Assembly (NCBI RefSeq): GCF_014279995.1
Contig: NZ_CP047935.1
Location: 407,243-471,242, forward strand
DNA length: 64,000 nucleotides
Direction: 5' to 3'
Source: Synechococcus sp. BIOS-E4-1
Lineage (GTDB): Bacteria; Cyanobacteriota; Cyanobacteriia; PCC-6307; Cyanobiaceae
The translations under genes and the position numbers were made by a program. Position 1 is the stretch's first letter, and each line of letters opens with the position of its first letter. The notes under the pieces are model-generated. The model had not been told where the DNA came from, searched no databases, and was given only the letters and a program-made list of their open reading frames with translations. Below, piece by piece: positions 1-64,000 of this stretch.

Positions 1-288
1 GCAGCCATTCAATTCCGTGAACCCGGGTGGCTGGGTCCAATCGAACTGTGTCGTCGTTGGGAGGGTTTTCCGGCACTGCCTGAGACATTGGTGCCGGTCT
101 CCATACGAGTGGATCAGTCTGCTGGGGCTGTCAAAGGCGCTGTTCTGCTCCAGCTGCTCAACCCAGGCAGCGCAAGGGTGAACTGGTCGCCCGGTGACGA
201 GGGCTGGTGGGTTCAGGATCAACAGCACTCAACAGTGATCTCTCCAGGAGCACTGCAAGAGCTTCGCTTGGCCCCTCAGTCGTCATGA
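1..288 (+). CDS. C-terminal end of an unrecognised protein (partial)
   Basis: The reading frame is open from the window edge and ends in TGA at 286-288, giving the last 95 residues of a protein that starts outside the window. The visible part is acidic and tryptophan-containing, with no membrane segment and no motif I recognise. Its last 13 bases overlap the 3' end of psbN on the opposite strand. Function cannot be assigned from this fragment. Confidence 0.55.
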   Translation, partial: AAIQFREPGWLGPIELCRRWEGFPALPETLVPVSIRVDQSAGAVKGAVLLQLLNPGSARVNWSPGDEGWWVQDQQHSTVISPGALQELRLAPQSS

Positions 289-416
289 TCATCAAAGGGA
301 TCATCCAGGCGCTTCGACGGTGGCCCGAAGGCTGTGTAAACGCCAAAACCGGTGAGCCCAAACAGAGCCGTAAGCACGGCAATCGACACCGACAGCGCCG
401 GGGAGGAGCTTTCCAT
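276..416 (-). CDS. psbN: PsbN, photosystem II assembly protein
   Basis: This 46-residue protein has one N-terminal membrane span (about residues 7-27) followed by the typical [20 protein letters not shown] tail. That tail is diagnostic for PsbN, a thylakoid protein needed for assembly and repair of the photosystem II reaction centre but not a subunit of it. It lies on the strand opposite psbH, its usual position in cyanobacteria and plastids. It is too short for common ORF length cut-offs. The start ATG is at 414-416 and the stop at 276-278. Confidence 0.95.
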
Positions 417-502
417 CAAATCTCGCGACAGGATCGACCCTGTTACGGGTCGGGACCCTTACAGTATCGGAACTGAACTTCACCCGAGACCTCAGGGCCG
501 CT

Positions 503-703
503 ATGGCACAACGCACTCGTTTGGGCGATCTGCTCCGTCCACTCAATTCCGAGTACGGCAAGGTTGTCCCCGGCTGGGGAACGACTCCTGTCATGGGCAT
601 CTTCATGGTGCTGTTTCTGGTTTTCCTGCTGGTGATTCTTCAGCTCTACAACCAGTCTCTGATCCTCGAGGGAATCAACGTGAACTGGAACGGCGGCGCC
701 TGA
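503..703 (+). CDS. psbH: PsbH, photosystem II 10 kDa subunit
   Basis: A 66-residue single-span thylakoid protein. It begins [20 protein letters not shown], has a conserved VPGWGTTP segment just before the membrane helix (about residues 29-48), and ends with a short lumenal tail. All are standard PsbH features. PsbH stabilises bound plastoquinone and bicarbonate in photosystem II and interacts with CP47. Length is normal for cyanobacteria, which lack the phosphorylated N-terminal extension of plants. It is divergent from psbN and 22 bp upstream of tatA. Confidence 0.97.
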
Positions 704-725
704 TTCGGCCCACTCATCCCCTTCC

Positions 726-965
726 ATGAACATCTTCGGCATCGGACTCCCTGAGATGGCCGTCATCGGAGCAGTCGCGCTTCTGGTGTTCGGCCCAAAG
801 CGCCTGCCTGAATTTGGCCGGACGCTTGGCAAGACCCTGAAAGGATTTCAGACGGCTTCGAAGGAGTTCGAACGGGAAATCAGCAAGGCGATGGCAGATC
901 CAGAGGAACTTCCATCCTCCTCACCAACGGATTCAGCATCATCATCCAAGGGTTCTGAGGACTGA
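726..965 (+). CDS. tatA: TatA/B/E-family twin-arginine translocase subunit
   Basis: A 79-residue protein with an N-terminal membrane helix (about residues 6-22), the FGPKRLPEFGR hinge, an amphipathic helix to about residue 50, and a Ser-rich acidic tail. This is the TatA/TatB architecture. These proteins form the pore or receptor for folded proteins carrying RR signal peptides, in the plasma or thylakoid membrane. TatA and TatB roles are not separable from the sequence alone. The gene sits 3 bp before pth. A likely Tat substrate in this window is the binding protein at 49954-50934. Confidence 0.9.
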   Translation: MNIFGIGLPEMAVIGAVALLVFGPKRLPEFGRTLGKTLKGFQTASKEFEREISKAMADPEELPSSSPTDSASSSKGSED

Positions 966-968
966 CCG

Positions 969-1601
969 GTGATCCAGCGTGGAGACCTCCGTCTGGTGGT
1001 CGGACTTGGCAATCCCGGTGAAAAATATTCATCGACCCGCCACAACGTCGGGTTCATGGCTCTTGAACTGCTCACAGACCGTGAAGGTGGGCGTTTTAAG
1101 CCGATGTCCAAGCTTCAGGGTGATCTCGCTGATGTCGGTTCAGGTTGTGATCGACTCAGGCTGCTGATGCCACAGACGTATATGAACGACAGCGGGCGTT
1201 CGATCCGTGCGGCACTGGATTGGTTTGATCTAGGGATTCACCAGTTGATCGTGCTCGTCGATGACATGGATCTGCCGCTAGGACGGCTGCGCCTGCGCGC
1301 GCAGGGAGGTGCTGGTGGACATAACGGTCTGAAGAGCACCATTCAGCACCTCGGCACACAGGAGTTCGCCCGCCTTCGCATTGGCATCGGCGCTCCCGGC
1401 CGCAATCCCGAGGAGCGTCGTGCCCGCATGATCTCCCATGTTCTCGGTCAGTTCAACCGTGCTGAGGAACCTCTGCTCCAGGACGTGCTGCGCGAAGTGT
1501 TGTCAGGCCTCGATCACATTCAGCGACAAGGCCTGGATCGGGCTGGGAATGCCATCAATGCAGTGAATCTGGCTCCTGCTGTTGATGGCGAACCGGCCTG
1601 A
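969..1601 (+). CDS. pth: Peptidyl-tRNA hydrolase
   Basis: This 210-residue protein with a GTG start recycles peptidyl-tRNA released from stalled ribosomes. Family motifs are all present: VVGLGNPG at residues 10-17, the catalytic His25 in TRHNVG, PQTYMNDSG with Asn73, Asp98 in LVDDMDLP, and GGAGGHNGL around residue 118. It starts 3 bp after tatA, and its TGA overlaps the ATG of the next gene by one base, so the three are probably co-transcribed. There are no anomalies. Confidence 0.95.
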   Translation: MIQRGDLRLVVGLGNPGEKYSSTRHNVGFMALELLTDREGGRFKPMSKLQGDLADVGSGCDRLRLLMPQTYMNDSGRSIRAALDWFDLGIHQLIVLVDDMDLPLGRLRLRAQGGAGGHNGLKSTIQHLGTQEFARLRIGIGAPGRNPEERRARMISHVLGQFNRAEEPLLQDVLREVLSGLDHIQRQGLDRAGNAINAVNLAPAVDGEPA

Positions 1602-1858
1602 TGGCGCCCCTGCCTGTCACCACAGCTCATCTCCGGGTGCACCAGCACAGCTTCCGAGACAAATGTCTGCAGGGAGAGGTTCAGGCGGGTGGCTTTACCT
1701 GGACCTTTCACTGGTTGTTTGACCGGGGTGAGCTGAGCGTGGAGCCCTCCCTGGGCAGAGCGCTGATTCAGGACGCGTTGCTTCGGTTCCTTGTGAAATC
1801 CGACTACAGGCTTGAAGCCGGCGGTGACTACAGCTTTACGGTGCGAGCCCGTTTCTGA
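1601..1858 (+). CDS. Small conserved cyanobacterial protein (DUF3146-like)
   Basis: An 85-residue soluble protein starting inside the stop codon of pth, which suggests translational coupling. It contains an aromatic central stretch (GGFTWTFHWLFDRGELSVEP) and no membrane segment. Size and sequence style match the cyanobacterial DUF3146 family, which has no known function; this assignment is from memory of the family. The 3' end overlaps the convergent next gene by 23 bp. Confidence 0.75.
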   Translation: MAPLPVTTAHLRVHQHSFRDKCLQGEVQAGGFTWTFHWLFDRGELSVEPSLGRALIQDALLRFLVKSDYRLEAGGDYSFTVRARF

Positions 1859-2273
1859 GTGGGGCTGGACCAGGCCAGAGGATCTCGCGACCGAGCTCGG
1901 ATTCAAGAATCACCAGGGCTGCAAGGGCATCCAGTTCGGTGGGTGGTAGCAGCAGGCCTCGGGGGATCAATCGCCGCCATCCCTTGGGGGGCCACAGCTG
2001 CCAATACCGCTTGCGTGCCTGAAGTGTGGTGCCGCGCTCATCCACCAGCTTGACGGGAAGATCTTCAGGCAGCTGCTCTCTCAAGCTGTCGCTGGCTGTG
2101 CCATTTCCCAGCACCATGCCTTCAATGGGTGCGATCTGCTTCCAGCACTGAAGAGTGTCCCGTACATCCTCAGTTGCAACCACTCGCCCTTCGATGACGC
2201 AGTTATTGCCGCAATCGACCAGGACAAGGCCGCACTTGTTGCGTCCAGGGTCAACCGAGACGATCCAGCTCAT
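1836..2273 (-). CDS. RuvC/YqgF-like RNase H-fold protein
   Basis: This 145-residue protein starts with SVDPGRNKCGLVLVD, the first strand-turn-strand of the RuvC/YqgF RNase H fold with the metal-binding Asp. A second acidic motif is LVDERGTT (around residue 100), and TELDALAALV near the C-terminus supplies a third acidic region. YqgF-type proteins mature the 16S rRNA 5' end or resemble Holliday-junction resolvases. This form is diverged, so the substrate is uncertain. Its start overlaps the stop of the upstream DUF3084-type gene by 4 bp (ATGA type), so the two are probably one operon. Confidence 0.75.
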   Translation of the reverse strand: MSWIVSVDPGRNKCGLVLVDCGNNCVIEGRVVATEDVRDTLQCWKQIAPIEGMVLGNGTASDSLREQLPEDLPVKLVDERGTTLQARKRYWQLWPPKGWRRLIPRGLLLPPTELDALAALVILESELGREILWPGPAPLRNGLAP

Positions 2274-3481
2274 GGAGTGTCGTCCTGGAGCGTCGATCTT
2301 GGGCGCAGCCGGCGGCTCGGACGCAGCTCGATGGCAATGGGATCGGCGGTTTCACTGCGCCGCACGGCCACCGCTTCGAGTTCAACCAGTCCACCACTGC
2401 GTTCGGTCAGCTCCCGGGCAAGCGTGTTGACGCCGTTGGCATCAAATTGAAGTCCCTGGCTGAGCGACCCCCGTCGGCGTACCTCTGCCAGGGTGGATGC
2501 CAACAGCAGGTTGATGCGGTTTCGCACCGCTTCCGGGTTGGTGTCCTGGCTGGCAAGAGTGGTTCTGGCCAGAACTTCTCCCTCAATGGTGATGGCCACA
2601 TTGGGACGTACATCCGGGAAGGCGTAAACCACTCGCTCACCACGCAGCACATTGGCCGCTGAGCGCAGCAGCACCACCCAGGTGCCAGGTTTTCGGATGG
2701 CTTTTTCCAGTCTTTCAATGTCCTGGCGGGGCACGAGGATGATCTGGCGATCAGGTGCCTGTCCTGGCAGAACTTTCTGAAAGGCCTGCAGATTGGCTTC
2801 CCGCAACACCTGGTCAATCACTTGCCGGGCTTGATCAGGACGATCCAGCTTGAGCGTGACGGTGGCCAGTGGCTGACCACTGCTGATGGCCACATCTCCA
2901 CGCCGCAGTGCCAGCAGGTTCTCCTCCAGTTGCTGGAGCTCCGCTTCACCGGAGCTGATGCGTTCGCGCACCGCCTGAAGTTCATCATCCGTGCGCTGGA
3001 TTTCCGCATCGCGGTTGCGCACGTCCTGGCTGAGTCTCTGTCGTTCAGCTTCAAGTCGGCGCGTCTGTTCCTGCAGCGGTTGAAGTGTGCTGCGCAGCTC
3101 ACCGGCCCGGGCCTCTGCATCAGCCAGGATCTTCCTGGCTTTGATTTCATCGGCGCGAGCCTCCTCGAGTTGTTGACGGGCCTTGCGTTGAGCCTTGCGG
3201 CTTCCTTTCAGATCTGAGCGACTGCTGCGCAGGCGTGCTTCCAGGTCGTTGAGTTCAAACAGTCCAACCCGCAGCTGACGGCTCACCAGCAGCATCAGCC
3301 CCAGCGACAGGGCGCTGATCAGGCTCCCCGTCAGCACTGTGATCACCACCGCGGTTTGACGTGGGCGAAGACCAAAAAGGCTCAGCCGGGCCTTGCCGAC
3401 CCTTGAACCCAGTCGATCACCAAGGGTGGAGAGCACCCCCCCGAGGATCAACAGGGACAGCAGCAGAAGCCAGCCGGTCAC
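2270..3481 (-). CDS. DUF3084-type membrane-anchored coiled-coil protein
   Basis: A 403-residue protein. There are two N-terminal membrane segments (about residues 2-20 and 44-66), then a long Glu/Arg/Gln-rich coiled coil (about 75-200, with repeated ARADEIKARK-like heptads), then a globular C-terminal domain containing LVPRQDIERLEKAI. This layout matches the cyanobacterial DUF3084 family of unknown function; the family name is from memory. It lies upstream of the YqgF-like gene. A role in envelope organisation is possible but not shown. Confidence 0.8.
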   Translation of the reverse strand: MTGWLLLLSLLILGGVLSTLGDRLGSRVGKARLSLFGLRPRQTAVVITVLTGSLISALSLGLMLLVSRQLRVGLFELNDLEARLRSSRSDLKGSRKAQRKARQQLEEARADEIKARKILADAEARAGELRSTLQPLQEQTRRLEAERQRLSQDVRNRDAEIQRTDDELQAVRERISSGEAELQQLEENLLALRRGDVAISSGQPLATVTLKLDRPDQARQVIDQVLREANLQAFQKVLPGQAPDRQIILVPRQDIERLEKAIRKPGTWVVLLRSAANVLRGERVVYAFPDVRPNVAITIEGEVLARTTLASQDTNPEAVRNRINLLLASTLAEVRRRGSLSQGLQFDANGVNTLARELTERSGGLVELEAVAVRRSETADPIAIELRPSRRLRPRSTLQDDTP

Positions 3482-3539
3482 GGACGGTCAAACATGCGGC
3501 AGGCCGCTGAGGTGCTGCCCATCTTCACCTGTCGAGGGA

Positions 3540-4280
3540 TTAACTGAAACGTTTGGCCAGTGCAATCGGATCGAGAACGGTGATTTTCTTGCGGTCAATT
3601 TCGACCAGGCCTGAATTGCGTAGATCGCCAAGCAGTCGCGTGATCGTGACACGGGTGGATCCGATCGCTTCAGCGATGGCCTGGTGAGACAGACGCAGAT
3701 CAATGGTGATGCCCTGGGACCCAGGCATGCCGAAGTCCCTGCAGAGAACAAGCAGAAAACTCACCAGACGGGAGGACATATCCCGGTGTGTGAGTGTTTC
3801 GATCATGGTCTCGGTCTGCAGAATTCTGCTGGAGAGACCCTGCAGTAACAGCAATCCCACGCTGGTGTCCGCTTCGATCGCCTGGCGCACGGAGCTCGCT
3901 GGTGCTGTCACCATCTCCACTCTGGTGAATGCCACGGAGTGATAAAACCGATCGGAGCGATGCCCGGTGAGCAGTGAGAGCACTCCGAACAGGCTGTTTT
4001 CCCTCAGCAGGGCAACGGTGATCTCTTCCCCCGACTCGTACACCCTCGACAGACGTACAGCCCCCCTTCGGATCAGATAGACGCGTTCGGCGGGGTCGCC
4101 AGGGAAAAAGATTGTCTTGTTCCGCTCCACCATTTCGGTGCTGGCACCATCCAGATCACGGATCACTTCCAGCAGGGTTCTGCTGGCGGGGTTGGGCGCA
4201 TTGGTCAGGCTTGTCTCTGTGGATCGCCCAGGTTGGGGAGCAGTCCGACTGAAGCCGCGCATCACTTCGGCCATGACCAA
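3540..4280 (-). CDS. ntcA: NtcA, global nitrogen regulator (CRP family)
   Basis: NtcA senses 2-oxoglutarate and activates nitrogen-assimilation genes at GTAN8TAC sites. The protein has the signature effector domain ([52 protein letters not shown]). A helix-turn-helix begins near residue 197 ([20 protein letters not shown]), and this is close to identical to the characteristic NtcA recognition helix. It has 246 residues. The N-terminal 40 or so are an extension before the conserved core, and internal Met codons at positions 3 and 7 are alternative starts. It is transcribed alone. No perfect NtcA box was spotted upstream by eye. Confidence 0.95.
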
Positions 4281-4349
4281 CGCATCAATGCGGGGAAGTT
4301 AAGGAGCGATGCGCCGTCACCCTGTAGCAACGCACACGGTTCTTCTGGC

Positions 4350-5087
4350 TCAGTCCCCATGGAGTGCATTCAGCTGTGCGGCCATGAGTTGCTTGAGCCC
4401 TGGTTCGGCAAGGTCCAGAAGGCTGTTGAGCTGCCGGCGACTGAATGGTGCACCCTCGGCAGTGCCTTGCAGCTCGAGCAGATCGCCGGCGTTGTTCATC
4501 ACCACATTGAGATCCACATCGGCCCGGCTGTCTTCGCTGTAGTCCAGATCAAGCAGAGGATGCCCCTCGATCAGGCCCACAGAGACCGCTGCCACTTGGT
4601 TGATGACCGGATTGGTGCTGATGCGGCCTTGTGCAAGCAGCCGTTCGCAGGCCTTCTGCAGGGCGAGCCATGCGCCGGTGATGGCCGCTGTCCGGGTCCC
4701 CGCATCCGCCTGAATCACATCGCAGTCGATCAGCAGTGTGTTCTCACCCAAAGCCCCCATGTCGATTGCGGCGCGAAGGCTGCGGCCGATCAGGCGTTGG
4801 ATCTCCTGGGTTCGTCCTGACAGTTTCATCAGTTCCCTGCGCTGACGATCAGGAGTGGATCCCGGCAGCAGTCGGTATTCAGCGCTGAGCCACCCCAGGC
4901 CCTGATCACGTCGCCAGCGAGGGACACCGTCTTCCTGGCAGACGCTGCAGAGCACGGTGGTACGTCCGGTGCGAACGATGACGGAGCTCAGAGCGAAACC
5001 CATGGGATCCCAGTCGACAGAGAAGGCCCTGAGGTCGGCGGGTTGGCGGCCATCTTGGCGATCAACGTTGCGCTGGGGTTCGCTCAT
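4350..5087 (-). CDS. rph: Ribonuclease PH
   Basis: A 245-residue phosphorolytic 3'-5' exoribonuclease that trims tRNA 3' ends. Diagnostic segments are the N-terminal [10 protein letters not shown], the [14 protein letters not shown] region, [31 protein letters not shown] (phosphate site) and [18 protein letters not shown]. Length is normal. The start ATG is at 5085-5087, with a 143-bp spacer to the divergent cobO-like gene that presumably contains both promoters. Confidence 0.96.
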
Positions 5088-5230
5088 GGGGAAAGGTTCG
5101 GGATCTTGAGCCTGCCAGTTGGCCTAGAGACACCAGGGATGGTGTCAAAGGGATTGTGATTTGCATTTTCGCCGCTAGATTCGAGTTCCGCTGGGTCGAT
5201 TCGATTCCAGTTACGACGGAAGCGACCGAG

Positions 5231-5839
5231 ATGACAGCCAGCCTGAGCCCAAGCCATCGCTCCCGCGAGCAGAGCGGCGCCGATCAACGGGCTCTGAACC
5301 GTACCGGCCTGCATCCCCTGCCCTCGCTTCAGCCTCATCAGCCACTGCATCTGGTGGCTCCTGAGGGGCAGTTGCAGGTGCATACCGCCCCGTATCGAGG
5401 CAGTTTCGGCACAGTGCTCAGTCAGGCACTGCGATCCGCTGGGCTTGGCAGCCGTGTCGCAGTGATGCAGTTCCTCAAGGGTGGAGTCGCACAGGGGCCT
5501 GATGCGGCGATCACGCTCTGCGATCGCATGGTCTGGATGAGGCCTGCAGTGATGGGATGTCTTTCAGATCCGGCCAGCTCAACTGAACCCACGACTGTGG
5601 ATGCTGTGCAGGCGGTCTGGCAGATCTGTCGCCGCCACCTCGCCAGTGGTGATCTCGATCAATTGGTGCTGGATGAACTCGGTTTGGCTATCGCACTGGG
5701 CTATCTGAACGAAGCTGAGGTGCGTGACAGCCTGGATGCACGCCCTGGTTCCATGGATGTGATCATCACAGGACCGTCGATCCCGGAATCTCTCATGGGC
5801 CTGGCCGATCAAGTGACGGAACTGCGTAGGGGTTTCTGA
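5231..5839 (+). CDS. CobO/BtuR-like ATP:corrinoid adenosyltransferase family protein with an altered P-loop
   Basis: This 202-residue protein has the overall CobO layout: VMQFLKGG at about residues 73-80, LDQLVLDELGLAIALGYL (the Walker-B-like region) and a final VIITGP strand. In canonical CobO the N-terminal P-loop reads roughly GNGKGKTTAA. Here the equivalent segment is APYRGSFGTVL (residues 54-64), without the Lys-Thr pair. It may therefore be inactive or use nucleotide differently, so I avoid calling it a working CobO. The ATG at 5231 was chosen because upstream codons do not resemble the family. Its TGA overlaps the dcd start by one base. Confidence 0.7.
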   Translation: MTASLSPSHRSREQSGADQRALNRTGLHPLPSLQPHQPLHLVAPEGQLQVHTAPYRGSFGTVLSQALRSAGLGSRVAVMQFLKGGVAQGPDAAITLCDRMVWMRPAVMGCLSDPASSTEPTTVDAVQAVWQICRRHLASGDLDQLVLDELGLAIALGYLNEAEVRDSLDARPGSMDVIITGPSIPESLMGLADQVTELRRGF

Positions 5840-6432
5840 TGCTCAAGAACGACCGTTGGATCACGGAACAGGCTGCCGCAGGCATGCTCGAACCCTTTCA
5901 GAGAGGCTTGATTCGTCATCTGGATCCTGAACAGAAGCTTGCACCTGTTCTCAGCTTTGGATGTTCCTCCTACGGCTACGACCTGCGTTTATCGCCTCGG
6001 GAATTTCTGATTTTCAAGCATGTTCCTGGAACAGTGATGAACCCCAAACGGTTCAATCCTGGAAATCTTGAGCCCACAGAGCTTCACCATGATGACGATG
6101 GTGACTACTTCATTCTTCCAGCCCATTCCTATGGCTTGGGTGTGGCTCTGGAAAAGATGAAGGTCCCGCCGAACATCACCGTGATCTGCCTGGGCAAAAG
6201 CACTTATGCACGTCTGGGAATCATCGTGAACACCACACCGGCTGAAGCCAGCTGGGAGGGGCATCTCACGCTTGAATTCAGCAACAGTTCAGGAGCTGAC
6301 TGCCGCATCTATGCCAATGAAGGCATCTGCCAACTGCTGTTTTTCGAAGGCGATCCCTGTGACACCACCTATAGCGATCGCCAAGGCAAATACCAGCATC
6401 AACCTGAAAAGGTGACACTGGCCAAGGTTTAA
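5839..6432 (+). CDS. dcd: dCTP deaminase
   Basis: This 197-residue enzyme converts dCTP to dUTP, the precursor route to dTMP. Recognisable parts are FGCSSYGYDLRL near residue 41, ILPAHSYGLGVALEK, VICLGKSTYARLGIIVNTTP, and the active-site region EASWEGHLTLEFSN. It forms a tight pair with the cobO-like gene. The thymidylate synthase gene thyX lies just downstream on the opposite strand, so both steps of dTMP supply are neighbours. Confidence 0.95.
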   Translation: MLKNDRWITEQAAAGMLEPFQRGLIRHLDPEQKLAPVLSFGCSSYGYDLRLSPREFLIFKHVPGTVMNPKRFNPGNLEPTELHHDDDGDYFILPAHSYGLGVALEKMKVPPNITVICLGKSTYARLGIIVNTTPAEASWEGHLTLEFSNSSGADCRIYANEGICQLLFFEGDPCDTTYSDRQGKYQHQPEKVTLAKV

Positions 6433-6462
6433 GGCCGACAAGACATGGATCTCGCCTCTCGG

Positions 6463-7188
6463 TCAGGGAGCCAATCGCGCCTTGTGCAGGCGGTTTTTCT
6501 CGTACCAGTCAGCGAACTCAGGTGCCCAGCTCTGGAGATGGGGCCACATCAAGTCACAGAGCTCTCTGATTTCCTGTTGCGCGTCAAGTTTGGAACGCAG
6601 ATCGAGGAAGTGAAGGAAGGCTCGCAGACTGAAACTGACAACAAAATGCTGTCTGTAGTCAAACGGCAGGATGCCTCGGGCATGCTCTTCGGAAAAGCCT
6701 TCGCGTAACAGATCGCGATAGCGCTCCGCTGCCAGTTGGCAGAGTTTCAGATCGATCAGTCTCTGTTCCTGGACGTAGGTGTATTTCTTGCCCAGCCGGT
6801 CTCGATACTCACCCACCGGCCGCAGATAGAACACCTCCTCAAGATCCAGTTCCCCATCAGCCGCACGGCAGATCCGCTCGCCTGTGTAACGCATCGATTG
6901 AACATCGAAGCTCACTCCCACCCGGTGCGTTCGCGCCTGCTGCATCACCGAGTGAGGAAACCAGCCCACGTTCAGCACGATCTGGGCATGTTCCAGTGGG
7001 CCGTAATGGCCTTTCATGCCACCCAGCAGCCGTTTGATGCAGATTTCCCCAGCTCGCGTTTCGTTCGGCCACTGGTCGCGTTCCATCACCACGAATCCCT
7101 CGCTGTAGTCCTGGTGCATGCCGGCATACACGCTCTGCTGGGGATTGGGCGTGGCGGCGATCAGTTCGACCCGGAAGCGGGAATCCAT
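6463..7188 (-). CDS. thyX: Flavin-dependent thymidylate synthase ThyX
   Basis: ThyX methylates dUMP using methylenetetrahydrofolate with FAD and NADPH. The protein carries the ThyX motif in the form RTHRVGVSFDVQSMRY, YYGP-like HYGPLEHAQIVLNV, and the C-terminal LRAFLHFLDLR segment. I place the start at MDSRFRVELI (7186-7188), giving 241 residues. An upstream in-frame ATG at 7243-7245 would add 19 poorly structured residues. It faces dcd across a 30-bp gap, and its upstream region is shared with the txlA-like gene on the same strand. Confidence 0.92.
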   Translation of the reverse strand: MDSRFRVELIAATPNPQQSVYAGMHQDYSEGFVVMERDQWPNETRAGEICIKRLLGGMKGHYGPLEHAQIVLNVGWFPHSVMQQARTHRVGVSFDVQSMRYTGERICRAADGELDLEEVFYLRPVGEYRDRLGKKYTYVQEQRLIDLKLCQLAAERYRDLLREGFSEEHARGILPFDYRQHFVVSFSLRAFLHFLDLRSKLDAQQEIRELCDLMWPHLQSWAPEFADWYEKNRLHKARLAP

Positions 7189-7254
7189 GAGGTTTTGAGG
7201 TTTCGGGTACGGGTGTCGGTCGATCATCGCCTCCCCGGTCAGCATTAACCGGGG

Positions 7255-7800
7255 TTATGAGTGACTTCGTGGACCGGTGGAATCCGCCGAGGCGGCCTCC
7301 GGAAGAGGACTGGTGCTGCCCACCCCGGCCAGTGCTGGAAGTGGGCTGCCCTCAATCAAGGCATTGGCGATCGAATCCAGCTCGGTTTCACTGCGGCCTC
7401 CGAGCGAGCGACCTCGCATTGTGCCGTCCGGAGAGAACAGGTTCAGCTGAGGAATTCCGGTGACGTCGTAGCGATCGGTCAGGTCAAGCCAGCGCGGATT
7501 GTCGATGTTGACGAGAACCACATCCAGATCGGCATTGTGGCGTTGCTCAACCTCAAGCATCGCTGGAGCCATCTCCCGGCAGACCTCGCACCAGTCGGCA
7601 TAGAACTCAAGGATCGTGGGCCGACCGTTGCTGAGAGCCACTTCCGGAGAGAGTGAACGTCTGGCGAGCTGATCAAGCGGCGATTCGATCGAACCGCCGT
7701 TGCGCACCAGGAAAAGGCCGACAGCCAAGACCAGGGCTGAAACCAGCAGCAGAACTTTCTGAAATGTGGTGAGACTGGAGTTTGGAGCGCTGTCGCTCAT
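7255..7800 (-). CDS. txlA: Membrane-anchored thioredoxin-like protein (TxlA/HCF164 type)
   Basis: A 181-residue protein with an N-terminal membrane anchor (about residues 14-32) and a thioredoxin fold. The active site is WCEVC (Cys71 and Cys74) within EFYADWCEVCREMAP, and GIPQLNLF carries the cis-proline. The C-terminal Ser/Pro-rich tail looks disordered. TxlA/HCF164 proteins act on the thylakoid lumen side, delivering reductant for cytochrome c and b6f biogenesis. It is likely co-transcribed with thyX or carries its own promoter in the 7801-7920 spacer. Confidence 0.85.
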   Translation of the reverse strand: MSDSAPNSSLTTFQKVLLLVSALVLAVGLFLVRNGGSIESPLDQLARRSLSPEVALSNGRPTILEFYADWCEVCREMAPAMLEVEQRHNADLDVVLVNIDNPRWLDLTDRYDVTGIPQLNLFSPDGTMRGRSLGGRSETELDSIANALIEGSPLPALAGVGSTSPLPEAASADSTGPRSHS

Positions 7801-7920
7801 CCCGGACTGACATCAATGACACCACTCTGACAGGACAAACCGCTTGCTGTTGCTAGCGTCTGACCGCAGATGATCGCGTCGTTGATCGACGCTTGTCCGC
7901 CGCGAATCTGCCCCAAGCCG

Positions 7921-8430
7921 ATGCCCGTCTTGCGTTTCCTCTTGCTGCCGCTTCGGGCCCCGCTGCTGATCGTTCTGTTCGTGGTGTCGCTGTTCCTCGG
8001 CCATCACTGGGCGATCCAGGAGGCCTGGCTGGCTGAGGCCCATTCGATTTCGGTGAGCACGTTCTGGGCTCTCGAGATGATCCAGGCGGTGGTGGTGGTG
8101 GTGATTTGCACGATGCCCGATCTGCTGCTTCGTCAGCTTTCCATGCTGATGGCATCGAGTCGCGTCCTCAGCTTGGTGGTCACTCTCACGCTGTTGATCA
8201 CCGTTGGCCTCTACGTTCTCAGCCTGAGCCTGTTGTCCGATGTGCTGATTCTGGGGTCCGCCACCCTGCTGGCGCGCCTTGACCTGAGCCGTATCAAGGT
8301 GGTTCCCCCTCCGCAGCTGATGGCGTTCTGGCTTGCGGTGATCGTGATCGCCGGCATCTGGATCGGGCAAGATCTGCCCAACCCCCCGGCTTCATTCGGT
8401 GCAGCGATCAGTGCCGCGATCGTTGCCTGA
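7921..8430 (+). CDS. Conserved integral membrane protein, unknown function
   Basis: Starting at the ATG at 7921 (MPVLRFLLLPLRAPLL), this 169-residue protein has about four hydrophobic helices separated by short loops (VVVVVICTMPDLLLRQL, VVTLTLLITVGLYVLSL, LMAFWLAVIVIAGIWIG). No catalytic motif is visible. A longer form from GTG/ATG codons near 7870 is possible but adds a non-conserved-looking leader. The last 39 bases overlap the convergent transglycosylase gene. Confidence 0.6.
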   Translation: MPVLRFLLLPLRAPLLIVLFVVSLFLGHHWAIQEAWLAEAHSISVSTFWALEMIQAVVVVVICTMPDLLLRQLSMLMASSRVLSLVVTLTLLITVGLYVLSLSLLSDVLILGSATLLARLDLSRIKVVPPPQLMAFWLAVIVIAGIWIGQDLPNPPASFGAAISAAIVA

Positions 8431-10473
8431 GCTGTTGTTCAGGTAGGCCCAGAGATTGCCGAGCACTTTCTTGGTGTAGAGACGGGTTTCAGGGTATGGG
8501 ATGCGTTCGACCCACAGCTCAGGGTCTTTTTCCAGTTCAGCGCTCACCCATGATTCTGCTGCCCCCGGCCCTGCGTTGTAGCTGGCCACTGTCAGCCATG
8601 GGTTGCCCTGCCAAAGGTCCAGCAGATCGGCCAGATAGCGGGCTCCGAGAATCGCATTGCGCTCCGGTTCGCGTAGATCGTCGTTGCTGAGCTCTTCTCC
8701 TGCCAGTTCCGCGGCAGTGGCTGGCATCAGCTGCAGAAGTCCCACGGCACCCACGGGTGAAGCCACGCCAGGCGAGAAGCGAGATTCCTGGCGGGCAATG
8801 GCCAGCAGCAGTTCCAATCGCACCTTCTCCTGTTCTGAAGCGGCCAGGAAGAGAGGCAGTAGCGGTCTGGGGTGAAGACTGTTGTGCAGCAACTGGCGCG
8901 TGTTGCAGTCCGGGGACACCAGTCGCAGGCTGGCCCGCCACAGCCGGCTCAGACCGGTCCAGTGGTCGTTCACCCCCAGTCGAAGCCGGCCTTCCCGCAG
9001 GAGCTGCTGTGGTGATGGATCGGCGTTGCCTGCATCGCTGCGCCAGGTCTCCCAGGCCTCCTGATTCATGCCAAGGCGCCAGAGCTGATCAATCAACGGG
9101 CTACCGCTGTTGAGAGGGCTCCAGGTCTGGTCAGAGTTCAGACGGTCAGCCTCTGTGGCCGTGATCACCTTGTCTCCTGAGAGAGCAGGCAAGTTGTCAG
9201 ATCCAAGCCTGGCCTGAGCTCGCCAGGTGTAGTAACCGGGCGGCTGCTGACGCGTCAGGGTTTGCCAGATCTGTCTGGCAGCGTTGTTGTCTCCGAGTTT
9301 GTCCATGCTCATCCCCAGCCAAAACTGCTGGCGAGCACGCAGGGGGTCAGGAAGCTGTTCAGCTGGGATCGCAACCAACCATGACCGTGCCAGTTCCCAT
9401 TGACCGGTCAGGAGTGCGTCACGAGCCAGGTCCCACTGCAGTTGCCAGCTGGCTGGATGGCCTGGCCAACGTTTGAGCACGACCAGCCCTCCCTCGCCCC
9501 CTGCCAGACGGACCCGTGCGGCGGCCACATCAGCTGACCGTTTCTGGAGGGATTCAGGCAAGGCGTCGATCAAGGCCTGTTTCGGACGCAAGGGCTCGCT
9601 CAGCAACGCTGCTGACTCCAGCGCTTCCTGGCTATCCGGATGATCCTTGGCCAGCTGCAACAACATCGCTTCGCCGCGCTGTTGCTGTTCCTTGTCGGCT
9701 CGCAACAGTGTGCGCCCGATCGTCAGAGCCTGCGACGGTGCCAGGGGCGTTCCCTGTAGACAAAGTTCAGCGGATCGGCCATCACCAAGCTCAGCCAGGG
9801 CCGCGGCGAGTTGCAGACGCTGCTGCTGCTCAAGTCCCTGGCCTGTGATGTCGCCACAGGCCTGGCGAAGCAGTCGCCTCGCTCCTGGCCATCTGGCTCC
9901 CCATCGCGCCAGATGCAGGGCATTGGCCTGGACCAAAGTCTGGTCGGCGGCGTCCGGCAGTTCGGCGGCGGCCGCCAGAGCAGCGGGATGGGCAGGTTGA
10001 AGTCTGAGCAGCTCGGCCCTCAGTTGTGGCTGGCGATCAGCAAGGTGATAGCGGGCATCGGCACTGGCCAGCGAAGTGGGAAAACGTCGGAGCAGATCGC
10101 GCCAGTGCTGACGCTCCTCCTGGTTGCGGCCCAGCGACTTTGCTGCCAGAGCTTGTTGTTTGAGGGCGACGGCGGCCAATGGGGCTGGCCCCCAGCCTTG
10201 TCCGGTCAGCAGGTGCCTGCGCCTTTGCGGAGAATCACTGCTGCGGCTGCCCAGCATCAAGGCCGCTTCTCGTCGCTGCTCAGGGTTCGCGGACCAGCGG
10301 TAGTGCCTCCAGAGCTGTGCATCGCTCCACTTCGGAGTGATCGGACTGTGCTGACTGCGCAACATGGCGCGACCCCCCAGGATCGCCAGAACAGTCAGAA
10401 GCGTGGTGCCGCCGAGAAGCAGCGGTCCGCGGGTCTCTCGAGCGTTCAAGCCATGGCTGGAAACTGCTGGCAT
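8392..10473 (-). CDS. slt: Soluble lytic murein transglycosylase (Slt70-like)
   Basis: This 693-residue envelope enzyme has an N-terminal membrane anchor or signal (about residues 18-36) and a long alpha-superhelical region rich in Leu/Ala/Gln and TPR-like helices. The C-terminal lysozyme-like domain contains AIARQESRFSP (the catalytic Glu), GAVGLLQLMPATA, NAILGARYL and SYNAGPGA. This arrangement defines family-1 lytic transglycosylases, which cleave peptidoglycan with anhydromuramic ends. No neighbouring gene suggests a specific partner. Confidence 0.92.
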   Translation of the reverse strand: MPAVSSHGLNARETRGPLLLGGTTLLTVLAILGGRAMLRSQHSPITPKWSDAQLWRHYRWSANPEQRREAALMLGSRSSDSPQRRRHLLTGQGWGPAPLAAVALKQQALAAKSLGRNQEERQHWRDLLRRFPTSLASADARYHLADRQPQLRAELLRLQPAHPAALAAAAELPDAADQTLVQANALHLARWGARWPGARRLLRQACGDITGQGLEQQQRLQLAAALAELGDGRSAELCLQGTPLAPSQALTIGRTLLRADKEQQQRGEAMLLQLAKDHPDSQEALESAALLSEPLRPKQALIDALPESLQKRSADVAAARVRLAGGEGGLVVLKRWPGHPASWQLQWDLARDALLTGQWELARSWLVAIPAEQLPDPLRARQQFWLGMSMDKLGDNNAARQIWQTLTRQQPPGYYTWRAQARLGSDNLPALSGDKVITATEADRLNSDQTWSPLNSGSPLIDQLWRLGMNQEAWETWRSDAGNADPSPQQLLREGRLRLGVNDHWTGLSRLWRASLRLVSPDCNTRQLLHNSLHPRPLLPLFLAASEQEKVRLELLLAIARQESRFSPGVASPVGAVGLLQLMPATAAELAGEELSNDDLREPERNAILGARYLADLLDLWQGNPWLTVASYNAGPGAAESWVSAELEKDPELWVERIPYPETRLYTKKVLGNLWAYLNNSSGNDRGTDRCTE

Positions 10474-10498
10474 TCTGTGCCCAGCAGGATCGAACTGG

Positions 10499-10702
10499 AT
10501 GGTTGCTCAGCGTCGGCAACCCCGGCCTGGCCAGCGCCAACGCTTGCGCCTGGTTGTGGCCTTAGGGCTGGCTTTTGTGGTGTGGGGCCTGCGCTGGCTT
10601 TGGCCGTTGCAGTGGCTGCCTGGCTGGGTCGTGCTGCTGGTGGGTTTGTGGGCTCTGCTTGAGCTGGCAGCACTGCTGCTTGTGCCTCAGCGATGGAACT
10701 GA
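10499..10702 (+). CDS. Small two-helix membrane protein
   Basis: A 67-residue protein with a basic N-terminus (AQRRQPRPGQRQRLR) followed by two closely spaced hydrophobic, Trp-rich helices (VVALGLAFVVWGLRWLW and WVVLLVGLWALLELAALLL). It lies divergent from the transglycosylase, between it and glmM. It looks like a real small inner-membrane protein, but I do not recognise a family. Confidence 0.5.
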   Translation: MVAQRRQPRPGQRQRLRLVVALGLAFVVWGLRWLWPLQWLPGWVVLLVGLWALLELAALLLVPQRWN

Positions 10703-10788
10703 TTGGCATCGTGCGGCTGAGGCCCTGTCACTGGTTCAGAGATCGGTTGTCTCAAGGCTCTTAAGGTTCAGTCCACAAATGAGACCTC

Positions 10789-12177
10789 ATGGCCTCTTCC
10801 GCTGCCCATCCGCTTGGTTCACTCCAATCCCCCGAGGTCAGTTTCGGGACGGATGGTTTGCGGGGGCGCGTCGGTTCGGCGATCACTCCTGCTTTGGCAT
10901 TGCAGGTGGGTTTCTGGTGTGGACGCGTTTTGCCACCGGATGGTCCTGTCCTGATCGGGATGGATTCCCGCTGCAGCGGTTCGATGGTGGTGTCAGCTCT
11001 CACTGCAGGCCTCACGGCGGCAGGTCGCGAGGTCTGGACGCTTGGCCTTTGCCCCACTCCGGCGGTTCCAGGCCTCATCCGTCGCTTGCAGGCAGCGGGT
11101 GGACTGATGGTTTCCGCAAGTCACAACCCGCCTGAAGACAACGGCATCAAGGTGTTCGGGCCTGACGGCAGCAAGCTGGGTTCTGCGTTGCAACGCCGCA
11201 TCGAATCCGGTCTGCGTGGAGAAACTGATGCAGCTGGGTCGATGAGCGCCTGTGGTGCGGCAAGCCACCGTGCTGAATTGCTGGAGCACTATCGCGACAG
11301 TCTGCTGAGCAGCGTTCAGCATCAGCGTCTGGATGGCGTGCCGATCGTGCTCGATCTGTGCTGGGGTTCAGCAACCGCCTGCGGTGCAGAGGTCTTCCGC
11401 TCACTTGGGGCCGACCTCACCGTTCTGCACGGAGTCGCCGACGGCGAACGCATCAACGTGGGTTGTGGATCCACCCATCTCGGCCCTCTGCGTGAGGCCG
11501 TGATCGATCGTGGCGCGGCCATGGGCTTCGCCTTCGATGGTGATGCCGACCGGATGCTTGCGGTCGATGGTCGTGGCCGCGTGGTTGATGGTGACCACGT
11601 TCTCTATCTCTGGGGGTCTGTGCTTCAGGACAGCGGTGCTCTGCCTGATCAGCGCCTTGTCGCCACGGTCATGTCCAACCTTGGATTTGAGCGGGCCTGG
11701 CAGGCAAGAGGTGGTCAGCTGGAGCGGACTCCTGTGGGAGACCAGCATGTGCACGCGGCCATGGTGAGCAGTGGTGCAGCTCTCGGAGGTGAACAGTCCG
11801 GACACATCCTTTCCTCCGCCCATGGACTCGCCGGAGATGGGGTTCTAACGGCGCTTCAGCTCGCCACTCTCTGCCATGGCCAGCAGATGAATCTGGAGGA
11901 CTGGCTTGACCGCAGCTTCCAGGCGTACCCCCAGAAGCTGGTCAATGTACGGGTGACAGACCTGGCGCGTCGCAAGGGTTGGGCCGAGTGCGGCCCTCTG
12001 CGAGAGCTGGTCGACGAAGCAGAACGTTCCATGGCCGACGACGGCAGGGTGCTGGTGCGCGCAAGCGGCACCGAACCTCTGTTGCGGGTGATGGTGGAGG
12101 CGGCAGAAGCGGATGTGGTGGAACTCTGGACCGGTCGCTTGGCTGAGGCTGCCGACCGCCATCTCAATGTGGCTTAA
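10789..12177 (+). CDS. glmM: Phosphoglucosamine mutase
   Basis: GlmM interconverts glucosamine-6-phosphate and glucosamine-1-phosphate on the way to UDP-GlcNAc. The 462-residue protein has the family start FGTDGLRGRVG, the phospho-serine loop MVSASHNPPEDNGIKVFG with Ser111, the metal loop FDGDADRML near residue 250, GGEQSGHIL (sugar binding) and RASGTEPLLRVMVE (phosphate binding). It overlaps the convergent kinase gene by 14 bp. The neighbour, a sugar-kinase-like BadF protein, fits amino-sugar metabolism. Confidence 0.96.
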   Translation: MASSAAHPLGSLQSPEVSFGTDGLRGRVGSAITPALALQVGFWCGRVLPPDGPVLIGMDSRCSGSMVVSALTAGLTAAGREVWTLGLCPTPAVPGLIRRLQAAGGLMVSASHNPPEDNGIKVFGPDGSKLGSALQRRIESGLRGETDAAGSMSACGAASHRAELLEHYRDSLLSSVQHQRLDGVPIVLDLCWGSATACGAEVFRSLGADLTVLHGVADGERINVGCGSTHLGPLREAVIDRGAAMGFAFDGDADRMLAVDGRGRVVDGDHVLYLWGSVLQDSGALPDQRLVATVMSNLGFERAWQARGGQLERTPVGDQHVHAAMVSSGAALGGEQSGHILSSAHGLAGDGVLTALQLATLCHGQQMNLEDWLDRSFQAYPQKLVNVRVTDLARRKGWAECGPLRELVDEAERSMADDGRVLVRASGTEPLLRVMVEAAEADVVELWTGRLAEAADRHLNVA

Positions 12178-13147
12178 GGGCGGAACGTTCCAGCGCGCAG
12201 GCCAGCGCACCATCACAGGCATCCCCCGATGCTGACTGCCAGTTGCTCTCCGGCAGCAGCTCGAAGATTGCTTTGTTGACGAGTAAACGGAACTCCGCCA
12301 AATGCTCCAGTGCTCCCCCGCGGGCGCCCAGTGATGGCCTCTTCAGATCGAGTGCATGAGCAGTGACCGCGACTGCCTGAGCGAGAGCAGAGGCCGACTG
12401 CTGCAGGATTGTCCGAGCGGCTGCATCTCCTTGTGCGGCTGCCTCGTCGACCAGCGGTGCCAGCTTCGCCTGGTCGGCGACCTTATGGAGAGGGCTCACC
12501 ACGAGAGATTTGAGGTCGGCGGAGCTGTGACAGCTGAGCGCATTCCAGAGCCGTTGGCGCAGGGGCCCATCAGCAGCACGGCCGTCGGCCATCTTCACGC
12601 TCAGTTGAAGTGCATGGTGGCCAATGTCGAAGGCAGATCCCGCGCCATCCAGACGCCAGCCCCAGCCCCCGCAGCGATGCTCGCGGCCATTGGCATCCCG
12701 ACCAACCACAATCATTCCGGTGCCACTGATCAGAACGATGCCCGCCTGATCGGGGAATGCGCCCCGCAAGGCGGTGCGTTCGTCGCCGGTGGCCAGACAG
12801 CGAGCTTCGGGCAGCTGCAGCTCTGAAGCAAGAAGCGCTCCGCCCCTCGCCTGCAGAGGCGTCCCAACCTCGACGCCGCTTGCTCCGATAGCCGCAGCAG
12901 TGATTGGTTCTGCCTCGTCGGGATGCAGTCCCAATCGCTGTGTCCAGTTGAGTCGGGCACTGTTGAGGCTGGAGCGGATGGCAGAGCGAAAGCGCTGTTC
13001 GCCGTCATCGGCATCCAGATGACTGACTCCAGGCCCTGAGCCGTCAGCGACTCTCTTCAGCTTGCCGTTTTCCCAGACACTGAGCCGGCAGCGGCACTTG
13101 GTTTGACCGGCATCAAATCCAGCCAGGATGGGCAGGGGCCTGTTCAA
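12164..13147 (-). CDS. BadF/BadG-type ATPase, probable N-acetylglucosamine-like sugar kinase
   Basis: A 327-residue protein of the ASKHA fold. The N-terminal phosphate loop is AGFDAGQTKCRCRLSVW, a second phosphate motif is IVLISGTGMIVVGRD, and an adenosine-loop-like GGWGWRLDGAGSAFDIGHHA follows, characteristic of N-acetylglucosamine kinase/BadF members. It overlaps the upstream ictB-like gene by 4 bp (ATGA type), so it is probably translated in the same operon. It is convergent with glmM. The substrate is not determined by sequence. Confidence 0.8.
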   Translation of the reverse strand: MNRPLPILAGFDAGQTKCRCRLSVWENGKLKRVADGSGPGVSHLDADDGEQRFRSAIRSSLNSARLNWTQRLGLHPDEAEPITAAAIGASGVEVGTPLQARGGALLASELQLPEARCLATGDERTALRGAFPDQAGIVLISGTGMIVVGRDANGREHRCGGWGWRLDGAGSAFDIGHHALQLSVKMADGRAADGPLRQRLWNALSCHSSADLKSLVVSPLHKVADQAKLAPLVDEAAAQGDAAARTILQQSASALAQAVAVTAHALDLKRPSLGARGGALEHLAEFRLLVNKAIFELLPESNWQSASGDACDGALACALERSALKPH

Positions 13148-14442
13148 GAGTTCCGGCCCATCTGGCTCAGGGTGGCGAGACAGAACCAGCCGCTGATCTG
13201 CACTTCCGGGCGGAAGAAGATCGTGTCGGCTGCACCCTGGATCAGCAATCCGGCAATGGCCGCCAGGCAGCCCAGGCAGGGAAGAGCAAGTTCTGAGTCT
13301 GCGGTCAGTGCACGCAAGCCATTGCGGATGCTGGCAACCCCGAGCCCAAGGCAGGCGAGCAGGCCAGGAATGCCTGTTTCAACAAGGATTTCAAGCGGTA
13401 CTGAATAGGCGCTGAGGGCGTTGAACTTCGGTTGTTGGTAGAGGGGATAAACGCTGTTGAACGCTGCATTCCCTGGGCCGATGCCCAGCCAGGGACGGTC
13501 CTGAATCATGTCGATGGCTGCCAGCCAGACGTTGATGCGGAAATTGTTGGAACTGTCGCCTCGGCCTGCCAGCAGGCTGGCGACTCTGGTGCGGATTGGT
13601 TCCAGCTGAGTGGCAGCAATGGCGAGCACCAGCCCAGTCACCACAAGCAGCGCCAGGGGCAGCAGCCTTCGCCAGAACACTGGCCAGTGGCGGATATAGC
13701 GAAGCAACAGCAGTAGCAGCAGTGCACCGACCGAGGCCACCATGCCCAGCCAGCCTCCGCGGCTGTAGCTGAACAGCGTTGAAGCACAGCCAAGAATCAG
13801 TGCGGTTGCGGCGTAGAGCCTGGACCCCCAGCCACGCCATCGAATCATCGCCACGATGGCAATGGGCAGGATGGGAACGAGATACCCCGCCAGCAGGTTG
13901 GGGTTGCCAAGCGGCCCGTAAATGCGGATGGTGCCCTCCGCCACCGAGTTGGGATCGGCCCAACGAGCGAGCTCTTCTGTTGGAGCGTAAAGCTGACGTA
14001 ATGCCAGCAAGCTGCTCAGCAGAGATCCTCCCAGCAAGGCCGCGACCAAACGGTCCCACCATTCAGGCCTGACACTCAGCAACTGGCGCATCAGTGCATA
14101 CACCCCGAGATAGCTGACCAGTTTCAGGAGTCCTTTGGCGGCGGCGTTCGGTACGGGTGAAACACCGCTGGCCAGCACTGCCACGGCCAGGAACAGCAGC
14201 AGCCAGCCACTGATCGCGCCAATGCGAGCGGGAGTGCGCGTGAGTGACCAGAGCAGCCAGAGGGCTCCGCAGGCCAGCACGATCAGGCCCAGGCCTGTTC
14301 GCGTGAGCACCGGCAGTCCAGCCATCAGCAGGATCAGGACAATCCCCGCCAGGTCGCCAAGTCGCTTCTGCTGTGCCGCGGAACCTGGCAGGAGCCCTTG
14401 CCAGCGCAGCAACCATGGGGTTGGCGCCGAAGCCTCAGCCAT
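13144..14442 (-). CDS. ictB: IctB-like O-antigen-ligase-family membrane protein
   Basis: This 432-residue protein has about ten membrane helices and a large periplasmic loop with GRGDSSNNFRINVWLAAIDM and GIGPGNAAFN, features of the O-antigen ligase/polymerase (Wzy_C) superfamily. The cyanobacterial member IctB was first named for inorganic carbon accumulation, but its biochemical role is disputed. It starts inside the stop of trmB and overlaps the kinase gene downstream. Confidence 0.8.
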   Translation of the reverse strand: MAEASAPTPWLLRWQGLLPGSAAQQKRLGDLAGIVLILLMAGLPVLTRTGLGLIVLACGALWLLWSLTRTPARIGAISGWLLLFLAVAVLASGVSPVPNAAAKGLLKLVSYLGVYALMRQLLSVRPEWWDRLVAALLGGSLLSSLLALRQLYAPTEELARWADPNSVAEGTIRIYGPLGNPNLLAGYLVPILPIAIVAMIRWRGWGSRLYAATALILGCASTLFSYSRGGWLGMVASVGALLLLLLLRYIRHWPVFWRRLLPLALLVVTGLVLAIAATQLEPIRTRVASLLAGRGDSSNNFRINVWLAAIDMIQDRPWLGIGPGNAAFNSVYPLYQQPKFNALSAYSVPLEILVETGIPGLLACLGLGVASIRNGLRALTADSELALPCLGCLAAIAGLLIQGAADTIFFRPEVQISGWFCLATLSQMGRNS

Positions 14443-15149
14443 CAGTGATTGAGAGGAACATCAGCCGGATTATCGACCCGTTGCCAGGCGATCTCCAGTT
14501 CTTCCCGCTCCGGTAAGGGCTGTTTGTTGCGGCGGTACAGCACCCTGTAGGTGGGCAGGCCCTGCTCATCCACGTAGCGCTCGCGTTCCGTCGGCACCGG
14601 CAGGGGATTGTCGGCTCGCCAGGGACGGCTGTCTTCGCTGGGACGCTCGAAGCAACCGCTCAGTTCCACGAGGTTCACCATCGGTTCCACCACCTCCAGG
14701 ACATCGCTTTGCAGAAACAGTTCGCGACTGGGGCTGAGCGCCGCCGCGATTGCCAGCAGAAGCGAGGGCTGCATCACCCGGCGTTTGCGGTGGCGACGCT
14801 TGAACCAGGGATCCGGAAACTGGATGCTCACCAGTTGCAGCTGATCCGTGGAGAGCTCCGCAAGCCATCCCTCCAGGCTGATGTTGGCGTTGCAGAAGAG
14901 GTAATGAAGATTGTGTCGTTTCAGTCTGTCGCGGTCACGCTGGGCTGCCAGCACAAGCGGACGCCTGATTTCCACACCGAGATGATTCCAGTCGGGTTTC
15001 AGTGCTGACAGCGCCAGAAGACAGATGCCTCGGGCGCAGCCGATATCCAGATGGATGGGGCGATGTGCTGAGTCGAAAAGTTGATCGGGACCCGGCAGCT
15101 CCAGAGGCAGCTGAAAGAAGCGGCTGAGGGGATTGACGTGCTGCCGCAT
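14442..15149 (-). CDS. trmB: tRNA (guanine-N7-)-methyltransferase
   Basis: A 235-residue SAM-dependent enzyme that makes m7G46 in tRNA. Motifs include [14 protein letters not shown] (SAM-binding), [10 protein letters not shown], the [17 protein letters not shown] signature with the catalytic Asp, and a C-terminal TERER segment for tRNA recognition. It lies in an uninterrupted minus-strand run (FIST protein, trmB, ictB-like, kinase) with 1-4 bp overlaps, indicating one operon. Confidence 0.95.
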
Positions 15150-16543
15150 CAGGACCGCTTCGCAGCCTCAGCCTCGGGAGGATCGCAGCGCAAAAGACCC
15201 CAGCAGGCGGTGTAGCCATGCAGATGGGTGGCACCCCCGAGCGGTCCGATCTCGCCGTTGCAGAAGCTGCCGGTAATCGGAAGTTGCGGAAAGACCTCGC
15301 GAGCGATGGTTACATCGCCATCGGGGCTTCCGAACAGGCCATTGCCCCGGCCCAGACAGGCGAACAGGACTCCCATCAGCGGTGCTGCGTCGCTGCTTTG
15401 ATCACGCCGGGTCTGCAACAGCTGGCGGGCTTCCACTCTTGAGGCCTGCGCTTCCCGCAGCTGGAACTGCACGTTTTGTCCAGCACGGACGCGATCGGCA
15501 ACCGCTACAGCGCCGTTGCGGGGATCAACGCCGATCAGATTGCGCACCAGGAAGGCTCTTTCGGGGCGGTCGGCTGATACGCCGCCCTGATTCAGCCCAG
15601 CCAGCATGGCATCGGCAATCAATTCCTCTCGCTCCACACCAAGAAACAGTGAGTGCTGTACCAGTTCTCTGTCCTCGGCGCTGAGATCAGCGAGCACACG
15701 CTGCAGGCAGGCCACAGGACTGGCGCGGCGGTCACCGTCACTCAGTTCGAGCAGAACGTTGCGTTGAGCCTGTTCGATGGCGAAGACCGGTCCGATCGGT
15801 CGGCATCCCTGGGCGACCACTGGATCCAGGCTCCAGGTTCCGCCAATGCTGAGCCCCACTGCTCCCCCGACGACCTGATTTCCGTAGAGAAGGGAGCCAT
15901 GATCAGCGTTGTGAGGAACGGCGATGCCTCCGACCTTGGCGATGCCGGGGTAGGCGTAATCCAGTCCGCTCACCAGATCGTTGATGGCATCGCATCCCGG
16001 ATCCAGCAGCAGCAACATCGAACGGCTCTGAGCAGGGTTCACCCCCACCCAGTCCTGCCAGTTCTTGGCGGCTCCATCAAGATCTGGAAGTTGGCTGCTG
16101 TCGAGACTGAAGCTGCTCAGTTCAGCCCCTGGAAGATTGAGGAGACTGATGCTGAGTGCTGGAGTGCGTTCCAGCTCATGGGCTTCCCCTGAGGTGGTGG
16201 TGCCAACCACACCCCCACCCAGACAACCCAGCCAGTGTTTGGCGTTGAGGCGTTGTTGCAGCAGGGGGAGCAGGCGGGTCAAGTCGCTCGCGAAGTGACT
16301 AGAGATAAAGACCAACGCCAGATCGGCCTCATTCGAGCCCAGAGCACTGGTCACTTCCCGGGCAGCGTCCTCAAGAGAAGGCTTGCCGGAGAGGGCATGT
16401 CGGCATCGGGCCTGCAGCCCGCGGCTCCGGAACCAGTCGAGAGGATTGAACGGAACCATGGATTGGACCATACCAATCCTTTCGTCCTGCTGGATGACCG
16501 TGATAATGGCCCTCTGATGTCCCTGGCCGGTGTCCGACTTCAC
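15149..16543 (-). CDS. FIST-domain sensory protein
   Basis: A soluble protein of up to 464 residues with FIST_N and FIST_C domains: the N-terminal half has [20 protein letters not shown] and [12 protein letters not shown], and the C-terminal half has [15 protein letters not shown] near the end. FIST domains are thought to bind small ligands such as amino acids in signalling proteins. Here there is no fused output domain. The first 25 residues are weakly conserved in style, so [13 protein letters not shown], starting at 16469-16471, is a plausible alternative start. Confidence 0.8.
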
Positions 16544-17141
16544 AACACGCTCCCTGGTGTGGCTGACCTATCGCCTGGGGGCAACGATTGCTCTCGGTAT
16601 TCCGCTGGTGCTTCTGATCTGGTCGGGGCTGCGACGTGATCCTGCCCTTGTGAGGCTGCTCGGGATCTACTGGAAAGTGGCGAGCCTGCTGGCCATCAGC
16701 GTGCTGTTGCTCACTGATCAACGGCCGATCGGCTATCTCACGGCATTCCTCGCTCCTCTTCTGATGGCTGCGTCTCTGTGGTTCTGGGTTGACCTCAATG
16801 AGGAGCTGGCCGACGGCCCTCCGGGTCGTGCGCTGCCGTTCACGGTGCGGGTCTGGCGATGGTCCCTCACGGTCTTCGCTGTGTTTGCAGCCGTGATGTC
16901 CGGTTCGGCACTGGGCTGCACCCGCCAGCTGGCGGGTGCAGCCTGTCGGGTGTGGCTGGAAGCGCCCCAGGGGCTGCATCGGGTCGCAGAGCGGGTGTTT
17001 GACTTCGTCTTCGGCGGTGAGTGGACGATGGCCGTTGCCGCGTTCATCGGATACGTGGCGCTGGTGGCTTACGTCGTGGGTCTGCTGCAGTGGGCTCTGG
17101 TGCGCCTTCCCAAGCAGGGAAGGGTTGCAGGGGATTTCTGA
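16530..17141 (+). CDS. DUF3177-type multi-span membrane protein
   Basis: A 203-residue protein with about five hydrophobic helices (for example TYRLGATIALGIPLVLLIWS and AVAAFIGYVALVAYVVGLL) and Arg-rich cytoplasmic loops. The sequence matches what I recall of the cyanobacterial DUF3177 family, of unknown function. The 5' end overlaps the divergent FIST gene by 14 bp, an unusual head-to-head overlap that also supports the shorter FIST start. The next gene follows after 2 bp. Confidence 0.75.
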   Translation: MSDFTTRSLVWLTYRLGATIALGIPLVLLIWSGLRRDPALVRLLGIYWKVASLLAISVLLLTDQRPIGYLTAFLAPLLMAASLWFWVDLNEELADGPPGRALPFTVRVWRWSLTVFAVFAAVMSGSALGCTRQLAGAACRVWLEAPQGLHRVAERVFDFVFGGEWTMAVAAFIGYVALVAYVVGLLQWALVRLPKQGRVAGDF

Positions 17142-17143
17142 CC

Positions 17144-17437
17144 ATGGACTCCATCGCTCTGGTTCAGGGGCTGGAAGAGCGCACGCGTCTGAGCCCTGAT
17201 CGGGTGGTGAGGTTGCACGGATTTGTGCTGGATGAGCCGTTTGAACTGTTGATCTTTCGTGGCTTCAGCAGCAGCACGACCCATCCAACAGCCTTCGATC
17301 CAGACGCCTCGGTGATCCCCGAGGGAACCCGTCTGGACTGGGCGGAACTGCTTCAGGGCCCTCTGGACCCCGCCGGCGAAACACGTCTTGTCGGCCCTCT
17401 GAAACCGGACGACCTGCTGGCTCAGGCCAGCTGGTGA
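17144..17437 (+). CDS. Small conserved cyanobacterial/plastid-type protein (DUF7734-like)
   Basis: A 97-residue soluble protein. Its core [20 protein letters not shown] and [20 protein letters not shown] resembles a family shared by cyanobacteria and chloroplasts with no known function; the DUF number is recalled, not checked. It is preceded by a 2-bp gap from the DUF3177 gene, so they are likely co-transcribed. Its last 16 bases overlap the 3' end of ileS. Confidence 0.7.
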
Positions 17438-20346
17438 TCACGTCGATTCAGAACACTGCAGCAGCGCCCGCAGAGTGCCGGATGCTGGCTGTTCTGTCCG
17501 ACATCGCCTTCGTAGTGCCAGCAGCGTTCGCATTTGATCCCGCGAGCTCTGCTCACCTCAATGATCGCGGTGTCATCGGTCTGGTTGGCCAGGAGTTCGG
17601 CCCAGGGCTCTCCTCCTAATTGCAGTTGTGAGACCAGCAGCCAGTCGCGCAGGCCATCAGCCTCCGCGTCGCCGTTCTCGTTCAACCAGTTGAGGGCTGA
17701 TTCCAGCTCGGGCTTTCGGGTTTCGATCCTGACGGCTGCCTCCAGCGATGCCCCAAGTTCCTGTCGGCTACGGCAGTCTTCAAGAACTCTGTTCACCGCA
17801 GCACGCAGCTCGCGCAATCGCTGAATGGGTTCACTGAGGCTGGGATCGCGCCACTCGGGCGGAACGGTCGGCCAGCCGCGGTTGAAAATCGATGTCTCCT
17901 CCACCTGGTAGGGCAGGTTCTGCCAGATGTCCTCGGCCATGTGACAAAGCACAGGAGCAATCAGACCGGCCAGGCGTTCGATGATCAGAGACATCACGGT
18001 CTGGCAGCTTCGCCGTCGCCGGTCGGAGGGCGCACTCACATAGAGCCTGTCTTTGGCGATGTCGAGATAGAAGTTCGACAGATCGGTGACGCAGAAGTTC
18101 TGCAGCAACTGAAAGAAGCGGAAGAACTCATAGCTCTCGAAAGCTTCCGTGATTTCATCCATCACCTCCGCAGTGCGCTGCAGCATCCAGCGGTCCAGCA
18201 GTGGCAGCTCTGCCACAGCAACGGTGTCACTGCCTGGGTTAAAGTCGTGGAGGTTGCCAAGCAGGTAGCGGCTGGTGTTGCGAACCTTGCGGTAGACATC
18301 AGCGAGCTGACGCAGGATGCCGGCACCAATCGGCACATCAGCGGAGTAGTCAACCGAGCTCACCCACAGGCGCAGCACATCAGCGCCGTAGGCAGGCTCC
18401 TGCTTCTGATTCTTGCCGCCCTCGATGATCACCATCGGGTCGACAACGTTGCCCAGCGATTTGCTCATCTTGCGACCCTTCTCATCCAGGGCGAAACCGT
18501 GAGTGAGCACCCGTTGGTAAGGGGCATGGCCATTGACTGCCACCGAGGTGAGCAGTGAGCTCTGGAACCAGCCGCGATGTTGGTCTGAGCCCTCCAGGTA
18601 GAGGTCGGCGGGGTAGCTGAGGGTCTCTTTCTGGCTGGAGACTGCAGCCCAGCTGGAGCCGGAGTCGAACCACACGTCCATGGTGTCGGTGCCCTTGCGC
18701 CACTGGTCCGCCTGTTCGGCGTAGGCGGGTGGCAGCAGATCGGCTTCGTCCTTTTCCCACCACACGTCTGCACCGTATTCGCCGATCAGAGCTTCGATGT
18801 GAGCCAGTGTTTCGGCGTTGAGCAGCACGTCGCCTCCACGGCGGTTGTAGAAGACTGGGATCGGCACACCCCAGGTGCGCTGACGTGAGATGCACCAGTC
18901 GCCCCGCTCCTTCACCATCGCTTCGATGCGGTTGCGCCCTGAAGCGGGAGTCCACTCGACTTGATCAATGGCACTGAGGGCCTGCTGGCGGAAGCCGTCA
19001 ACGGAGGCGAACCATTGTTCTGTGGCACGGAAGATCGTGGGCTTTTTCGTGCGCCAGTCATAGGGGTAGCGGTGCCCGTAAGCCTCCTGCTTGAGCAGTG
19101 CACTGGCCGTCTCAAGCGCATCGATGATTGCCGGGTTGGCGTCCTTCAGGACGTTGAGGCCGGCGAAGGGTCCCGCCTCCTCGGTGAGGTTTCCTGCCTC
19201 GTCGACAGGGCAGAGCACCGGCAATCCGTTTTTCTGGCCCGTGTGAAAGTCGTCGACACCATGTCCGGGAGCGGTGTGCACCAGGCCGGTGCCTGATTCC
19301 GTGGTGATGTATTCGCCGCCAATCACAACGGGACTGGTGCGGTCCAGCAAAGGATGGCGATAGGTCAGTCCAGCGAGCAGCGCTCCTTTGACCGTTGCTT
19401 TGCGGACGAGTGGTAGCTCGAGCGTTTTGGCGAGGGAGTCGATCAGGTCGACGGCAACCAAAAGCAGTCGCCCGTTGCCATCGTCGGCCAGGGCGTAGTC
19501 CAGCCGTTCGTTCACCGAGACCGCAAGGTTGGCCGGCAGAGTCCAAGGGGTTGTGGTCCAGATCGCCACCTGAAGAGCCTGGCCGAGGGCATCGGCATCG
19601 CCTGGCAGGGCGATCCCCTCTGCTTTCAGGGCGTCGCGCAGGGCCGGGGGCAGTTCAACCGCTGGGAAGGCCACGTAAACGCTGGTGCTGGTGTGGCCAT
19701 CGGGATACTCAAGCTCGGCCTCAGCCAGAGCTGTCCGCGAACTGGGGCTCCAATGCACCGGTTTGAGGCCCCGGTAGATGTGCCCTTTGAGGACCATGTC
19801 CCCAAAGACTCTGATCTGTGCGGCTTCGTAGTCCTTCTGAAGAGTGAGGTAGGGCTGTTGCCAGTCGGCCCAGATGCCCCAGCGTTGAAACCCTTTCATC
19901 TGGCTTTCAACCTGCTTGCGGGCGTAGGCGGCAGCCTTTTTGCGCAGCTTGATCGGGGTGAGTGCTTGGCGCTGGTCGGAATCCATCGACTGCAGCACCT
20001 TCAGCTCGATCGGCAGGCCATGGCAGTCCCATCCAGGGATGTACCGAACCTTGCGTCCTCGCAGGATCTGGTATTTGTTGATCACATCCTTGAGAACCTT
20101 GTTCAAGGCATGGCCCATATGCAGGGGGCCGTTGGCGTAGGGCGGTCCGTCGTGCAGCGTGAAGACCGCCCCAGGGTTGTGGAGGCCGAGCTTCAGGTCG
20201 ATGCCTTGTTCTGCCCAGAACGCCTGCAGCTCCGGTTCCCGCTTCACCGCATTGGCACGCATGCCGAAGCTGGTCTGCAGCAGGTTGAGCGTGTCCTTGT
20301 AGGAGGGACGTCCTTCGGCATTGGCGTCGCGCGTCTCCTTGCTCAC
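17422..20346 (-). CDS. ileS: Isoleucyl-tRNA synthetase
   Basis: A 974-residue class I synthetase. The HIGH-type motif is GPLHMGHAL near residue 75, KMSKS is present as [10 protein letters not shown] near residue 622, and the editing domain contains [17 protein letters not shown]-terminal zinc finger has [12 protein letters not shown] and CGRC. Together these identify bacterial-type IleRS with the zinc-binding tail. It is convergent with the small gene at 17144. No T-box or leader was looked for beyond the 22-bp gap to the next gene. Confidence 0.97.
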
Positions 20347-20368
20347 GGTTGGGCAGCTGCAGACGAAA

Positions 20369-20905
20369 TTATCCGTCCTCGCTGGCCGACTTGGGTGCGC
20401 TTACCTCCTTGGGCTTCTCCAGGGCTGCTGAAGGAGTTTGCTCCGGGGTGCCTTGCTGGTTGGAGTCCTCTGGACGAACCCAGCGTTTGCCGCTGCGGTT
20501 GCTGCCCTCTTCACGATTGGCAGCGGGTGGTTCGGGTTTCAGGCTGCCGAAAGCTGAACCGATATTGCTTAGCAGGGTGGTGAACGAAGTTCCGAGTTGT
20601 TGCACGCTTGTCGCCCAACGTTCTTTTGAGCGGAGGCGCTTCTGCTCCTCCTGGCTGAGATGTTGCCAGCGTGATTGGGCCACTTCTGCTCCCAGTCGAC
20701 TGATGAGCAATGCGCTGCAGATGACGGCGAGCATCGGTGCGCCGCGCAGACGGTCACTGCTGGTGACCAGAACCAGGCCGAGTAACAGCACAACGCCCCC
20801 CCAAACCCCATCCCTGGGCCGGCTCAGCTCAGTGGCGAGCAATGGCAGCAGCAGTACCGCCAGGCCCAGCAACAGGCAGAGGTCTCCTGCGATTGTGGCC
20901 AGCAT
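20369..20905 (-). CDS. Membrane protein with charged C-terminal tail (possibly Ycf66-like)
   Basis: A 178-residue protein with three hydrophobic N-terminal helices ([49 protein letters not shown]) and a basic helix [18 protein letters not shown] Pro/Ser/Glu-rich tail follows that is probably disordered. The overall form recalls Ycf66-type proteins, but similarity is weak by eye and I give no firm name. It lies 22 bp upstream of ileS on the same strand and may be co-transcribed. Confidence 0.55.
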
Positions 20906-20959
20906 TAAGGCGTCCGCGTGTCTGAGTGCATTCTGGTTCTCTGCCTAGAGTTGCAACCT

Positions 20960-21041
20960 GCCCATCTGGCGGAATTGGTAGACGCGCTGGTTTTAGGTAC
21001 CAGTGGCTTCGGTCGTGGGGGTTCAAGTCCCCCGGTGGGCA
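20960..21041 (+). tRNA. tRNA-Leu (anticodon UAG)
   Basis: The sequence folds as a class II tRNA. The acceptor pair is GCCCATC with GGTGGGC plus discriminator A, the D region is TGGCGGAATTGGTAGACG, and the anticodon stem CTGGT/ACCAG encloses TTTAGGT (anticodon TAG). The T arm is GGGGGTTCAAGTCCCCC, preceded by a variable region containing TGGCTTCGGTCGT. CCA is not encoded. Confidence 0.97.
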
Positions 21042-21095
21042 TCCGTTTCCCTAATTTGGTTCAACTCTCTGCGGTCAGCCAATCTCCCCTCGCTG

Positions 21096-22124
21096 ATGAC
21101 ACAGGCTCTCACAAAACCTGCAACGCAAGGCACCGAGAAGCGCCTGCGCTCTGTTCCGAGGGAATTCCTGGCACCACCTGCAGCTTTGAACCTCACTCTG
21201 GGGTTGTTCATCGGTGGTTATGTGCTGGCCGCACTGACCATCTGGGGCTGGTTTTCAGCGGGATGGCCCCTGCCAGTGCTCTTGAGCACAGGTTTTCTGG
21301 CTTTGCACCTGGAAGGCACCGTCATCCATGACGCCTGCCACAAATCGGCCCATCCGGTTCCCTGGATCAATCAGGCCATGGGTCATGGATCAGCACTCTT
21401 GCTCGGGTTCAGTTTTCCTGTGTTCACGAGGGTTCATCTGGAGCATCACGCCCATGTGAACGATCCAAGTAATGATCCGGATCACATCGTGAGCACCTTT
21501 GGACCTCTTTGGCTGATCGCTCCGAGATTCTTCTATCACGAGTGGTTTTTCTTTCAGCGCCGGTTGTGGAAGCGCTGGGAATTGATGCAGTGGGGGCTTG
21601 AGCGCAGTGTGTTTCTGGTGATTGTTCTCGCTGCTGCCAAGTTTCAATTTCTCCCTTTCATCTTCAATTGCTGGTTTGCTCCAGCTCTGATGGTGGGCGT
21701 GACTCTGGGGCTCTTTTTTGATTACCTTCCCCACCGACCTTTTACGTCCCGTAATCGCTGGAAAAACTCCAGGATCTATCCAGGCAGGTTAATGAACTGG
21801 TTGATCATGGGTCAGAACTACCACCTTATTCATCATCTCTGGCCATCAATTCCCTGGTTTGATTACAAGCCTGCTTATGAAGCCACAAAGCCTTTGCTGG
21901 ATTCCAAAGGCTCACCCCAACGTCTGGGAATTTTTGAAACACGCCGTGATGGGTATAACTTCCTCTATGACATTCTTGTCGGTGTTCGCAGCCATAAACG
22001 CCGCAGGGGGAAAATGCGTCGCGTGGCCAGGTTCATGCCGTTGCGTCGATTGAGGCGTTCATGGCTTGGATTTGTCAATCAAATTGCGATCAAAACCGAG
22101 CAAAAGCGTCACTCCTCTCGCTGA
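21096..22124 (+). CDS. crtR: CrtR-type beta-carotene hydroxylase
   Basis: This 342-residue membrane di-iron enzyme hydroxylates beta-carotene toward zeaxanthin, a major carotenoid of marine Synechococcus. The histidine boxes of the fatty-acid-desaturase-like hydroxylase family are present: HDACHKSAH, HLEHHAH, and YHLIHHLWPSIPW near the C-terminus. Hydrophobic segments flank them. Start at ATG 21096, 54 bp after the tRNA-Leu. The end is very basic (HKRRRGKMRRVARF). It is convergent with gatC. Confidence 0.9.
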   Translation: MTQALTKPATQGTEKRLRSVPREFLAPPAALNLTLGLFIGGYVLAALTIWGWFSAGWPLPVLLSTGFLALHLEGTVIHDACHKSAHPVPWINQAMGHGSALLLGFSFPVFTRVHLEHHAHVNDPSNDPDHIVSTFGPLWLIAPRFFYHEWFFFQRRLWKRWELMQWGLERSVFLVIVLAAAKFQFLPFIFNCWFAPALMVGVTLGLFFDYLPHRPFTSRNRWKNSRIYPGRLMNWLIMGQNYHLIHHLWPSIPWFDYKPAYEATKPLLDSKGSPQRLGIFETRRDGYNFLYDILVGVRSHKRRRGKMRRVARFMPLRRLRRSWLGFVNQIAIKTEQKRHSSR

Positions 22125-22125
22125 A

Positions 22126-22419
22126 TCATTCAGCCAGGATTCTGGGTACTCGGAAAAAATCTCCTTCTCTGAGAGGCGCCTGTTCCAGGAGTTCCTCGCG
22201 CACCTTGGTGGGTTCCACCTTGTCTTCTCTGGTGGCATTCACCACCTCCACTGCACGGGTTGTAGGAGGAACACCTTCCGTGTTCACGCCCTGGAGCTGA
22301 TCCACATAATCGAGAATGCGCTCGAGCTGACCTGTGTAGGCCGTAATTTTCTCCTCGGGCAGATCGAGGCGGGCCAGATGGGCCACCTTGCGTACGTCGT
22401 CGGCAGTGATCTTGCTCAT
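22126..22419 (-). CDS. gatC: Aspartyl/glutamyl-tRNA amidotransferase subunit C
   Basis: A 97-residue subunit of the GatCAB complex that amidates Glu-tRNA(Gln). Hallmarks: it begins with an [15 protein letters not shown] motif, then [21 protein letters not shown], then a [17 protein letters not shown] central region and an [19 protein letters not shown] end. It starts 4 bp inside the stop of the creatininase-family gene upstream (ATGA overlap), so both are in one operon. Confidence 0.95.
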
Positions 22420-23204
22420 GCAGCGGCGAGAAAAGCTTCAAGATCCTCGCGCAACGCCATCGCGGCTGTGTTCAACAGCTCATGGCCATGTTCGGGCCTT
22501 GCCAGAAAGGGGTCTGAACCCATGCGTCCGTCCGGGTAGCGGCGCCGGAAGTCCGCTGGTCCATGAATCGATCCGCAGGGCGCCGGTTCCGGTAGCGATC
22601 TCTGCTTGTTGATCAGGCTGTCATGGAGATGCAGGGTGACGGCAATCTCGCTGGGGGTGGCGTGCTGGCCCTCACGATTGCCATAGAGCTCATGGGCGCG
22701 CCTCATCACAGGACCCGCCATGAACCAGTTCGCCAGCCTGCAGCGCAAACGTGGGGCAACCTCCAGGCCGCGGCTTGCGGCGGTGCCATAGGCCTGGGCA
22801 AAGGCAGCTTTGGTCGTGGCGATGTTACCGCCGTGACCATTCACCACCAGGATTCGCTCGAAGCCGTGGGTGGCCAGTGACATCACGAGGTCGTGCATCA
22901 CGGCCATCAAGGTCGCGGGCTGCAGGCTCATGGTGCCCGCAAATCCAAGATGGTGTTCGGCCATGCCGAAAGCCTGCACGGGTGTGACCAATACACCGCT
23001 CAGCTGTCCCAGCTCGAGTGCCACTGCTTCGGCGGTCAGGGCATCGGTGCCGATAGCGCCTGTCGGGCCGTGTTGCTCCGTGGATCCAAGGGGCACGATG
23101 ATTCCCTTGCAACTCTGCAGGTACTGATCAACGTCGGGCCAGCTCTGTAGAGCCAGGCGAATGGCGTCTTTGCTGGCGGCCGGGCCGGGGAGGATGGAAG
23201 GCAT
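22416..23204 (-). CDS. Creatininase-family amidohydrolase
   Basis: A 262-residue protein of the creatininase/FAPy-deformylase family. Metal-binding motifs are visible: [20 protein letters not shown] near residue 37, [29 protein letters not shown], and a later [11 protein letters not shown]-like segment ([14 protein letters not shown]). Substrates of cyanobacterial members are not established. The gene is coupled to gatC downstream and lies 44 bp from the small membrane-protein gene upstream. Confidence 0.85.
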
Positions 23205-23248
23205 GCCGAGCGTGGCGTGGGCTTGATGATCGATCTTGCTAGGTGTCT

Positions 23249-23392
23249 CTAGTGAGCTGTGCCGTTGCCGTCGTACTGATCAGTGTTGTAGTACCCGCCC
23301 TGAGTTCCGAAGAACAGGGTGGCGGTCACAAACAGACCGCTGCTGAACAACAGCACGGTGCCCAGGTTGAAGCCGGAGAGTGCAGCATCCAT
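23249..23392 (-). CDS. 47-residue single-span membrane protein
   Basis: This is a short gene. It begins MDAALSGFNLGTVLLFSSGL, has one hydrophobic span (about residues 8-30), and ends with a polar Tyr/Asn/Asp tail, GGYYNTDQYDGNGTAH. The composition and size resemble small photosystem or NDH subunits, but I cannot match it to a named one. It starts 4 bp after the stop of the transporter gene on the same strand, which argues for translation in that operon. I believe similar proteins occur in other marine Synechococcus; this is from memory. Confidence 0.7.
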   Translation of the reverse strand: MDAALSGFNLGTVLLFSSGLFVTATLFFGTQGGYYNTDQYDGNGTAH

Positions 23393-23396
23393 GGCT

Positions 23397-24176
23397 TTAG
23401 ATCCGTTTCTCCAAGCCTGGCAGGGGATCGATGCTTGTCATCACTTGCATGCAGGGATCGTCATCGCCGCCGATCTCACTGCCGCTGCTGGGGATCTCCA
23501 GCCAGTGTCTCAGCCAACCGGTGATCCAGATGAAAGGAAGCGTGTCCGCCAGTGCAGCGAAGGATTTGAACAGATAGCCGCTGGCGATGAACGAGATCAG
23601 TTGCGGAGCCACGGGTTCACCGGGCCGCACAGGCAACACACCAGAGGCGTAATGGCTGATCAGCACGACAGCGCTCGTGTCCACCAGCTGGCTCACCAGC
23701 GTGGAGCCGTTGTTGCGCAGCCAGAGAGCCTTGCCATTGCTCACCCTTTTCCAGAAATGGAACATCCGCACATCCACGAATTGGGCCGTGAGGTAGGCGG
23801 CCATGGAGGCGATCACTGAGCCAAAGGCCAGGCGTTGAATTTCGAAGAAGGTGGCATCGGGTGCACCGTCCACGCCTGGTAACACTCCGCCCAGCCAGAG
23901 GATCAGCACGACCCAGCCGTTGAGCAGCAGTCCAACCCAGACAACCTGAGCTGCTCTCTTTTCCCCCCAGAGCTCGCTGATCAGGTCTGTACAGAGAAAG
24001 GTGATCGGGTAGGGCAGGGCGCCAACGGCCACCACGACTGGCCATGAGCCGATGTGACCCAGCTCGAGAAAACGGGTCAGGCCCAGGATGTTGAGCATGC
24101 CCAGCGTTCCCAGGAAGAGGCCTGCAAGGACTAGAAAGCAGAATTCTCGCCGTTGCTGCAGCTCGGGATTCATCAT
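23397..24176 (-). CDS. yhhQ: VUT-family (YhhQ-like) transporter, probable queuosine-precursor uptake
   Basis: A 259-residue protein with about six membrane helices and the VUT/YhhQ signature region PYPITFLCTDLISELWGEKRA, plus AAYLTAQFVDVRMFHFWKR. Family members import queuosine precursors (preQ0/preQ1); this is inferred from family membership only. The gene marks the left edge of the accessory island. A degenerate fragment resembling its 5' end recurs at 26513-26583 inside the island. Confidence 0.85.
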   Translation of the reverse strand: MMNPELQQRREFCFLVLAGLFLGTLGMLNILGLTRFLELGHIGSWPVVVAVGALPYPITFLCTDLISELWGEKRAAQVVWVGLLLNGWVVLILWLGGVLPGVDGAPDATFFEIQRLAFGSVIASMAAYLTAQFVDVRMFHFWKRVSNGKALWLRNNGSTLVSQLVDTSAVVLISHYASGVLPVRPGEPVAPQLISFIASGYLFKSFAALADTLPFIWITGWLRHWLEIPSSGSEIGGDDDPCMQVMTSIDPLPGLEKRI

Positions 24177-24231
24177 TGACGCTTCTCGATGGTTTCAGGC
24201 TGGCGGTTATTCATCTCTCTCACTGTTTTTT

Positions 24232-26253
24232 TTAGATGTTGAAAAGCCCGCTTTCTCGTAAAACGGCTTCTGCCGGCTTCAAAAGCTCTTTGTAATTGTT
24301 CCAGCCGCCAACAGATCTATTGCTGATGGGTCGACGAGCCTGTATGACGCTCGCGGTATTGATACTCCTATCGCTTTGCTCTGGATGTAGATAATGATCA
24401 TTCCATTGCAGGCCAATCCAATCAATTAACTCTCTGGCTTGGTTCTCCGGACTGTTTGTGAAGTTGTCGTAGTCAAAAGTGAAAATTTGATTACCTGCAT
24501 TTTCCTTTAACGGGGAGAGTAATTCTTGTTGATGTATTATAAATTTGGCCGCATCTACCGGGTCTGCGGTGTAATTATTCCCGGCGCTCAGGTTGCTTCT
24601 AAGCATGGAAAGTACATTGTCGAGGGGATTTCTGCGACAGTGGATAATTTTTGCGGCGGGCATTGAACGATTGATTGCTTCCGCAAATCTAAAATTGTAG
24701 AGATTTTTGTCGACGCTATGAGTGAATTTTTTCAGTGGTTCATTTGCTGCTTTCGTGTAAGCATTGGCTAGTTTAGATCGTTCGGTTGGCAAGTTGTTCT
24801 CCGCTTTTTCATGAGCAAGGGCTTGGACAAATGCTTGGGATTCTCCAAGATCTTTGATGTTGGGATTTGTTGCTAAGACTGACTCGAGTAGCGTCGAGCC
24901 ACAGCGGGGAGCTCCAACAATAAAAATTCTGCCTGTTCCGTCACTTGGCTCACCAATTTGAATTTTTTCAGATATTGATAAAGCTAAGGTGGATTCTTTT
25001 AGCTGAGAGGCAAGGTCTGAACTCATGTAAATTAGCTTTTGCTTGTTTGCATTGGCTAAATGCTGAGCTGCTTTTGTGTAATTTTGTGCTTTATGAAAGC
25101 AGTTTGCCAGCGCAAACTCTAAAAATGAAGCTTCTCTATTGTTAAATTCTTTTTTGTCGAGCTTTTCTATGTCTGCGGCTAATTTGATCGCTTCCTCGCT
25201 ACTGTTAAGGCTCTTGCTAAGTTCAAAAAATGCGGCCGTATTTTTAGGATTGAGTTCTATTGCTCGAAGGAAGTAGAGAATGCCTTCATCGATGTCTCCT
25301 CTTTTCTGTTGTGCCCGACCAATTGCGCGCAAAACATCTGAGTTATCCGGATCCATCTCAATCGCCTTTTGATAGCTGTCAATGGCTGCTGTGAGCTCGC
25401 CCTTGCTCTGGAGAGCATTGCCCAGGTTGTAATAGGTGCCTGGGTGGTCGGGTTGGAGTTGGAGTGCGGTGCTGTAGCAGGCAATGGCAGATGTGAGCTC
25501 GCCCTGCTTCTGGAGGGCATTCCCCAGGTTGTAATGAGCCCCGGGATAGTCGGGCTGAATTTGGAGGGCCGTGTTGTAGGAGGCGATAGCAGCTGTAAGG
25601 TCCCCTTGTTCCTGTAGAGCATCGCCCAGGTTGTAATGAGCGTCTGGGTAGTTGGGCTGGAGTTGGAGTGCAGCCCTGTATGAGTCAATGGCAGCTCTGA
25701 GCTCGCCCTGCTCCTGGAGCGCAACTCCCAGGTTGTTATGAGCGTCTGGGTAGTTGGGTTGGAGTTGGAGGGCAGCCCTGTATGAGTCAATGGCAGCTCT
25801 GAGGTCGCCCTGCTCTTGGAGAGCATTACCCAGGTTGTAGTGGGCGTCTGGGTAGTTGGGCTGGAGTTGCAGGGCGGTGTTGTAGGAGGTGATGGCAGCT
25901 GCGAGGTCACCTTTCTTTTTGAGCGCATTTCCCAGGTTGTTATGAGCATCTGGGTAATTGGGCTCCAATTCTATAGTTTTCCTGAGCAGATCTATAAGCT
26001 CATTAAATCTGCCCTGCATTCCCAAGATTGCAGCCAGGTTTCCATAGACAATGTGATTTTTTGTTCCTGATGTAATTAAGTCTCTATAAATACGCTCTGC
26101 TTCTTGCGGTTTCCCCTGATTAATTAGTTCGATGGCTTGGTGCTCTTTGCGGGTGTGATCCGTAAAGCTTCTTTTTTTATCAGGGTTGCCATTTTTCGAT
26201 TTACTTTTGGGGGTGTTGGAGAATCCAGAGCTCTTTCTTCTGGGCTTGCTCAC
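24232..26253 (-). CDS. TPR-repeat sulfotransferase
   Basis: A 673-residue soluble protein. Residues about 35-330 form eight or nine 34-residue tetratricopeptide repeats; six are close copies of the YPDAHYNLGNALQEQGDL type. From about residue 441 comes a PAPS-dependent sulfotransferase domain: IFIVGAPRCGSTLLESVL (5'-phosphosulfate loop) and CRRNPLDNVLSMLRSNL (3'-phosphate region). TPR-sulfotransferases modify proteins or glycans; the acceptor here is unknown. It is the first gene of the AT-rich island and uses more A/T-ending codons than flanking core genes. The start follows a Lys/Ser-rich leader. Confidence 0.88.
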   Translation of the reverse strand: MSKPRRKSSGFSNTPKSKSKNGNPDKKRSFTDHTRKEHQAIELINQGKPQEAERIYRDLITSGTKNHIVYGNLAAILGMQGRFNELIDLLRKTIELEPNYPDAHNNLGNALKKKGDLAAAITSYNTALQLQPNYPDAHYNLGNALQEQGDLRAAIDSYRAALQLQPNYPDAHNNLGVALQEQGELRAAIDSYRAALQLQPNYPDAHYNLGDALQEQGDLTAAIASYNTALQIQPDYPGAHYNLGNALQKQGELTSAIACYSTALQLQPDHPGTYYNLGNALQSKGELTAAIDSYQKAIEMDPDNSDVLRAIGRAQQKRGDIDEGILYFLRAIELNPKNTAAFFELSKSLNSSEEAIKLAADIEKLDKKEFNNREASFLEFALANCFHKAQNYTKAAQHLANANKQKLIYMSSDLASQLKESTLALSISEKIQIGEPSDGTGRIFIVGAPRCGSTLLESVLATNPNIKDLGESQAFVQALAHEKAENNLPTERSKLANAYTKAANEPLKKFTHSVDKNLYNFRFAEAINRSMPAAKIIHCRRNPLDNVLSMLRSNLSAGNNYTADPVDAAKFIIHQQELLSPLKENAGNQIFTFDYDNFTNSPENQARELIDWIGLQWNDHYLHPEQSDRSINTASVIQARRPISNRSVGGWNNYKELLKPAEAVLRESGLFNI
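25370..25970 (-). repeat. Tandem 102-bp repeats encoding the TPR array
   Basis: About six consecutive 102-bp units within the TPR-sulfotransferase gene are near copies, each containing variants of the block AGGTTGTAATGAGCGTCTGG (plus-strand reading). Copies differ at a minority of positions. Units in phase with the 34-residue TPR are prone to gain or loss by slippage or recombination, so repeat number may vary between strains. Confidence 0.85.
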
Positions 26254-26341
26254 GATTGATCAGGAGGGTTCAGTCAAGGTTAGGGAAGTTTTCAAGCCAC
26301 ATCGGATAGTCACAAAGCCTGTTCCTACGGGTTCTTACGCT

Positions 26342-26478
26342 CTACCAAGCACTTTCTTCTGCCACCCTGCAGAGGTGCTGGAAGCTGACCTGGTGGGCTG
26401 CCGGCTCGTTAAACGCTCATGAGCTCTTGGGCGTGAATTTGAAGACAGGGGCGTATTCCTCGATTGAGCCTGTTGCCA
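26342..26478 (+). pseudogene. Truncated duplicate of the mpg 5' end (copy 1)
   Basis: The stretch translates as LPSTFFCHPAEVLEADLVGC then RLVKR and a stop, matching [20 protein letters not shown] at the start of the glycosylase gene near 32494. After a deletion of about 11 bases the homology continues in another frame as GVNLKTGAYSSIEPVAT, matching [17 protein letters not shown]. The similarity then ends abruptly. It is a 5' fragment with a frameshift, so it cannot make enzyme. See the mpg repeat and junction findings. Confidence 0.8.
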
Positions 26479-26512
26479 CAACAATCGATCAGAAGTCGTT
26501 GTTTTTAGTGCA

Positions 26513-26583
26513 AGAAAGCCTTTCAGTGCAGGAATGTTGAGGATCGTAAGCGTCCCTAGAAACAGCTCTGCCAGCACCAGATG
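26513..26583 (-). pseudogene. Fragment resembling the 5' region of the VUT transporter gene
   Basis: Read on the minus strand this encodes LVLAELFLGTLTILNIPALK then GFLAL. It aligns without gaps to LVLAGLFLGTLGMLNILGLT then RFLEL near the N-terminus of the transporter at 23397-24176. No continuation of the gene is found on either side. It lies about 35 bp after the end of the truncated mpg copy and faces it. Confidence 0.7.
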
Positions 26584-27222
26584 AGTGATGTCCCCTTGGC
26601 CTGAAAAGCGTTCGCCTTCTAGGCGTCGAGCAGTGGTGGTAGTTGCAGCAAAGCTGATTGCTATTGAAAAAGTTGGCTGTTAGATGCTTCCGTGGCGAAC
26701 GCGGTTGCTGAAGGGAATTCCTGGTGCTAGTCCCAAGAGAGATCTGCGGCGTGAAGTGAAAAGGTTGCCGGACCACGCTCTTGCAGCCTGCTGCGGGGAT
26801 GACTGTTCGATACCCGCTGCTGAGCCATGTTGAGATGGCATAGCGGTCAGGCAAACAGTTTTCGATTTAGAAAGGTCAAATTGTACTGATAAAATGATGT
26901 GATTTTGACTCCTTGTCGAGCTATAGGAGCTCCTTGACTTGTCACACAAACGAAGCATGTTCTCATCCTTTTGTTACGATTTTCGATATATTCTTGTCGA
27001 GGTTGAAGCGGCTTCTGGGTTTGAGCGGTGGTTTTGATGAACGCCTGGAGTTCGAATTGATGATGATCAGCTTTATTCAGGTTCAAAAGCATCGAAGCAG
27101 TTTATAGATTCATTCTAGGTTGTAAGCACTTAGTTGCTGTATTGTCTCGATTAGACATCTTCCGCAGCGAGTCTTCAGAAGCAGTGGCAATAGAATTAAA
27201 GAAAGCCTTAGCAGTTTAATTC
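26584..27222. other. AT-rich stretch without a convincing gene
   Basis: These 640 bases hold several short open frames on both strands (for example 26847-27092 on the minus strand), but none has family-like sequence or a clear ribosome-binding site. The right-hand part, about 27100-27222, is AT-rich and probably contains the promoter of the gene starting at 27223. Gene remnants too decayed to recognise are possible. Confidence 0.5.
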
Positions 27223-28413
27223 GTGGAAGTTCTCTCTGATAATCCAGACGCTGTCCCCTCTAAAGCTCAGATTTCATATGTTCTGCGCGCAGTGACAAGT
27301 TTTGCTTATCCGGAGATGTTTCAGCTGATCCAAGCACAATGTTTGCCCATCAGTAATTGTCTGTTATTCGTCGATCACTATTCAAATGTAGATGAAATCA
27401 TTATAGGGCTTGAGTTCCATCACGACAAATCAGAATTTGTTGACATATCTTTCTTTGGCCATGAATGGAGCGAAAAAATTCAGAAAAACATCATGCCTGA
27501 ATGGTGGTCTGAGATTGAAAAAATTTGTTTGGAACCATCCGGTCGCAGTGGTGATTTTGGTGGCAGTCTCTTTTCTGGTAACGATTCAATCTCTGGCCGG
27601 CTGACCAATCATGCTACTTCTACTTTGCAACTGCTAGGTGATCATATTATTGAGTGTGAGGCGCGCAATGGTCAAATCTCTGTCGCTGGTGTTTTTATTT
27701 CATTGAGTCATGAGATTAAGGAGCATGCTAAGCCTGTATTTTCTTCAGCCTTTGATGTTATCTGTGAGATCCAGCGGGCCAAAAGTGAATCGTCGATTAA
27801 GCATCAACATGGCCTAAAAAGTCTAATCACTAGTCTCGTTCAAGTGTTAGGAGAGCCCATTAATCTGGGTGTGATGGTTGGTCGTTCGCAAGATCTTAAG
27901 CTTATATTTGGTTGCTTAAAAAGCCCCATTGATATTCGTAAGGCTCTGAGCGTGGAATGTTGCGTCAATGTGTCAGCAGAGTTTTTGGATCAAGTCAATT
28001 CTGCTGTTGTGAGTCTGCTTAAAGTGAGCGACATAACCTTTAGATTGTGTCTCGATATGAATTTGCAACGAGCTGCAATTGCTCCCCGTTTTTGCTTTGA
28101 AATTTTTCCGTCTCAGGTAATGTCTGAAACTAGAAACTGGTTGGTCTTGGATCAGCTTGCTGATATTTTCGGTCTAACGATGTCGGCTACTAAGCATGTT
28201 CGCTCCGTGCATCAACATCTGCCTATTGGTCAAAAGTTAGATGCAAGGTTGGTTGACATGATGCAGGGGCGTTTTGATTTTTCGCAAAAGATGGTGAGTA
28301 AGCATAAGTATCAGCAAGCAGCGGTGCTTAGTCATTACAAGATTTGTCTTGAGCTGGGTAAAGATATCACCATTAAATCATATGCTTATGTCAAGCAGTG
28401 CCTCTCTGATTGA
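27223..28413 (+). CDS. Unrecognised 396-residue island protein
   Basis: This starts with GTG and encodes a soluble protein with no signal peptide or membrane span. It is acidic, with aromatic stretches such as ISFFGHEWSEKI and MPEWWSEIEKICLE. The C-terminal half has RLCLDMNLQRAAIAPRFCFE, and the protein ends SHYKICLELGKDITIKSYAY, a strand-rich pattern that seems to pair with the similar strand CLDMNL. I know no family for it. It is low in G+C and lies alone between truncated gene fragments and a small frame at 28516. Because it lies in the island with the precursor peptides, a link to peptide modification can be asked, but nothing in the sequence shows one. Confidence 0.75.
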   Translation: MEVLSDNPDAVPSKAQISYVLRAVTSFAYPEMFQLIQAQCLPISNCLLFVDHYSNVDEIIIGLEFHHDKSEFVDISFFGHEWSEKIQKNIMPEWWSEIEKICLEPSGRSGDFGGSLFSGNDSISGRLTNHATSTLQLLGDHIIECEARNGQISVAGVFISLSHEIKEHAKPVFSSAFDVICEIQRAKSESSIKHQHGLKSLITSLVQVLGEPINLGVMVGRSQDLKLIFGCLKSPIDIRKALSVECCVNVSAEFLDQVNSAVVSLLKVSDITFRLCLDMNLQRAAIAPRFCFEIFPSQVMSETRNWLVLDQLADIFGLTMSATKHVRSVHQHLPIGQKLDARLVDMMQGRFDFSQKMVSKHKYQQAAVLSHYKICLELGKDITIKSYAYVKQCLSD

Positions 28414-28515
28414 TTGCCAATTTTTTGCTTATGTTGTCGTGATTGATGGGCAATTGGTGGAGTCATGGGGGGTGATTGAAGAGTACTGAAACACCTACTT
28501 TCGCCGGAATTAAGT

Positions 28516-28692
28516 ATGGGTATAATTAATAATCAAATTCTTAGCTTGGTGCCACATGGCTTTACCGACGAGCATTATGAAAATGTATCACAATCTATGC
28601 CATCTAGTATATCTTCACTGAGTTGGCTGAGCTTGTCAGGCCTGCTGGTAAAGGCTCAAAAGAGGGTCAACGATTTAATGGGTTTTCAGTAG
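28516..28692 (+). CDS. 58-residue open frame, possible small gene or gene remnant
   Basis: ATG at 28516 opens a 58-residue frame beginning MGIINNQILSLVPHGFTDEH and ending VKAQKRVNDLMGFQ. The middle is Ser-rich (SMPSSISSLSWLSLSGLL). Codon use resembles the island genes. It could be a small gene or the remnant of a larger one. No family is recognised. The rest of the 28414-28782 gap shows nothing else. Confidence 0.3.
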   Translation: MGIINNQILSLVPHGFTDEHYENVSQSMPSSISSLSWLSLSGLLVKAQKRVNDLMGFQ

Positions 28693-28782
28693 GCATTGAT
28701 TCTCAATATAAACAAACAATTCAATGAAATATAGGCATTTATTGGTGATTTCTTAATGCTTTAGTGTTTGTGTTGTTGTGAG

Positions 28783-29412
28783 TTAATTGTGAATCAGTAA
28801 AACACGATTAATCTTCGCAATTTTCAAGCTTGTCGCTCTTGATGCGATATCTTTGAAATAAGTCTGGTCTCCATCGTGAGTTTTGTCTCTGAAGCCTGCT
28901 GCTTTAGCGAGCTCTGTTCTGACAGCTGCAGAGCTCACGTCAATGCAGTACAGCTTGAATTCAGTCTTAAAAAGATTGTAAGCAGGCTGCTTCCTTGTCC
29001 CAGGGTTGGTATGAGAGTGGATCATGTCAAATAAAATAATATCAGGCACGTCAGATGTATTATCCGAATTCTGGACTAATGTTGAAATGTATTCTGTCGT
29101 TCTCGGTATAAAGTAATTGTCTGCATTTGTCAGAATCGTATATTTGCCTTCTGATCTTTTCAGTCCCAAGTCTCTAAGCGTGTGACCATAGTCGTTGTGT
29201 CTTTTCTCTGTGCTGAAGAATTCTATGTTGGGGTGGATGTAGTTTGCTTCATTCATTAAGTTTGTGAACCCTTGGCTTTCTCCGTCATGAATGATGGTTA
29301 GTTGCCAGTTGTCATTTGTTTGATTTATCCAAGATTGTATGAAAACTCGTAGTTCCGGTAGTCTTTTGTAGGCTACAGCGATTATATGTATGAGCTTGCT
29401 CACGTCTCGCAT
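28783..29412 (-). CDS. GT-A fold family 2-type glycosyltransferase
   Basis: A 209-residue protein. It opens with HIIAVAYKRLPELRVFIQSW, continues with QLTIIHDGESQGFTNLMNEA (nucleotide-sugar-binding Asp) and has GKYTILTNADNYFIPRTTEY, where NAD takes the place of the DXD metal motif. It lacks a membrane anchor and is shorter than most GT2 enzymes, so it may be a minimal domain. The sugar and acceptor are unknown. It is AT-rich, like other island genes, and stands between the small frame at 28516 and the second truncated mpg copy. Confidence 0.75.
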   Translation of the reverse strand: MRDVSKLIHIIAVAYKRLPELRVFIQSWINQTNDNWQLTIIHDGESQGFTNLMNEANYIHPNIEFFSTEKRHNDYGHTLRDLGLKRSEGKYTILTNADNYFIPRTTEYISTLVQNSDNTSDVPDIILFDMIHSHTNPGTRKQPAYNLFKTEFKLYCIDVSSAAVRTELAKAAGFRDKTHDGDQTYFKDIASRATSLKIAKINRVLLIHN

Positions 29413-29481
29413 AGGAAATTTTCATTATTTTAGTATAAATTTGTAGATATTCTCATAGTCACTAAGGGTCTACTCGCTGTC

Positions 29482-29563
29482 CCTCTATTGTTCTTCTGCC
29501 GCCCTGCCGAGCTGGTGGGACCTGACTTGGAGGGCTGCAGGTTGGTGCAACGCCAAGGGAGTA
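29482..29563 (+). pseudogene. Truncated duplicate of the mpg 5' end (copy 2)
   Basis: The segment reads [20 protein letters not shown] followed by RQGSS and a stop, clearly related to [20 protein letters not shown] of the real glycosylase gene. Nucleotide identity is high over about 80 bp and then stops. Copy 2 lies about 3.1 kb after copy 1 and about 3.0 kb before the real gene. The large repeat described at 29572 begins immediately after it. Confidence 0.85.
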
Positions 29564-29587
29564 GCTAAGTGCCATTGGGGCTCAAGG

Positions 29588-29782
29588 ATGCTGAAACGAT
29601 TGGTTCAGAGCAGCAGGAGCAACAAAAGTAAGAGAAAGCGTGTATCGCCAGGGCAACAGCAACTCCCATTTGCATTTGATGTGCGGCTCAATCAAATCCC
29701 AGAGGAGTGGCATCAAGTTTCAGTGAGATTTAGACGCGCCAACGGCATCCGTAATGGCGATAAGGAGCGAAGCATTTGGTAA
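29588..29782 (+). CDS. Small basic island protein, copy A
   Basis: A 64-residue, strongly basic protein. It has an N-terminal Lys/Arg/Ser-rich part (MLKRLVQSSRSNKSKRKRVS), then a conserved core starting PGQQQLPFAFDVRLNQIPEE and followed by W and RFRRANGIR. The second copy at 31727 differs in this core mostly at silent positions, which supports real translation. It has no membrane segment and I recognise no family. It is transcribed opposite to the precursor genes. Confidence 0.65.
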   Translation: MLKRLVQSSRSNKSKRKRVSPGQQQLPFAFDVRLNQIPEEWHQVSVRFRRANGIRNGDKERSIW

Positions 29783-29913
29783 TTGCGTTGAGGGAATATG
29801 AGTTGATGTAGTGCCTAAGAATGCTGAGACTTTATTGGCTCTGCCTTGCGTTTTTTGTGGATGGATTGGGCTGCTGGATGGGTAAAGTCTGTACCTGATT
29901 TATTGGTAATTGT

Positions 29914-29997
29914 GCCAGATATTGGAGGCTGATTTATGCGATTAGTCAGGCATTGAAGCAATAAAAATTAGCTGGGTTTGCAGGGGCTTTGGTGGAA
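29914..29997 (-). terminator. Degenerate copy of the precursor-gene 3' repeat
   Basis: On the plus strand this begins GTGCCAGATATTGGAGGCTG and ends with TTGCAGGGGCTTTGG, matching three other copies in the island. The hairpin arm that should read GCCCCTG (plus) is altered to TAGCTGG, so terminator strength in the minus direction is probably lost. It lies about 90 bp after the stop of the precursor gene at 30086. Confidence 0.55.
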
Positions 29998-30085
29998 TGC
30001 AATGAGCTACTGTCCCAACCCTGTCTACTCTTTGTCGTATACAACTTTTATGCCAACTCGCGCATAACATTGTAGACTCCACACT

Positions 30086-30322
30086 CTATGGTGAGTAACT
30101 AATACAAGCTATACCTGAGCACCCACTGTATTGACCTCCAGCCAAGCTTTCAAGCTCCTCTTCTGAAATCTCGATCTGAATGTCATCGGCTGAAATTATA
30201 TACCCCACGTCTTTAGCAATTGCAACTATTGCATCGGAATCAGCAGCGGCTTTGAGCTTCTCCTGAAGACTGATGTCAGTTTTGACTTTTTCGAGAAAGG
30301 CTTTGAATTGCTTGTCTGACAT
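30086..30322 (-). CDS. Nif11-type leader / prochlorosin-like precursor peptide 1
   Basis: This 78-residue peptide starts MSDKQFKAFLEKVKTDISLQ, has the leader segment LKAAADSDAIVAIAKDVGY, and ends its leader at EEELESLAGG (Gly62-Gly63). The predicted core is QYSGCSGIACISYSP, with Cys at core positions 5 and 10 and four Ser that could be dehydrated and form thioether rings. This is the ProcA (prochlorosin) layout: a long Nif11-type leader with a double-Gly cleavage site and a variable core. Prochlorosins are processed by ProcM-type synthetases encoded elsewhere; none is in this window. AT-rich upstream DNA includes the inverted repeat AAGTGC/GCACTT. Confidence 0.88.
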   Translation of the reverse strand: MSDKQFKAFLEKVKTDISLQEKLKAAADSDAIVAIAKDVGYIISADDIQIEISEEELESLAGGQYSGCSGIACISYSP

Positions 30323-30448
30323 GGTTATCGGAAGTCTTTTATAACCATAGCAGCGACCTCACAAAGTGCCTTTAGCTAGCACTTGCTGCGCTCAATAGTG
30401 CCAGGGATTGGAGGCTGATTTGTGGGGGTTTTTTGGGGTGATTGAAGC

Positions 30449-30480
30449 AATAAAAAACCCCTGTCAATGCAGGGGCTTCG
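30449..30480 (-). terminator. Rho-independent terminator of precursor 2
   Basis: Minus-strand reading gives stem CCCCTG, loop CATTGA, stem CAGGGG, then a run of T's. It is part of the roughly 90-bp repeat (30390-30481 here) that follows each precursor gene. It lies about 30 bp after the stop of the gene at 30510-30743. Confidence 0.85.
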
Positions 30481-30509
30481 GTTTTCTAATATGTTTTATG
30501 ATGAGTTAG

Positions 30510-30743
30510 TTAACAGGAGTGAAGGCACCACTCCTTATCGCAATAACCACCAGCCACGCTTTCAATCTCTGTATCTGACATTTCAGACAGAGCGTTTTTC
30601 AATCTATCAGCAGAAATACTAAATCCTGCTTCTTTAGCAATGGCAGCAACAGCATTGGTATCAGCCGCAGCTTTGAGCCTTTCCTGCAGGCTGGTGTTGC
30701 CTTTGGCGTTAGCGATGAAAGCTGTGAGTTGTTCTTGTGTCAT
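30510..30743 (-). CDS. Nif11-type leader / prochlorosin-like precursor peptide 2
   Basis: I place the start at ATG 30741-30743, giving 77 residues (MTQEQLTAFIANAKGNTSLQ, then LKAAADTNAVAAIAKEAGFS). The leader ends at EIESVAGG (Gly65-Gly66). The core is YCDKEWCLHSC, with Cys at positions 2, 7 and 11 but only one Ser and no Thr. At most one lanthionine ring can form, so at least two Cys would stay free or pair as a disulfide. An in-frame extension upstream to 31079 exists but contains no leader-like sequence and is not used. It shares the leader, but not the core, with precursors 1 and 4. Confidence 0.87.
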   Translation of the reverse strand: MTQEQLTAFIANAKGNTSLQERLKAAADTNAVAAIAKEAGFSISADRLKNALSEMSDTEIESVAGGYCDKEWCLHSC

Positions 30744-30860
30744 GGTTCTAAGGAGTGAATGTTGGGGTGTGTTGCCCCTCGACTCCCTTAAGATCACAGC
30801 TCTTCTGGTGAACCCCACTACACACTTTGGTGCAGAACCAGCGACGTTCTGGTGAGCTTT

Positions 30861-30888
30861 TGGTGAATGGCTTAGAACCAATTCACCA
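30861..30888. promoter_or_regulatory. Perfect inverted repeat upstream of precursor 2
   Basis: TGGTGAAT at 30861-30868 pairs with ATTCACCA at 30881-30888, separated by 12 bases. The repeat lies about 118 bp upstream of the precursor 2 start codon in the minus direction, in a stretch with further TTGGTGA-like half-sites. It could be an operator or a hairpin in a longer leader. No such element was noted at the other precursors. Confidence 0.35.
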
Positions 30889-30990
30889 CTAAGTTGAGCA
30901 ACGCTTTCACCCGTCGAACTTCTGCTCAACTGGGCTCTATCGAGCCAGGTATTGGAGGCTGATTGATGGTCTTGTTGGGGTGATTGAAGA

Positions 30991-31020
30991 AATAAAAAGC
31001 CCCTGTCAATGCAGGGGCTT
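30991..31020 (-). terminator. Rho-independent terminator of the decayed precursor 3
   Basis: In the minus direction it reads AAGCCCCTGC, loop ATTGA, CAGGGGCTT, then TTTATT: a GC-rich stem with a U tract. It belongs to the roughly 90-bp repeat at 30940-31028, which starts GAGCCAGGTATTGGAGGCTG on the plus strand. The gene it would serve (31139-31255) is truncated. Confidence 0.8.
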
Positions 31021-31138
31021 GAGTGTGTAAGTTTTGAAGGCGAGGGGAATACCAATGCTATACTCTCATCCCACATCACTAAGTTTACTCATCTCCTGCC
31101 AGTTAGCAAACAACCCTCCAGTTTTCTCAGCCATTTAG

Positions 31139-31255
31139 TTAGTTGTTAGTTTTCTTCCAGCACTGACCTCCAGACACGCCTTCTAGTTCCTCTTCACTGA
31201 GTTCAGTAATCTTATCAGCAGTGAATTCGTGGCCATGTTCTTTAGCACAGAAGGC
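31139..31255 (-). pseudogene. Truncated Nif11-type precursor peptide 3
   Basis: Only the C-terminal half of a precursor remains. It reads AKEHGHEFTADKITELSEEE, then LEGVSGG, then a core QCWKKTNN with one Cys and one Thr. An in-frame stop lies directly upstream (31256-31258), and no N-terminal leader half is present. The bases before it continue instead into an unrelated fragment on the other strand. It is therefore a decayed cassette that still carries its terminator repeat downstream (30940-31028). Confidence 0.75.
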
Positions 31256-31261
31256 TTAGCC

Positions 31262-31366
31262 ATGGCCAGCTGCAGCGTTACCTGTACTCCGGGCACCATC
31301 CGGCTTGGTTTTGCCAGAGAGTCAGAGCTGATTGCTGCGGCTGAAAGGGTGCTGGCTCGGGTTTAG
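31262..31366 (+). other. 34-residue open frame, possible C-terminal remnant of another gene
   Basis: ATG at 31262 opens MASCSVTCTPGTIRLGFARE and ends ERVLARV at 31366. Its higher G+C content and helical end resemble a core-gene C-terminus more than island coding DNA, but I could not place it. It abuts the break of the truncated precursor 3, so it may mark where the insertion that destroyed precursor 3 joined. Confidence 0.25.
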
Positions 31367-31405
31367 CAGTGTTGCTAGAGCTCTGGTCAGTTGCTCACTG
31401 CATTA

Positions 31406-31573
31406 ATGAATCCCTGGCTCCTCCTTCTCTACACAGTGCTGTTTTGCTTTGTTTACGGGGCGGCCTATGGCGCTGCACTCACCGGAAAGATCGCTTGCGT
31501 GAACCGCAATTCAGCGACGACCGCATCAGTATTTGCAGTGGTTCTATGGCTCCTAAACAAACCCTTTGGCTGA
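31406..31573 (+). CDS. Small two-helix membrane protein (tentative)
   Basis: From ATG 31406 a 55-residue protein reads MNPWLLLLYTVLFCFVYGAA, then KIACVNRNSATTASVFAVVL and WLLNKPFG. It has two hydrophobic segments joined by a short polar loop with one Cys. It could belong to a small transport or immunity function, but nothing supports a specific role. An upstream TTG at 31391 adds five residues. It could also be chance. Confidence 0.35.
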   Translation: MNPWLLLLYTVLFCFVYGAAYGAALTGKIACVNRNSATTASVFAVVLWLLNKPFG

Positions 31574-31726
31574 GCAGCCCTTTTTGCTCTCATGGCTAGT
31601 ACAGGTGACCTAGCTTCGAGCGCATGCCATTCGATCACGGTCACTACAACCAGAGCAACCCTTCAGAGCGTCCGATCTTCCTCAGCGTGGTTCCAGGCAT
31701 GTGGTTGAGGCAAGAGGGGCTCAAGG

Positions 31727-31921
31727 ATGCTGAAGCGATTGGTTGGGAGCAGTAGAAGCAAGAAGAAACGGGTCTCACCAGGGCAACAGCAACTCCCTTT
31801 TGCTTTTGATGTTCGGCTCAATCAAATCCCAGAGGAGTGGTATCAAGTTGCGGTGAGATTTAGACGGGCAAATGGCATCCGTGATGGTGATAGGGAGCGA
31901 AGGTTTTGGCAGTTGCGTTGA
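31727..31921 (+). CDS. Small basic island protein, copy B
   Basis: A 64-residue protein whose core (PGQQQLPFAFDVRLNQIPEE and RFRRANGIRDGDRERRFW) is almost the same as in copy A at 29588. Of about 11 differing codons in the aligned core, 7 are silent, and changes such as H/Y, S/A, N/D and K/R are conservative, suggesting selection on the protein. A 43-codon frame at 31624-31755 overlaps its start in another phase and is less convincing. Function unknown. Confidence 0.65.
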   Translation: MLKRLVGSSRSKKKRVSPGQQQLPFAFDVRLNQIPEEWYQVAVRFRRANGIRDGDRERRFWQLR

Positions 31922-32090
31922 GGAGATATAAGTAGATGTAAGGCTAAAGAAAGCTGAGGCTTTATTTGCTGTGTCTTGTATTTTTTGTGGATGGATTAGG
32001 CGGCTGGGCGTGTGAAAGCTTTGACTGTTTTATGGATAATGGTGCCAGGTATTGAAGGCTGATTGATGGTCTTTTTGGGGTGTTTGAAGA

Positions 32091-32120
32091 AATAAAAAGC
32101 CCCTGCTAATGCAGGGGCTT
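32091..32120 (-). terminator. Rho-independent terminator of precursor 4
   Basis: In the minus direction the sequence AAGCCCCTGC, loop ATTA, GCAGGGGCTT is followed by TTTATT. The perfect stem and U tract begin 12 bp past the stop of the precursor at 32133-32363. It is part of the repeat at 32040-32130. Confidence 0.87.
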
Positions 32121-32132
32121 TGAGTGTGTAGG

Positions 32133-32363
32133 CTATCTCGAGTAGGCGCAGGTAAAAAAACAAACAGCGCCACCCGCACCCTCAAGCTCATCATCTGAAA
32201 GTTCTGATTGAGCGTTCTTCAAGTCATCAGCAGAAATACTAAATCCCGCCTCTTTCGCAATCGCAAGAACTGCGTCTGAATCAGCAGCTGCTTTGAGCTT
32301 CTCCTGCAGGTTGGTGTCAGCTTTGACTTTTTCTAAGAAGGCTTCGAGTTGCTCTTCTGACAT
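32133..32363 (-). CDS. Nif11-type leader / prochlorosin-like precursor peptide 4
   Basis: A 76-residue precursor starting MSEEQLEAFLEKVKADTNLQ, with LKAAADSDAVLAIAKEAGFS and LKNAQSELSDDELE before the cleavage site. The leader ends EGAGG, one residue shorter than the usual EGVAGG, which may alter protease recognition. The core is AVCFFTCAYSR: Cys at positions 3 and 7, Thr at 6 and Ser at 10, so up to two thioether rings are possible. Leader sequence is closest to classical ProcA leaders. The gene is immediately left of mpg and reads away from it. Confidence 0.88.
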   Translation of the reverse strand: MSEEQLEAFLEKVKADTNLQEKLKAAADSDAVLAIAKEAGFSISADDLKNAQSELSDDELEGAGGAVCFFTCAYSR

Positions 32364-32539
32364 CTGAAAGAAAGGGCTTCATTCATTTCATTGTCTCTTC
32401 TTCAAGCAGCGTTGTCAGACTTTGGTGAAGAAGGTTTGTCGCTCCAGCCACGCCCATAGCCACTCAGCACATCGCCAAGGATTTCCCAGCACTACCTCAA
32501 TCCTTCTTCTGCCGTCCTGCAGAAGTTGTTGGACCTGAG

Positions 32540-33079
32540 TTGGTGGGCTGCAGGTTGGTGAAACGTCAAGCGGATGGAGGTTTGCTGTGGGGCGTGATTG
32601 TGGAAACGGAGGCGTATTCACAGGATGAGCCTGCCTGTCACGGTTACCGGCGCCGCTCACCGCAGAACGAAACCCTGTTTGGAGAGCCAGGGCGGTTTTA
32701 TGTGTATGTGAGCTATGGCATCCACCACTGCGTGAATGTGGTGACCGACCGCCCTGAATGGGCCAATGGCGTGTTGCTGCGTGCTGTGGCATTGCCTGAT
32801 GAGCCTGAACGGGTTGCTGCCGGTCCGGGTTTGCTGGCCCGTCGGTTCGGGATCGATCGCGGTTGTGATGGTCTATCGGTCTGCGGTGACGGTGACCTCT
32901 GGATTACACCCCGCCCGGTCGAGCTGAGCAAACCTGTTTTGCTCACCACCACCCGGATCGGGATCAATCAGGGCGAAGATCTTGCTCTGCGCTGGTACCT
33001 GAAGGCCAGTCGAAGTGTCAGCAAACGCGCTCGTGGGGATCGCTCTCCGAAGCCTGACGCTGCGTTTCAGCCCCGTTGA
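32540..33079 (+). CDS. mpg: 3-methyladenine DNA glycosylase (MPG/AAG family)
   Basis: This excises alkylated bases. Visible motifs are [20 protein letters not shown] (the catalytic Glu lies in VETEAY), [17 protein letters not shown] and [15 protein letters not shown]. Only a TTG at 32540 opens the conserved frame with a known start codon. Yet homology continues upstream in frame to about 32494 ([17 protein letters not shown]) and the frame is open back to 32429 without any ATG, GTG or TTG. The real N-terminus may therefore be about 15-30 residues longer with an unusual start, or the product may be slightly shortened. Its 5' end was copied into the island twice. Confidence 0.87.
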
Positions 33080-33136
33080 TCCTTGGGTGGATGCACGGTG
33101 TGCCTCTACGGTTGAGAGCAGTGAGCCGCCGCCCAG

Positions 33137-34177
33137 TTGAGCGCCTGGACACACCGACACATTCTGGATCTCGCGGCTTTTTCCCGAGAAGACTTCGCGA
33201 CTGTGTTGGAGTTGGCTCATCGTTTCCGGTCGATGCCGGTTACGGGTGCCCGTCGGCTGCCGGCGTTGCAGGGACGCTTGGTGGCCACTCTGTTTTTCGA
33301 GCCCAGCACGCGCACCCGCAGCAGCTTCGAGCTGGCGGCCAAGCGTCTCTCGGCAGACGTCTCCAGTTTTTCGCCTTCCAGCAGTTCGCTCAGCAAGGGG
33401 GAGTCACTGCTGGATACCGCACGCACCTATGTGGCGATGGGCGCCGACATGCTGGTGGTGCGTCATCGCTGCACCGGTGTGCCGCGCCAGCTGGCAGACG
33501 CGCTGGAACGCACCGGTGAACGCACTGTGATCCTCAATGCCGGTGATGGCCTGCACAGCCATCCCAGCCAGGGACTGCTCGATCTCTACACCCTGGCCTA
33601 TCACTTTGACCCCGCCAATCCTTTGCCAGAGGCTTTGCAGGGTCGGCGTGTCCTGATCGTGGGTGACATCCTGCATTCACGTGTGGCCCGTTCCAACCTC
33701 TGGGCCCTGAGTGCCTGCGGCGCCGATGTCGTGCTGTGTGGTCCGCCCACGCTGGTTCCGGATGCTTTCGCCGACTTTTTGGCTGAGCCTCCCCCTGGCC
33801 AGACCATGGATCCTGTTACGCAGCGGGGATCGCTGACCATCTGCCGTGATCTGGATGAGGCCCTGTCCGGAGCCGATGCGGTGATGACACTCCGACTTCA
33901 GAAGGAACGCATGCGGCAGCAGATGCTCACCGATCTGTATCGCTATCACCGCGACTACGGTCTCAGCCACGAGCGCTTGGCTCGATGTGGTGCCTCGATT
34001 CCGGTGCTGCACCCCGGTCCGGTGAACCGGGGGATTGAGATGAGTGGCGCTCTGCTCGATGACCTCAGCTCAAACCTGGTGGAGAGTCAGGTGAGCAATG
34101 GCATCCCGATCAGGATGGCCTTGCTTTATTTGATGGCAGCGGCTGAATCCTCTGTGGACTCACCTCCTTTGGGTTGA
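33137..34177 (+). CDS. pyrB: Aspartate carbamoyltransferase catalytic chain
   Basis: A 346-residue enzyme of pyrimidine synthesis. It carries [20 protein letters not shown] (carbamoyl-phosphate loop), [36 protein letters not shown], and [11 protein letters not shown]. The start codon is TTG at 33137, directly followed by [11 protein letters not shown], which matches the family start. It follows mpg by 57 bp. The last 52 bases overlap ndh convergently. Confidence 0.95.
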
Positions 34178-35631
34178 GGCGCAAGGCCGGAAACCTGATT
34201 GGAGTAGTAGTCCATTGCCGCTCGCAGCGCTGCTCCAGGTTCGGAGATGGAGGGACCGGCCCCTGGTGCCATCGGGAAGGCAGCATCAGGCGAATCCAAG
34301 CCCATGTGCTGACTTGGCATGCCCGTGAGCAGCATCGATGCTCTGGCCTGAGAGACCACCGCAAAGATCCATTTCACCAGCAATGAGAAGCGATTTTCAT
34401 CATTGGGCATGAAAGCGAGGTGTGCAGCGGCCCACAGCAGCCAGCCAAGACTGCCTTTGAACTTGAAGCCACGCAAGTCAGCGACCGCGTCGACGCGATC
34501 CAGTACGGCCATGCTGCCGAAATCAAACCAGCTGAAGTTCGGACGCGATCCGCCGGCCACAATCGCGGCAATGTCCTTGCCAATGAAGCCCCCGGCCTGG
34601 GTGGCCGGCCCTGCCATGCCGGGCAGCTGATTTCCGTCTCGGGTGTGCTTGTAGCAGCAGAGGTCGCCCACCACCCGGATTTCGGGATGCCCCTTGACTG
34701 AGAAGTCAGGCTCCACAATCACGCGGCCGCCTCGGTCCGTTTCGCAGCCAACCGAATCCGCCAGCTTGCGGCCAAGATGTGAGGGCCGTACGCCAGCGGT
34801 CCAGATCACGGTGGCTGCCTGCAGCCGGCGCTCACCATCCGGTGTTCCCACAATCGCTTCACCGGGTTGCATGCTCTGCACACGTCCTTTGAACAGAAAC
34901 TCCACGCCGAGAGCCGACAGGGATTTCTGAGCAGCCTCAGAGAGCTCTTCGGGCATGGCTCTGAGTACGCGGTCGCCTGGATCGACAAGCACGATCCTGG
35001 TCTCCTCCGGATTCAGCTGGCGGAATTCCTTGCGCATGGCATTGCGCATCAGCTCGGAAGCTGCTCCTGCCATTTCGCATCCTGAGGGCCCTCCTCCAAC
35101 AATCACAACGGTCTGCAGAAAGCGACGTGCCTCAGGATCAGGGGTCTGTTCGGCCTGCTCCATGGCCATCAGCAGCCGCCGTCGGATCTCCTCGGCGTGC
35201 TCCAGGATCTTCATTGGCGGGGCAAAGGTCCGCCACTCTTCGTGGCCGAAGAAGGTGCTGCCTGATCCTGTTGCCAGAACCAGGTGGTCGTAGCTGTAAG
35301 CCTTGCCGCTGAAGATGATCTGCTTGTCTTCCGCCTTGATTTCGGTGACTTCACCAAGCAGGACCTGCACATTGCTTTGGCGTCCAACCAGCTGGCGCAG
35401 CGGAGTCGCCACATCACCACTGGAAACCAATCCTGTTGCAACCTGATAGAGCAGAGGTTGGAACAGATTGAAGTTGCGTTTGTCGATCAGGGTGACGCGT
35501 ACGTCTGCCTTGGCCAGCGCCTTGCAGGCACGCACACCTGCAAATCCTCCGCCCACGATGACGACGTGGGGAGCGTGTCGCAGACGCTCTTCAGGTGGAT
35601 CCAGCTCGAGGAAGTAGTGCTCTCCAGCCAT
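34126..35631 (-). CDS. ndh: Type II NADH dehydrogenase (NDH-2)
   Basis: A 501-residue flavoprotein. The FAD-binding Rossmann motif is [20 protein letters not shown] at residues about 24-43, followed by [21 protein letters not shown] second nucleotide-binding site reads [20 protein letters not shown], and RVVGDLCCY and [16 protein letters not shown] follow. NDH-2 oxidises NAD(P)H with quinone and pumps no protons. The C-terminus has weak hydrophobic segments for membrane contact. It is convergent with pyrB. Confidence 0.93.
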
Positions 35632-35708
35632 GGATGCAAGGTTGACAATCTCAATTCAGCGTATGGATGCCGAAGGGTTTTGTCTGCGCTTTCAACAACA
35701 TGAGCTGG

Positions 35709-36050
35709 TTAAAGCAACTTGAATCCCTCCAGGAGCAGGCCGTACAGCAGTCCAAATCGCGTCATGTCGAGCAATTGTCGGCCTAGATGACTGCCCCGAT
35801 CTTTGGCCCAGTGTCTTCTCACCCGCACCATCACTTCCATCAGCCCCACGCTGAGCATCGCAGCCACAGGATCCATCAGATTGAGAGCACCGGAGACGGA
35901 AGCAACGCCGTTGCCGATCATGAAACTTCCTGTCAGGGCGATCAGCAGGAGTGAAAAGCGTCTCCACGGGTTGGTCGCCCAAAGGTCGAGCCTGGTCGTG
36001 GCTTCTCCAATCGTTCGCTGCAGGCGTGTTGTTTGGAGACGCGCTGTCAA
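35709..36050 (-). CDS. ycf20: Ycf20-like (DUF565) membrane protein
   Basis: A 113-residue protein with NPWRRFSLLLIALTGSFMIG, ALNLMDPVAAMLSVGLMEV and GRQLLDMTRFGLLYGLLLEG, the core of the cyanobacterial/plastid Ycf20 family. Ycf20 is linked to photoprotection (non-photochemical quenching) in algae and plants; its role in marine cyanobacteria is less clear. It is on the same strand as ndh, upstream of it and separated by about 75 bp. Confidence 0.82.
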   Translation of the reverse strand: MTARLQTTRLQRTIGEATTRLDLWATNPWRRFSLLLIALTGSFMIGNGVASVSGALNLMDPVAAMLSVGLMEVMVRVRRHWAKDRGSHLGRQLLDMTRFGLLYGLLLEGFKLL

Positions 36051-36275
36051 CTTGACGACCTCTCAAAAGAGGGGCAGGGACAACAACCGATGATCCCCAT
36101 CACCCGGCCCGAACCCTGCCGTTCAATATATACACCATTTGTGGGGTTAATGCCTCTATCAACCGCTACATATTGAGGCTTTTGATGCAAAAAGCCTGAA
36201 ATTGTCCGGTTCAGCGGCTGATCACTCCCAAAGAAAAGCCTGAACAACGCTGCTTGGCAAGAGCAGGCTTCAGGA

Positions 36276-36479
36276 TTAGTCGGATTCAGCTTTTGCTTTG
36301 CGAGAGCTTTTGCCTTCGAGAAGTTCAAGTAGCGCTTCCATTTGGGCCATCACTCCCCGCACCTCACCAGCTTCAGGAAGCAGACCGTCTTCCATAACGC
36401 CCTGATGCATTTCCCGCAGTTCCTGGCGGATGTAGCGCAGATGGCTCACTACCTGTTCCCGTTTCGACTGAGACATCAA
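36276..36479 (-). CDS. Small soluble helical protein, unknown
   Basis: A 67-residue protein rich in charged residues, beginning MSQSKREQVVSHLRYIRQEL after an extra Met, followed by REMHQGVMEDGLLPEAGEVR and ending LLELLEGKSSRKAKAESD. It looks like two helices. I recognise no family. The 225 bp between it and ycf20 contain inverted repeats (such as AGGCTTTT...AAAAGCCT at 36175-36197) but no clear terminator with a U tract. Confidence 0.5.
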   Translation of the reverse strand: MMSQSKREQVVSHLRYIRQELREMHQGVMEDGLLPEAGEVRGVMAQMEALLELLEGKSSRKAKAESD

Positions 36480-36543
36480 TCGTGGCTTTCTCAGCCTCTC
36501 TTTTACCGCATGGCCTGAATGAAACGCTCTTAATCAGCGTTAA

Positions 36544-36696
36544 TCAGCGGCGGGAAAGGCCACCTGCCAGAAGAATCAGCCCGTAGGTCAAAAGAGCGGA
36601 AGGTCTAACGAGCACTGAAAGACAGCTCGTAACGCCGAGGGCGATCAGCAGCGAAGACCTGATCGCGTACCGGTAGCCAAGCGTGGGCCTGATCAT
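36544..36696 (-). CDS. 50-residue two-helix membrane protein
   Basis: ATG at 36694-36696 starts MIRPTLGYRYAIRSSLLIAL, and the protein continues through VTSCLSVLVRPSALLTYGLI to LLAGGLSRR. Two hydrophobic segments and basic ends are typical of real small membrane proteins. It starts 3 bp after the stop of the PCP_red gene, so the two are probably one transcript. Function unknown. Confidence 0.5.
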   Translation of the reverse strand: MIRPTLGYRYAIRSSLLIALGVTSCLSVLVRPSALLTYGLILLAGGLSRR

Positions 36697-36699
36697 GGT

Positions 36700-36873
36700 T
36701 CAGCTCTTTGCAAACTTCGCCCTGGCTTCGGCGTAGAACGTTGAATCGATGCATTCAAGCTGGCACTCCTGGGCCATTGATTCGATTCTGCGGCGAACGG
36801 CCGGCCGCACGAAAAAGGGAACTTCCTTGAGCGACTGTTCTGCTTCAGCACTCCAGTTCAACCTTGATCTCTC
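36700..36873 (-). CDS. PCP_red-domain mini-protein
   Basis: A 57-residue frame from GTG 36871-36873 reads NWSAEAEQSLKEVPFFVRPA, then VRRRIESMAQE, then FYAEARAKFAKS. This corresponds to the 'PCP_red' domain that ends the ChlB subunit of light-independent protochlorophyllide reductase (W..EAE..L..VPFFVR...R..IE), occurring here as a separate protein. TTG at 36859-36861 (M-NWSAEAEQ) is an equally good start. Its role is unknown; a chlorophyll-related one is suggested by family only. The tRNA-Ala gene ends 10 bp upstream. Confidence 0.7.
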   Translation of the reverse strand, partial: ERSRLNWSAEAEQSLKEVPFFVRPAVRRRIESMAQECQLECIDSTFYAEARAKFAKS

Positions 36874-36883
36874 ACGACCTCGA

Positions 36884-36956
36884 TGGAGAATAGGGGATTC
36901 GAACCCCTGACCTCTGCGGTGCGATCGCAGCGCTCTACCAGCTGAGCTAATTCCCC
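36884..36956 (-). tRNA. tRNA-Ala (anticodon CGC)
   Basis: The minus strand gives acceptor GGGGAAT/ATTCTCC with one G-T pair and discriminator A. The D arm is in AGCTCAGCTGGTAGAGC, the anticodon stem CTGCG/CGCAG encloses ATCGCAC (anticodon CGC), and the T arm is AGGGGTTCGAATCCCCT. CCA is not encoded. Confidence 0.96.
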
Positions 36957-37027
36957 GGGCTGAGCAACTTAGCGCCGGTTTTCAAACGCACTCGAAGGCA
37001 AAATGAACATCAGTGCTTCGTGCCTGC

Positions 37028-37231
37028 ATGCTGATCACTCCGGAGCGACTGGCTTCTTTTAATGAGGCATCCGTTGCGACGCTGGCGCGCCGTCTGGAGT
37101 ACGACGATTACCCAACTCCCTTTGAGGGCCTGAGTGACTGGCATCTGTTGAGAGCCCTCGCCATTCATCGACCGGAACTCACCGCTCCATACGCCCATCT
37201 GATCGATCAGGAACCCTTCGACGAGGACTGA
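37028..37231 (+). CDS. Small conserved cyanobacterial protein (DUF2555-like)
   Basis: A 67-residue acidic protein from ATG 37028, MLITPERLASFNEASVATLA, with a conserved middle RRLEYDDYPTPFEGLSDWHL and a YAHLIDQEPFDED end. It matches what I recall of the cyanobacterial DUF2555 family (function unknown). It lies 4 bp upstream of coaBC and is probably co-transcribed. Confidence 0.7.
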   Translation: MLITPERLASFNEASVATLARRLEYDDYPTPFEGLSDWHLLRALAIHRPELTAPYAHLIDQEPFDED

Positions 37232-37235
37232 GCCA

Positions 37236-38534
37236 ATGCCGGCGCTGCTGAAGGGACGACGGGTGCTGGTGGCTGCCTCGGGAAGCATTGCTGCTGTCAA
37301 GACTCCGCTGCTGGTCAGTGCCCTTGTGCAGGCAGGGGCTCAGGTCCGCTGTGTGCTCACCGCCAGTGCAGCCCGCTTGGTGAGCCCAGTGGCTCTGGCA
37401 ACGCTCAGTCGTGAACCCTGCCTGCAGGACGCTGACCAGTGGGATCCTGCGCGCCCGCGACCACTGCATATCGAGTTGGCCGAATGGGCGGACCTCGTGG
37501 TGGTGGCCCCGCTCAGTGCGACATCACTCTCCCGCTGGGTTCAGGGCGATGGCGAAGGACTTTTGGCCAGTCTTCTGCTGGCTTGTGAGTGCCCAGTTCT
37601 GGCGGCGCCAGCGATGAATACAGCCATGTGGAAGCATCCAGCCGTGCAGCGCAACTGGGGCTTTCTGGTTGACGACCCTCGCGTGCTGCCCCTGGCGCCT
37701 GAGAGCGGTCTGCTCGCCTGTGACCGACTCGGCACGGGACGCATGGCAGACCCCGTCAGGATTGAGTTGGCCGCCGCCAGCGCTCTGTTGCAAGCCGATG
37801 CTGAGGGCCTGCTCAAATCCGACTGGCGTGGCAGGCATGTGCTGGTCAGCGCAGGTCCCACTCTGGAAGCTTTGGACTGTGTCCGCGTCTTCTCCAACCG
37901 CAGCAGCGGCCGCATGGGTGTTCTGCTGGCCCAGGCCGCTCATCTGCGAGGTGCCACCGTCGATTTGGTGCATGGCCCGCTGCAGGTTCCCCCGTCCTGG
38001 CTGGAAGGTTTGCGCTGTCATCCTGTGGTCGGAAGTGCTGCTATGGACAACACGCTCCAACAACTGCAGCCGCAAGCGCATGCGGTGTTGATGTGCGCGG
38101 CTGTGGCCGATTTGCGCCGGACCGGTTCTGCTGATGTTGAGAAGCTGCCGAAAGACCAGCTGATTGACTCGATTGAGGCTGGTTGGGAACTGGCGCCAGA
38201 TCTGCTTCAGGCTCTGGTGAGGAGGCGTCCCAAGGGGCAGTCTGTTTTGGGATTTGCCGCTCTGACGGGATCCGACGAGCAACTGCTTGAGCTTGGCCGC
38301 CGAAAGCTCCAAGCCAAGGGCTGTGACCTGCTGATGGTCAATCCCGTCGATCGTCCGGGTCAGGGGCTCGACAGTGATCAGAACGCCGGCTGGCTTCTGG
38401 GTCCAGGCGATCATCATCAGATCTGCCCCCTCGAAGACAAGCTCGCGTTGTCCCACCGATTGCTGGATCGACTGTTGGAGATCAATTCTGACGACTTGTA
38501 TCAGTCAGCCGGCTTGGTCAGTCAGCCGACTTGA
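37236..38534 (+). CDS. coaBC: Bifunctional phosphopantothenoylcysteine synthetase/decarboxylase
   Basis: A 432-residue enzyme for coenzyme A synthesis. The N-terminal flavoprotein (CoaC) starts RRVLVAASGSIAAVKTPLLV, and APAMNTAMWKHPAVQRN is the PxMNxxMW flavin-cysteine motif. The C-terminal CoaB domain has VSAGPTLEALDCVRVFSNRS then SGRMG, followed by AAVADLR and a GFAALT loop. Length is typical. A short Ser/Leu tail precedes the stop. Confidence 0.94.
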   Translation: MPALLKGRRVLVAASGSIAAVKTPLLVSALVQAGAQVRCVLTASAARLVSPVALATLSREPCLQDADQWDPARPRPLHIELAEWADLVVVAPLSATSLSRWVQGDGEGLLASLLLACECPVLAAPAMNTAMWKHPAVQRNWGFLVDDPRVLPLAPESGLLACDRLGTGRMADPVRIELAAASALLQADAEGLLKSDWRGRHVLVSAGPTLEALDCVRVFSNRSSGRMGVLLAQAAHLRGATVDLVHGPLQVPPSWLEGLRCHPVVGSAAMDNTLQQLQPQAHAVLMCAAVADLRRTGSADVEKLPKDQLIDSIEAGWELAPDLLQALVRRRPKGQSVLGFAALTGSDEQLLELGRRKLQAKGCDLLMVNPVDRPGQGLDSDQNAGWLLGPGDHHQICPLEDKLALSHRLLDRLLEINSDDLYQSAGLVSQPT

Positions 38535-38551
38535 TCAGTCAGCTGTCTTGA

Positions 38552-38857
38552 TCAGGCAGCCATATCAACAGGATCATGCTGCAGCAGATCGATGAACGTG
38601 CGTAGTTGAAGGCGCGGGATATAGGGCCAGCCGCCACTGCGTTCCATCGTTTTAAGCAGAGCGAACAGCTTTTGGCGGTCTTCGGGAAGGCTTTCGCGAA
38701 ATGCATCCTCCTGAATGTCTCTGTGCAGGGCTTCCAGATCATGCAGGAGCACCAGTAGAGACTCGGGATCGTCTCGATGCAGTTCCGATAGTTCTCGGAG
38801 TGTTTTCAGCGCCGGCTTCAGCTTCTTTTGGATGGTTTCTCGGCCGTCGTACTGCAT
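38552..38857 (-). CDS. Conserved hypothetical, helical protein
   Basis: A 101-residue form starts at MQYDGRETIQKKLKPALKTL; upstream in-frame Mets at 38944 and 39031 would add residues inside the psbO promoter and coding region, so I prefer 38857. It is a Leu/Arg/Asp-rich helical protein (ELSELHRDDPESLLVLLHDL, LFALLKTMERSGGWPYIPRL). No known domain is recognised. It is divergent from psbO, with about 118 bp between starts. Confidence 0.55.
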   Translation of the reverse strand: MQYDGRETIQKKLKPALKTLRELSELHRDDPESLLVLLHDLEALHRDIQEDAFRESLPEDRQKLFALLKTMERSGGWPYIPRLQLRTFIDLLQHDPVDMAA

Positions 38858-38975
38858 CGAGAACACTTCACCTTGTTGAGACGTGCAAAAGGCCAGCCGG
38901 TGCGACCGTTTGCCACCTGTAGGATCCGCCTGTCCGGTGGACATCGTCAACAGCCGGCGTTTCGGCTTCTCCTCC

Positions 38976-39797
38976 ATGCGCATCCGTCCTCTGCTGGCCC
39001 TTGTGCTGGCTTTCTGTCTGACCTTCGTCACTGCCTGCAGCGGAGATGCTCAGGCTGTTGATCGTTCGAACATCACGTACGACGACATCCGTAACACCGG
39101 CAAGGCGAATGATTGCCCCACGCTCCCTGAATCCGCCCGAGGATCCATTCCGCTCACCCCCGGTAATGACTATCAGCTGAGTGCCATCTGCATGCACCCC
39201 AGTCAGGTCTTCGTCAAGGGTGAGCCTGCCAACAAGCGTCAGGAAGCCCAATTCATTGAGGGCAAGATCCTCACCCGTTACACCTCCAGTCTTGACCAGG
39301 TCTACGGAGACCTCGTTGTGGGTGAGAAAGGCCTTTCCTTCACTGAGGAGGGTGGCATTGACTTCCAGGCGATCACCGTTCTGGTTCCAGGCGGTGAGGA
39401 GTTCCCTTTTACGTTCTCCAGCAAAAACCTGAAGGCCGAGTCTGAAGGTGCAGCCATCACCACCAGTACAGACTTTGAAGGCGAGTACCGCACACCGAGC
39501 TACCGCACCAGCAACTTCCTTGACCCCAAAGGACGTTCACTCACAACCGGTGTGGACTACCCGCAGGGTCTGATCGGTCTGGGTGGTGATTACCAGGAGC
39601 TCGAGCAAGAGAACAAGAAGCAGTACATCGACGGACAGGGTGTGATGAGCCTGTCGATCACTCGTGTAGATCCTTCCACGGGTGAATTCGCAGGGGTGTT
39701 CACCGCGATCCAGCCCTCAGACTCTGATATGGGCAGTCGACAAACTGTGGACGTCAAGATCACCGGGGAGCTCTACGGCCAGCTTGAGGAAGCCTGA
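38976..39797 (+). CDS. psbO: PsbO, photosystem II manganese-stabilising protein
   Basis: A 273-residue extrinsic lumenal subunit of photosystem II that protects the Mn cluster. It has a signal peptide (IRPLLALVLAFCLTFVTACS), then the mature start VDRSNITYDDIRNTGKANDC, the LTPGNDYQLSAICMHPSQVF stretch and a GDLVVGEKGLSFTEEGGIDF region, all of the MSP family. The signal could be cut as a lipobox (VTAC) or at AQA. A perfect rho-independent terminator follows the stop. Confidence 0.96.
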   Translation: MRIRPLLALVLAFCLTFVTACSGDAQAVDRSNITYDDIRNTGKANDCPTLPESARGSIPLTPGNDYQLSAICMHPSQVFVKGEPANKRQEAQFIEGKILTRYTSSLDQVYGDLVVGEKGLSFTEEGGIDFQAITVLVPGGEEFPFTFSSKNLKAESEGAAITTSTDFEGEYRTPSYRTSNFLDPKGRSLTTGVDYPQGLIGLGGDYQELEQENKKQYIDGQGVMSLSITRVDPSTGEFAGVFTAIQPSDSDMGSRQTVDVKITGELYGQLEEA

Positions 39798-39819
39798 TTC
39801 CTTCAACACACTTCGATCA

Positions 39820-39850
39820 GCAACAAGGGGCTTCGGCCCCTTTTTTGTTG
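39820..39850 (+). terminator. Rho-independent terminator of psbO
   Basis: AAGGGGC at 39825-39831, loop TTCG, GCCCCTT at 39836-39842, then TTTTTG. The 7-bp GC-rich stem with a UUCG tetraloop and U tract lies about 25 bp after the psbO stop. Confidence 0.93.
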
Positions 39851-39925
39851 TGAACCCTTTTCGCTGAAGCCGCAGGCTGTCGTCTGGGAGAATCGCGCCG
39901 TCTTCCCAATCCACTCCGGCCTGTC

Positions 39926-41092
39926 ATGACCGCCAGCTCCCCTTCCTCTCAGACCGGTGTGATCGCTCCCTACGGCGGCACCCTTGTGGATTTGATGGTG
40001 CCTGAGGGTGACAAAGCCGCTGTGAAGGCCTCAGCCGTGAGCAGCATCGAGTGCTCCGACCGCAATGCCTGTGATGTTGAGCTGCTGGTGGTCGGTGGCT
40101 TCTCCCCTGAAAGGGGCTTCATGCTCCAGGCCGATTACAACGCCGTGGTGGCAGGCAATCGCACCACAACGGGTTACCTGTTCGGACTGCCGATCGTGAT
40201 GGACACCGACCGTGAGGACATCACGGTGGGGCAGAAGATTCTGCTCACCTACAAGGGTCAGGATCTCGCGGTGCTCACCGTTGAGGACAAGTGGGAGCCA
40301 GACAAGGTGATTGAGGCCAAGGGCTGCTACGGCACCACGTCGATGGAACATCCCGCTGTGCGCATGATCGCCACCGAGCGCCGCCGTTTCTACCTCGGTG
40401 GTCTGATTCAGGGCCTGGAACTGCCTTCGCGCGTGTTCCCCTGCAAGACCCCAGCTGAAGTTCGCGCAGGTCTGCCTGAAGGCGAAGACGTTGTGGCTTT
40501 CCAGTGCCGCAATCCCATCCATAGAGCCCATTACGAGCTGTTCACCCGAGCTCTGCATGCCAGCAATGTCAGTGAGAACGCTGTGGTGCTAGTGCATCCA
40601 ACCTGTGGTCCCACCCAGCAGGATGACATTCCCGGCGCTGTGCGATTTCAGACCTATGAGCGCCTGGCGGCCGAGGTGGGGAACCCGCGGATCCGCTGGG
40701 CCTATCTGCCCTACGCCATGCACATGGCAGGCCCTCGTGAGGCCTTGCAGCACATGATCATTCGCCGTAATTACGGCTGCACCCACTTCATCATTGGACG
40801 CGACATGGCCGGCTGTAAGTCGTCCTTGAGCGGCGACGACTTCTACGGCCCCTATGACGCTCAGAACTTTGCCAAGGAGTGCGCGCCTGAGCTCACCATG
40901 GAAACCGTGCCCTCTCTCAACCTCGTCTACACCGAAGAAGAGGGGTACGTCACTGCTGAACATGCCGAGGCCAGAGGTCTGCACGTGAAGAAGCTGAGCG
41001 GCACTCAGTTCCGCAAGATGCTGCGCAGCGGTGAAGAGATCCCCGAGTGGTTCGCCTTCAAAAGCGTTGTGGATGTGCTCCGGTCCGCCTGA
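39926..41092 (+). CDS. sat: Sulfate adenylyltransferase (ATP sulfurylase)
   Basis: A 388-residue homo-oligomeric ATP sulfurylase making APS from sulfate. Motifs: FQCRNPIHRAHYELFTRA, VHPTCGPTQQDDIPGAVR, and FIIGRDMAGCKSSLSGDDFY. The C-terminus lacks the APS-kinase fusion seen in some bacteria. It sits between psbO and ftsH, about 130 bp after psbO, with its own likely promoter. Confidence 0.95.
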   Translation: MTASSPSSQTGVIAPYGGTLVDLMVPEGDKAAVKASAVSSIECSDRNACDVELLVVGGFSPERGFMLQADYNAVVAGNRTTTGYLFGLPIVMDTDREDITVGQKILLTYKGQDLAVLTVEDKWEPDKVIEAKGCYGTTSMEHPAVRMIATERRRFYLGGLIQGLELPSRVFPCKTPAEVRAGLPEGEDVVAFQCRNPIHRAHYELFTRALHASNVSENAVVLVHPTCGPTQQDDIPGAVRFQTYERLAAEVGNPRIRWAYLPYAMHMAGPREALQHMIIRRNYGCTHFIIGRDMAGCKSSLSGDDFYGPYDAQNFAKECAPELTMETVPSLNLVYTEEEGYVTAEHAEARGLHVKKLSGTQFRKMLRSGEEIPEWFAFKSVVDVLRSA

Positions 41093-41138
41093 GTTCTCAG
41101 CTTCCTATTAACATTCCTTCATCAGAGGCGGAAGACCC

Positions 41139-42992
41139 TTGAACAAACGTTGGCGGAACATCGGGCTTGGGGCCCTCCTAGTGCTAGCGATCGTTGTGAT
41201 CGCACCGGCTTTCTTCGGTGGTGCCGGTGGGCCTCAACCCGAAGCTCGCTCGCTTCGTTACAGCGATTTTGTGGAGCGGGTCCAGGAAGATCAGGTCAGC
41301 CGTGTGCTTCTTTCTCCCGATCGTGGTACTGCTCAGGTTGTCGAGACCGATGGCCGTCGCGCTGAGGTGAATCTCGCTCCCGACAAGGACCTGCTCAAGC
41401 TGCTCACCGATCACAACGTTGACATCGCGGTTCAGCCTTCGCGTCAGCCAGGGGCCTGGCAGCAAGCTGCTTCAAGCCTGATCTTCCCCTTGTTGTTGCT
41501 CGGCGGGCTGTTCTTCCTCTTCCGTCGTGCCCAGTCGGGCGGTGGTGGCGGTAATCCCGCCATGAATTTCGGCAAAAGTAAGGCCCGTGTTCAGATGGAA
41601 CCTTCCACGCAGATCACCTTCGGTGATGTTGCAGGCATTGAAGGGGCCAAGCTTGAACTCACTGAGGTGGTCGACTTTCTCAAGAATCCTGATCGCTTCA
41701 CAGCTGTCGGGGCCAAGATTCCCAAGGGTGTGCTGCTTGTAGGTCCTCCAGGTACAGGTAAGACGCTTCTGGCCAAAGCTGTTGCAGGCGAGGCCAACGT
41801 TCCTTTCTTCTCAATCTCCGGTTCGGAGTTTGTCGAGATGTTTGTCGGCGTTGGTGCGAGTCGTGTTCGCGATCTGTTCGAGCAGGCCAAGAAAAACGCT
41901 CCCTGCATCGTGTTCATCGATGAGATTGATGCGGTCGGTCGTCAGCGTGGTGCTGGCATGGGCGGTGGAAATGATGAGCGTGAACAGACGCTCAACCAGC
42001 TGCTCACTGAGATGGATGGTTTTGAAGGCAATACCGGTATCATCATTGTGGCGGCCACCAACCGTCCGGATGTCCTCGACTCTGCTCTGATGAGGCCTGG
42101 TCGTTTCGACCGTCAGGTCACGGTGGATCGCCCCGACTACGCGGGTCGTCTACAGATCCTCGGAGTTCACGCCCGTGGCAAGACTCTTTCTAAGGACGTT
42201 GATCTCGACAAGGTGGCACGACGCACACCGGGTTACACGGGTGCTGACCTGTCCAATCTGCTCAACGAAGCGGCGATCCTGGCGGCCCGTCGCGATTTGA
42301 GCGAAGTCAGTAACGACGAGATCAGTGATGCCATTGAGCGCGTCATGGCTGGTCCTGAGAAAAAGGACAGCGTGATGAGTGATCGTCGTAAGCGTCTCGT
42401 CGCCTACCACGAAGCTGGCCATGCCTTGGTCGGTGCCCTGATGCCTGACTACGACCCGGTTCAGAAGATCTCGATCATTCCGCGTGGAAATGCTGGAGGA
42501 CTGACCTTCTTCACTCCCAGCGAGGAGCGGATGGAGTCAGGCCTTTATTCCCGCACCTACCTTCAGAACCAGATGGCCGTCGCGCTGGGTGGCCGTGTCG
42601 CCGAAGAGATCGTCTACGGAGAGGATGAAGTCACAACAGGCGCCTCCAATGACCTGCAGCAGGTGGCTTCGACAGCAAGACAGATGATCACCCGCTTCGG
42701 CATGAGCGACAAGCTTGGCCCAGTGGCTCTCGGTCGTTCTCAGGGAGGCATGTTCCTTGGCCGAGATATCGCTGCTGAACGCGACTTCTCTGAAGACACT
42801 GCGGCCACTATCGACGAAGAAGTTTCCGATCTCGTGGCTCTCGCCTACAGGCGTGCCACCAAGGTTCTTGTCGATAACCGATCCGTTCTCGACGAGCTCG
42901 CTGACATGCTCGTGGACCAGGAAACTGTGGATGCTGAAGAGTTCCAAGAACTGCTGATCCGCAGCGATGTCCGTATTGCTGAATACGTCTGA
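41139..42992 (+). CDS. ftsH: FtsH ATP-dependent membrane metalloprotease
   Basis: A 617-residue AAA+ protease with TTG start. Membrane helices lie at about 7-23 and 113-131. Walker A is [20 protein letters not shown], Walker B is [17 protein letters not shown], the SRH is [20 protein letters not shown] and the zinc site is [19 protein letters not shown]. FtsH homologues degrade damaged D1 in photosystem II repair; which paralogue this is (FtsH1/2/3/4 type) cannot be fixed by eye. The gene downstream overlaps it by 26 bp. Confidence 0.96.
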
Positions 42993-43620
42993 TCATGAGC
43001 AGGGTTTGATCCGCTCCCTGCGGATCCAGCCCCTTCTGGTTGTTTTGCGTCCAGAGAGCACTGACCTGGAGGCATCCTTTCCAGGCACCCGCCTGAGTCG
43101 TCAGCTCGATCAGCTGGTTGAGGCGGGTGTTCAACACGTCGAAATTGCCTGGATTGAGCATCCTCGTTGGCCCGATCTGGTGATGGCAGCGATGTCTCGT
43201 CATCCACGTGTGTCTCTAGGAGCGGCATCGATCACCCAGCAGTTGGCTTTGAAGCAGGTGGCTGAGCTGGGATTCAGCTACGCCATGTCGCCGCTATTGG
43301 ACAGGGGTTTACAGCAAAAGGCGAAGCAGCTCGATTTTCTGTTGGTGCCAGGCGTGATGACGCCCTCTGAGATCAGGCAAGCTTGCGATCTGGATTGCCG
43401 TTTGGTGAAGTTGTTCCCGGCCAGCGTGCTGGGTCGCGGTTTTTATCGACAGATCGCTGCGCCAATGGGCAATCTTCCCTTCATGATTGCTGCTGGAGGC
43501 TTGCGTGCCGGTGACCTCTACTCCTGGCTGGGAGCTGGATATGACGCCATCGCTCTTGGCCGGACGGTGTTCGAAAACGATGGTTTTGATCCTTGTCTTT
43601 CCGCCTGGATTGGCGCATGA
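42967..43620 (+). CDS. eda: KDPG/KHG aldolase family protein
   Basis: A 217-residue TIM-barrel aldolase (2-keto-3-deoxy-6-phosphogluconate aldolase). Recognisable are QPLLVVLRPES near the start, GVQHVEIAWIEHP, FLLVPGVMTPSEIRQACD, and LVKLFPASVLGRGFYRQI with the Schiff-base Lys in VKLFPA. An AAGGLRAGDLYSWLGAG phosphate site follows. The ATG at 42967 lies within ftsH; a later TTG at 43006 is possible. In cyanobacteria it serves the Entner-Doudoroff route. Confidence 0.87.
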   Translation: MSVLLNTSDHEQGLIRSLRIQPLLVVLRPESTDLEASFPGTRLSRQLDQLVEAGVQHVEIAWIEHPRWPDLVMAAMSRHPRVSLGAASITQQLALKQVAELGFSYAMSPLLDRGLQQKAKQLDFLLVPGVMTPSEIRQACDLDCRLVKLFPASVLGRGFYRQIAAPMGNLPFMIAAGGLRAGDLYSWLGAGYDAIALGRTVFENDGFDPCLSAWIGA

Positions 43621-43672
43621 GTGGTAGCGATGAGACCCATCTGCTACAGATAAGAGAGATGTTTTGGTGACG

Positions 43673-44329
43673 ATGTCTCAGCTATCCATCAAGTTGAGCG
43701 ACAAAGCTGATGCTTTGATCGCTCAGTTGCAAAAAGAAATTTTCAATCGACGACGCAAGAAGGTCACTGCCTCCGGCGTTGTGGAGACCCTGGTGGAAAG
43801 CGGGGCTCGATCGCAGTCCGACAAGCGTTTCTCAACCTCCTGGGTCAATCTGATTGAGGACATCGAAAAGGCCGCCAAGCTGGCCAATGCCCATGGCAGT
43901 AAGCCCTCTTCTCTCAGCGATGAAGAGTGGGTGATGGTGTTGAGCCATCGCAACCGTCAGTCCACAGGCAAGCCTGCTCGCCAGTCGGCTGCCAAAAAAA
44001 CCGCTGCCAAAAAGCCTGCGGCTAAAAAGCCCGTAGCCAAAAAGCGTATTGCCGCAAAGGCCGCCACGGCTAAGGCTCCTGCAGCGAAAGCCTCGGTTGC
44101 CAAGGCTTCCGTGAAGAAACCCGCTTCGCGTAAGCCGACCACGACCAGAGCCGCCAAAAAGACCACGACAACGTCGACAACCGTGAGCACTGCCAGCAAG
44201 CCACGCGCAGCTCGACGTGCCCGCAAGGCCACCAAGTCAGCTCCCGCTGGATCAGTGGCTGGACGCATGGCCAAGGCTGCAGCTCAGCTGGGCAGCAGCA
44301 GCGGCATCCCTTCTCCGGCTCGCAGCTGA
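43673..44329 (+). CDS. Histone H1-like Lys/Ala-rich protein
   Basis: A 218-residue protein. The first 100 residues are folded-looking: MSQLSIKLSDKADALIAQLQ, then KEIFNRRRKKVTASGVVETL, an RHH-like helix-rich section. The rest is a tail of AAKKPAAKKPVAKK repeats with Ser/Thr. This is typical of histone-like nucleoid proteins. Repetition of AAG/AAA-GCC codons may cause polymerase slippage. DNA binding is inferred from composition. Confidence 0.65.
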   Translation: MSQLSIKLSDKADALIAQLQKEIFNRRRKKVTASGVVETLVESGARSQSDKRFSTSWVNLIEDIEKAAKLANAHGSKPSSLSDEEWVMVLSHRNRQSTGKPARQSAAKKTAAKKPAAKKPVAKKRIAAKAATAKAPAAKASVAKASVKKPASRKPTTTRAAKKTTTTSTTVSTASKPRAARRARKATKSAPAGSVAGRMAKAAAQLGSSSGIPSPARS

Positions 44330-44357
44330 TCCACAAGCTGATCCACACAGTGCGGTC

Positions 44358-45446
44358 TCACCAGAGGCTGCACTGACCCTGCTGCCTGAGCAGGTGATCG
44401 GCCAGAACCAGATTCACCATTGCCTCCACCATCGGCACGGCCCTGGGCAGTACACACGGGTCATGCCGACCTTTGGCGGCGAGTGTGGTGGCCTGCCCGC
44501 GGTCGTTGATCGTTTGCTGCTCTTTGCGGATTGTGGCTGTTGGCTTGAATGCCACCCGGATCACAATCGGCTCACCGTTGCTGATGCCTCCTTGAATTCC
44601 GCCGGAATTGTTGGTGGCTGTCCGCAGTTGACCGTCTTCGCTTGGGAGAAAGTCATCATTGTGCTCGCTCCCTTTCAGCAGGGTGCCGGCAAAACCTGAG
44701 CCGATTTCGAACCCTTTGGTGGCAGGTAGTGACATCACCGCCTTGGCCAGATCCGCTTCCAGCTTGTCGAACACAGGCATTCCCAGACCCACGGGAGGTC
44801 TGCGTACAACGCACTCGATCAGGCCTCCACAGGAGTCACCGTCGCGGCCGATCGCCTCAATCCGTTCGATCATCCGCTCGGCCATTGCAGAATCCGGACA
44901 GCGCACGATGTTGGCTTCCACGGCTTCGCGGTTCACCGCATTGATATCCACCGTGGCTTCGAGGTCATGAATGCGTCGGACCCAGGCCACCACCTCGGTG
45001 CCATGGGCCTTGCTCAGCAACTGCCGGGCAATGGCACCGGCTGCCACGCGGCCGATTGTTTCGCGGGCCGATGCTCTGCCTCCGCCGCTGCGGGCCTGAA
45101 TGCCGTACTTCGCCTGATAGGTGGCATCGGCGTGGGAGGGACGAAAGGCAACCTCCATCTCTCGGTAATCCTGGGGCCGCTGATCTTTGTTGCGCACCAC
45201 CATGGCAATCGGAGTGCCCAGGGTGATGCCATCCATAACGCCGCTGAGAATCTCCACCTGATCGGCTTCCTTGCGCGGTGTGGTGATTCTGCTTTGGCCT
45301 GGTTTGCGCCGGTCCAGTTCGGCCTGAATCGCTGGCAAGTCGAGCTCCATTCGCGGCGGGCAACCCTCCAGGACCACGCCGACTCCGCCGCCATGGGATT
45401 CTCCGAAGCTGCTGATGCGGAACAGGGTGCCGAAACTGCTGCCCAA
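44358..45446 (-). CDS. aroC: Chorismate synthase
   Basis: A 362-residue FMN-dependent enzyme of the shikimate pathway. It starts [20 protein letters not shown] and carries [38 protein letters not shown], and [20 protein letters not shown], all family landmarks. It is convergent with the histone-like gene and is followed upstream (35 bp) by a cupin gene on the same strand. Confidence 0.96.
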
Positions 45447-45480
45447 TGGAATGCCTTCTCTCGTTTGAGCGTAAGAGAGC

Positions 45481-46020
45481 TCAGATCAGCTCGCTCAGGG
45501 CCCCTGAAGGATGTTCAGACGCTGGCCGGTCTCGAAGCATCTCGAAGTCCGCGAAGTCGAAACCGGGTCCGACACAGCAGCTCACCAAGGAGTACTGCCC
45601 TTCTGAGCGTGCTGCCATCCAGTGGCCTGCGGGCACCACGTGAACAGGATTGTGCATGGATAGCACGTGCTGCACGGCCTGGCCTCCCTGCGGTTCAAGC
45701 GTCCAGAGACTCAGTGGTGTTCCCTGCAGATGGGTCCAGACCTCATCGGCCTGATGAACCGCATGCCAGCGGCTTCTGGACCCTGCATCGAGCAGATAGA
45801 GGATGCTGGTGATTGCGGCCCGCTGCTGACCATCGGCACGGGTGACCCGTGATGGGCTCCGATACAGCTCACGGAACCAACCACCCTCTGGATGTTGCTC
45901 GAGGCTCCATTCCAGAATCAGTTGATTCACCACCTCCATCGGCGAGCGATTCGTTGATGGGGACTCCTCAGGCATTGGCTCCATCAGTTCAGGGGTTTGC
46001 TGAAACGCATCAAGCCCCAA
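45481..46020 (-). CDS. Cupin superfamily (DUF985-type) protein
   Basis: A 179-residue protein with a double-stranded beta-helix core: [18 protein letters not shown] at the start of the core, [19 protein letters not shown] (His/Glu positions typical of DUF985), and [20 protein letters not shown] at the end. The N-terminal 30 residues (Pro/Glu-rich) are probably not folded. It overlaps the start-distal part of the methyltransferase gene by 37 bp in the same direction. Confidence 0.82.
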
Positions 46021-46841
46021 CTGAGCTTTCCTGACTGTCCACCATCAACCCAATGGCCAAGACCCGTGTCCATCCGCTCCAGATAACCGGGTGTGATGCT
46101 GCATTCAAGATCCTTTCGCCGCCGTCGCAATTCCAATCGCACTCTGCTGTAGTGCTCGATCAGCATAAGTGTGCGGTCATGCCATGCAGTCCTTGTGAGT
46201 CCCGCTTCGATTGCCCAGTGTTGATAACGCTCCGGTGATCCGAGATCAGCAAGGTGAATGCGATCGAGAATCGCCGTGAGTGAATCAGCGTTGACCCCAT
46301 CCGCTGCCATGGGGTCGGTCATCACCATGACGCCGCCGGGTTTCAGCAAACGAGCTGCTTCCCGCATCACTCTTGGGCGGTCACCGGAGTGGAGAATCGC
46401 GTCCTGGCTCCAGATCACATCGGCGCAGCCATCGGGTAGAGGCACCGCTTCGAAGGATGCATCGTGGACAGTGATCCGCTCAGAGAGGCCGGCCTCTTGA
46501 TTGAGCAGCCGATGTCGGTTGTTCTCAACCGCGGAGATGTTGATGGCATCCACCCGGACCCCAGGGCTGTCGCAGAGTCGTCGGGCTGCACCTCCGTAGC
46601 CGGACCCGAAGTCCACAACCTGCAGTGTGGTCGCTGTGTCTGAGGCTGGAGGCTGCCCCATCAGTGCAATCAGCGCGTCGACAGTTCGACGGCTTGCGGT
46701 TGCGATCGGTTCCTCGGGGCTCTCGTACAGGCCGATGTGAATGTCCTCACCGCCCCAGATGCCTGCGTAAAACCGATCGGCATCATCACTGTCGTAGTAA
46801 TTGGCTGCGGTGCTGGCTGCGGCGGAATAAGCGCTCGTCAT
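45984..46841 (-). CDS. Dimethylglycine-type N-methyltransferase (betaine synthesis, second enzyme)
   Basis: A 285-residue SAM methyltransferase with motif I VVDFGSGYGGAARRLCDSPG, motif post-I VDAINIS, and CADVIWSQDAILHSGDRPRV, all of the sarcosine/dimethylglycine N-methyltransferase family. It follows the glycine/sarcosine enzyme gene by 3 bp and precedes a betaine-type ABC transporter. This set makes glycine betaine from glycine in marine Synechococcus, as known from the literature on these strains. The exact methylation step (sarcosine to dimethylglycine, dimethylglycine to betaine) is inferred. Confidence 0.88.
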   Translation of the reverse strand: MTSAYSAAASTAANYYDSDDADRFYAGIWGGEDIHIGLYESPEEPIATASRRTVDALIALMGQPPASDTATTLQVVDFGSGYGGAARRLCDSPGVRVDAINISAVENNRHRLLNQEAGLSERITVHDASFEAVPLPDGCADVIWSQDAILHSGDRPRVMREAARLLKPGGVMVMTDPMAADGVNADSLTAILDRIHLADLGSPERYQHWAIEAGLTRTAWHDRTLMLIEHYSRVRLELRRRRKDLECSITPGYLERMDTGLGHWVDGGQSGKLSWGLMRFSKPLN

Positions 46842-46844
46842 CGC

Positions 46845-47687
46845 TCAGATCGCTGTGATGTCGGTGTCGAACAGATATTCCTTCTCAGCCACATGCACGT
46901 AGAAGTCGGGATCATCGTGGCCGCGTTGATAGTCGCCGTAGCTGGTGATCCTCTGGAAGCCCACCTCGCGCATCAGACGCCGCACGTAGCCGTGGCGCAG
47001 CGGGAACATGTTCAGGTGATAGGTGCTGCCATCGCTGAAGGCGTAACGGAAACGGGCCAGTCCATCGTCGACGTGTTCCGGTCCCACTTCGACGTCCTTG
47101 CCGCAGTAGACATTGCTCTTGCCGCTTGTGGAGGTTCCCTCCAGCAGACGGTCATAGTTGCGGTGGTCCAAAATCAGTATGCCGTTGTGCTTCAGCACCG
47201 CGTAGTACTCGGCCAAAGCCTTGCGACGATCCCGCTCGCGGAACAGATGGGTGAATGAATTGCCCAGGCAAATCACGGCGTCGTACTCGCCGTGGATGTC
47301 GCGGTTCAGGAAGCGCCAGTCGGCATGAACCGTGCGCATCAGCAGGTCGCGTTCCCTGGCGTTTTTGAAGGCACGGGCAAGCATGTTGGGACTGCCATCC
47401 ACGCTGACGACATCGAAGCCTTCGCGCAGAAGTCGGACGGAATGGAAGCCCGTGCCTGTGGCCACATCCAGCACCGATCGGGCACCGTGCTCGTGCAGTA
47501 AGCGCACAAAGAAGTTGCCCTCAGCTTCTTCCCTGGCATCCCAATCAATCAGGCGATCCCAGCGGTCTGCGAACTGCTCGATGTATTCCTGCTGATAATG
47601 ATCTGTTTCCCTGACGCGTTCGGGTCGCTGCCCGAAGCGTTGCGAATCATCGGATTCCGCTGACGGTTGGCTTCTGAGTGTGGTCAT
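46845..47687 (-). CDS. Glycine/sarcosine N-methyltransferase (betaine synthesis, first enzyme)
   Basis: A 280-residue methyltransferase of the GNMT class. It has EEAEGNFFVRLLHEHGARSV then LDVATGTGFHSVRLLREGF (motif I), YDAVICLGNSFTHLFRERDR and LILDHRNYDRLLEG. The last of these is a signature of glycine/sarcosine methyltransferases such as GSMT. It is the first gene of the two-gene methyltransferase pair. The start codon is at 47685-47687, divergent from the transporter operon with 240 bp between starts, which is a natural place for osmotic control. Confidence 0.9.
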   Translation of the reverse strand: MTTLRSQPSAESDDSQRFGQRPERVRETDHYQQEYIEQFADRWDRLIDWDAREEAEGNFFVRLLHEHGARSVLDVATGTGFHSVRLLREGFDVVSVDGSPNMLARAFKNARERDLLMRTVHADWRFLNRDIHGEYDAVICLGNSFTHLFRERDRRKALAEYYAVLKHNGILILDHRNYDRLLEGTSTSGKSNVYCGKDVEVGPEHVDDGLARFRYAFSDGSTYHLNMFPLRHGYVRRLMREVGFQRITSYGDYQRGHDDPDFYVHVAEKEYLFDTDITAI

Positions 47688-47927
47688 GCCGGTCGAATCC
47701 TCTATGCGCGGGGGGTGCGAAGGACAGCAGCGGCGCTGTCTGACAGCTCGTCACCGACCCTCTGAGCTGTATCGACATTGCGAAACGGGCTCAATCGGCA
47801 ACCTAATCACGGCGTTTGGAGCTGTCAGCTACGCGGACGCAGGCTTGGGCAAACGGATCGTGCCTGATCGCTGATCAGCGGTCAGGCCACTGCTATAAGC
47901 AGCTCAGACTTGGGCGGAGGCTCTGAA

Positions 47928-49061
47928 GTGCAATCAGAGATCTCCATCGAGTCGGTCTGGAAGCTTTTTGGCGGATCCTCCTCTGAGTTGATCGAGCAGC
48001 TGCGCTCGGGCGTGGATCCTGAGCTTCTTTATGCCAGTCGTGGCGTGCGGGCTGCTGTCCAGAATGTCTCAATGGAGATTCTCGCCGGCGAGATCTTTGT
48101 GGTGATGGGGCTTTCCGGTTCAGGCAAATCCACTCTGCTGAGAATGTTGAATGGACTGATCTCTCCCTGCGCAGGGGAGGTGATTGTCCAGGGTTGTTCG
48201 CTCAACGCGATGACTGGACAGCAGCTGGCGGAGCTGCGCCGTCATCAGATGGCGATGGTTTTTCAGTCGTTTGCGCTCTTCCCTCATCGCAGCGTGCTTG
48301 AAAATGCAGCTTTTGGCCTTGAGGTTGCGGGCATGCCACGCAAGGCGAGGATCGATCGTGCCATGCAGGCTCTTGAGCGTGTAGGGCTGGCTGCAGAGGC
48401 CCGCAAGCACCCGCGTGAGCTGTCCGGTGGGATGCAGCAGAGAGTTGGTCTGGCCAGAGCCCTGGCCCTTGACCCGCCGATTCTGCTGATGGATGAGGCC
48501 TTCTCTGCACTGGACCCCTTGATCCGCAAGGACATGCAGGATCTGTTGCTGGAGCTGCAGGCGGAGCAGCGTCGCACGGTGGTGTTCATTTCCCATGATC
48601 TTGATGAGGCGATCAGGATCGGTGACCGGATCGCCTTGATGCAGGACGGGCGGCTTCTGCAGTGCGACACCGCACAGCGGTTGTTGCATCACCCCGCCAA
48701 TGATGAGGTCAAACGCTTTTTCCGCGACGTCGATGTGGCGTCCGTTCTGACAGTGGAGGCGATTGCGCAGCCTCCCCTCCATCAGCAGGTGTGTGATCTG
48801 GACGAACTCCTGCCTGATCAAGGGGACGTCACGGTGTACGTGACGGATCGTCTGCAGCATTTGCGTGGTGTTTTGCGAGCAGGTCGCGGCTGGTTCGACG
48901 TGGCTGCCATCAGGACGTTGTCAGCCGGAACATCCGTGAAGGAAGCCATTGATGTGGTGGCGAACAGTTCTGAGCCGGTGCCAGTGCTGGATCACGAGAA
49001 GCGCCTGCTGGGCGTGATCAGCCCGCGTCAATTGCTGCTCGCAATGGAGGGAGGCGCCTGA
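47928..49061 (+). CDS. proV: ABC transporter ATP-binding protein, glycine betaine/proline type
   Basis: A 377-residue ATPase with N-terminal NBD and C-terminal CBS-like domains. Walker A is VVMGLSGSGKSTLLRMLNGL, the signature is LSGGMQQRVGLARALALDPP, and Walker B is LLMDEAFSALDPLIRKDM. Length and the C-terminal part (VPVLDHEKRLLGVISPRQLL) match ProV/OpuAA. I take GTG 47928 as start; an upstream TTG at 47910 is weaker. The TGA overlaps the ATG of proW. Confidence 0.92.
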   Translation: MQSEISIESVWKLFGGSSSELIEQLRSGVDPELLYASRGVRAAVQNVSMEILAGEIFVVMGLSGSGKSTLLRMLNGLISPCAGEVIVQGCSLNAMTGQQLAELRRHQMAMVFQSFALFPHRSVLENAAFGLEVAGMPRKARIDRAMQALERVGLAAEARKHPRELSGGMQQRVGLARALALDPPILLMDEAFSALDPLIRKDMQDLLLELQAEQRRTVVFISHDLDEAIRIGDRIALMQDGRLLQCDTAQRLLHHPANDEVKRFFRDVDVASVLTVEAIAQPPLHQQVCDLDELLPDQGDVTVYVTDRLQHLRGVLRAGRGWFDVAAIRTLSAGTSVKEAIDVVANSSEPVPVLDHEKRLLGVISPRQLLLAMEGGA

Positions 49062-49957
49062 TGCTGATCCTTGCCGCTGCCTCTCAAGCCGGTTGGCTCG
49101 GTCAGGCGATCGATCTCTGTGTTGCGTGGTTGTTGGCCAATGCCCAGGGATTGTTTGATGTGATCAAGGCGTCGGTCCTGGCCCTGGTCTCGGTCACCGC
49201 TTGGTTGCTGGAGTGGCCGCCGGCCTGGTTGTTCGCTCTGATCACCGCGGCGCTCGGGCTCTGGCGAGTCAATGGGGGTTTCGCTCTGTTTGTTTTGCTC
49301 GGTTTCAACCTTGTGCTTTCGATGGCGCTGTGGAGCGAGATGATCGCCACTCTCTCGCTGGTGCTGACTGCGTCAGGCCTTGCTCTGCTGATCGGCCTTC
49401 CTCTTGGCATTCTTTCGGCACGTTCACGACTGGTGTGGAGGCTGGTGCGCCCTTGCCTGGATCTGATGCAGACCATGCCGGCTTTTGTTTATCTGATTCC
49501 AGCTGTGATGTTGTTCAGCACGGGCGCTGTTCCTTCGATCCTGGCCACGCTGATTTTTGCCATGCCACCGGTGGTCCGGCTCACGCACCTGGGAATCGTT
49601 CAGGTTCCGGATGACCTCATCGAAGCCGGTCGCTCCTTTGGTTGTACTGATCGACAGTTGCTCTGGAAGGTGCAGATGCCCAATGCCGTTCCCACCGTGA
49701 TGACCGGGGTCAACCAGACGATCATGCTGTCACTTTCCATGGTCGTGATCGCTTCGATGATCGGTGGTGGCGGTCTCGGTGATGTCGTGTTGCGTGGAAT
49801 TCAGCAGCTTGATGTGGGGATGGGCTTTGAAGGAGGGATCGCCGTGGTGATTTTGGCGGTGATCCTCGACCGACTCAGTCAGAGCTTTGCCGGTCGTCGT
49901 GGATCATCACTGCAAGAGCGTTTGCGCGCCTGGATGTCTGTGTGGAGGGCTTCATGA
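49061..49957 (+). CDS. proW: ABC transporter permease, glycine betaine/proline type
   Basis: A 298-residue protein with several membrane helices and the binding-protein-dependent transport motif EAGRSFGCTDRQLLWKVQMP. It also has TVMTGVNQTIMLSLSMVVIA and GMGFEGGIAVVILAVILDRL, as in ProW/OpuAB. It overlaps proV by one base (TGATG) and proX by 4 bp (ATGA), so the three are translated as one unit. Confidence 0.92.
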   Translation: MLILAAASQAGWLGQAIDLCVAWLLANAQGLFDVIKASVLALVSVTAWLLEWPPAWLFALITAALGLWRVNGGFALFVLLGFNLVLSMALWSEMIATLSLVLTASGLALLIGLPLGILSARSRLVWRLVRPCLDLMQTMPAFVYLIPAVMLFSTGAVPSILATLIFAMPPVVRLTHLGIVQVPDDLIEAGRSFGCTDRQLLWKVQMPNAVPTVMTGVNQTIMLSLSMVVIASMIGGGGLGDVVLRGIQQLDVGMGFEGGIAVVILAVILDRLSQSFAGRRGSSLQERLRAWMSVWRAS

Positions 49958-50934
49958 GCGCTCGACAGATCCGACGACGAGCTTTTCTGCTCGGGGGCCT
50001 TGGGGTCGCGGGGATCTCCGCGGCAAGCCTGGTCAAGCTCAGTGCTCCTTCCACCTCGCTGAGTTCTTCAGCCTCCTCCGGGCAGGAAGGTTTGGAGGCC
50101 CCTCGCAGTTCACTGCCCGGCTCTGCATCCGCACGACCCACACTGCGCCTTGGTTGGTCACCCTGGGCTGATGCTGAGGTGGTGAGCCTCATTGCTCAGG
50201 CTGTGATCCAGCAGGCTTACAACGTGAGGGTCGAGCGTGTTCTCGCCGATATCGGCATTCAGTACGCCTCCCTTGCCCGTGGTGATCTGGACCTGATGCT
50301 GATGGCATGGTTGCCGTTGACGCATCGTGACTATTACCGGCGGGTACGCGATCGGGTCGTCGACTTTGGCTCGATGTACTCAGGCCGTCTGGGCTGGGTG
50401 GTTCCGGACTATGTGCCTGCTTCGGATCTCTCCTCCATCGCTGATTTACGCGATCCTTCTCTGGCGGCCCGCTTCGACAACCGCGTGCAGGGGATTGACC
50501 CCGGTTCGGGTCTGAATCAGGCCTCGGTCGAAGCACTCAAGAGTTATCGCCTCAATGATCTGGAGCTGGTGGCGTCCAGCAGTGCTGCAATGACGGCGGT
50601 GCTTGATCAGGCGATCCGTCAGCAACGTTGGGTGGTGGTCACCAGCTGGACTCCCCACTGGATGTTCGCTCGCTACAAGTTGCGTTTTCTGCAGGATCCG
50701 CAACGGGTGTTCGGTGGTATCGAGTGGATTCATGCGCTTGGTCGTCCTGAGCTGGATCTGGAGATGCCAGATGTGGCCGGTTTCCTCACGCGTTTCTACT
50801 TGCCTGATCAGGAGATGTCGGATCTGTTGCTGCAGGCCAATGAGCAGTCGGCCGAGGCCGCTGTTGACGACTACATCGCATCGCATCCGGCGCGCGTTCG
50901 CTACTGGAGCACCGGCGAGATTGCCTCAGGCTGA
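49954..50934 (+). CDS. proX: Glycine betaine/proline-type periplasmic binding protein
   Basis: A 326-residue protein with a Tat-type signal (RQIRRRAFLLGGLGVAGISA) and the OpuAC fold. It carries LRLGWSPWADAEVVSLIAQA, DLDLMLMAWLPLTHRDYYRR, DPGSGLN and VVVTSWTPHWMFARYKLRF, whose aromatic residues form the Trp cage for quaternary ammonium ligands. The twin arginines suggest Tat export. It ends overlapping the convergent permease gene by 9 bp. Confidence 0.9.
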   Translation: MSARQIRRRAFLLGGLGVAGISAASLVKLSAPSTSLSSSASSGQEGLEAPRSSLPGSASARPTLRLGWSPWADAEVVSLIAQAVIQQAYNVRVERVLADIGIQYASLARGDLDLMLMAWLPLTHRDYYRRVRDRVVDFGSMYSGRLGWVVPDYVPASDLSSIADLRDPSLAARFDNRVQGIDPGSGLNQASVEALKSYRLNDLELVASSSAAMTAVLDQAIRQQRWVVVTSWTPHWMFARYKLRFLQDPQRVFGGIEWIHALGRPELDLEMPDVAGFLTRFYLPDQEMSDLLLQANEQSAEAAVDDYIASHPARVRYWSTGEIASG

Positions 50935-52509
50935 TGACTCTCGGGAATCAAAGGTATCGGCGCAATGGCTGCTGCAGAACCATGCATGCACCTGACCTCT
51001 TTGTCGATGTGGCGTGGAGGGCTTGATGTGGACCTGCATTCCGCAGATCGGATCCGTTGATTCCTTCACGTAGGTCGCGGGTTCTGCGTCGAAATGCTGC
51101 GCGCAGCGTGAGCTGCAGAACAGAATCGTCTCCTTGGCGTGTTCACGCCGGCTGCCTGGCTTCGCGGGATTGACGCTCATCCCGCAGACGGGATCTTTGT
51201 CTTGCTTCCCGAGGTCTGTGGAGTTGTCATGACTCACCTCAGGGGTGGTTGCGGGTTCTGGCTCGGTCTGCTGATCGAAGTGCTCAGCGCAGTGATCCGA
51301 GCAGAACCAGAATTGATGGCCATTCCGCTTCCGCGTGGCCGGTGCGTTGGCTTTTTCCACCTGCATTCCGCAGATCGGATCGAGGGCATATCCGGCACCG
51401 CCTCCGAAGCGTTCTTTGTTGCGAGCCAGCCACCAAGACATCACAAGAATGCTGAGGGCGACCAGATTGAGCCATGTGGTGCTGTTCCAGCCGATCGACA
51501 GGCTCTGCCCAGCATTGATTCGAAGGTCAGGAATCAGTCCTGAGATTCGGAACAGTCCCTCAACGGACAGGCCGCTGATGGACATCAACAGCCAGAGGCC
51601 GAGCAGCATGCGCAGAGCCAGGCGCGGTCCGTAGTACTTCCTGTAGATCAACAGCAGCGGCAATGTGATCAGGTCAGCGAAGATGAACGCGATCACGCCA
51701 CCGAAGGACACGCCCCCAGTCCATAAAGCCGCTGCCATAGCAACGTTGCCGACGGAGCAGACGAAGCTGATGATGGCGATCAGGGGGCCAATCAATGCGT
51801 TCTGGATCGATGTCCAGATCCCCTGGTTCTGCATGAATACAATCCGCCAGAGCGCGTCCGGCACCAGGGTGCTGAGCATGCCGGCCACCACAAAGCCGAT
51901 CAGCAGCTCTTTGCGCAGCATCGTTAGATCGGCCAGCGCATAACTGGCGGCGTTGGCCCAGGTCGCTGGTGAGCGCAGCCTGCTTCCAAGACGCTCCGGT
52001 GTGGACGACCCGGCGTCCGCGGCATTGGCGATGGCACTTTCCCGCAGCCTCTCCTGGGCAGGTCGAGTGAGGCGAACAGGGAATAGATGGGGTCCCCACC
52101 ACGCCAGCAGAATGATCATCAGTGGACCGCCGATGAACTCAGCTGCGGCAAACTGCCAGCCCAGCAGCACGATCAGGACCAGCCCGAGCTCAAGCACGAG
52201 ATTGGTGGAGGCCACCATGAACACCTGGGCCGTGATGAAGTCGGCACCTCTGGCGAAGAGATTTTTGCTCATGGCCGAAGCGGCGTAGGAGCATGACGAC
52301 GACACCATGCCCAGCCCGGAGGCGCGCAGAATCGCTCCCGGCTTGTGTGATCCCATCACGCGTTCCATGGCGTTGCGGCTTGCACAGGCCTGCACCAAGC
52401 CCGAGAGGCAGAAGCCGAGCACCAGAGGCCACAGCGTTGCCCAGAACATCAGCCATCCGCTCCAGAGCGATTGACCGATCAGCAGCGGTGCCACCTGGTT
52501 GATGTCCAT
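50926..52509 (-). CDS. Permease (UPF0718/ArsP-like) fused to three YHS domains
   Basis: The membrane part (about residues 1-365 from ATG 52509) has eight or more helices and the conserved SSSCSYAASAMSKNLFARGA and GNVAMAAALWTGGVSFGG motifs of the permease family. The tail holds three YHS domains starting near residues 377, 439 and 486, each with a DPxCGM motif and an FCSxxCAxxF motif. YHS domains bind metals (copper, and others) by Cys/His. A heavy-metal efflux role is inferred. Three copies in one protein look unusual to me. The upstream extension to 52623 lacks membrane character, so ATG 52509 is chosen. Confidence 0.85.
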   Translation of the reverse strand: MDINQVAPLLIGQSLWSGWLMFWATLWPLVLGFCLSGLVQACASRNAMERVMGSHKPGAILRASGLGMVSSSCSYAASAMSKNLFARGADFITAQVFMVASTNLVLELGLVLIVLLGWQFAAAEFIGGPLMIILLAWWGPHLFPVRLTRPAQERLRESAIANAADAGSSTPERLGSRLRSPATWANAASYALADLTMLRKELLIGFVVAGMLSTLVPDALWRIVFMQNQGIWTSIQNALIGPLIAIISFVCSVGNVAMAAALWTGGVSFGGVIAFIFADLITLPLLLIYRKYYGPRLALRMLLGLWLLMSISGLSVEGLFRISGLIPDLRINAGQSLSIGWNSTTWLNLVALSILVMSWWLARNKERFGGGAGYALDPICGMQVEKANAPATRKRNGHQFWFCSDHCAEHFDQQTEPEPATTPEVSHDNSTDLGKQDKDPVCGMSVNPAKPGSRREHAKETILFCSSRCAQHFDAEPATYVKESTDPICGMQVHIKPSTPHRQRGQVHAWFCSSHCADTFDSRESSA

Positions 52510-52623
52510 GAATGGCTCAATGGGTCTGATCTCTTGATAGGCACGTTTTGGATCTCGCCCCAGAGCACCCGTTGCATTGATGGGGCGATTCGGCTTTGAG
52601 TTGTCTGGACAGCAAGCCAACAA

Positions 52624-52649
52624 AAAGCCCCCTCGTGAGAGGGGGCTTT
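52624..52649 (-). terminator. Rho-independent terminator of psbA
   Basis: In the minus direction AAAGCCCCCTC, loop TCAC, GAGGGGGCTTT is followed by two further Ts and a G. The 11-bp perfect stem lies about 40 bp after the psbA stop. Confidence 0.9.
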
Positions 52650-52651
52650 CC

Positions 52652-52671
52652 GATTCAGCTAAAGCTGAATC
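52652..52671. promoter_or_regulatory. Inverted repeat between psbA stop and terminator
   Basis: GATTCAGC, four bases TAAA, then GCTGAATC: a perfect 8-bp stem inside the psbA 3' untranslated region. It may stabilise the mRNA 3' end or reflect a remnant of a second terminator. Confidence 0.45.
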
Positions 52672-52688
52672 TCTTGGAGACTTCAGCC

Positions 52689-53768
52689 TCAGCCGATGGC
52701 GGGAGCTTGCAGAGCCACAGGAGTGGACTCAGCAGCAGCCAGGTCGAGGGGGAAGTTGTGAGCATTGCGCTCGTGCATCACTTCCATGCCGAGGTTGGCG
52801 CGGTTCAGCACATCAGCCCAGGTGTTCAGGACGCGGCCCTGACCATCAAGGATGGACTGGTTGAAGTTGAAACCGTTCAGGTTGAAGGCCATGGTTGACA
52901 CGCCCAGGGCGGTGAACCAGATGCCGACAACGGGCCAGGCAGCCAGGAAGAAGTGCAGGCTACGGCTGTTGTTGAACGATGCGTATTGGAAGATCAGGCG
53001 ACCGAAGTAACCGTGGGCAGCCACGATGTTGTAGGTCTCTTCCTCTTGGCCGAACTTGTAGCCGTAGTTCAGTGAATCGTTCTCAGTGGTTTCGCGAACC
53101 AAGGAGGAGGTCACCAGTGAACCGTGCATGGCGGAGAACAGTGAACCACCGAAGACGCCAGCCACACCAAGCATGTGGAAGGGGTGCATCAGGATGTTGT
53201 GCTCGGCCTGGAACACCAACATGAAGTTGAAGGTGCCGGAGATGCCCAGGGGCATGCCGTCAGAGAAGGAACCCTGACCGAAGGGGTACACCAGGAACAC
53301 GGCGGAGGCAGCAGCCACAGGTGCGCTGTAAGCAACGCAGATCCAGGGGCGCATGCCAAGGCGGTAGGAGAGTTCCCACTCGCGACCCATGTAGCAGAAG
53401 ATGCCGATCAGGAAGTGGAAGACAACCAGCTGGTAAGGACCGCCGTTGTACAGCCACTCGTCGAGAGAAGCAGCTTCCCAGATGGGATAGAAGTGAAGGC
53501 CGATGGCGTTCGAGGAGGGCACAACAGCACCGGAGATGATGTTGTTGCCGTAGATCAGGGAGCCGGCGACGGGCTCACGGATGCCGTCGATGTCGACGGG
53601 GGGTGCTGCGATGAACGCAACGATGAAGCAGGTGGTGGCAGCCAGCAGGGTGGGGATCATCAGCACACCGAACCAGCCCACATAGAGGCGGTTGTTGGTG
53701 GAGGTGACCCACTCGCAGAACTGCTGCCAGCCATTAGCGCCGGAGCGCTGCTGAATGGTGGTGGTCAT
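52689..53768 (-). CDS. psbA: Photosystem II D1 protein, Glu130 (high-light) form
   Basis: A 359-residue D1 protein. Assigned positions include Tyr161 ([11 protein letters not shown]), Asp170 of the Mn cluster, Glu189-His190 ([10 protein letters not shown]), and His332-Glu333 in [17 protein letters not shown] with cleavage after Ala344 leaving a 15-residue tail. Residue 130 is Glu ([10 protein letters not shown]); cyanobacterial D1 forms with Glu130 are the D1:2 (high-light) type, those with Gln are D1:1. Other psbA copies are expected elsewhere in the genome. The promoter is tentatively at 53833-53862. Confidence 0.97.
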
Positions 53769-53832
53769 GAGAACGGAAAAGAAGGTCTCCGAAGAGACGG
53801 TTACGGAAGGGCAGGAAGCCCTGCCAGTTGTG

Positions 53833-53862
53833 ATTGTAAAGCAACATTGCGCAAGATGTCGG
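53833..53862 (-). promoter_or_regulatory. Candidate psbA promoter
   Basis: In the minus direction CCGACA (RC of 53857-53862) lies 18 bp before TACAAT (RC of 53833-53838), a reasonable sigma70-type pair, giving a 5' leader of roughly 57 bases before psbA. The same 174-bp region is the 5' side of the divergent radical SAM gene, so the two may be co-regulated by light. Confidence 0.45.
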
Positions 53863-53942
53863 CTGCTTTATGAAGCTGTCGTGAAGAACCATTGAGACCT
53901 CGCTCAGGCGTTCTCAGAGACGTGGTTGTTAGCGTCCAGATC

Positions 53943-55559
53943 ATGCAAGGCCTCCTGCAACCGCCTGAGCTTTTGTCTCAGCCCAAGCATTCCCGCGAAA
54001 GGGTGCTGTTGGTTCGTCTGCCCTGCAATCCCATTTTTCCGATCGGCCCGATCTATCTCGCTGATCATCTGCACAAATGTTTTCCTGGGGTTCCTCAGCG
54101 GATTCTTGATCTGGCTGCTTTGCCGGTTCTTGATGTGCACCGTGTTCTGCGCATCACCATTGATCAGTTCCGCCCCACTCTCCTGGTGTTCTCCTGGAGG
54201 GACATTCAGATCTATGCCCCCGTTGATGGTCGGGGTGGTAACCCTCTTCAGAATTCCTTTGAGGTCTTCTATGCCCGCAATCCCCTGAAGCGATTGCACG
54301 GTGCCCTCGGTGGAATCAGGCTGATGACCAGCCACTACGGAGAGCTCTCACGCAATCAGGCTCTGGTGCGCAGGGGGCTGCGTCGAGCAAGGCGTCATCG
54401 TCCTGAAGCAAGGGCCGTACTTGGCGGAGGTGCTGTCAGCGTTTTCTATGAACAGCTCGGCCGCTCTTTACCGAAGGGAACGATTGTGTCCGTCGGTGAG
54501 GGTGAGCCTCTTCTGGAGAAATTGCTTCTCGGCCAATCACTCGAGGGCGAGCGCTGTTTCGTGGTCGGCGAGCCCCCTCGGCCGGGGTTGATCCACGAGC
54601 AACCGGAAAGTCGACCGAAAACGGCATGCGACTACGACTACATCGCCTCGATCTGGCCTCAGCTCGACTGGTATCTCGAGGGAGGCGATTTCTACGTTGG
54701 AGTGCAGACCAAGCGTGGCTGTCCCCATAACTGCTGTTACTGCGTCTACACGGCTGTGGAGGGTAAGCAGGTACGCCTGAACCCTGTTCAGTCGGTGGTG
54801 TCGGAGATGCGTCAGCTCTACGACAGAGGTGTTCGAGGTTTCTGGTTCACCGATGCCCAGTTCATTCCTGCCAAGCGCTACATCGAGGACGCCAAGGAGC
54901 TTTTGAAAGCCATCAAGGCGGAGGGTCTCACCGATATCCGCTGGGCTGCCTACATCCGGGCCGACAATCTCGATCCTGAGCTTGCTCAGCTGATGGTCGA
55001 GACCGGGATGAGTTACTTCGAAATCGGTATCACCTCAGGCTCCCAGGAGCTCGTGCGCAAAATGCGCATGGGCTACAACCTGCGCACGGTGTTGGAAAGC
55101 TGCAGGATGCTGGCGGATGCCGGCTTCCGCGACCATGTCTCGGTGAATTACTCGTTCAACGTGATCGACGAGCGTCCGGAGACGATTCGTCAGACCGTTG
55201 CCTATCACCGTGAGCTGGAGCGCATCTTTGGCGCCAATCTCGTGGAGCCCGCGATTTTCTTCATCGGGCTGCAGCCCCACACTCACCTGGAGCAGTACGG
55301 CTTCGACCAGGGACTGATCAAGCCCGGTTACAACCCGATGAGCATGATGCCCTGGACGGCGCGCAAGCTGCTCTGGAATCCCGAGCCCATGGGCAGCACG
55401 TTCGGCAGGATTTGTCTGGAGGCCTTTGATCTTGATCCTTCCGATTTCGGCCGAACCGTGATGTCACTGCTTGAGAGGGATTACGGGGTGGCCCCTCTGC
55501 AGGAAGCACTTCGAGCACCGCTTCAGGGTCGAGCCGCCTTAGCCAAGGCTGTGAGCTGA
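53943..55559 (+). CDS. B12-binding-like radical SAM protein, next to psbA
   Basis: A 538-residue protein. The N-terminal part is a B12-binding-like Rossmann region (RVLLVRLPCNPIFPIGPIYL). The radical SAM cluster motif is CPHNCCYC (Cys260, 264, 267), followed by VRGFWFTDAQFIPAKRYIED and FEIGITSGSQELVRKMRMGY. A cyanobacterial family described as acting in photosystem II high-light acclimation fits this gene; I recall that label and did not check it. It is divergent from psbA, which supports that link. The GTG/ATG upstream of 53943 would give a weaker N-terminus. Confidence 0.83.
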   Translation: MQGLLQPPELLSQPKHSRERVLLVRLPCNPIFPIGPIYLADHLHKCFPGVPQRILDLAALPVLDVHRVLRITIDQFRPTLLVFSWRDIQIYAPVDGRGGNPLQNSFEVFYARNPLKRLHGALGGIRLMTSHYGELSRNQALVRRGLRRARRHRPEARAVLGGGAVSVFYEQLGRSLPKGTIVSVGEGEPLLEKLLLGQSLEGERCFVVGEPPRPGLIHEQPESRPKTACDYDYIASIWPQLDWYLEGGDFYVGVQTKRGCPHNCCYCVYTAVEGKQVRLNPVQSVVSEMRQLYDRGVRGFWFTDAQFIPAKRYIEDAKELLKAIKAEGLTDIRWAAYIRADNLDPELAQLMVETGMSYFEIGITSGSQELVRKMRMGYNLRTVLESCRMLADAGFRDHVSVNYSFNVIDERPETIRQTVAYHRELERIFGANLVEPAIFFIGLQPHTHLEQYGFDQGLIKPGYNPMSMMPWTARKLLWNPEPMGSTFGRICLEAFDLDPSDFGRTVMSLLERDYGVAPLQEALRAPLQGRAALAKAVS

Positions 55560-56281
55560 CGCCAGAGCAAAACGCTTAAAGCGATGATTCCGATCAGTCC
55601 GCCAAGGGGGTTGGCATGGGCTCCTCCGGGGCCGATCAGCCATTGAGGAGCATTGGGGGAGACCTGCAGCAACCCGGCTCGCAGCGCGAACCAGCCGCCG
55701 ACCAGCCCGCCGTGCAATCCGACGCAACCCCAGAGGGAACCACCGTCCAGCCGCCTCTGCACTGCAAGGATCAGACCAAGCAGCCATAAGCCTGTCAGCA
55801 GAGCGAGCATCGGCAGAAAACCCTGATCAAATCGGGTGTGCGCGAGGCTGAAAATCAGGGCCTGACCGATGACGGCTGGGCGAGGGCCAGCGAGTGCGTT
55901 GAGCTCTCCCCAGAGCCAGCCCCGGAAGAGCAGTTCCTCCGCCAAGCCCAGTCCGAAACAGAGCAACAAGGCGTTGATGACATCCGCCGTGGTGAGCTCT
56001 CCGAGCCAGCGCCCCCAGGATCCCAGCAGCAAGGGCAGGCAGATCAGGGCCAGCAGGCCTGCGGAACGCAGCAGGCCCTGGACCAGGCACGACCCCGGTG
56101 ATGCCTCATCGCGGCGGCTGCGAACGCCGAGGGTCAGCCAGGGCTGACGGCTGTTCCAGCGTTGGCGCACCCAGCTGGGTAACACCAGGATGAACAGCAC
56201 AAACGTGATGACCGTGCCGATCAGCGACAGCCGGGAAGCTGATACACCAGGAATCAGCAAACCGAGGGGCTGTGCCATCAA
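55523..56281 (-). CDS. CPBP-family intramembrane protease
   Basis: A 252-residue membrane protein with the CPBP (Abi/CAAX-protease-like) motifs LGLAEELLFRGWLWGELNAL (EE and R) and IFSLAHTRFDQGF (His). Several hydrophobic helices flank them. The frame is open for about 35 codons upstream of the ATG with another hydrophobic stretch (SAIVLIPALYGLGWLMAQPL) but without ATG, GTG or TTG before it, so the true start may be longer and unusual. It overlaps the convergent radical SAM gene by 37 bp. Confidence 0.85.
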   Translation of the reverse strand: MMAQPLGLLIPGVSASRLSLIGTVITFVLFILVLPSWVRQRWNSRQPWLTLGVRSRRDEASPGSCLVQGLLRSAGLLALICLPLLLGSWGRWLGELTTADVINALLLCFGLGLAEELLFRGWLWGELNALAGPRPAVIGQALIFSLAHTRFDQGFLPMLALLTGLWLLGLILAVQRRLDGGSLWGCVGLHGGLVGGWFALRAGLLQVSPNAPQWLIGPGGAHANPLGGLIGIIALSVLLWRQLTALAKAARP

Positions 56282-56382
56282 CCACCCCAGTCCGTAGAGC
56301 GCGGGTATCAGGACAATCGCTGAGACCCAGCGGGGTTGAAGGCTGAGCAGGCCATCCCAGGCTTCAGCAGTGGGTTTGACGA

Positions 56383-56703
56383 TTACTCCTCCGGCTCGAT
56401 GGTGCTGGTGAGCCCTTTGCCCTTGAGCGTTTCGCAGTAGAACTCGGCCGGCTCCAGGTCGCAGACAATCACAAGCCCCACGCCTGTGTTGTGAGCTTCG
56501 AGCATCACAGCCATGCAGTCCTGCTCACTGAGTTGGGGAACGACCTGGCGCAAGGTGGTGACCACATACTCCATGGAGTTGACCGGGTCGTTGTGAAGCA
56601 GCACTTTGTACCGGGGAGAGCGCTTGCGGACCTGTTCCGGTGCCTTGTCCAGAACGGCTGCTCCACCTGGGCTACGGCTGGGGGTGTCCACCGCCATGAC
56701 CAT
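56383..56703 (-). CDS. clpS: ClpS, Clp protease adaptor
   Basis: A 106-residue adaptor that delivers N-degron substrates to ClpAP/ClpCP. The core is RYKVLLHNDPVNSMEYVVTT, VMLEAHNTGVGLVIVCDLEP and YCETLKGKGLTSTIEPEE. The N-terminal 30 residues are variable. Start ATG at 56701-56703; a second Met two codons later is possible. A larger in-frame upstream extension lies inside the dapL region and is not used. Confidence 0.93.
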   Translation of the reverse strand: MVMAVDTPSRSPGGAAVLDKAPEQVRKRSPRYKVLLHNDPVNSMEYVVTTLRQVVPQLSEQDCMAVMLEAHNTGVGLVIVCDLEPAEFYCETLKGKGLTSTIEPEE

Positions 56704-56752
56704 GGTTCTCAGAGAAATCGAATTTAAAGGGGATGGGAGCACAGCTGGCGAG

Positions 56753-57979
56753 TCAGAGGGCCTTGATTCGCGCCATGGCGCTGTCGACATTGTCTCGACT
56801 GTTGAACGCCGAGAGGCGGAAGTAACCCTCTCCGGCTGCGCCGAAGCCGCTTCCCGGAGTCCCCACCACATTCGCCTGATTGAGCAGATGGTCAAAGAAA
56901 CCCCAGGAGTCCATGCCATCAGGAGTCTTGATCCACACGTAGGGAGCGTGCTCCCCGCCATAGACGGTGAGGCCAGCTGCGCTGAGTTCGCGACGGATGA
57001 TCGCGGCATTCTCCATATAGAAGGCCACCAGGTTTTTCACTTCTTGCTGGCCAGCATCGGAGTAAACGGCTTCTGCGCCACGCTGAATGATGTAGCTCAC
57101 ACCGTTGAACTTGGTGCTCTGTCTGCGGTTCCACAGGCCCCAGAGTTCAACCGCCTCGCCGCCCGTGGTTTTGCCCTTGAGTCCTTTGGGAACAACGGTG
57201 AGCGCGCAGCGGGTGCCGGTGAAGCCGGCGTTCTTGGAGAACGAGCGGAATTCAATGGCGCATTCACGGGCTCCTTCGATTTCGAAGATCGAGTGGGGAA
57301 GGCTCGGGTCCTGAATAAAGGCCTCGTAGGCGGCGTCGAACAAGATCAGAGAGCCGTTAGCGCGGGCGTAGTCCACCCAGGCTTTCAGCTGCTCCTTCGT
57401 TGCCACGGCACCTGTGGGGTTGTTGGGAAAGCACAGGTAGACCAGATCCACCGGTTCGCTGGGGATCTCGGCAGTGAAGCTGTTGTCGGCACTGATGGGC
57501 AAATAGGTCAGACCCGCATAGCGCCCTTCGTCACCGGCATCGCCGGTGTGACCGGCCATCACATTGCTGTCCACGTAGACGGGGTAGACAGGATCTGTGA
57601 CGGCGATCTTGTTCCCCGCACCGAGGATGTCCAGGATGTTGCTGCTGTCGCACTTGGAGCCATCGGACACGAAGATCTCCTCGGCGCTGATGTCACATCC
57701 GCGTGCCTGGAAGTCGTGCTTGGCGATGGCCTCCCGCAGCCAGCCGTAACCCTGTTCAGGGCCGTAGCCGTGAAAACCTTCTGCGGTGCCCATCTCATCA
57801 ATGGCTGTTTTCATCGCCTCGCGACAGGCCTTGGGCAGAGGTTCTGTCACGTCGCCAATGCCTAGGCGGATCAGGGCTGCATCAGGGTTGGCGGCAGCAA
57901 AGGCCTTCACCCGACGTCCGATTTCAGGGAACAGATAGCCCGCCTTGAGTTTGAGGTAATTGCCGTTGACCTGAACCAC
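56753..57979 (-). CDS. dapL: LL-diaminopimelate aminotransferase
   Basis: A 408-residue PLP enzyme that makes LL-diaminopimelate directly from tetrahydrodipicolinate, the lysine/peptidoglycan route typical of cyanobacteria and plants. Motifs: [59 protein letters not shown] and [20 protein letters not shown] (PLP-Lys in SFSK). I take GTG 57977-57979 as start because it gives the usual length; an ATG at 58061 would add 28 residues without family similarity. Confidence 0.93.
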
Positions 57980-58041
57980 AGAAAGACCGATTTCTGCGGG
58001 CATCCTGCTACATACGATGAAGGAAGTCGGGTCGGAAGACC

Positions 58042-60705
58042 GTGACCGTCGCGTTGAATACATCCATCGCTCCTGTGGCGTTTGATGAGCTGGTGGATGC
58101 GGGCATCAACAGGCCGGCTCGCTACATGGGCCATGAGCTCGGCGTCAAGCCAAGGGACTGGAACGGTGCCAGGGTTCGCTGGGCCCTCACCTATCCCGAG
58201 CTTTATGAGGTGGGCTCCAGCAATCTGGGCCACATCATTCTCTATTCGATTCTCAATGCCCTGCCTGGGCAGGTGTGTGATCGCTCCTATCTCCCGGCAG
58301 CTGATCTGGCCGATCGCCTCAAGCAGCGTGAGCAGGCTCTGTTCGGTGTGGAGAGTCGCTGGCCTCTCAACACTTTTGACATCCTCGGCTTCAGTCTCAG
58401 CTATGAGCTGGGAGCCACCAACATCCTCGAGATGTTGGATCTCTGCAGGGTTCCGATCCGAGCGGCAGACCGTGGAGACCTTCCGCTCAGTGACCCGCAG
58501 GCTCCGCCACTGATCTTTGCGGGGGGACCAACAGCCACAAGTAATCCAGAGCCCTACTCCGCCTTCTTCGATTTCATCGCCCTGGGAGATGGTGAGGAGC
58601 TGTTGCCGGAGATCGGCCTGGTGCTGGCCGAAGGCAAGCAGGCAGGCCTGACCCGTTCGGATCTGCTGCTTGATCTGGCTCTGGTGCCAGGGGTTTATGT
58701 GCCCTCTCTCTATGCTCCGGGCCCGGATGGGGTAGGGCTTGAACCGCTGAAGCCAGGACTGCCCAAGCGGGTGCTTCGGAGGGTTGCCACGCCGATGCCC
58801 CATTACGCCATGGGTCTGGTCCCCCATGTGGAAACAGTCCATGACCGGCTGACGGTGGAAATCCGCCGGGGCTGCACGCGTGGCTGTCGTTTCTGCCAGC
58901 CGGGCATGCTCACGCGGCCGGCCAGAGATGTGGAGCCCGAAGCCGTGATCGAGGCCGTTGAGACCGGCATGCGTCAGACGGGCTACAGCGATTTCTCACT
59001 GCTTTCGCTCAGCTGCAGTGACTACCTTGCGCTCCCTGCTGTGGGAGTGGAGCTGCGCAATCGGCTTGCAGATCGCAATGTCACTCTTCAGCTCCCCAGC
59101 CAAAGGGTCGATCGTTTTGACCAGAACATCGCTCACATTCTTGGAGGTGCCCGCAAGGCAGGACTCACGTTCGCTCCGGAAGCCGGCACTCAGCGTCTGC
59201 GGGATATCGTCAACAAGGGGCTGACCGACGACGACCTTCTGCAGGGCATCCGTACGGCGATGCAGAACGGTTACCGCAAGGTCAAGCTCTATTTCATGAT
59301 CGGGCTTCCGGGAGAGACCGATGCCGATGTGCTCGGGATTGCCGAAACCTGCCGGATGCTTCAGGAGTGTTGTCGCGACCTGGGCCGCCTCAGCCTCAAC
59401 ACCACCATCAGCAATTTCACACCCAAGCCCCACACTCCTTTTCAGTGGCACAGCGTTTCCACAGCTGAGTTTCTCCGACGTCAGCAACTCCTGCGTGATG
59501 CAGGACGACGCCTTCGGGGTGTGCGCTTCAACTTCACGGATGTGCGCCTTTCGGCGATGGAGGATTTTGTCGGTCGAGGAGACCGGCGACTGGCACCTGT
59601 GATCGAAGCGGCCTGGCGTGCCGGTGCGGGGATGGATGCCTGGTTTGAGGCCCTCGATCGCACCCATAACGCCTGGACCACTGCAATTGCAGAGGCCGGG
59701 CTTGAAGGCCGTTACCGGCAGATGGAGCTTGGTGGCTGGAGCGCAGTGTCGGCGCTGGATCGTGATGATCTTGAGGCCTTCTGCCGGCAACCCCTGCCCT
59801 GGGATCACATTGACAGCGGCATCGACAAGGGCTGGCTGGCGCAGGATCTGCAGCATGCGCTTGCCTCAAGCGTTGTGCCTGACTGCTCGTTTGAGGCATG
59901 CAGCAGCTGCGGTGTCTGCGGCCCCGATCTGGGCCACAACGTTGTGGTGGCTCCACCTGTGGTCCCAGTGGCCAGGCCTCAGCAGGCACCACCCAGCGAT
60001 CGTGCCTGTCGTATTCGCTTTCGTTTCAGCAAAACCGGAGCGATGGCGCTGCTCAGTCATCTGGATCTGGTGCGGCTTCTCGAGCGGGCGTTGCGCAGGA
60101 CTGAGCTGCCCGTGAGCTTCACAGGTGGATTTCATCCCTTGCCTCGGCTGCAGCTGGCGCTGGCGCTTCCTCTGGGAGTGGAAGGGGAAGGTGAATGGAT
60201 GGATCTGGAATTTGTGGAGATGGTGGATGCGCTGATGGTGAAGGAGCGTTGGCAGCAGACACTGCCACCGGGATTGCGTTTGATCACGGCTGAAGAAGTG
60301 GCCGTGTCATCCCCCAGCCTTGCTCAGCAGTTGCGAACCAGTCGCTGGCGTTTCGTTCTCAGTGGCTCTGAGCTGCTGTCGCGCTGTGAATCCACTGCCT
60401 GGTCGCAAGCCGTCTCGGCACTGCTTGCTCAGCAGGAGCTGATCTGGGAAGACACCGATAAGAAGGGTCGACCGCGTCGTCGTGATGTCCGTGACCTGCT
60501 CCAGAGTCTGCGCCTTCTCGGCCAGGCTGAGCTCTCTTCCGGTGCGGTCGGATGCCGTGCGGAGCTGGAGCTGATCGCTTCCGTTGATTCCCAGGGTCGC
60601 AGTCTCAAGCCGGCCCAGTTGCAGTTCTGGCTCTCGCAACATCTGGGGTTTGACTTGTCACTCTCCCGTGTTCGACGAGTGGAGTTGACTCTGTTGCAGT
60701 GCTAA
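58042..60705 (+). CDS. Radical SAM protein with B12-binding-type and DUF2344-type domains
   Basis: An 887-residue protein. The N-terminal part ([20 protein letters not shown]) is B12-binding-like, the central radical SAM site is [14 protein letters not shown] (Cys278, 282, 285), and [20 protein letters not shown] follows. The C-terminal domain [20 protein letters not shown] and [20 protein letters not shown] is the TIGR03936/DUF2344 type. In many bacteria this domain lies just before the RNase E/G gene, as here; its reaction is unknown. The GTG at 58042 gives an [20 protein letters not shown] start. Confidence 0.88.
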
Positions 60706-60967
60706 GTTCAAATCAGGACTTCAATCTAGAGGCTTGAGCCACGGATTCGTCCCGGACTTCTTGTCCCAATCATTGTTTGGAACGAGAGGCCTAGGCCTTC
60801 GCTCCAGCCAGCGCCCTCGCGCTGACACTGATCTGCCATAGGAGTGATTCACTCCGTGCCATTTCGACCCAAGGGTCTTCTCAAAGCAATTCCAATTCAC
60901 CCCCGATCTTGGAGCCAGCGGCTCGCTGATCGGCATCTGCCCTGACGGGCGTCGTCAGTTCCTGTTT
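60706..60967 (+). promoter_or_regulatory. Leader region of rne
   Basis: This 262-bp stretch between the radical SAM gene and rne has no gene but holds dyads such as AGGCCTAGGCCT (60787-60798) and the CTGAC/GTCAG pair near 60940. Such a long structured 5' leader fits autoregulation of rne by RNase E cleavage, known in other bacteria; not shown here. Confidence 0.45.
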
Positions 60968-62893
60968 ATGCCCCAGCAAATCGTCATCGCCGAGCAGCTG
61001 CGAATCGCAGCGGTTCTGTCCGATGACCGTGTTGATGAGCTGATCGTGGCGCAAGGCCGCTATCAGATCGGTGACGTCTACCTCGGAACAGTGGAGAACG
61101 TGCTCCCGGGGATTGACGCCGCCTTTGTGAACATTGGTGAGAGTGAGAAAAACGGGTTCATCCATGTGAGCGACCTGGGCCCGCTGCGGCTCAAAAAAGG
61201 TGCCGCAGGCATCACTGAGCTGCTCGAACCGCGCCAGAAGGTTCTGGTTCAGGTGATGAAAGAACCCACCGGCACAAAGGGCCCTCGACTCACCGGAAAT
61301 CTGGCTCTGCCAGGCCGTTATCTGGTGTTGCAGCCCAGTGGTCAGGGCGTGAATATCTCCCGCCGCATCAGCGCCGAAGGGGAGCGCAATCGCCTGCGAG
61401 CTCTGGGTGTGTTGGTGAAACCGCCGGGTGCGGGTCTGCTCATCCGCACGGAAGCGGAGGGAGTCAGTGAAGACCTGCTCATTGATGATCTCGAGTCCTT
61501 GCTGCGTCAGTGGGAAGCGATTCAGAAAGCTGCTGAAACCGCTTCGCCGCCTGTTCTGCTCAATCGGGACGAGGATTTCATCCATCGGATTCTCAGAGAT
61601 CACACCGGCCCTGAGCTGGCTCGCGTGGTGCTCGATGATGCCGCCGCCGTCGACCGAGTGACCACCTTCCTGGGCCAGGAAGGGTCCAACGTGTCGGTGG
61701 AGGCACACACCGAATCCGACGAGCTGCTTGAGCACTTCAAGGTGAATGCGGCCATCCGTGATGCGTTGAAACCGAGGGTGGATCTTCCATCCGGCGGCTA
61801 CGTGATCATCGAGCCCACGGAAGCTCTCACCGTGATTGACGTGAACTCGGGTTCGTTCACCCGTTCCGCTAATGCCCGTGAGACCGTTCTCTGGACCAAC
61901 TGCGAAGCCGCTGTCGAGATTGGACGGCAGTTGAAGCTCCGCAATATAGGGGGTGTGATCGTCGTCGACTTCATCGACATGGATTCCCGGCGTGATCAGC
62001 TTCAGTTGCTAGAGCACTTCATGACGGCGATGCGCGATGACACGGCACGCCCTCAGATTGCGCAACTCACCGAGCTGGGCTTGGTTGAGATGACGCGCAA
62101 GCGTCAGGGGCAGAACATTTACGAGCTGTTCGGTCGAGTCTCCCCTGGTTACGAGGCAGTGCTGCCTGGTAAGGATCTTCCTCAGCCTCAAGCTGCTGCC
62201 ACAGGCCTTGTGAGGTCAGCAACATCGGTGCGTGCGGAAGTCCCTGCCTCCGCTGACTCAGGGGGAGGCCGCCGCCGTAGGGGTGGCCGCGGCCGGCCTA
62301 ATGGATCCACTGAGCCCAAGTTGGTTGACTCGACCCTGGAGACCGCTGTTGCCGGTGAATCCACATCGGAGGCCATGGAGCCTGCGGGCGCCAACCGCCG
62401 TCAGGATCCTGAACTGGTCGCTGTGCCGATGGACGACGACCAGGAAAGGGTTTTTGGCTGGTTGGGTCTGAATCCTGTGCTCCTGCTGGATCCACCTCCT
62501 GAAAATGACAACCTGCTGGTGCGTGTGGTCCGACCGGGGGAAGATGCCGACTCGGTCCTGGAGGACGCGAGACAGCAGCTCGCTGCCAGTTCAGGTCGCC
62601 GCCGTCGTCGCGGCTCCCGTGGAGGTCGAGGAGGTGGGCGCAATGGTTCAACCGCTCCGACAGATTCGCCCGTGTCTGCCTCGGGTCCCGCTGAAGAAGC
62701 ACCATTGCTGGTTGAGATCACCCCGCTGGAGGTGACCCCCACCAACGACGTCCCGACACCGTCGCAAACGGCTGCTGGACCTGAGTCACAGCTTCCTGAA
62801 CCCGTTGCAGCAGCAGTCGCTGAGCCTGAGAAGCCCGTTGAAGAGGCCCGTCCGGGCCGTCGCCGTCGACGGTCTTCCGCCATCGCCGAGTGA
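60968..62893 (+). CDS. rne: Ribonuclease E/G
   Basis: A 641-residue endonuclease that starts mRNA decay and processes rRNA. The N-terminal catalytic part has the S1-like [40 protein letters not shown], and [20 protein letters not shown] (metal-binding Asp). The first DNase-I-like subdomain has [20 protein letters not shown]. The C-terminal 200 residues are Arg/Gly/Pro-rich ([13 protein letters not shown]), a disordered scaffold-like tail. The stop overlaps the rnhB start by 4 bp. Confidence 0.95.
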
Positions 62894-63462
62894 TTGTTGG
62901 AGTTGATGAGGTTGGCCGTGGATGCTGGTTCGGCCCTGTCTTCGCTGCGGCGGTCAGCCTCACTGATGCCGCCGCGAATGAACTCTCCGATCTCGGCCTG
63001 ACCGACAGCAAAGCCCTCTCTCCCAAGCGCCGAGCTGCGCTGGTTCCCGAGATTGAAGCTCGAGCGACCAGCTGGGCACTTGGCCAGGCGGCCGCGCGTG
63101 ATGTGGATGCCAAGGGGATCAGGGTGGCGACGGAGCTTGCCATGCTTCGTGCTCTTCAAAAACTTTCCCAGGTCCCCGAGTTGGTTCTGGTGGATGGAGT
63201 GCTGCCCCTGCGTCTCTGGACAGGAGCTCAGCGCACCATCGTGCGTGGTGACAGCTGTGAGGCCTCGATTGCTGCCGCCAGCGTGCTGGCAAAGGAGGCG
63301 CGCGATGCCTTGATTCGTCGTCTGGCGCAACGTTTCCCTGGTTACGCACTGGAACGCCATGCCGGATATGGCACCGCTCAACATCGAGCGGCGCTGCTGG
63401 CTTCAGGTCCCACTCCGATGCATCGTCACACCTTCCTCACCAAGGTGTTTTCCGGGGTCTGA
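62890..63462 (+). CDS. rnhB: Ribonuclease HII
   Basis: A 190-residue enzyme for RNA-DNA hybrids and single ribonucleotides. Motifs: [20 protein letters not shown] (catalytic Asp and Glu of the DEVGRG box), [20 protein letters not shown], and [11 protein letters not shown]. It starts with GTG inside the end of rne. Its last 60 bases overlap the convergent DUF1997 gene, a long overlap in which both C-termini are coded. Confidence 0.94.
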
Positions 63463-64000
63463 GCGCTGCTCCGCACTTGTGGTCTCCCCGGCCTCGGCCG
63501 GTTGCAGTGCCCAGTCTTCAAAATCTCGCACCAGCTGTCGCCCGACCCGACCTTTGATCGTCATCAGGATGCCGTTCAGGATTGACTCGCCGGTGCTTTC
63601 CAGCACTCGTCTTGGAATCAGCTTCAGCAGTGGTGGCTGGCTGACATGCACTCCGAGCTTGGCCTCGCCCTGCAAGCCGTGATCCGCCACTTCGAGTAAT
63701 GCTTCCAGGCTCAGCTGGAAGTCATCGACAAGGCCAAGTCCATCCAGAGTTGCATCGGTCGCCTGAATGGCGATCGTTCCATCACCCTGCTCGATCTTCA
63801 GCGAAACGACAGGACAGACCTGCAGCTGAAACACTTGCAGTGTGGTGACGGTGTATCGGTAACGGCCAGGCCCGATTCTGTCGAGCTGACGCGCATCCAG
63901 AAGAGCTTTAATCACCCGGTCTTCCTGTCGCAGGTAGCTGCGCAGGTGTTCACTCTGGTTGGCGACCGGCAGATCGAGATGCTGACTGGCGCGGAAGGCA
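63403..64000 (-). CDS. DUF1997-type cyanobacterial protein (partial at window edge)
   Basis: The frame is open through the right window edge. Visible: [60 protein letters not shown] and [20 protein letters not shown]. The YL.Q..RV and RY...  patterns match the DUF1997 family of cyanobacteria and plastids (recalled). A Glu/Ser-rich tail ends inside rnhB. Start and full length lie outside the window. Confidence 0.8.

Follow-up and report, generated by a model that had tools for sequence, protein, structure and literature searches.

Joined mpg and VUT fragments as a probable scar of stacked insertions at a putative integration site in mpg of picocyanobacteria

SXT/R391, which inserts at prfC, exemplifies integrative elements that target the 5' portion of a coding gene and provide this gene with a new 5' end. 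The tycheposons of Prochlorococcus are tyrosine recombinase elements of picocyanobacterial genomic islands, with varied cargo and with tRNA genes as sites. Lanthipeptide (prochlorosin) genes are reportedly linked with TnpAREP transposases, in a preprint by Laurenceau et al. How picocyanobacteria gain and scatter their many lanthipeptide precursor genes is, to our knowledge, an open question. PMC10783134 reports that prochlorosin genes have integrases and transposases in their vicinity, and refers to a preprint that deals with TnpAREP and lanthipeptide genes.

Elements at mpg, the gene of methylpurine-DNA glycosylase, resemble tycheposons in their tyrosine recombinase, their picocyanobacterial islands and their varied cargo, but differ in having their site in a protein gene and not in a tRNA gene. 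The locus is described here from the window, i.e. the whole stretch of 64,000 nucleotides that was analysed (bases 407243-471242 of genome G000, 3.31 Mb in a single contig), where fragments of mpg and of the transporter gene VUT are joined. Simple tandem duplication had been the original prediction for this joint. We consider it, with a probability of roughly two in three, to be instead the scar of stacked foreign insertions at mpg. The joint itself is ordinary, and its value is as a pointer to the mpg locus.

Anatomy of the joint and the VUT-mpg locus in relatives

In the window, an 8.3 kb stretch of lower GC separates full VUT from full mpg (Table 1). At the joint, two 5' pieces meet, one of mpg on the plus strand (piece A) and one of VUT on the minus strand, and the 3' side is cut off in both. 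Sequence similarity confirms the joint and the orientation of its parts as originally predicted, with both pieces larger than first given (26306-26472 and 26475-26642). The gap between them, put at ~35 bp in that prediction, is 2 bp; these two bases (TT) fall outside either piece as assigned, and in the microhomology check of the window joint an overlap of the pieces appears possible. Piece A is similar by DNA to positions 32504-32633 of full mpg over 26354-26472 (68%, E 1e-6, self-BLAST) and to the mpg of G017 over 145 columns (72%, E 5e-19), and its start at 26306 was placed by protein comparison. Only decayed remains are kept in the window itself, which has two mpg scars and two transposase stubs, as well as three Nif11 precursor genes and a partial fourth. 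The window also contains a perfect 30-bp palindrome at 16914-16943.

Table 1. Features of the VUT-mpg island, in window coordinates
Feature	Position	Strand	Basis
Full VUT / queuosine-precursor transporter, natively to the left of mpg	23397..24176	-	Pfam Vut_1 E 5e-44; TIGR00697
TPR + sulfotransferase gene, cargo 1	24232..26253	-	78% aa counterpart of full length, same position in G028
mpg 5' piece A, cut at ~codon 58 (from tblastn reference point)	26306..26472	+	DNA and protein similarity
VUT 5' piece including start region, G012/G023 type	26475..26642	-	DNA, translated similarity, tree
396-aa ORF, cargo 2	27223..28413	+	no family match (Pfam, PHROGs, NCBIfam)
Glycosyltransferase family 2 gene, cargo 2	28783..29412	-	Pfam Glycos_transf_2 E 1e-7
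mpg 5' piece B, runs into transposase stub	29458..29560	+	DNA and protein similarity
C-terminal stub of RAYT/TnpAREP-type Y1 transposase	29549..29788	+	83% aa to full G005 protein (Y1_Tnp)
Nif11-leader RiPP precursor, GG then Cys-bearing core	30089..30325	-	TIGR03798 77 bits
Nif11-leader RiPP precursor	30513..30743	-	TIGR03798 67 bits
Partial Nif11 precursor	31166..31249	-	Nif11 family
Second transposase C-terminal stub	31718..31918	+	91% aa
Nif11 precursor in divergent orientation to mpg; 93 bp between its start and the mpg 5' reference point	32136..32363	-	TIGR03798 90 bits
Full mpg (methylpurine-DNA glycosylase), start codon uncertain	32456..33079	+	Pfam Pur_DNA_glyco E 6e-43
Putative attB within mpg (CACCACTGCGTGAATGTGGTG; intact in window; arms CACCAC and GTGGTG)	32723..32743	+	pattern match; junctions in relatives

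A joint of this kind requires a block with one end within VUT and the other within mpg. Direct adjacency of the two genes in island-free relatives, named beforehand as a check, is indeed found. In the survey of 31 genomes, G014 and G026 have no VUT match; among the 29 that have both genes, VUT (-) and mpg (+) stand side by side in divergent order in 17, with 47-218 bp between them, and are separated by islands of 751-17279 bp in 12. Relatives matching the 5' part of mpg are Synechococcus, Prochlorococcus, Cyanobium and kin, and mpg fragments occur in 12 of the 31 genomes, the majority of them beginning at the query 5' end. The predicted source of the transporter piece also holds: across the 31 genomes, a DNA query of the VUT piece plus its right flank (26475-27222) matches VUT only, with hits in 13 other genomes that always fall on the native VUT 5' end, and a different transporter as source finds no support. 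With VUT and mpg adjacent in 17 of 29 genomes and the piece matching VUT only, neither of the observations foreseen as contradicting the predicted parentage was made.

The islands of relatives differ in content. That of G022 (L053:4527-15082, between VUT and mpg) contains a lanthipeptide synthetase of LanM type (DUF4135 + LANC_like), as well as C39-ABC, ABC transporter, HlyD and OEP genes, and ORFs similar by eye in size and start to those of G022 are seen at the VUT-mpg locus of G006 (L039).

Affinity of the VUT piece and duplication as an alternative

The VUT piece is not of the resident type. Translated, it reads VLAELFLGTLTILNIPALKGFLAL where aligned to VLAGLFLGTLGMLNILGLTRFLEL, and it reaches 69% amino acid identity to relatives over 29 residues (E 1e-8). 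Its alignment with the VUT genes of G012 and G023 spans 168 bp and takes in the start region, versus 107 bp with the VUT of its own genome, and at diagnostic sites it agrees with G012/G023 at 34, with its own VUT at 8 and with neither at 17. In the maximum-likelihood tree it groups with G012 + G023 (support 97/92 from 188 columns, on a long branch of 0.79), and topologies constraining it with its own VUT (AU p 0.0007) or with the clade of its own VUT (AU p 0.0018) are both rejected. A second VUT 5' piece is absent by DNA from all 30 other genomes searched. By protein, a decayed VUT 5' piece is found outside the VUT-mpg locus in G016:C57 (L071:3145-3333), adjoining an ORF that by eye resembles one of the G012 island.

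Tandem duplication of a VUT 5'-cargo-mpg 5' block, as originally proposed, agrees with the geometry of the joint, in which two block ends cut at their 3' sides are joined, and with the ancestral order preserved in island-free relatives. The resident origin of the VUT piece and the repetition of cargo are not supported. Comparison of the fragments with the full genes, also proposed beforehand, gave an answer for one of them: the tree separates the VUT piece from the resident VUT, while piece A gives no clear signal. No one cargo is clearly repeated on either side of the joint, as cargo 1 and cargo 2 have no blastn match and a single tblastx match of 24% (E 0.02), cargo 1 and the Nif11 block have no match at E 0.1, and two short stretches of cargo 2 match the Nif11 block by blastn (at best 26 bp, E 0.007). 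Since the VUT piece groups with G012 + G023 and the cargos are unrelated, tandem duplication of the resident block is rejected, and the same event followed by divergence or loss of one cargo copy is very unlikely. Duplication of mpg-ended blocks does fit other joints, between mpg 5' ends and transposase stubs, in G022, G018, G009, at G000:760411 and at 29.56 kb of the window. At those checked, a 6-bp word is common to both parents (TGGGGC in G022, GCGGTT at G000:760411), which points to illegitimate duplication at these two.

With a foreign VUT piece and unshared cargo, either a foreign block or a duplication already present in the donor is needed. In the latter case, tandem duplication would have taken place in a G012/G023-type donor, and the finished arrangement would have been acquired via homologous recombination in the flanks. 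This would explain the type of the VUT piece, and the G012 island does have two mpg fragments and two TPR genes. However, G012 and G023, like all the other genomes searched by DNA, lack a second VUT 5' piece, and the TPR gene left of the joint resembles the one at the same place in G028 (78% aa), so at least the left half of the joint need not derive from such a donor. We regard this origin as unlikely. Another possibility is an old scar that predates the split of the clades, in which a short block consisting of the empty VUT-mpg pair was duplicated and later took up cargo on both sides. The strong decay of the VUT piece and the differing cargos are consistent with this, but the piece is placed with G012 + G023 rather than outside the clades, and other genomes offer no comparable VUT piece by DNA and by protein only that of G016:C57. 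Such a scar is the least probable origin considered here.

A recombinase-linked core within mpg

Behind several mpg 5' fragments, in four genera, there is a tyrosine recombinase gene (Phage_integrase, E 4e-17). At an E-value of at most 1e-20, matches to this integrase come from 24 of 300 genomes of the family, spread over 7 of 59 genera. Twelve genomes combine the integrase with an mpg piece nearby, and in 11 of them this piece is upstream and codirectional (G005, G006, G012, G019, G028 and, from other genera, G142, G152, G160, G194, G262 and G264); the exception is G014, which was left out of the junction count. In 10 of the 11 junctions, that of G264 being degenerate, the match to mpg ends directly behind CACCACTGCGT(G/C)AA, and in G012 it continues ~16 bp beyond the common break. 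A second G160 integrase copy (85% identical over the first half), fetched as a test, also has an mpg 5' end and the same core; with it, 11 of 12 junctions break at one base, inside an inverted repeat of mpg. In G109, which has no mpg by protein, a decayed core is found at the expected place beside the integrase. The intact CACCACTGCGTGAA core (pattern in L004) carries the inverted repeat as CACCAC-N9-GTGGTG and lies in a conserved HHCVNVV stretch.

The core is also found as a direct repeat at both ends of elements in five genomes, with core-to-core distances of 4134 bp in G005, 4684 in G012, 4943 in G019, 3827 in G028 and 4988 in G152. In every two-core case it is the long mpg that contains the right-hand core, and both cores of G152 carry the same GTCAA variant. 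An integrase stands next to one att end in relatives but not in G000, the whole of which gave no integrase match, and the uninterrupted site is present in the 17 of 29 genomes without an island. Judged from these sequence patterns, the mpg core is very probably the attachment site of a tyrosine recombinase family in the relatives.

Among the loci read, other integrases of 61% identity or less have no mpg piece within ~1.5 kb, apart from G142 (54%) and a decayed piece in G028:C18 (51%), and two G160 integrases at 60% identity (L214) have neither mpg nor core nearby. One 48% G160 match was left out of these loci, and that of G132 (70%) ends at a contig edge. Thus, the mpg site goes mostly with the nearer integrases. 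Relatives at 52-61% identity (L214, L108, L112-L119) have no mpg piece in the stretch read, and perhaps use other target sites. No close integrase relative was confirmed in a scan of IMG/VR viral contigs, and the 151 integrase matches in phage records are all below 60% identity. The literature searched, with preprints and most subscription journals outside its scope, gave no report of mpg as an integration site in picocyanobacteria.

In G005 the integrase is followed by the HUH-like 180-aa ORF, the TnpAREP-type transposase and, last, a Nif11 gene in divergent orientation to mpg, and in G152 an integrase, a 180-aa ORF and a transposase lie between the cores. The elements of G019 and G012 carry TPR genes instead, with a primase-like ORF also in G012. 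The transposase belongs to Y1_Tnp, its nearest NCBIfam model being the REP-associated tyrosine transposase, below the cut-off of that model. The motifs WxISFHY, HxH and YLxK are kept in all seven sequences of the 180-aa ORF, and we take them to be HUH initiator motifs. Searches with this ORF gave a sub-threshold match in Pfam, none in PHROGs or NCBIfam, and one irrelevant match (E 0.15) among sequences of solved structures. Its structural model (pLDDT 75) has no PDB fold match at E 0.001 or better; weakly, at E 0.1-0.3, it matches viral Rep nucleases and a REP-associated transposase, mixed with unrelated proteins. As neither the fold nor the structure-sequence search gave support, the HUH label rests on the three motifs. 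No excision event was seen; the 3913-bp contig G006:C10 could be a circle or a chromosomal piece broken at repeats.

G028 is the nearest island genome to the window by VUT and by the 3' part of mpg (90/85 in the mpg 3' tree), and has in order VUT, a TPR gene (78% aa to that of the window), an mpg fragment reaching the core and a decayed integrase start. The flank upstream of piece A (window 26222-26309) is identical to that of G028 at 82 of 88 positions. Piece A itself is closest to G028 by sites (119 of 174, versus 113 with its own mpg), agrees with the G028 mpg fragment at 111 of 174, and ends ~30 codons before the core. Most simply, it is the counterpart of the G028 fragment, shortened by the joint. 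Because G000 has no integrase match and piece A stops short of the core, its reading as an attL remnant rests on G028. The flanks of the two genomes are near-identical, yet the scars are strongly different from the mpg start onward.

Under the preferred reading, stacked foreign insertion, the joint would mark the boundary of two independent insertions at the VUT-mpg locus, and mpg would carry the integration site of a family of tyrosine recombinase elements, with the integrase presumably cutting at the core. Each integration, or a later homologous recombination anchored in mpg, would add cargo and a working mpg 5' end, putatively supplied by the element, in front of the gene, and the old 5' end would stay behind as a fragment. 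In the lineage of the window, piece A may have been left in this way behind the TPR-sulfotransferase gene and afterwards been joined to an incoming block that starts inside a foreign VUT and has other cargo, the last joining step being a putative illegitimate recombination. A unit with a fixed mpg end as the only cause of fragments is rejected on the varied end codons of fragments without an adjoining integrase.

The gene mpg is itself a mosaic, the window and G005 differing by 0.068 over the 219 bp before the core and by 0.358 over the 330 bp after it. The best recombination breaks fall 6-100 bp beyond the core, near but not at it, and occur in island-free pairs too; thus, plain homologous exchange also acts at mpg. 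On the mpg 5' tree the island-bearing genomes do not cluster (10 changes, versus a shuffled mean of 9.4), so the island label on this tree provides no support.

Nif11 precursors, travelling scars and comparison with known systems

Three Nif11 genes of the window have ProcA-type features, i.e. a Nif11 leader, GG and a Cys-bearing core (TIGR03798, 67-90 bits). A divergent Nif11 start is found within 400 bp of 12 of the 21 mpg fragments measured, a count that omits G006:C10, two G014 pieces, G015:C2, G029:C24, G005:C1:2476478 and a 35% G022 match, all of them either without an mpg 5' end or doubtful. Outside the VUT-mpg locus there are eight scars (G000:760411, G009:C7 and six in G018), and all eight have such a start 90-128 bp upstream of the match start; at full mpg, the spacing is 89-125 bp in 8 of 12 islands. 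The native VUT-mpg locus of G018 is empty (130 bp), yet this genome has six scars. The constant spacing and the G018 pattern together imply that a unit of Nif11 gene, promoter and mpg 5' end was copied.

Tentatively, Nif11 precursors may have been taken up at mpg by a small element with integrase, HUH-Rep and TnpAREP, and copies of the Nif11-promoter-mpg 5' unit may have seeded arrays elsewhere, although this is the less probable case. If it is true, part of the lanthipeptide radiation of marine picocyanobacteria has left its fossil record in mpg scars. That the Nif11 expansion of G000 stems in general from such scars is not supported (3 scars versus at least 150 matches), although decayed scars may escape detection. 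The Nif11 family is extremely expanded, with at least 150 matches in G000 (281 candidates) and 116 in G028.

More generally, adjacent gene fragments do not necessarily signify tandem duplication. One route of lanthipeptide gene spread becomes testable through the fixed mpg landing site, its associated recombinase and the scars that travel with precursors.

As with SXT/R391, a tyrosine recombinase lies beside attL, the target gene is whole after insertion, the old 5' end is left behind and stacking is possible. The mpg elements differ in measuring 3.8-5.0 kb between cores, with no conjugation genes recognised among the elements read, and in their target, mpg, where the core is ~90 codons in and ~270 bp of the gene is therefore doubled. 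A further difference is that left-behind 5' ends, next to Nif11 genes, lie at other places in the genomes as well. What the locus shares with the system of Laurenceau et al. is that Nif11 precursors lie next to a RAYT/TnpAREP-type transposase or the stub of one; here, however, the association is bound to a fixed place, mpg, with a tyrosine recombinase and an att-like core.
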